IMG/VR virus record: IMGVR_UViG_3300046660_000793
Span: 1 to 20,142 of that record
Length of the DNA stretch: 20,142 nucleotides
Strand: one strand, 5' to 3'
From: a virus
Position 1 is the first letter of the stretch; each line of letters starts with the position of its first letter. The notes beneath the pieces are model-generated. The model searched no databases, was not told where the DNA came from, and was given only the letters and a program-made list of their open reading frames with translations. A program made the translations under genes and the position numbers. Below, one piece after another: positions 1-20,142 of the stretch.

Positions 1-327
1 ATGGCCGAGCTAATGCTGTGTCACTCGCTGGGCCCGCAGTTGATGAAGCTGCTCGGCGTGCCAACTCATTGCCTCTCGTTCGAACTGCGCGTGGCCGCCG
101 GCGAGATCGTCACTGTCCAGTGCGAGTACCATCCAGTCGACAAAGACGGCAACGCCGCAGCGATCGGCACGCTGCTGGGCGACTACGAGTTGGTGCGCCG
201 CGAGGTGTCACCATTCGAGCAGCCGGCATCGGTGATCGGTTTCGACGCCTGGATGCGTGAGCGCACGGGGCGTGCCCACGCCGAGTACATGGCCGGCCAC
301 GCCGCAGGCGGCATCGCCTATACCTGA
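1..327 (+). CDS. Hypothetical phage protein (108 aa)
   Basis: Small soluble protein of unknown function. The first base of the window is an ATG and the frame runs to a TGA at 325-327. The start may be real, but the ribosome binding site lies outside the window and the gene could begin further upstream. The sequence has a short hydrophobic N-terminal part, a stretch with a CEYHP motif near residues 41-45, and an acidic/basic C-terminal half. I see no membrane segment and no catalytic motif. Proteins of this general look, with a 'V.CEY.P' core, occur in the accessory part of Burkholderiales prophages just before the packaging genes, and this position fits that. Function is not inferred. Confidence 0.6.
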   Translation: MAELMLCHSLGPQLMKLLGVPTHCLSFELRVAAGEIVTVQCEYHPVDKDGNAAAIGTLLGDYELVRREVSPFEQPASVIGFDAWMRERTGRAHAEYMAGHAAGGIAYT

Positions 328-394
328 CAACGTGCGGCCGTCCATCGCGCTCCAGCGGGCGGGCTTGAAAAGCGGGCGCCGTGGCTGACGAATC

Positions 395-469
395 ATGACC
401 GAGTGGGTCCGGCCGCAGCTGATCGCGGTTCCAGCTCGGAGCGGGCGGCCACACCAAGGAATTACATGA
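395..469 (+). CDS. Possible 24-aa leader ORF coupled to the next gene
   Basis: An ATG at 395 opens a 24-codon frame whose TGA overlaps the ATG of the next gene in an ATGA arrangement at 466-469. Such overlaps are used repeatedly in this window for translational coupling. There is no clear Shine-Dalgarno sequence before it, and the peptide has no recognisable family. It could be a chance ORF in the 138-base gap between the first two genes; nothing else was seen in that gap. Confidence 0.2.
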   Translation: MTEWVRPQLIAVPARSGRPHQGIT

Positions 470-711
470 ACAAGCACCAGCACCACACGAACAACGCAGT
501 GCTGGGCGCGCCGAAGGACTGGGACCAGGCCGAGCTCCCTTGCGCTGCGCTGCCGATCACCCGCATACAGGTCGAGGGCATGGACGCCGTGGTGAGCTAC
601 TGGGAGCCGTCCGAGAACGAGCTGGCAATCCTGGCCGCCGGCGGATCTGTCGCGCTGACGGTGCTGGGCGTCACCATGCCGCCGGTGATGCTGGCGGTCG
701 ACCCGCAGTAA
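466..711 (+). CDS. Hypothetical phage protein (81 aa)
   Basis: Small protein of unknown function. The start at 466 is chosen because an AAGGA Shine-Dalgarno lies just upstream (about 455-460). Upstream in-frame extension to 403 would add low-complexity residues with no support. The N-terminus is His/Asn rich (MNKHQHHTNN); the rest is a compact domain with a hydrophobic C-terminal half and no membrane segment. The TAA stop shares its last base with the ATG of the metallopeptidase gene (TAATG at 709-713), so the two are probably co-translated. Confidence 0.6.
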   Translation: MNKHQHHTNNAVLGAPKDWDQAELPCAALPITRIQVEGMDAVVSYWEPSENELAILAAGGSVALTVLGVTMPPVMLAVDPQ

Positions 712-1349
712 TGGCGCCGAAGAAGGCCGCCGCGCCCGGGCAGACCAGACCATACCCGCCGGCGAGCTTCGCTGACCCATTGAGCAGCCGCTACGCTCCC
801 GCACCGGAAGTACTCGCGTGGGCCCGGGCTGAGATCCTCACCGATGGCGGCCAGCTGCACAACCCCGATCACGATCACCTCGAGTACGCCGATATCCAGT
901 TCCTCTGGGCGCCGGCGGGCTTCGAGAAGGCAGGCCGCACAGTGTTGGGCCTGTGTGAAGAAATGACCTTCCGCTGCGGGCCGTGGCAGAAGGGGCGCCA
1001 GCAACAGCAGATGGCCGACTGGTTCGGCATGGTGCCGCAGTTCCTGATCACCCTGGACGCGAGCCACTGCCTGACCTGCACCGATGCCGAGTTCTGCGCA
1101 CTGGTGGAGCACGAGCTGTGCCACATCGGCCAGGAGCTCGACGAATTTGGCTCGCCGGCCTTCACCAAGGACGGGATGCCGAAGCTGAAGATGCGCGGGC
1201 ACGACGTCGAAGAGTTCATCGGCGTGGTCCGCCGCTACGGTGCGAGCGAGGACGTGCAGCGCATGATCGACGCCGCCAAGGGCGCGCCGGAGGTGGCGAA
1301 ATTAAACATTGCGAGGGCGTGCGGTACCTGTCTGCTGAAGGCGGCTTGA
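711..1349 (+). CDS. Putative phage HExxH metallopeptidase
   Basis: Predicted zinc-dependent peptidase of 212 residues, resembling the putative phage metallopeptidases found next to terminase genes. Residues 134-138 read HELCH, the zinc-binding and catalytic HExxH motif. A further histidine at 164 in HDVEEF is the likely third metal ligand, with the acidic residues behind it. A second cysteine-containing stretch (CLTCTDAEFC) precedes the motif. The N-terminus is a basic, Pro/Ala-rich tail. The start at 711 overlaps the previous stop as TAATG; an open frame reaching back to 540 is explained by the GC-rich shadow of the preceding gene. Substrate is unknown. A role in head maturation or host interaction is possible but not shown by sequence. 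Confidence 0.72.
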   Translation: MAPKKAAAPGQTRPYPPASFADPLSSRYAPAPEVLAWARAEILTDGGQLHNPDHDHLEYADIQFLWAPAGFEKAGRTVLGLCEEMTFRCGPWQKGRQQQQMADWFGMVPQFLITLDASHCLTCTDAEFCALVEHELCHIGQELDEFGSPAFTKDGMPKLKMRGHDVEEFIGVVRRYGASEDVQRMIDAAKGAPEVAKLNIARACGTCLLKAA

Positions 1350-1381
1350 CATTGACGGCCCCTTGACGGAAGGCAACTCCC

Positions 1382-1861
1382 ATGGCGGCACTCAAGGATG
1401 ACGTAAAAGCCTTCATCGTGCAGGCCCTGGCGTGCTTCGACAAGCCCACGCAGGTCGTCGCATCGGTCAAGGAACAGTTCAGGCTCGACGTGACGCGCCA
1501 GCAGGTCGAGACATACGATCCGACCAAGTACGCCGGCCGGACGCTGAACATCAAGTGGCGCACGCTCTTTGAGGACACGCGCAAACGCTTCCGCGAGGAG
1601 TCCGCCGAGATCGGTATCGCCAATCGCGCCTATCGGCTGCGCCTGTTGGACCGGGCCGCCGAGAAGGCCGAGGTCAAGGGCAACTTGCCGCTCATGATGC
1701 AGATCGTCGAGCAGGCCGCCAAGGAAGTAGGCGACGTCTATGTGAACCGCCGCCTCGAAGCGCCGAAAGCGCCTGTCGGTACCCAGGAGGGCGGAATCCC
1801 GGCCGCGCCCGAGTATGTGCTGAAGCCAGACGAAGATGTCCCAGAACAGCCCGTACTCTGA
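1382..1861 (+). CDS. DUF2280-type protein, probable small terminase subunit
   Basis: Protein of 159 residues that looks like the DUF2280 family, which sits immediately before the large terminase in many proteobacterial phages and is taken to be the DNA-recognising small terminase subunit. The N-terminal half carries the family pattern: a helical start (LKDDVKAFIVQALACFDKP) followed by a helix-turn-helix-like segment ending in VETYDPTKY. The middle is a long charged helix around residues 65-115, suitable for oligomerisation. The C-terminus is Pro-rich and disordered. A GGAAGG Shine-Dalgarno lies about 8 bases before the ATG. The gene overlaps the terminase ORF by 26 bases, indicating coupled translation. 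DNA-binding role is inferred from family and position. Confidence 0.78.
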   Translation: MAALKDDVKAFIVQALACFDKPTQVVASVKEQFRLDVTRQQVETYDPTKYAGRTLNIKWRTLFEDTRKRFREESAEIGIANRAYRLRLLDRAAEKAEVKGNLPLMMQIVEQAAKEVGDVYVNRRLEAPKAPVGTQEGGIPAAPEYVLKPDEDVPEQPVL

Positions 1862-4028
1862 TCCGCCGATCGCGCTGACGCCGAAGCAGGCGAACATCTA
1901 CGTCTGGGGCTGGCAGAAGAAGTCTCGATTCCGCGATGCGGTTTGCGGCCGGCGCTTCGGCAAGACGTTCCTGGGCAAGGCGGAGATTCGGCGCGCTGTG
2001 CGGCTGGCCGCCAAGTGGGGCGTCAGCGTCGAGGACGAGATCTGGTACTGCGCGCCGACCTTCAAGCAGGCGAAGCGCGTATTCTGGCGCCGCCTCAAGC
2101 AGGCGATCCCGGCAAGCTGGCGCGCGACCAAGCCGAACGAGACTGAGTGCTCGATCACCACCAAGGCCGGGCACGTTGTGCGCATCGTCGGCCTGGACGC
2201 CTACGACAACCTGCGCGGCTCCGGCCTGTTCTTCGCGCTGGTCGATGAATGGGCGGACTGCCCGTATGCGGCCTGGGAAGAGGTGCTCCGCCCGATGCTG
2301 TCCACCTGCAAGTTCACCATCGACGGTGAGCAGCGGGTCGGCGGCCACGCGCTGCGCATCGGCACGCCGAAGGGCTTCAACCACTGCTACGACAGCTACC
2401 TGGATGGCCAGGGGCGCGAGCCGGATCATAAGAGCTGGCTCTACACCTCGGTGGATGGCGGCAACGTCCCAGCCGAGGAGATCGAGGCGGCGCGGCGCAA
2501 GATGGATCCGCGCACGTTCCGCCAGGAGTACCTGGCCAGCTTCGAGAACTACCAGGGTGTCATCTACTACTGCTTCGACCGGCGCAAGAACTGCACGGAT
2601 GACACGGTCAAGCCCGGCGACGCACTGCACATCGGCATGGACTTCAACGTCGCGCACATGGCGGCCGTGGTCTTCGTGATCCGCGACGACATGCCGCGCG
2701 CGGTCGATGAATTCATGGAGGTGTTCGACACGCCGGCCATGATCGAGAAGATCAAAGCGAAGTACCAGCAGGTCGGCCAGCAGCATGCCATCGCGGTCTA
2801 TCCAGATGCCTCCGGACAGAACCGGAAGTCCAGCGGTGCGAGCGAGTCGGACTTGACGCTGCTGCGCGCCGCGAAGTTCACCGTCGTGGTGGACCACAGC
2901 AAGACGACCGGCGACATAGTGCGCGAGATTCGCGGGACCAAGGCGCTGAAGTACGCTGACGGCTTGCTCGACACGAGCCGGCGCCAGGTTGACGCCGTGG
3001 TGCGCACCGCGCTGAGCCACACTGGCCAGATCACCCGGACGCGCTTCACGCAAGAGAACGAGGACATTCTCGGCGATGAGATGTGGGTCAGTACCCTGGA
3101 CGGCAAGACCAGCCCCGAGTGCCGCGCCCGTGATCACCTTATGTACACGAAGGTCGACCACAAGCCTGTCGGTCACAGCGTGCCATGGCGCGCCGGGCCC
3201 GGCCGGTTGCACTGGTGCTGCCGTTCCACCTCGATCGCGCTACTGAAGGGCCAGAAGGCCCTGTATGGCAGTCGCGCTGCCGCCGGCGGCCCTGTCGATG
3301 GCAGCCTGACCTACAACGACTGGCTCAAGCAGCAATCGGCGGAGGTGCAGGACCAGGTGCTGGGCAAGGCCAAGGGCGAGAAATACCGCGCCGGCAAGTA
3401 CGACGCATCGATCTTCACGAACGACAAGGGGCGCACGCTCACACTGAAGGAAATGGCGGACCGCGAGGCGCGCGCCTTCAAGCAACCATCGGGCGAGTTC
3501 ACCATTTACGACCCGGGCTACAAGCGCGTGGCGCCGGACGTCAGCACGCCCGCCCGCGCGGCGGCCGTCAAGATCGAAGACGCGATCCGCAATGAGAAGA
3601 ACGAGTTCGGTGCCTTCGTGGCGCCGGATGGCCAGGTGCTGCTGAGGCGGTCTGGTTTGCCTGACCAGGTCACGTTCTTCGAAGACGAACTGGCAACGAT
3701 GAAGGGGGCGGTGTTCACGCACAACCACCCGGGCGGCCTGAGCTTCTCGCCGGCGGACGTGCGGAACGCCGCCTTCTCCGACCTGGCGGAGGTCCGCGCC
3801 GTAGCGCCGCAGTATCGGCACATGATGTCGGCTAAGGGTAAGTGGCCTGCCGAGGCAGATATCGACCCAGCGTTTAATGCCGAATTAACGAAGGCCCAGG
3901 CCGATGTTGCTACAATGGTCAAGACCAATCAGCTGAATGTGAAGTACGCACCGGCTGAGATTCACCATTTGGCCTGGACTCGCGCTGCCGCGAAGCTGGG
4001 TCTGACCTACACCCGCGAGGCATCTTGA
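1836..4028 (+). CDS. Chimeric ORF: large terminase N-part fused to MuF-type minor head C-part
   Basis: This 730-residue ORF is two unrelated proteins in one frame. Residues 1 to about 353 are the terminase ATPase and the beginning of its nuclease: Walker A GRRFGKT at 38-44, Walker B LFFALVDEW at 131-139, coupling motif GTPKG at 176-180, and nuclease aspartates at 269 (GMDFNVAH) and 324 (YPDASG). The C-terminal nuclease acid that closes the active site is absent. From about residue 358 the sequence becomes the MuF/gp7-like head morphogenesis domain (IVREIRGTKALKYADG, STLDGKTSPEC, LHWCCRST). A JAB/JAMM-like domain follows, with HNHPGG at 629-634 and Asp at 641. The terminase end, the whole portal gene and the MuF N-terminus are missing. 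Neither half is expected to work as a normal terminase or minor head protein. An assembly error is the main alternative to a genuine deletion. Confidence 0.88.
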   Translation: MSQNSPYSDPPIALTPKQANIYVWGWQKKSRFRDAVCGRRFGKTFLGKAEIRRAVRLAAKWGVSVEDEIWYCAPTFKQAKRVFWRRLKQAIPASWRATKPNETECSITTKAGHVVRIVGLDAYDNLRGSGLFFALVDEWADCPYAAWEEVLRPMLSTCKFTIDGEQRVGGHALRIGTPKGFNHCYDSYLDGQGREPDHKSWLYTSVDGGNVPAEEIEAARRKMDPRTFRQEYLASFENYQGVIYYCFDRRKNCTDDTVKPGDALHIGMDFNVAHMAAVVFVIRDDMPRAVDEFMEVFDTPAMIEKIKAKYQQVGQQHAIAVYPDASGQNRKSSGASESDLTLLRAAKFTVVVDHSKTTGDIVREIRGTKALKYADGLLDTSRRQVDAVVRTALSHTGQITRTRFTQENEDILGDEMWVSTLDGKTSPECRARDHLMYTKVDHKPVGHSVPWRAGPGRLHWCCRSTSIALLKGQKALYGSRAAAGGPVDGSLTYNDWLKQQSAEVQDQVLGKAKGEKYRAGKYDASIFTNDKGRTLTLKEMADREARAFKQPSGEFTIYDPGYKRVAPDVSTPARAAAVKIEDAIRNEKNEFGAFVAPDGQVLLRRSGLPDQVTFFEDELATMKGAVFTHNHPGGLSFSPADVRNAAFSDLAEVRAVAPQYRHMMSAKGKWPAEADIDPAFNAELTKAQADVATMVKTNQLNVKYAPAEIHHLAWTRAAAKLGLTYTREAS
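2885..2920 (+). other. Inferred deletion junction terL / muF
   Basis: Within this interval the translated sequence passes from terminase nuclease (ending near FTVVVD) to MuF-type sequence (beginning near GDIVREIRG). The exact break cannot be placed without an intact relative. The fusion is in frame, and no direct repeat or mobile element is visible at the site. Confidence 0.7.
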
Positions 4029-4297
4029 ACACCGGAATCAACAGTGATCTGCAAGCCACCAGCGTCCCGTCGGTAGACGAGCTGCGCGCGCGCCTGCTGC
4101 CGCCGCCCGGGCACGAGGGCGACGTCGTCGCGCTGGTCAACGGTCACCGCGTGTGGAAAAAGCGGGTGGACTTGGCCGCCGGCGAGCCGTACATCCCGTT
4201 CTTCGGCGGTGACTGCAGCGCGGTGCTGAAGCCTGACGATCCCCGGATCGCAACGCCAGCACCGGCGCCGGAGGAGGTCAAGTGGCCCTCCATCTGA
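4025..4297 (+). CDS. Hypothetical phage protein (90 aa, TTG start)
   Basis: Small protein of unknown function. It begins with a TTG at 4025 that overlaps the TGA of the terminase-MuF ORF (4026-4028), behind a GCGAGG-like ribosome binding site. No ATG or early GTG exists in frame, which supports the unusual start. The sequence has a helical N-terminus (VDELRARLLPPPG), a central beta-rich part (VVALVNGHRVWKKRVDL) and a Pro/Ala-rich tail. Its 3' end overlaps the next gene by 16 bases. In an intact phage it would follow the minor head gene; no function can be assigned. Confidence 0.6.
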   Translation: MNTGINSDLQATSVPSVDELRARLLPPPGHEGDVVALVNGHRVWKKRVDLAAGEPYIPFFGGDCSAVLKPDDPRIATPAPAPEEVKWPSI

Positions 4298-4509
4298 TCC
4301 CGGCCGCACCGAAGCCGGATAAGCCGAAGACGCGCACCTCGCGGGCGAGCAAGCCGGCCGACATGCTGCAGTGCCCGCGCTGCTCGGGACGAGAGTTCAT
4401 CGAGACGGTCATCGGCGCTATGATGCAGGCGCGGAAGCTGAAGGGCGGCACGCGGCAGGTTATCTGCGTCGGTTGCTTGCTGAAAGGCGAACGGGTGGTG
4501 GTCGCATAA
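4282..4509 (+). CDS. Small zinc-ribbon phage protein (75 aa, GTG start)
   Basis: Short protein with two CxxC knuckles, C31-C34 (CPRC) and C62-C65 (CVGC), spaced as in a zinc ribbon; a structural zinc site is the likely meaning. The GTG start at 4282 is chosen because a strong GGAGGAGG sequence ends about 5 bases upstream, inside the end of the previous gene. The N-terminal 25 residues are basic and Pro/Ser-rich. Similar small zinc-ribbon proteins lie between head morphogenesis and scaffold genes in other phages. It might bind nucleic acid or a virion partner; the sequence does not say which. Confidence 0.65.
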   Translation: MALHLIPAAPKPDKPKTRTSRASKPADMLQCPRCSGREFIETVIGAMMQARKLKGGTRQVICVGCLLKGERVVVA

Positions 4510-4540
4510 TTCCACCACAAATTATTTCAAAAATTATTCC

Positions 4541-4564
4541 AACCCGCTCCGGCGGGTTTTTTTT
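4541..4564 (+). terminator. Rho-independent terminator 1 (tandem pair)
   Basis: A 7-bp stem AACCCGC/GCGGGTT (4541-4547 with 4552-4558) closes a TCCG loop and is followed by a run of Ts to 4564. The C(UCCG)G loop is a UNCG-type extra-stable tetraloop. Confidence 0.85.
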
Positions 4565-4581
4565 CGCCCATAGATTCACCA

Positions 4582-4605
4582 AGCCGCCCTTGAGGCGGTT
4601 TTTTT
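4582..4605 (+). terminator. Rho-independent terminator 2 (tandem pair)
   Basis: Stem CCGCC/GGCGG (4584-4588 with 4594-4598), loop CTTGA, followed by seven Ts. It lies about 20 bases behind terminator 1 and backs it up, separating the packaging block from the scaffold-capsid block. Confidence 0.8.
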
Positions 4606-4678
4606 ATGCCGCAAGCGGACGCGACGCGGTGCACGGCCGGAAGGCCATCGATAGGGCGGATGCCCGGAAAGTCAGACC
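4606..4678 (+). promoter_or_regulatory. Structured 5' leader of the scaffold gene
   Basis: Between the tandem terminators and the scaffold ATG lie two small perfect hairpins: GGCC-GGAA-GGCC at 4635-4646 (GNRA-type loop) and GGGC-GGAT-GCCC at 4654-4665. A GGAAAG Shine-Dalgarno follows directly (4666-4671), 7 bases before the start. A short CCGC/GCGG palindrome lies at 4608-4618. The structure could tune scaffold translation. No clear -35/-10 promoter is visible to me. Confidence 0.35.
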
Positions 4679-5479
4679 ATGCCATTCAAATTCAACGCCG
4701 ACGGCACCATTGCAATGGACGTCGAGAAGAAACAGCCGATTTTCATCAATTCGGACGGTGCCGAGGCTCCGTTCGACGCGGATAGCACCGTCGCCACGAT
4801 TGGCCGCCTAAACGGTGAAGCCAAGGCGCACCGCATCGCGAAAGAAACCGCTGAAGCAGCGCTGAAGCCCTTCAAAGATGCTGGCATCGAAGACCCGGCC
4901 GCCGCAGCTGAAGCCATCCGCCTGGCCAAGAACATCAAGGACGGCGACCTGGTCACCGCTGGCAAGGTCCAGGAGATCAAGGATGCAGCGACCCGCTCCG
5001 CGAATGAGGCTGTCGCCAACGCCACTCGCGCCGCCGAGGAGACTCAGCGTGCACTGACCGAGCAGAACGCTAAGTTGACGCAAGACCTGAACAACCACAT
5101 CATCGGCGGTTCGTTCGCTGGTTCGAAATTCATCGCGGACAAGCTGGCCATCCCCGCCGACATCGCGCAGAAGGTCTTTGGTGACCGCTTCAAGGTCGAT
5201 AACGGTAAGTTGGTCCCGCTGGGCACCGACGGCAACCCGATCTTCTCCGCCACCAACCATGGCAACCATGCCGACTTCGAAGAAGCGCTGCAGGTGATGG
5301 TCAACCAGTACCCGAACAAAGACATGATCCTGAAAGGCTCCGGCGCATCGGGCGGCGGAGCAAAAGGTGGAGGTGCCGGCGGTGCTGGTGCCAAAACCAT
5401 CACCCGTGCTCAGTTCGACAGCATGGATCAGGGTCAGCGCGCCGCAGCCTTCAAGGACGGCGTGAAAGTCGTCGACTAA
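4679..5479 (+). CDS. Capsid scaffold protein (DUF6651-like)
   Basis: Predicted scaffold that organises coat subunits during procapsid assembly and is then removed. The 266-residue sequence has the usual look of such proteins: an N-terminal beta-rich head (residues 1-45, including DGTIAMDVEKKQPIFI), a long Ala/Glu/Lys-rich helical region around 50-145 likely to form a coiled coil, a globular part around 145-225, and a Gly-rich linker (GGGAKGGGAGG near 224-238) before a short C-terminal helix suited to bind the coat protein. It lies directly before the major capsid gene, as scaffolds do. A GGAAAG ribosome binding site precedes the ATG. The terminator at 5500 separates it from the capsid gene, which may help set their ratio. 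Confidence 0.78.
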   Translation: MPFKFNADGTIAMDVEKKQPIFINSDGAEAPFDADSTVATIGRLNGEAKAHRIAKETAEAALKPFKDAGIEDPAAAAEAIRLAKNIKDGDLVTAGKVQEIKDAATRSANEAVANATRAAEETQRALTEQNAKLTQDLNNHIIGGSFAGSKFIADKLAIPADIAQKVFGDRFKVDNGKLVPLGTDGNPIFSATNHGNHADFEEALQVMVNQYPNKDMILKGSGASGGGAKGGGAGGAGAKTITRAQFDSMDQGQRAAAFKDGVKVVD

Positions 5480-5499
5480 ATACGCTATTTGCAGTCTTC

Positions 5500-5524
5500 G
5501 GCCCGCCACTGAGCGGGCCTTTTT
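5500..5524 (+). terminator. Rho-independent terminator between scaffold and capsid genes
   Basis: Perfect 7-bp stem GGCCCGC/GCGGGCC (5500-5506 with 5513-5519), six-base loop, then TTTTT. It lies between two co-directional genes, so it is expected to be a partial terminator or to be passed by an antiterminated polymerase. Confidence 0.85.
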
Positions 5525-5618
5525 AATGCCCTTGCGGTGGATGCCAAGGGGGTGCTTTGGGCTGGATGGCCTCTCTGTTCGAAAACTCAAATCACCCTTG
5601 ATAAAGGCTATACCCATC

Positions 5619-6965
5619 ATGAAAAAAACCCTCCTGCGCGTCGTGGCTTTCGCAGTCATGGCGATGTCGTTCGCCGCTAACGCGGCAAATACCCTCACCG
5701 ACAAAGCCCGGGCAGTTTGTGCTGTCGTCGTCTACCACGCCGAGTTTGCGGCTCGCCTCGTCGGCGAGCATGCATATCGCGCGCTGTGGAACTACCAAGC
5801 AAAAACCGGTTTGGTACTGGGTGTCAACGTACTGAACAACCTGGCCGCCGATATGTACCGCGCCGCCGATATTGTCGGACGCGAAATGATCGGCATTATC
5901 CCGTCGGTCACACTGAACACCGACTCGGTCGCAGTCGCCATGGGCGATACCGTACGCTCTCACTTCACCCGAGCGGCCGTCGTGCAAGGTCTGACGCCTT
6001 CCATGACCATCCCGGAAGGTACCGACCAGACGGTGGACAACAAGACGTTGACCATCGACACGCCGGCCAGCGTTCAAATTCCATGGACTGGCGAGGACAT
6101 GAAGCATGTCAACAACGGCGCCGGCTTCGAAACCATCTACGGCGACCAGATCGCACAGGCATTCCGTGCCATCACCAACCAGATGGAAATCTCCGCCTGG
6201 CTGACCGCCTACAAAGCCGGCTCCCGCGCCTTCGGCACCGCCGGCACCACGCCGTTCGGCTCGAACTTCAACGAGGTCGCCGAGATTCGTCAGATCCTGG
6301 TGGATAACGGCTGCCCGGACGACGGCCAGCTGTCAATGATCTTCAACACCGCCGCCGGCACCAAGCTGCGTAACCTCGCAAACCTGCAAAAGGTGAACGA
6401 ATCCGGCACTGACCAGCTCCTGCGCCAAGGCGTCCTGCTCAACCTGCAGAACATCATGCTGAAGGAGTCGGCCGGCATCGGTATCGCGAACAAAGGCAGT
6501 GGCGCAAGCTACACCACCAACACAGCCGGCTACGCCGTCGGTGCCACCGCCATCACGTTGATCACCGGTACCGGCACGATTGTTCCTGGCGACGTTGTGA
6601 CCTTCGCAGGCGACAGCAACCAATATGTCGTCGCCGCCGGCGTCGCAGCTCCTGGCGTGCTGACCATCGCTGAACCGGGTCTGCGTCAAGCCATCCCAGC
6701 GTCGGCCCAGGCCGTCACTGTGGGCAACAGCTACACCGCGAACATCGCGCTGCACCGTGGCGCGATGGAAATTGCGATGCGTCCAATGGCGGATCCGGAA
6801 GGCGGCGACGCAGCAGTCGACAAGATGCTGATCCAAGACCCGCGCAGCGGCCTGATCTTCGAGGTCGCCGCGTACAAAGGCTTCAAAAAGGCCATGTTCA
6901 TGGTCTCGTGCGTGTACGGCATGAAGGCATGGAAGTCGCAGAACATCGCGGTCCTGAAGGGCTAA
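5619..6965 (+). CDS. Major capsid protein, P22-coat-like, with signal-peptide-like N-terminus
   Basis: The 448-residue protein has the coat pattern of the P22-like major capsid family: an N-arm LAADMYRAADIVGREMIG at 76-92, then IPSVTLN, the PEGTDQ...PWTGED segment, EVAEIRQILVDNGCPDDGQ, and LLRQGVLLNLQ. Near 375-380 residues it has a VVTFAGD...YVV stretch resembling the coat insertion domain. Oddly, it starts with MKK, a hydrophobic core and ANA before ANTLT (residues 1-26), a textbook signal peptide with an AxA cleavage site. About 45 residues then separate this from the usual coat start. The ATG at 5619 has an AAAGG upstream. The alternative ATG at 5526 sits in the terminator tail; ATGs at 5658 and 5664 lack ribosome sites. 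Forms the icosahedral shell; the leader's role is unknown. Confidence 0.88.
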   Translation: MKKTLLRVVAFAVMAMSFAANAANTLTDKARAVCAVVVYHAEFAARLVGEHAYRALWNYQAKTGLVLGVNVLNNLAADMYRAADIVGREMIGIIPSVTLNTDSVAVAMGDTVRSHFTRAAVVQGLTPSMTIPEGTDQTVDNKTLTIDTPASVQIPWTGEDMKHVNNGAGFETIYGDQIAQAFRAITNQMEISAWLTAYKAGSRAFGTAGTTPFGSNFNEVAEIRQILVDNGCPDDGQLSMIFNTAAGTKLRNLANLQKVNESGTDQLLRQGVLLNLQNIMLKESAGIGIANKGSGASYTTNTAGYAVGATAITLITGTGTIVPGDVVTFAGDSNQYVVAAGVAAPGVLTIAEPGLRQAIPASAQAVTVGNSYTANIALHRGAMEIAMRPMADPEGGDAAVDKMLIQDPRSGLIFEVAAYKGFKKAMFMVSCVYGMKAWKSQNIAVLKG

Positions 6966-6990
6966 TCCGGCCTCGGCCATCACGTCAACA

Positions 6991-7010
6991 GCAGGGGCTC
7001 CGGCCCCTGC
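6991..7010 (+). promoter_or_regulatory. Perfect 8-bp hairpin with UNCG loop before the HeH gene
   Basis: GCAGGGGC (6991-6998) pairs fully with GCCCCTGC (7003-7010) around a TCCG loop; no T-run follows, so it is not a classical terminator. It ends 8 bases before the GGAG ribosome site of the next gene. It may stabilise the 3' end of the capsid mRNA or mark an RNA processing point. Confidence 0.5.
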
Positions 7011-7028
7011 GCAGATCTGGAGATCATC

Positions 7029-7466
7029 ATGTACACCGTTCCTACCGTAAAAGTCGTTTCCCCAGCCTCCTTCGAAAACCCAATGGGCTTCATTGTCATC
7101 AACAAGGCGGACTTCGATCCGGCCAAACACGATCCTTATAGCGAGGACGACGAAGCCGCACTGGCCGGCGCCTTCAAGTCGGGCGAACTGACCCCAAGCG
7201 TCACCGACCTCCAGGCTACCCACGAGCGCCTGCTGGAGCTGGAGCGCAACCTGAACGCCGAGCGTGAGCGTCTGGCCGAGCAGGCCGCCGCCAATGACGC
7301 GGAATCGCATCGTCTTGCGAATCTGGTCGCCGCTAACGCCGGCGCGCAGGTCGATCCAGCGCAGATGACCAAGGACCAACTGAAAGCGGCACTGACCGCC
7401 AAGGGCGTTAGCTTCCCCTCGACCGCCGACAAGGGCGACCTGATCGCGCTGCTGACCGCGCCGTAA
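7029..7466 (+). CDS. Phage structural protein with C-terminal HeH/SAP-like domain
   Basis: Protein of 145 residues just after the major capsid gene. The N-terminal third is a short beta-rich domain (MGFIVINKADFDP). Residues about 58-100 form a strongly charged, Leu/Glu/Arg-rich coiled coil (RLLELERNLNAERERLAEQ). The last 30 residues (TKDQLKAALTAKGVSFPS to LIALL) match the helix-extended-helix (HeH/SAP/LEM) pattern, which often binds DNA. The combination is common in head-region phage proteins of unknown exact role. A link between capsid and DNA or neck is possible, but only position supports it. A GGAG site lies 6-9 bases before the ATG. Confidence 0.65.
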   Translation: MYTVPTVKVVSPASFENPMGFIVINKADFDPAKHDPYSEDDEAALAGAFKSGELTPSVTDLQATHERLLELERNLNAERERLAEQAAANDAESHRLANLVAANAGAQVDPAQMTKDQLKAALTAKGVSFPSTADKGDLIALLTAP

Positions 7467-7486
7467 CAGCGCCTCGCCCCACCACC

Positions 7487-7508
7487 AGCCCGCCTCGTGC
7501 GGGCTTTT
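7487..7508 (+). terminator. Rho-independent terminator after the HeH gene
   Basis: Perfect stem AGCCCGC/GCGGGCT (7487-7493 with 7499-7505), loop CTCGT, then TTTT. It separates the capsid block from the SGNH hydrolase gene. Confidence 0.78.
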
Positions 7509-7532
7509 CCAATTCCGCCACCGAGATAGCCA

Positions 7533-9053
7533 ATGCCCACTACCACCACGATTAAAGTCGGCGAGAGCGCCAAGACCATCACCTTGGAAGAGGGGCGCGT
7601 GCTAACGCTGAGCTGCGAGGCTGGCAGTTCAGGCACTGCGTATCTGCTGGACCCGGCACTTGGCGGCAATAACTCCTCGCGCTCGTGGTCGGTGACTTCG
7701 AATGGCATGGTGCAGGTTGGCCCGGCCGTCGGCAACCAGAAGGTGCTGGTGACTTGCGCGGCTGGCAGCATCTCCGCGACAGTCGGCTCATCCTCGCTGG
7801 CCCCAAGCGCGATCGCCCGTGCGACCTTTGGCGCTGTTCGAAAGTCTTCGGGCCGTGGCGCTCTCCGTCCAGTCAGCTGTCTAATCAGTCAGAGCATCGG
7901 CGCCGGCGCCGGTACCGGCCAAACCATCGACAACGAATGGGCCGCCGACGCGCCATTCGTTGGTGTCATCCCGATCTTCTGGAACTGGGATACGGCGGCG
8001 CCGCTGACCATCACCAAGGCGGGCATCGCGCCGTCGCCGCGCTCGTTGACACCCACGCAAACCGCACTGGCTACTGCGATGGGCGGGGCATTCGCTGCGC
8101 TGACCGCAAACAATGGGCAGGCGACGTTCCAGGTTCCCGTGGCCACCGGTACTGACGTTGTTGGCGCGAACCCTACGAACGTGGTCCCCACGCCGCTCCG
8201 TGGCGACCTTACGGTCGTGAGCAGCATTCCGCGCCTCGATAATGCGGCCGGCCTCCCGTTGGCACGTACGCTCGTTTTCGTCCCGGACAGTTCGATCCTC
8301 GGCAGCAACGGCAATCCTGCGGATTGGGCGACCTATAACGCCGATCCGCGCTACGCCGGCCGCAGCCTGGGCATGTACAAACAGAACGGTGACAAGGTCA
8401 CCACGCCGGCCGGCACCAACGTGTTGGCAAATGGCGGTGTGCTTGGCCTCGCCGCACTCGAATTCATTTACGGGAAGAATACATGGACGATTGCCGAGGC
8501 CGGTGACTCGCAGTTCCAGGGCGTTGGTTCCACCGGCAACTACGCAGGTCCCGTGCTTCTGGCGTGTGCCAAATTGAGCAACGCTGCGCGTCTGGTCTCA
8601 CCATTGCGCTCGGCGATGGCTGGCCAGAAGTACGAAGTATCGATCCGCCATGCGAAGAATCTACTGGCAAGCTCGGCGCCCGAGATCTTTGTGTTCCCAA
8701 ACTATTCGGTCAACGACGACGGTACGTTCGCGCTGGCAAAGGTCGAGAAATCGTGGGCTCTGTGTCAAGCATTTGCGGACGATTGCCGCCGTGCGGGCAC
8801 GATACCCATTCTTGCGACGGTATCCGCCAACGGCTCGGTCGGTTCGGCGGAAGCCAACCGCTTGGCAATGAATCAGCGAACCCGCGATTACTGCGTCGCC
8901 ACAGGCACTCTCCTGCTGGACCGTGCGGCAATCCTCGACAATGGCAACGTTCTGAAGGCTCAATACAACTTCGATGGCCTGCACTTCAATGATGCCGGCC
9001 ACGACGCTCTTGCAGTGGCGCTGACCGCGCTTCTGGATCCGGTGCTGCAATGA
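7533..9053 (+). CDS. SGNH/GDSL-family hydrolase in the head module
   Basis: Predicted 506-residue serine esterase/lipase-fold enzyme. The nucleophile motif is GDSQFQG with Ser326. A block resembling the oxyanion Asn motif is PNYSVND at 389-395 (Asn394). The catalytic Asp/His pair is D481-x-x-H484 in DGLHFND. The first 100 residues are a beta-rich, Ig-like or decoration-type domain (TITLEEGRVLTLSCEAG...KVLVTCAAGSISATVG), so the enzyme may be fixed to the particle. The catalytic region is roughly residues 155-506. There is no signal peptide. Likely substrates are O-acetyl or other ester groups of a surface polysaccharide, but that is inference. It sits between capsid and connector genes and its TGA overlaps the next ATG (ATGA at 9050-9053), so it is translated with virion genes. 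Confidence 0.82.
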   Translation: MPTTTTIKVGESAKTITLEEGRVLTLSCEAGSSGTAYLLDPALGGNNSSRSWSVTSNGMVQVGPAVGNQKVLVTCAAGSISATVGSSSLAPSAIARATFGAVRKSSGRGALRPVSCLISQSIGAGAGTGQTIDNEWAADAPFVGVIPIFWNWDTAAPLTITKAGIAPSPRSLTPTQTALATAMGGAFAALTANNGQATFQVPVATGTDVVGANPTNVVPTPLRGDLTVVSSIPRLDNAAGLPLARTLVFVPDSSILGSNGNPADWATYNADPRYAGRSLGMYKQNGDKVTTPAGTNVLANGGVLGLAALEFIYGKNTWTIAEAGDSQFQGVGSTGNYAGPVLLACAKLSNAARLVSPLRSAMAGQKYEVSIRHAKNLLASSAPEIFVFPNYSVNDDGTFALAKVEKSWALCQAFADDCRRAGTIPILATVSANGSVGSAEANRLAMNQRTRDYCVATGTLLLDRAAILDNGNVLKAQYNFDGLHFNDAGHDALAVALTALLDPVLQ

Positions 9054-9565
9054 CGCTCACCATTGAAACCGGCACCGGAGCGCCAGATGCCGAGAGCTAC
9101 GCCAGCGTAGTCGCCGCAGATGCACGCGGCGCCGCCCTGGGCGTAACCGACTGGGCGGCGCTGGCCGACCCGGCGAAGGAGATTGCGTTGCGCACCGCGA
9201 CGATCTTCATGACTGCCAACTACCGCGCGCGCTGGGCGGGCCGCCGCGTCTACCAGGCGCAGGCGCTGGACTGGCCGCGCTACGACGTGTGCTCCGACAG
9301 CTTCCCGGTACCGAGCAACGTCGTGCCGGCCGAGGTGGTCGCCGCGTGCATCGATCTGGCTTTCCGCGCTGGCCGTGGTGAGCCGCTTATGCCGGATCTG
9401 GACACCGGTTCGAACGTGGTCAAGCGCGACAAGACCGGGCCGTTGGAGACGGAGTACTTCCAGAACACGACCGAGGCGCGCGAGCGCTTTGTGGCTGTGG
9501 ATGCCGCGCTGCAGCCGTTCTTCGGCGCTGCTGGCGGCGGCATGATCAAGTTGGTGCGCGGATGA
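9050..9565 (+). CDS. Head-tail connector (DnaT-like protein family)
   Basis: The 171-residue protein resembles phage proteins annotated as 'DnaT-like ssDNA-binding', which by position are head-tail adaptor proteins. Typical traits are the opening IETGTGAPDAESYASV, the central WAGRRVYQAQALDWPR motif around residues 64-79, and the helical VVPAEVVAACIDLAFRA segment. It probably fits under the portal ring as the first connector; that role is inferred. The gene overlaps both neighbours by 4 bases in ATGA steps, part of a coupled series from 7533 to about 10310. Family recognition is good, biochemical role less so; the DNA-binding name should not be read as function. Confidence 0.78.
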   Translation: MTLTIETGTGAPDAESYASVVAADARGAALGVTDWAALADPAKEIALRTATIFMTANYRARWAGRRVYQAQALDWPRYDVCSDSFPVPSNVVPAEVVAACIDLAFRAGRGEPLMPDLDTGSNVVKRDKTGPLETEYFQNTTEARERFVAVDAALQPFFGAAGGGMIKLVRG

Positions 9566-9936
9566 GCGCTTATCCAGTAGTGAAGATCGAAGGCTGTGCG
9601 GTATTCCAGAACACCTACAGTCACGACGGCAAGGTCTGGTCGGTGACGAACCTCATCGCGCGCGCCAAAGATCTAGAGCCGTTTGACCTGCCACTGGCTG
9701 CAATCTACGCGGATACCGAAGTGTGGACGCCGACCGGATCGGCCTACGGGATGGCTTTCCATATGCGCCGCGCGCTCGACGTCGACACCAGTTATCCGGT
9801 CATTCTGTCGCAGGAAGGCTTTATCATGGACGGCTGGCACCGTGTTTTGCGCGCGCTGATCGACGGCAAGGCGACGATCAAGGCGGTCCGCTTCCATAGC
9901 ACGCCACCGCACGATCATCTGGAGCCTAAGGCATGA
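9562..9936 (+). CDS. ParB/sulfiredoxin-like domain protein of unknown function
   Basis: Protein of 124 residues lying between two connector genes. The C-terminal half has SYPVILSQEGFIMDGWHR (77-94) followed by a helix and KATIKAVRF. This resembles the ParB/sulfiredoxin-fold core, where a 'dG.HR' turn binds nucleotide. The first 60 residues are a separate small domain without a recognised motif. It starts at an ATGA overlap with the previous gene and ends in another at 9933-9936. Small ParB-like proteins do appear in phage structural operons, but their task is not established. A regulatory, enzymatic or moron role is equally possible. Confidence 0.55.
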   Translation: MSAYPVVKIEGCAVFQNTYSHDGKVWSVTNLIARAKDLEPFDLPLAAIYADTEVWTPTGSAYGMAFHMRRALDVDTSYPVILSQEGFIMDGWHRVLRALIDGKATIKAVRFHSTPPHDHLEPKA

Positions 9937-10307
9937 CCGACTACGCCAAGAAGGCCCGCGAGACCGACGCCAAGCTGCGGAAGAAGGGTGGCACCGTCAC
10001 CTTGCGCCGCATCGTGCTGGGTGATGATGATCCCGACACCGGTAAGCCGGCCAAGACCATCACCGACTACACGGCCGCCGGCGTGAAGCTGAACTACGAG
10101 GCGGATCGCATCGACGGCACGTTGATCCAGTCCGGCGACCAGCAGCTACTGCTCTCGCCACTGCAGCTGAACGGCCAGTCGCTTCCTGAGCCCACCGTCG
10201 GCGACCTGGTGCTGGCCGGCCCGGCCACCTTCGCAATCAAGTCGGTGGCGAAACTGCAGCCGACCGATGTGGCGCTGCTTTACACCCTGCAGCTGCGAGG
10301 CAACTGA
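9933..10307 (+). CDS. Head closure / tail-adaptor-type protein
   Basis: The 124-residue protein has the appearance of a phage head-closure (neck) protein: a helical start (YAKKARETDAKLRKKGG) followed by a beta-barrel-like part with VTLRRIVLGDDDPDTGKP, a DGTLIQSGDQQLLLS segment typical of such proteins, and a final strand VALLYTLQLRG. It probably closes the connector under the head before the tail joins. Its TGA ends at 10307, the same base that begins the next ATG (TGATG). Function is inferred from pattern and position. Confidence 0.65.
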   Translation: MTDYAKKARETDAKLRKKGGTVTLRRIVLGDDDPDTGKPAKTITDYTAAGVKLNYEADRIDGTLIQSGDQQLLLSPLQLNGQSLPEPTVGDLVLAGPATFAIKSVAKLQPTDVALLYTLQLRGN

Positions 10308-10786
10308 TGGCCGGCGGCTTCTCGGCGGACCTGACGAAGTTTCTCCGGCACTGCGACGGCAACATCGACAAGGCCCACCGCATGGCCGTGGTGCTGGTGG
10401 CGCAGGGCACAGTGCTGGGCTCGCCGGTAGATACCGGCCGGTTCCGCGCCAACTGGCAATTCGGCCGCGTGCTGCCGCAGGGCACGCTGGACCAGGTCGA
10501 CAAATCCGGCGCGGCCGCTATAGCGCGTATGGCCGGGCAGGTCACTAGCGTGAAAGCCGGCGGCGAGGTGTGGATCGTGAACAACCTGCCATACGCGGGC
10601 AAGCTGGAGTACGGCTACCGGTGGCGCTACTTCGAACAACAACAAGCTGTACACCATCACCGCGCTGACAGCGCTGGAAATGACCGTCGCCGAGACCGTG
10701 GCCGTGGCCGCCAGCACCGGCAGCATCGGCCTGACCGTGCCGGGCAAGATCACTTACATCCCCGAAAGCGGCCACACCAACGATAG
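10307..10786 (+). CDS. HK97 gp10-like neck protein with out-of-frame C-terminus
   Basis: Residues 1 to about 103 fit the HK97 gp10-like tail-completion family: a helical start, GSPVDTGRFRANWQ (38-51) and VWIVNNLPYAGKLEYGY near 88-104. Members normally continue a little further in a conserved helix after the YG motif. Here the sequence switches at about base 10617 to Arg/His/Gln-rich residues (RWRYFEQQQAVHHHRAD...) read out of frame through the tail tube coding region, until a stop at 10784-10786. The tail of 50-odd residues is therefore artefactual, and the real protein is truncated. This is the signature of a deletion joining this gene to the tail tube gene. Function is probably impaired. 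Confidence 0.75.
   Translation: MAGGFSADLTKFLRHCDGNIDKAHRMAVVLVAQGTVLGSPVDTGRFRANWQFGRVLPQGTLDQVDKSGAAAIARMAGQVTSVKAGGEVWIVNNLPYAGKLEYGYRWRYFEQQQAVHHHRADSAGNDRRRDRGRGRQHRQHRPDRAGQDHLHPRKRPHQR
10612..10640 (+). other. Inferred deletion junction neck gene / tail tube gene
   Basis: Frame 2 (neck protein) loses its family pattern after LEYGY. Frame 3 gains tail-tube-like sequence from about NNKLYTITALTALEM. No start codon or Shine-Dalgarno separates them. Sequence between the two, including the tube N-terminus and probably a tail terminator gene, is missing. Confidence 0.65.
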
Positions 10787-11390
10787 CTTCACCATCGAGA
10801 AGTGGTATTCGGCCGTGGCTGAGTCGTACCGCTTCACCGGTCAGCGTGTCGCCTCGATCGGCATCGGTCTGGCCGCCGACGACAAGGTCTCGGCCGATAT
10901 CGCCTACATGGGGCAGGATCGTCAGAAGGCTGGCGTGGCGTACTTCACTGCGCCGGCGGCGCCGGGCGGCGGCGACATGCTGGTGACCCCGTCCGGCCTG
11001 GCCGTGATCAACGGGGCCGCGACCAAGGTCTGCACGAACTTCAGCGTCGATATCAACGGCAACGCTTCGGTCGGCAAGGTGGTGGGCGCGAACGTCACCC
11101 CGGACGTCTTCATGGACATGATCGACGTCACCGGCCAGATCAGCGTGTACTACGAGAACGGCGTCATGGACGACTACTTCGACCAGGAGACCGCGATCTC
11201 GCTGATCAACCGCCTGGACGACGGTATCGGCGGCGCCTTCGTGATCGCTATGCCATACGTGAAGGTCTTCGGTGGCGGCGAATCCGGGGACAAGGAAATC
11301 ATCCGGCAGTACGACTACGTGGCCGGCCCGAATGCGGCCGGCACCGGCGCCGGCAAGTCCACCATCCTGCTGCAAGACACCACCCTGTAA
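10680..11390 (+). CDS. Major tail tube protein, N-terminally truncated
   Basis: Tail tube subunit that would polymerise around the tape measure. The readable sequence contains the family signature ITYIPESGHTNDSFTIEKWYSA, then VASIGIGLAADDKVSADIAYMG, repeated beta-strand segments and DQETAISLINRLDDGIGG, ending at TAA 11388-11390. It matches the C-terminal two thirds of the long tube family (Phage_tube_2-like). In-frame tube sequence continues upstream of the ATG at 10680 (LYTITALTALE) to about 10620, where it meets the neck gene. ATG 10680 is thus an internal Met and has no proper ribosome site (GGAA abuts it). The native start and about 60-100 N-terminal residues are lost. A terminator follows at 11399. 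Identity is fairly sure; function is doubtful. Confidence 0.78.
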   Translation: MTVAETVAVAASTGSIGLTVPGKITYIPESGHTNDSFTIEKWYSAVAESYRFTGQRVASIGIGLAADDKVSADIAYMGQDRQKAGVAYFTAPAAPGGGDMLVTPSGLAVINGAATKVCTNFSVDINGNASVGKVVGANVTPDVFMDMIDVTGQISVYYENGVMDDYFDQETAISLINRLDDGIGGAFVIAMPYVKVFGGGESGDKEIIRQYDYVAGPNAAGTGAGKSTILLQDTTL

Positions 11391-11398
11391 CCCACCAG

Positions 11399-11420
11399 AC
11401 CCGGCCAAGCGCCGGGTTTT
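11399..11420 (+). terminator. Rho-independent terminator after the tail tube gene
   Basis: Perfect stem ACCCGGC/GCCGGGT (11399-11405 with 11411-11417), loop CAAGC, then a short T-run. It sits between the tube gene and the tail assembly chaperone gene, a place where strong stoichiometric steps are needed. Confidence 0.8.
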
Positions 11421-11518
11421 CTCTTTGGCGCAAGCCACCCCAGCACCGACCGGTCGCTGTCGCCTTCGCGGGCGCGGCGGCAGGCACGGGCACCTTACCA
11501 CCCGCGAAAGGCAACACC

Positions 11519-11974
11519 ATGACCACTACCACCGCACAAAAAATCATCTCGGCCGGCTTCGATATCGCACTGCTGGCCAGCCCCGAGAAGATCTCCAAAG
11601 TCCACACCGTGGAAGTCGCGCACGATGAGGACGGCAACATGCTGGCTGGCTTCGATATCGTCGGCAAGAACTCGACTCAGTACAAAGACGTTATCCGCGC
11701 TACCTCGGTCGCCGCTATCAAGCGCAGCCAGACCAAGAAAGAGCAGATCGACGCCAAGACCGACAAGGGCGCCAGCACCCTGTACGACCTGGGTGAAGAC
11801 CGCAACCGCAAGATCGCCATCGCGGTCGTGGTCGGCGCACCGGGCTTTGTGTCCAATGGCGAACCGGTGGCGCTGACCCCGGAGTTCCTGAACCTGTGCT
11901 TCGACGCGCAGCCGACCTGGGAAGCAAAAATTCTGGCCGCCCTGGAAGCTGACGCCAATTTTTTGGCGATCTAA
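11519..11974 (+). CDS. Tail assembly chaperone, short form (lambda gpG analogue)
   Basis: The 151-residue protein precedes the tape measure gene, the fixed place of tail assembly chaperones in long-tailed phages. It has a beta-rich N-terminal domain (ISKVHTVEVAHDEDGN), a lysine-rich middle (RSQTKKEQIDAKTDKG), and a C-terminal helix (TWEAKILAALEADANF) before the stop TAA at 11972-11974. It is thought to bind the tape measure and hold it soluble while tube subunits are added. A slippery TTTTTTG at 11959-11965, three codons from the stop, allows a -1 shift into a second frame. AAAGG precedes the ATG by about 8 bases. The 98-base leader after the terminator holds no other gene. Confidence 0.78.
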   Translation: MTTTTAQKIISAGFDIALLASPEKISKVHTVEVAHDEDGNMLAGFDIVGKNSTQYKDVIRATSVAAIKRSQTKKEQIDAKTDKGASTLYDLGEDRNRKIAIAVVVGAPGFVSNGEPVALTPEFLNLCFDAQPTWEAKILAALEADANFLAI

Positions 11975-12306
11975 AGCAGCAGCTGGTCGATCACGCCAAG
12001 GCATCGCTCAAGCTCAGCGCCAAGCAGAAGGACGGCCGTACGCTGGGCTGGCACCTGAACGTGGTCTATGAGCAGACCGGCATCATGCCGCCGCAGCTCG
12101 ATGTTCCGCCCATTCCGCATGAGCTGGTCCACGTGTGGGGCTACTTCTGTCAGCTGAACGCCAAGCGCACCTCCGGCGCCATGGCTGCAAATCCGCTCTC
12201 GGACGAACAGATCATGGCGTGGGAGCGCCGCCACGGCATCCACCTCTCGCCCTTCGAGGGCGAATGCATCGACGCGCTGGACCAGGTCTACCTGACCAGC
12301 GAGTAG
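11519..12306 (+). CDS. Tail assembly chaperone, frameshifted long form (gpGT analogue)
   Basis: Reading 11519-11965 in frame and then slipping back one base (join 11519-11965 and 11965-12306) gives a protein of about 262 residues. The downstream frame encodes GDLKQQLVDHAKASLKLSAK, then PHELVHVWGYFCQLNAKR and PLSDEQIMAWERRHGIHLSPFE, ending in a helix LDQVYL. This matches the T-domain of chaperone fusions in other siphophages, which binds the tail tube protein. The T frame has no start codon with a ribosome site near its beginning; its first Met is at 12061, far inside the domain. Frameshifting is therefore the reasonable way to express it. The pair mirrors lambda G/GT. Confidence 0.75.
11959..11965 (+). 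promoter_or_regulatory. -1 ribosomal frameshift slippery site
   Basis: Heptamer T_TTT_TTG in the phase X_XXY_YYZ of the upstream frame: zero-frame codons are TTT at 11960-11962 and TTG at 11963-11965. Slippage re-pairs on TTT TTT and continues with GGC GAT CTA in frame -1, which stays open to 12306. Confidence 0.75.
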
Positions 12307-12340
12307 GGCGGCGGCTGCGCGCCGCCCGCACCGAATTCAC

Positions 12341-12364
12341 AGCCGCCCATGAGGCGGCTTTTCT
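12341..12364 (+). terminator. Rho-independent terminator before the tape measure gene
   Basis: Perfect stem AGCCGCC/GGCGGCT (12341-12347 with 12353-12359), loop CATGA, then TTTTC. A second hairpin without T-run, GGGCGGC/GCCGCCC (12306-12312 with 12321-12327), lies just before it. Confidence 0.78.
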
Positions 12365-12376
12365 ATTGGGCCATCC

Positions 12377-14152
12377 ATGACCGTTGATATCGCCACTCTC
12401 GCAATCCGGATCGATTCGACTTCGGTCGCGCCTGCAACGGCGAACCTCGAACGCATGCGAGATGCTGGCGCGCGTGCCGAGCAGCAGACCACGGCGCTTG
12501 ATGCCGCCACGCGCAAGCTGCAGGGCGCACTCGCACTGCTGGGCGTCGGCGCAGGCGTCGGTGCAATCATCCGCATGGCCGATGAATACACGAAGTACAA
12601 CGCACAGATCAAGCTGGCCACGCAGTCACAGCGCGAGTACTCCGCCGCCGTGGACGAGGTTCGCCGCATCGCGAACCTCGCTCAGCAGGATCTGGCCGCG
12701 ACCGGGACTCTGTACGCCCGCATCGCCAACGGCACGCGCGAGCTGGGCGTGCAGCAGAAGCAGGTGGCAGCGATCACCGAGACCGTCAACCTCGCGCTGA
12801 AGGTATCCGGCGCCACGGCCGCCGAGTCGGCATCGGCACAGCTGCAGCTGTCCCAGGCATTCGCCTCCGGCACGCTGCGGGGCGAGGAGTTCAACGCGGT
12901 GAACGAGGCGGCGCCGCGCCTGATGAAGGCCTTGGCCGACGGCATGGGCGTGCCCATCGGGGCGCTGCGCAACATGGCGTCCGAAGGTCAGATCACGTCC
13001 AAGATCATGGCCGATGTGCTTCCGGGCGCGCTGGCGCAGTTGCGCGAGGAAGCGAAGCAGGTCCAGACCATCGGCGGCGCCTTCACCGTCCTGAAGAACA
13101 ACATCATGGAGTTCGTGGGCGTGCAGGCGCAGGCCAGCGGCACGGTGTCGGTGCTGACTACGGGCATCGAAGCCCTGGCCAACAACCTGAACCTGCTGGC
13201 CGGCGTGGCCGGCACCTTGGCGGCCGTGAACGTCGCCAACTGGCTCACCGCCTGGACCGTGAAGACCTACGAGCGCGTCACGGCGGCGTACGCTCAGGTC
13301 GCGGCTGAGAATGCGGCGCGGGCAGCCACCATAGCTGCTGCCGAGGCTGATGTAGCAGCTGCAGCGGCAGCCGGCGCACTGGCCGAAGCTACCCAGGTCG
13401 GAATCTTAATCGCGCGTGAAGAGGCCGTTGCTCGCCTGGCTCAGGCGCGCACGAACATGCTCGCCGCCAGTGCGGCCATTGAAGCGGCGACCGCCGCCGG
13501 CGCTCAGAGCTTTGCGCTGCGCACGCTTCGTCTAGCCACTGCCGAATTGGCGGTGGCTGAAGCCGCGCGCGCCGCCCAGATCGCTGAGCTTGCCCTGCTG
13601 GGACAACAGCAGGCCCGCGTTTCCGCACAAATCACTGCAGCCGCTGCCGCGCAGACCGCTGCTCAGACCGCGCTCAACGCTGCCAACGGCGTTAGTGTTG
13701 CATCGATCGGCCTTGCGAGCCGCGCCATGGGTCTGCTGGGTGGTCCAATCGGCGCCGTCGTGACGCTGCTCGGCCTCGCCGCAACTGCATGGTCGGTCTG
13801 GGGCAGCAAGTCGAAAGAAGCTACCGCGCAGGCCGCCGAGTCGTTCGACGAAGCTCAGGTCCGCATCATCAAGGGCTTGGACGAGCAAATCGCCAGGAAT
13901 GAAAGACTGATCCAGCTGCAAAGCGGCGGCATGGACAAGGCGAAGGCTGACAAGAATCTTGAATCGGTAAATCAGTTGGCGCAAGCATCGAAGCGCCTCA
14001 ACGATATAAATAATCAAGCTGGTGAGTTCGCACCAGGCAAAGGCAAGAGCGATTACGACCTCATGCTAGCTCGCGCGAAGGTGATGCAGGACACCCTTGA
14101 GGCCTCGGCAAATGGGGACGTGCCTCTGGCGACGAAGGAGTTAGCAGCATGA
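12377..14152 (+). CDS. Tape measure protein, probably C-terminally truncated
   Basis: Sets tail length and is packed inside the tube. Residues about 60-265 match the conserved N-terminal tape-measure domain (MADEYTKYNAQIKLATQS, LYARIANGTRELGVQQKQ, LSQAFASGTLRGEEFNAVNE, LKNNIMEFVG). Residues 295-440 are an extremely Ala-rich coiled coil. A hydrophobic hairpin follows (GLASRAMGLLGGPIGAVVTL to WSVWG), then a charged helix. At 591 residues the protein is short for the family, and it stops soon after LMLARAKVMQDTLEASAN. The last residues (ATKELAA) carry the AAGGAG ribosome site of the next gene and could be the true end of a different upstream gene. I infer a deletion near 14090-14130. A naturally short tape measure is the alternative. 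Its start has only a weak ribosome site. Confidence 0.85.
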   Translation: MTVDIATLAIRIDSTSVAPATANLERMRDAGARAEQQTTALDAATRKLQGALALLGVGAGVGAIIRMADEYTKYNAQIKLATQSQREYSAAVDEVRRIANLAQQDLAATGTLYARIANGTRELGVQQKQVAAITETVNLALKVSGATAAESASAQLQLSQAFASGTLRGEEFNAVNEAAPRLMKALADGMGVPIGALRNMASEGQITSKIMADVLPGALAQLREEAKQVQTIGGAFTVLKNNIMEFVGVQAQASGTVSVLTTGIEALANNLNLLAGVAGTLAAVNVANWLTAWTVKTYERVTAAYAQVAAENAARAATIAAAEADVAAAAAAGALAEATQVGILIAREEAVARLAQARTNMLAASAAIEAATAAGAQSFALRTLRLATAELAVAEAARAAQIAELALLGQQQARVSAQITAAAAAQTAAQTALNAANGVSVASIGLASRAMGLLGGPIGAVVTLLGLAATAWSVWGSKSKEATAQAAESFDEAQVRIIKGLDEQIARNERLIQLQSGGMDKAKADKNLESVNQLAQASKRLNDINNQAGEFAPGKGKSDYDLMLARAKVMQDTLEASANGDVPLATKELAA

Positions 14153-15288
14153 TCATCCTCGATCCGATCCCGGTATCCAACCCGGGTGTATTCGTGAGCT
14201 CCAATGTACCGGAGACCGATTACCCGGCGCAGTCGCTGACCAAGGCTTACGCGGCGGGCGACCGGGTGATGGATGTGGTCAACCATCTGAACTACGAGTC
14301 GAAAAGTGGCACGCGCAGCGCCGTCACCATCACCATTGCCTCGCCAGGTGTGGTTTCTTGGGTAGCGCATGGGCTGGTCGCAAACACGCCGATCTCGTTC
14401 GAGACCACGGGCGCGTTGCCGACCGGCCTGGCCGCGAACACGCTGTACTACGTGCGCGCGCCGGCCACCGACAGCTTCACGCTCAGCCTCACCGCTGGCG
14501 GCGCGGCCATCGCAACCACCGGCACGCAGTCTGGCACGCATACGGCGACAGCTGGCCAGAACGCTGGCCGTGCGCTCACCGACGCGACGTACTGGCTTCC
14601 GGTGGGCGCGACGAACCGCTGGAAGATGTTCGACACCTACAACAACACGCAGACCGAAAACCCCGAGGAGATTGTCCAGGTGGTGCGGCCACAGGCCATC
14701 TCGCAGGCGCTGTACTTGGGGAATATTGAGGCGGACGAGATTGTCATCACAGGCACGGACCCAACCGACGGGCTGGTCTTCTCGGAGACGACCAGCCTGA
14801 TCATCTCGAACTCCGGCAGCAGCTTCTTCAACTGGCTGTTCAAGCGGATACGGCGCCGCCGGCAATTCTGCACGGTGTCGCTGCCGATGTACTACGCCGC
14901 GTCCTACGAAATCAAGATCAAAAAGCCGGGCGGCATCGCCAAGTGCGGGATGTTCTGCATCGGCCCACTGGAAGATGTCGGCCTGTCGCAGTACGGCCTG
15001 GAAGCAGAGATCAAAGACTACTCCAGCACCAGGTTCAACTTCGACGGCACCAGCGAAACCACAGTGCGCGGCTACTCGAAGCGCATGAATTTGGACGTCG
15101 AGTTGGACAACGACGCGGTGGATGAAGTCCATGAGCGACTTATCGACTTCCGGCAAAAAACCGTGGTCTTTATCGGCGCCAAGCAATTCGATCTCAGCCT
15201 GGTCTGCGGCGTATTCAGCAGCTTCAAGACCGTCATCGTGGGTTTCACGCAATCGAAGATTGCAATGCAAATCGAAGGGAAAGTTTAA
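14149..15288 (+). CDS. Tail protein with carbohydrate-binding and FCCH-like insert
   Basis: The 379-residue protein belongs to a widespread group of phage tail proteins with the core PTNRWKMFD-like motif, here GATNRWKMFDTYNNTQTE at 153-170. It lies upstream of the tail fibre and probably joins tail tip to fibre. The N-terminal segment YAAGDRVMDVVNHLNYESKSG (34-54) resembles a chitin/carbohydrate-binding module. It is interrupted at about 57-137 by an inserted beta-rich domain with SWVAHGLVANTPISFETTGALPTGL, like the FCCH-type beads seen in other tail proteins, after which the core resumes. The C-terminal half is beta-rich with no enzyme motif. The start follows AAGGAG and overlaps the previous stop (ATGA). 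Confidence 0.7.
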   Translation: MIILDPIPVSNPGVFVSSNVPETDYPAQSLTKAYAAGDRVMDVVNHLNYESKSGTRSAVTITIASPGVVSWVAHGLVANTPISFETTGALPTGLAANTLYYVRAPATDSFTLSLTAGGAAIATTGTQSGTHTATAGQNAGRALTDATYWLPVGATNRWKMFDTYNNTQTENPEEIVQVVRPQAISQALYLGNIEADEIVITGTDPTDGLVFSETTSLIISNSGSSFFNWLFKRIRRRRQFCTVSLPMYYAASYEIKIKKPGGIAKCGMFCIGPLEDVGLSQYGLEAEIKDYSSTRFNFDGTSETTVRGYSKRMNLDVELDNDAVDEVHERLIDFRQKTVVFIGAKQFDLSLVCGVFSSFKTVIVGFTQSKIAMQIEGKV

Positions 15289-17588
15289 TGCCAATCACCA
15301 AATTGATGGAGGGGCTGCCGAGCCGCACGATGCCGCAAGCAGAGTTCGATGCCGGCTCTGAGAAGTATATGTCGGAATTGCCGGAGTGGGGCAGCGAGGC
15401 CAACGCGCTCGAGGAGAACGTCAATGCTCTGGAGGTGGCTGCTGCTGCAAGCGCGGTAGCGGCAGCGGGCAGCGCGAGCGCCGCCGGGATTTCCGCAAGC
15501 CAGGCGCAAGCTGCCTCCACTAATGCAATTGCGGCGGCTGATCTCGTTGCAACCAGTACCAGTCCTGTCTCAATGACCGGCAGCACCATCAAGAGCTTCG
15601 TGGTGCAGCCTGGCAAGGCGTTCAAGAAGAACATGCCCATCCGCGCCGCAGTGTCTACGCTAGAAGGCACCACGCTGGATGGCTACGTGAAGTCGTATAA
15701 CACTGGCACTGGCGCGTTGTCGATGCAAGTGACGCAAGGCCAAGGCTCTGGCACGTACACCTCGTGGGACCTTATGTTCACCGGCCCCCTCAATGTGTCT
15801 TCGTTCTTGGGAGGCGGCCTCAGCTATCTCTATTCGGGACTTGCCCAAGCTCGCCAACTGGAACCAACCGATGAGAAGCTGCAAATCGTTTCTTGCGATT
15901 CGGCGGCGGCGCTGGTCATGCCAGATCCCACCGATGTACCAGCCGGGTATCACATCTTCGAAATTTTCAACCGCCCAGACGACACGTATAACAACGATCT
16001 GACTCTGAGCGACAACCTCGGAACCCCTGTGGCTTATTTGCCTCCGGGACGTTCCACGGCTGCGCACAACGACGCCACAGGGATCTTCGCAGCCCAGTGG
16101 GTATTCCCCGACGCCTCGCCTGTCGGCAAGCCTATCCGTCTGCGGGCCACTGCCAGTGCGCGGGTAGCGGGTAGTGCTGGGACCTTTGTGCGTGCCATCA
16201 AGCTGGATGACTTCCGGACCATGCTCCTCATCTATGGTACCAGCCTGCACGCCATCATCCACTACTGGGAGCCCGCCACCGATATTGGCTCCAATATTGA
16301 TGGGTCGAGCTACTTCGGTCCCCTCACCCTGATCCGATCCGCATGGGGTGGTACTGGCTCGATGGACAATGTGGTGGCGCTGGCACTAGATAACCACCAA
16401 GTGCTGGTCGCATCCTGCCCTGAGAACAGTACTGCATTGCAAATGGTGGTACTCAGTAACACCGAGTCTGACCCGGGAGACCCGTACTGGCTGAACATCA
16501 CCCCGGGGACTGCTCAGACCACGGCTATGGGGGCAGCCTCTGCCCGCCTGCTGGAGATTATTCCAGTCGGCAGTAGCTTTGTACTGGGCTATGTGAATGC
16601 CGCTGGCGCTCCTCGCCTCCAAGCTCGCACCGTGAGTGCTGGCGTCGTATCGGCCCCGGGTACGGAAGTGGTGGGGGTCACTGGAACTGCGCCGCCTGCC
16701 ATGATCACCGGCACCTCCGCGACTTTTGGGGTTGTGACGTCCACGGCCAGCTTGCAGTCCATCACGCCCTACACAGTGTCCTCGGGCACCACCCTTACGG
16801 CTGGGACGGCACAGACTGCATCAGCAACTTCCATCAATGGTATGACGGTGCGCAAGAGTGATACCGGTCGCTGGTTCGTCACGCTCATCAATGGCACAGC
16901 CCGGGTGCAGATGGCCTCCATTGTTGGGGCTACTCTTACCCTAACGTCCGATGTCTCGGCCTCGACTGTTGTTACCACGCCTTCCTCAGTACAAGCGCAG
17001 TCTTGGGGCTTTGATATTCAAATCGCGGTGACCGGCACCAACGCCTCCGGGGAGTTCATCACTGATTTCTCGTCGTTCTCGGACACTGGTTCGGGGGTTG
17101 CTTCCTTGTTGGGTTCTCGCGTTCAACGCTACTCTTTATCGACGCAGACTGTGGCCCCGGCTGGCAACAACTATGACGGAGCTTCCAGCGTAGTGCAGGC
17201 AGCGTGGACCATCTCGACGGCCAATGGCAATGACCTGCATACCTTCCAAACCGTCACCAATGTTGGTTTCGTGGCGGTGAATTCGTACCGGATTGGCCCT
17301 TCCAGCGTCGCCAACGGCTTGCCGGTACAGAATATCTATCCGAAACAGCAGTTGCACAATTCGGTGCTCAGCAAATACGCGAGTCTGTCGTTTAGCACCT
17401 TGGGAGACGGCACCAAGCCTGCCCTGTACTCGGCAGTCGGCAACGACATGGGTACGATGCGCACCTCGCCGCAGCTGATCGCTGATCCGATCAAAGGGGC
17501 AAAGACCGCCGACCAGAGCGCATTGTGGCTGGCGTATTCCATGGGCACCGATGCCCGCGTAATTCTTGAACAAGTGAGGATCGCATGA
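15288..17588 (+). CDS. Tail fibre / receptor-binding protein
   Basis: Largest gene of the window, 766 residues. The N-terminus (MPQAEFDAGSEKYMSELPEW) and the following Ala-rich coiled coil (residues 37-85) are a common attachment region of phage fibres. A beta-rich module follows with VSMTGSTIKSFVVQPGKAFKK and GYVKSYNTGTGALSMQV, often seen in fibre shafts. From about 290 to 700 the sequence is a string of short beta-strand repeats (for example SFVLGYVNAAGAPRLQARTVS) that might form a propeller- or prism-like receptor domain; this is inference. Base use is visibly richer in T and G than in the neighbours, which fits a host-range gene exchanged horizontally. It overlaps the previous stop by one base and the next gene by four. 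Confidence 0.8.
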   Translation: MPITKLMEGLPSRTMPQAEFDAGSEKYMSELPEWGSEANALEENVNALEVAAAASAVAAAGSASAAGISASQAQAASTNAIAAADLVATSTSPVSMTGSTIKSFVVQPGKAFKKNMPIRAAVSTLEGTTLDGYVKSYNTGTGALSMQVTQGQGSGTYTSWDLMFTGPLNVSSFLGGGLSYLYSGLAQARQLEPTDEKLQIVSCDSAAALVMPDPTDVPAGYHIFEIFNRPDDTYNNDLTLSDNLGTPVAYLPPGRSTAAHNDATGIFAAQWVFPDASPVGKPIRLRATASARVAGSAGTFVRAIKLDDFRTMLLIYGTSLHAIIHYWEPATDIGSNIDGSSYFGPLTLIRSAWGGTGSMDNVVALALDNHQVLVASCPENSTALQMVVLSNTESDPGDPYWLNITPGTAQTTAMGAASARLLEIIPVGSSFVLGYVNAAGAPRLQARTVSAGVVSAPGTEVVGVTGTAPPAMITGTSATFGVVTSTASLQSITPYTVSSGTTLTAGTAQTASATSINGMTVRKSDTGRWFVTLINGTARVQMASIVGATLTLTSDVSASTVVTTPSSVQAQSWGFDIQIAVTGTNASGEFITDFSSFSDTGSGVASLLGSRVQRYSLSTQTVAPAGNNYDGASSVVQAAWTISTANGNDLHTFQTVTNVGFVAVNSYRIGPSSVANGLPVQNIYPKQQLHNSVLSKYASLSFSTLGDGTKPALYSAVGNDMGTMRTSPQLIADPIKGAKTADQSALWLAYSMGTDARVILEQVRIA

Positions 17589-17845
17589 TTATCAGCACCG
17601 AGGTGGGGCTGTTTGGCCCGTATAGCAAGGTGGACGTGGATGAGTTGGGCGCGCGTCTTCGGGTCTGGCCGGTTGGAGTGGAGTACGAGGAACCAGCGGC
17701 CCACCTTCCATTCGTTGTGATCGGCGCGTACCAGGTCCTCGATGTCGAAGTGCCGGAGGATTTTGCTGCGGCAAATTACACCTGGGATGGCACCAGCCTC
17801 GTGCCGATCACGCCGGCGCCGCCAGCTGGGGAGGGCGGCGAATGA
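17585..17845 (+). CDS. Small tail-fibre-associated protein (86 aa)
   Basis: Short protein directly after the fibre, starting at an ATGA overlap. It is beta-rich with the motif GAYQVLDVEVPEDFAAANYTWDG near 48-70 and a Pro/Gly-rich tail. Proteins with the 'VPEDF...YTWDG' pattern commonly follow fibre genes in Burkholderiales phages, so a role as fibre chaperone or tip piece is likely but not shown. Its TGA overlaps the next ATG (17842-17845). No membrane segment. Confidence 0.6.
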   Translation: MIISTEVGLFGPYSKVDVDELGARLRVWPVGVEYEEPAAHLPFVVIGAYQVLDVEVPEDFAAANYTWDGTSLVPITPAPPAGEGGE

Positions 17846-18144
17846 ACACCCGGGCCAATTCAACCAACAGTGGAGATCGTCAATTTGTGGATATGAGAGT
17901 TCCGCTGTCGTGGCTGCTGAGTTCAGCCGCAACCATCATTGTCACGCTCGGCGCCACCCTGTGGAACATCGCAGGGCAGTCCAACAAACTGGACCAACTC
18001 ATCATCACCAACCAGAAGTTGGAGAAGCGGCTCGATGACCGCGACACCCGCATCGACAGCTTGCGCGACAAGATTTTCGGCTTGGAGCGCGCCAACGACA
18101 ACTTAACCCTGCGCGTCGATACCCTCGAACGCGCAAAAAAATAG
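17842..18144 (+). CDS. Small membrane protein with coiled coil, lysis cassette
   Basis: The 100-residue protein has one strong hydrophobic segment at about 22-44 (LSWLLSSAATIIVTLGATLW) followed by an almost continuous charged coiled coil (residues 47-98, with heptad-like L/I spacing: KLEKRLDDRDTRIDSLRDKI). The N-terminus is polar. This architecture fits a holin-associated or spanin-like membrane protein of the lysis region: one anchor plus a long periplasmic or cytosolic coil. Orientation is not certain. It starts at an ATGA overlap with the fibre-associated gene and is followed 11 bases later by the next lysis gene. Confidence 0.65.
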   Translation: MNTRANSTNSGDRQFVDMRVPLSWLLSSAATIIVTLGATLWNIAGQSNKLDQLIITNQKLEKRLDDRDTRIDSLRDKIFGLERANDNLTLRVDTLERAKK

Positions 18145-18155
18145 AGAGGCATCCT

Positions 18156-18620
18156 ATGTTCTCAGCACTGTTTTCCTTCCTCGGCGGCACGGCGTTCAGG
18201 ATGATCTGGGGCGAGCTCTCGTCCTGGTGGACCGCGAGCCAGGACCACAAGCACGAAATCGAGCGCCTGCGCCTACAGGGCGAACTGGACGCGGCCGCGC
18301 ATGCCCGCAACCAGGAAGCAATCCGCCTGCAGGCGGAGCTCGGCGTGCAAACGATCCGGGTGCAGAGCGAGGCGGATATAGGCAAGATCGAGGCAGATGG
18401 CTGGCTCACGGCCGTGCGCGGCACGACCACCGCAACCGGCGTTTGGCTGGTTGACCTGTGGAACGGCGTGATTCGTCCCGCTGTGGCGACCTGGTCGATC
18501 GGCATGATCAGCGGGCACTACTTCAAATGGTGGGTGCTTGACGAGAACGGCTGGTCGGTATGCGGCGCCGCGCTGGGCATCTATCTGGCCGACCGCGCGC
18601 TGTTCAAGCGGGGCAAGTGA
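18156..18620 (+). CDS. Putative holin-type membrane protein (154 aa)
   Basis: The sequence has three parts: an amphipathic/hydrophobic N-terminus (MFSALFSFLGGTAFRMIWGE), a charged coiled-coil segment around 30-75 with many Glu/Gln/Arg, and two C-terminal hydrophobic segments (VIRPAVATWSIGMISGHYF and WSVCGAALGIYLADRALF). It precedes the lysozyme directly (TGATG overlap at 18618-18622), the classical place of a holin that would open the inner membrane at lysis. A GAGAGG ribosome site lies 6 bases before the ATG. It resembles proteins annotated as phage holins in Burkholderiales prophages. Assignment rests on position and topology. Confidence 0.62.
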   Translation: MFSALFSFLGGTAFRMIWGELSSWWTASQDHKHEIERLRLQGELDAAAHARNQEAIRLQAELGVQTIRVQSEADIGKIEADGWLTAVRGTTTATGVWLVDLWNGVIRPAVATWSIGMISGHYFKWWVLDENGWSVCGAALGIYLADRALFKRGK

Positions 18621-19198
18621 TGGCCGCCGCCGAGGTGCTTGCGCGCGCGCGGGCGTGGATTGCCCGGCAGGCCGCCGCGCCGGCGCCGGCGGATCTTGCA
18701 CCTGCATCACCTGCATCACCTGCAGGTGAACCTCCACCCGCATCGGCAAGCAACGCTCAACTGGCCATGGAAATCGCGGCGGCGCTTTGCCGGCGCTTCG
18801 AGGGCCTGTTCCTGCATCCGTATCTGTGCCCAGCTGGAGTGCCGTCGATCGGCTACGGGACCACGCACTACGCCGATGGCCGCGCAGTGACACTGAACGA
18901 TCCGCCGATTTCGAAAGCTCAAGCGGAGCGGCTGCTGTTTCTGCAAATCCGCGACGTCTATTTGCCTGCCGTTCAAAGGCTGTGCCCTGGCATCGACACG
19001 GCGGAGCGTCTGGCCGCGATCATCGACTGGTGCTACAACCTGGGCGCCGGGAACCTCAAGGCCTCCACGATGCGTCGCCGAATCAACGCTGGGCGCTGGC
19101 CGGAGGTGCCGGCCGAGATCCGGAAGTGGATTCGCGGCGGAGGCAAGGTGCTGAAAGGCTTGGTAATCCGCCGTCAGGCTGAGGCGGATCTGATCTGA
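18620..19198 (+). CDS. Endolysin, GH24 lysozyme
   Basis: Muramidase of 192 residues that would cut peptidoglycan. The catalytic core begins with RRFEGLFLHPYLCPAGVPSIGYGTTHY at 58-84. Glu61 is the acid, Cys70 stands at the Asp20 position of T4 lysozyme (known in the E-x8-D/C-x5-T lysozyme group), and Ser76 replaces the usual Thr. LAAIIDWCYNLGAGNLKAST and IRKWIRGGGKVLKGLVIRRQAE are the typical rear helices. About 45 residues of Ala/Pro/Ser-rich linker precede the core, with no membrane segment or signal peptide, so export needs the holin. ATG 18620 overlaps the holin stop (TGATG); earlier in-frame residues have no start support. The stop lies only 3 bases from the end of the opposing gene. Confidence 0.85.
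   Translation: MAAAEVLARARAWIARQAAAPAPADLAPASPASPAGEPPPASASNAQLAMEIAAALCRRFEGLFLHPYLCPAGVPSIGYGTTHYADGRAVTLNDPPISKAQAERLLFLQIRDVYLPAVQRLCPGIDTAERLAAIIDWCYNLGAGNLKASTMRRRINAGRWPEVPAEIRKWIRGGGKVLKGLVIRRQAEADLI
18699..18728 (+). repeat. 9-bp tandem repeat and palindrome in the endolysin linker
   Basis: Three copies of CACCTGCAT/G (18699, 18708, 18717) code the repeating Ala-Ser-Pro linker. The third copy runs into the perfect 12-base palindrome CACCTGCAGGTG (18717-18728). Copy number could vary by slippage in 3-residue steps without breaking the frame. Confidence 0.75.
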
Positions 19199-19201
19199 TT
19201 T

Positions 19202-19444
19202 CTACCTGGCGCCGCCGGCGCCATCGACGCGACCAACGACCACCAACTGGCCGGGTCTGAACACCTCGTTCATCGGCTCGCCGTCGAGCACCCACTCGCA
19301 CAAGATACCGTTCCTCACTCCCTCCACAACGTGTTCCTCGCCCAAGGCAGGGCACGTCACCCACATGACCTGGCCATCCGGATCGCCGAGCATGCGCACC
19401 AGGTCGCCCTCGGCCGGGCGGCCGCCATCAAGTTCTTCTGTCAT
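19202..19444 (-). CDS. Small protein overlapping the SRAP gene (80 aa)
   Basis: The ATG (bases 19444-19442) overlaps the SRAP stop as ATGA, so the two form a coupled pair on the - strand. The sequence is beta-rich and acidic with GDLVRMLGDPDGQVMWVTCP near the start and CEWVLDGEPMNEVFRPGQLVVV near the end, a pattern faintly like small SH3/KOW-barrel or YodC-type proteins. The end is a Gly/Ala-rich tail. Function unknown; a partner or regulator of the SRAP protein is possible from the overlap alone. Its TAG lies 3 bases from the endolysin stop. A frame extending further upstream to 19603 is the shadow of the SRAP gene. Confidence 0.6.
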   Translation of the reverse strand: MTEELDGGRPAEGDLVRMLGDPDGQVMWVTCPALGEEHVVEGVRNGILCEWVLDGEPMNEVFRPGQLVVVGRVDGAGGAR

Positions 19445-20142
19445 AGCAATCCCATCTGTGAGTCTGGCGCCGGCGTGACCGGCTCCTGTTTCTTGGGGCG
19501 CGGCGGTATCGGGAATGCCCATGCCCGCATCAGCTCCGCAGGGTAGTGGCGCAGGAAGCTGCGCGCGTACTCTGGATTGGTGCACGCCAGCCAGTCGTCC
19601 CATTCGTCTTTGTGCACAATTACCAACGCGCGCTTCTCGTCGTCAGGCTTGTGAAATCTTCGCATCAGTGTGTGGTCGTCCGCGTTGATGGTTACTTGAG
19701 TAAAGCTGCGCTCCGTTCCCTTCTCTCCCTCCCATTCTCGCCACAGGCCGCAGACCGCGAACATCGACTGGTCAGCCATGCCGATCCCCCATCGAACCGG
19801 TTTGCCGGTCTCGTAATTTGGCTCGTAGAAGGCCGTCATCGGAACCAGGCATAGCTGACTGCGCCGCCACGCTGCCGAGTATGAACGCTTCTCCCCAATC
19901 GTCTCCGCACGAGCGTTCATGGTCTCAAAAACCTTCACGCCTGGCGGTATTTGCTTTCGCGGCACCATCCCGTAGGTCGCTCGCGCCACTTCTCTTTTGC
20001 CATTCGCGCCAAGGCGTACGATTGGCGCTACCTTGTCCTTCCAAGTCTCACGCTCCCAGAAGCCAGTGTCGTGCAGGTTGATGATCACGCCCATGACGGA
20101 TTCGAGCATTTCAGGATCTGGAGGGCGGAAGTTGACGCACAT
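19441..20142 (-). CDS. SRAP-family protein (SOS response-associated, YedK/HMCES-like)
   Basis: The 233-residue protein begins MCVNF, so Cys2 becomes the N-terminal residue after Met removal, the hallmark of SRAP proteins that form a thiazolidine crosslink with abasic sites in single-stranded DNA. Other active-site residues are in place: Asn76 in MNARAET, Glu107 in TAFYEPNY, and His164 in RRFHKPDD. The core FAVCGLWREWEG matches the family. The usual 'RMP' beside the histidine is replaced by KPDDEKR. The C-terminus is Pro-rich. The start codon uses the last three bases of the window, so its promoter cannot be seen. It would protect or repair phage DNA; a role against host defence is speculation. 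It runs opposite to the late operon, as accessory 'moron' genes often do. Confidence 0.85.
   Translation of the reverse strand: MCVNFRPPDPEMLESVMGVIINLHDTGFWERETWKDKVAPIVRLGANGKREVARATYGMVPRKQIPPGVKVFETMNARAETIGEKRSYSAAWRRSQLCLVPMTAFYEPNYETGKPVRWGIGMADQSMFAVCGLWREWEGEKGTERSFTQVTINADDHTLMRRFHKPDDEKRALVIVHKDEWDDWLACTNPEYARSFLRHYPAELMRAWAFPIPPRPKKQEPVTPAPDSQMGLL

Follow-up and report, generated by a model that had tools for sequence, protein, structure and literature searches.

Does an open reading frame (ORF) that joins a terminase ATPase to a MuF/JAB C-terminus encode a new kind of phage protein, or does it mark the place where the DNA between two ordinary genes was lost? The question is raised by a 730-codon ORF of a viral contig from IMG/VR. 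The window analysed here is the whole record of 20,142 bp, which is classed as linear and is therefore probably a fragment. A first-pass annotation had explained the ORF by an in-frame deletion that took away the 3' end of terL, the portal gene and the 5' end of muF, and had also considered that the product might be a new functional ATPase-peptidase. The deletion is well supported by collinear relatives. There is no support for the new functional protein: the join occurs in this contig alone, TerL has lost its third nuclease acid and MuF its N-terminus, and two more deletions lie in the contig. What the record contains is a phage genome that has been damaged (unless the assembly is chimeric), and not a new kind of protein.

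The ORF (positions 1836-4028, plus strand; Table 1) is free of internal stops, as verified by an ORF check of the window, and has a native start context that overlaps the upstream gene, for which the same position next to terL is annotated in reference phages. PHROGs assigned residues 12-330 to TerL (phrog_2, E 6.6e-41) and residues 356-555 to head morphogenesis/MuF (phrog_241, E 8e-74). The Pfam matches of the ORF score under the curated cut-offs; in the MuF part, PF04233 gives a weak match with 23.8 bits against a cut-off of 29.6, covering profile positions 29-110 of 112. The motifs claimed for the terminase half could be located at residues 38-322. Walker A (GRRFGKT, residue 38), the Walker B region (VDEW, residue 136) and the coupling motif (GTPKG, residue 176) are all there, as in the ATPase of a functional TerL, and two nuclease acids are retained in MDFN (residue 268) and YPDASG (residue 322). 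A complete RNase H-like nuclease needs three metal-binding acids, and the third motif (DHGNDAGGY in relatives) was not found in the 730-aa ORF; it is gone with the last approximately 84 residues of TerL. The MuF part is not a separate gene right after a portal and does not possess the N-terminal 160 or so residues of a MuF protein.

The best relatives among viral contigs match only one half each, either residues 1-355 (at most 94% amino acid identity, with intact TerLs of 437-465 aa) or residues 343-730 (87%, with the MuF protein of L010/G002, which comprises 535 codons stop-to-stop). Together with the PHROGs ranges, these half-specific relatives confirm the jump near residue 355 that had been proposed. 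In the DNA alignment, the left half tracks its relatives up to about positions 2893-2910 and the right half from about positions 2892-2901 onwards, and the overlap consists only of the 4-bp GCAA of junction D1, which lies within the interval 2800-3000 suggested earlier. There is no step in base composition at D1. Large repeats are not a likely cause of a misjoin: only a two-copy direct repeat of 21 bp was detected, and it is located away from the junctions.

Table 1. Location of the chimeric ORF, its parts and neighbour, and the genes affected by the two further deletions
Feature	Position	Strand	Basis
Gene before terL, DUF2280 family, terminase-small-subunit position, intact	1382..1861	+	PF10045 E 1.9e-44, phrog_546
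Chimeric ORF, TerL residues 1-355 plus MuF C-terminal part	1836..4028	+	730 aa
TerL part, ATPase domain plus first two nuclease acids	1836..2900	+	motifs, identity to intact TerLs
Deletion junction D1, shared GCAA, in frame	2899..2902	+	left and right parental alignments
MuF part, without first ~160 codons	2901..4028	+	87% aa identity to L010/G002 MuF, phrog_241
RadC/JAB-like C-terminal domain, native to MuF in relatives	3471..4025	+	homologs L010, L014, L172, L111; model
Neck1/tail-completion protein, last ~28 codons lost	10307..10618	+	phrog_169; G010 ORF residue 171/199 last retained
Deletion junction D2, ~2 bp shared (AC), out of frame	10617..10618	+	junction alignments, G010 gene map
Remaining C-terminal part of tail protein (phrog_290)	10619..11390	+	corresponds to G010 residues 158-414 of 415
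Tape measure protein, internal in-frame deletion to 591 aa	12377..14152	+	relatives ~1,830-1,905 aa
Deletion junction D3 (approximate position)	14093..14105	+	comparison with L092, L093

Both halves proved to be collinear with intact terL-portal-muF operons, and all ten loci that can be aligned on both sides of D1 possess an additional block of 2,112-2,171 bp at this point. In L004, L005 and L012, both pieces are present with about 2.1 kb between them. The missing block comprises the 3' end of terL, the entire portal gene and approximately 160 codons of muF. A prophage on a Duganella margarita contig (G010) is collinear over the whole region and contains all missing pieces; its D1 interval encodes the last 84 or so residues of TerL, a portal of about 480 codons (stop-to-stop) and the first 160 or so codons of MuF. 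That the window holds no portal gene, as had been noted, is borne out by tblastn with the portals of five relatives. Neither these nor the TerL C-terminus, the MuF N-terminus, the tail terminator or the middle of the tape measure protein could be matched significantly anywhere in the window (E about 0.3 at best), and two retained genes used as controls matched it at 1e-90 to 1e-105. In Pseudoalteromonas phage H105/1 (L167), muF comes right after terL, with the portal gene about 2.5 kb downstream; the order in the relatives of the window is terL-portal-muF. A portal gene located elsewhere in the window, as in H105/1, does not come into consideration, since TerL and MuF are both truncated and there is no portal in the window.

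A fused protein might nevertheless be a trait of a whole phage family, and the same architecture was therefore looked for in relatives. Across all loci, 84 ORFs match TerL, and the ORF of the window is the only one that also matches MuF; the other TerL ORFs comprise 418-485 codons, and none of the 62 loci with TerL and MuF ORFs shows a fusion. No fusion was found in approximately 116 viral contigs, and no fused ORF exists in 17 genome loci or in 394 genomes of the host family. Likewise, no phage record (50,697 searched) and no plasmid record (72,556 searched) has a single place that covers 80% of the query. The fusion is thus absent from the phages, plasmids, viral contigs, genome contigs and family genomes searched, and it has to be rejected as a family trait. 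Two long TerL frames from the genomes of the host family were examined as candidates. The TerL frame of 760 aa in G325 owes its length to an intein-like insert, and portal and MuF are separate ORFs there; the open frame of 549 aa in G400 lies in a region with a TerL of 443 aa and separate ORFs for portal and MuF. The frame in G325 (L206, contig C5, minus strand, 1756-4038) comprises 760 codons including the intein-like block, with portal and MuF following separately.

That TerL and MuF/JAB form a functional fusion protein which has taken on a new role has, in our opinion, hardly any chance of being correct. The open frame of 730 codons with its native start overlapping the upstream gene, as well as the intact ATPase motifs and JAB-like domain, would be in accordance with such a protein, but the architecture is missing from every relative searched, the third nuclease acid and the MuF N-terminus are gone, and other essential late genes in the contig are also broken. 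A full-length model of the chimera (pLDDT 58) is too poor to be used and is uninformative for or against function. If the chimeric protein is made at all, it would most likely be a by-product without function, in which the ATPase domain is accompanied neither by a complete nuclease nor by the N-terminal region of MuF.

The C-terminal domain of the ORF had been described as JAB-like and as peptidase-like. The first description is correct. The HNHPGG motif is found at residue 629 (nucleotides 3720-3737), and a model of residues 546-730 (mean pLDDT 86) has RadC as its best PDB match (2qlc, probability 1.00, E 1e-3; TM 0.40-0.44, depending on the target), followed by JAMM1, with JAMM1 and AF2198 ranking lower than RadC. 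The predicted structure therefore belongs to the JAB/deaminase class of folds. Residues E45, H84, H86, S93 and D96 are invariant across alignment A2, so that the HxH, the downstream serine and aspartate and the upstream glutamate are all conserved; the spacing of the motif is presumably one residue shorter than that of the canonical one. Pfam gave no JAB/RadC match for this domain. As for the second description, a peptidase function is uncertain: RadC is the closest structure, and for the RadC clade of JAB proteins nucleic-acid processing has been argued to be likelier than peptidase activity (PMC5512222, PMC3482391), for which reason the term peptidase should not be taken for granted.

The same C-terminal domain is present in L010, L014, L172 and L111, and in L010 and L014 it is part of an intact MuF behind a portal. 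Judged by these sequences, the MuF-JAB half was not produced by the event, since the same protein stands behind a normal portal in intact relatives. This MuF-JAB type stands behind one TerL type in L010/G002, G390 and G051 and behind another in L014 and L172; the two TerL types are only about 31% identical, which shows module exchange between terL and muF. Directly after the MuF-JAB frame there is an ORF of 90 codons (4025-4297) that is conserved in G002 (83%). Small ORFs following MuF toxin genes have been proposed to encode immunity proteins (PMC5576092), and by analogy the position of this ORF would fit such a role.

Mapping of the whole window against its relatives revealed two further deletions, D2 and D3, that had been overlooked before. 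At D2, a block of 973-992 bp (about 976 bp) is missing relative to 15 of 15 collinear loci; with it went the last part of Neck1, the tail terminator and some 157 codons from the start of a tail protein. D3 lies in the tape measure gene, which retains its native start as well as its last 15 or so codons and the stop, and has lost about two thirds of its length (591 codons remain, against 1,833-1,905 in relatives). Here, 3,642 and 3,942 bp are missing relative to L092 and L093, respectively (two of two loci), both of which are multiples of three. Either D2 or D3 alone should be enough to prevent the assembly of virions. That two of the three junctions (D1 and D3) are in frame is unremarkable, since a single junction is expected to be so in one of three cases and the chance of at least two of three is about 0.26. 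At the two junctions that can be resolved (D1 and D2), 2-4 bp are shared. Outside the junctions, the other compared genes show no small frameshift or premature stop.

The last observation is the main point in favour of the principal rival of a deleted genome, namely a sequencing or assembly chimera. In this case, the phage genome would be intact, and the contig would have been built over chimeric library molecules or wrong joins at three places. We regard such an artefact as possible but on the whole rather unlikely. It would agree with three kilobase-sized deletions in a contig without any small lesion in its other genes, and also with the fact that the D1 junction occurs in no second record (an exact search of viral contigs did not find its sequence). 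However, the 2-4 bp shared at the resolved junctions are far below the k-mers of assemblers and too short for misjoins in a k-mer graph, so that an artefact would require reads from molecules that were already chimeric. Multiple displacement amplification (MDA) is an unusual source for three direct joins without any inversion, since direct joins of less than 10 kb made up only 11 of 475 MDA chimeras (PMC1855051). Template switching of the PCR type might still produce them.

Scaffold, capsid and lysis genes are retained in the contig. Three of its other genes deserve a comment. The gene at 540-1349 is labelled as transposase by PHROGs (phrog_513) but as a phage metallopeptidase by Pfam (PF18894, E 8.6e-41), and here the label from PHROGs seems to be wrong. 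A protein of 506 aa (7533-9053), encoded between the genes for the capsid and the head-tail proteins, has a GDSL-lipase-like C-terminal domain according to a weak Pfam match (E 1.2e-6, below the cut-off). The contig closes on the right with a gene for an SRAP (SOS response associated peptidase) protein (19441-20142, minus strand), which comes after the endolysin.

Several internal deletions with scaffold, capsid and lysis genes kept would also fit a shortened derivative supplied in trans, that is, a defective-interfering-like phage or satellite which is propagated by a helper and selected to lose bulky structural genes. We consider this very unlikely, as there is no sign of propagation and other structural genes are kept and not lost; moreover, the contig is a linear fragment and as such a poor basis for judging packaging and replication functions. 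There is only a very slim chance that such a derivative is stably propagated and that an expressed TerL ATPase-MuF/JAB chimera interferes with or parasitises the packaging of the helper phage.

The most probable explanation is, in our view, that the ORF is a deletion scar and that the genome around it, from a tailed phage or a prophage of an Oxalobacteraceae (Duganella/Janthinobacterium-like) host, is defective. Three kilobase-sized losses, independent of one another, hit packaging and tail genes, which fits a defective prophage or a deletion-derivative phage. Illegitimate recombination at microhomologies of 2-4 bp would have removed three separate blocks from the late operon, the first of which would have comprised the portal and the adjoining ends of terL (3') and muF (5') and left the reading frame intact by chance. 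The resulting phage or prophage would have lost the ability to form virions. The junctions then presumably exist in replicating DNA, and their source would be an integrated or helper-dependent defective phage. As in defective (cryptic) prophages, genes needed to make virions are affected, in that the portal and the tail terminator are missing along with most of the tape measure; the 20-kb linear contig contains no host flank. What counts against a deletion scar is the lack of small lesions in the compared genes, as decay would have to be recent and to consist of large deletions only. Both halves of the ORF show purifying selection (dN/dS 0.055-0.09), which reflects their history before the event; the values cannot date it, since the nearest relatives are at a synonymous distance of about 0.4-0.8.

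The present case calls for caution, since a domain architecture of a viral contig may look new and yet be no more than the junction of a deletion. Mapping of the whole contig to collinear relatives exposes this fast, as two further scars show up elsewhere in it. Real deletions would provide base-level examples of microhomology-type deletions in the packaging and tail operon of a phage; if they are artefactual, the record deserves a chimeric flag in the viral contig collection.

Compared with known systems, the window resembles cryptic or incomplete prophages that have lost lytic genes, as its portal, terminase and tail functions are affected, and incomplete prophages are known to be recognisable by the loss of their portal and terminase genes (PMC7744054). 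It differs from these in its three clean internal deletions with other genes apparently intact, and, being a fragment, it shows no integration. Its gene order on both sides of D1 is that of Klebsiella phage ST16-OXA48phi5.1, Pseudomonas phage YMC11/02/R656 and the Duganella prophage G010/L168. The two phages are annotated with terL, portal and a MuF-like protein in this order (the portal of ST16-OXA48phi5.1 as a DUF4055 hypothetical protein), in line with the described location of muF immediately downstream of the portal gene (PMC5576092). The relatives with intact operons, which are 71-94% identical in the TerL part and up to 82% (G010) or 87% (G002) in the MuF part, encode a complete TerL of about 440 aa, a portal of approximately 450-490 aa and a separate MuF of 355-585 aa, whereas the window lacks the middle 2.1 kb or so. 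By analogy, its right half may be compared to MuF polymorphic toxins, which consist of a MuF core and a variable C-terminal domain, here a RadC/JAB-like one, followed by a small ORF (PMC5576092); RadC/JAB domains also occur in phage polyvalent proteins (PMC5512222). Unlike in these toxins, the N-terminal 160 or so residues of MuF are replaced in the window by residues 1-355 of TerL, apparently by deletion.
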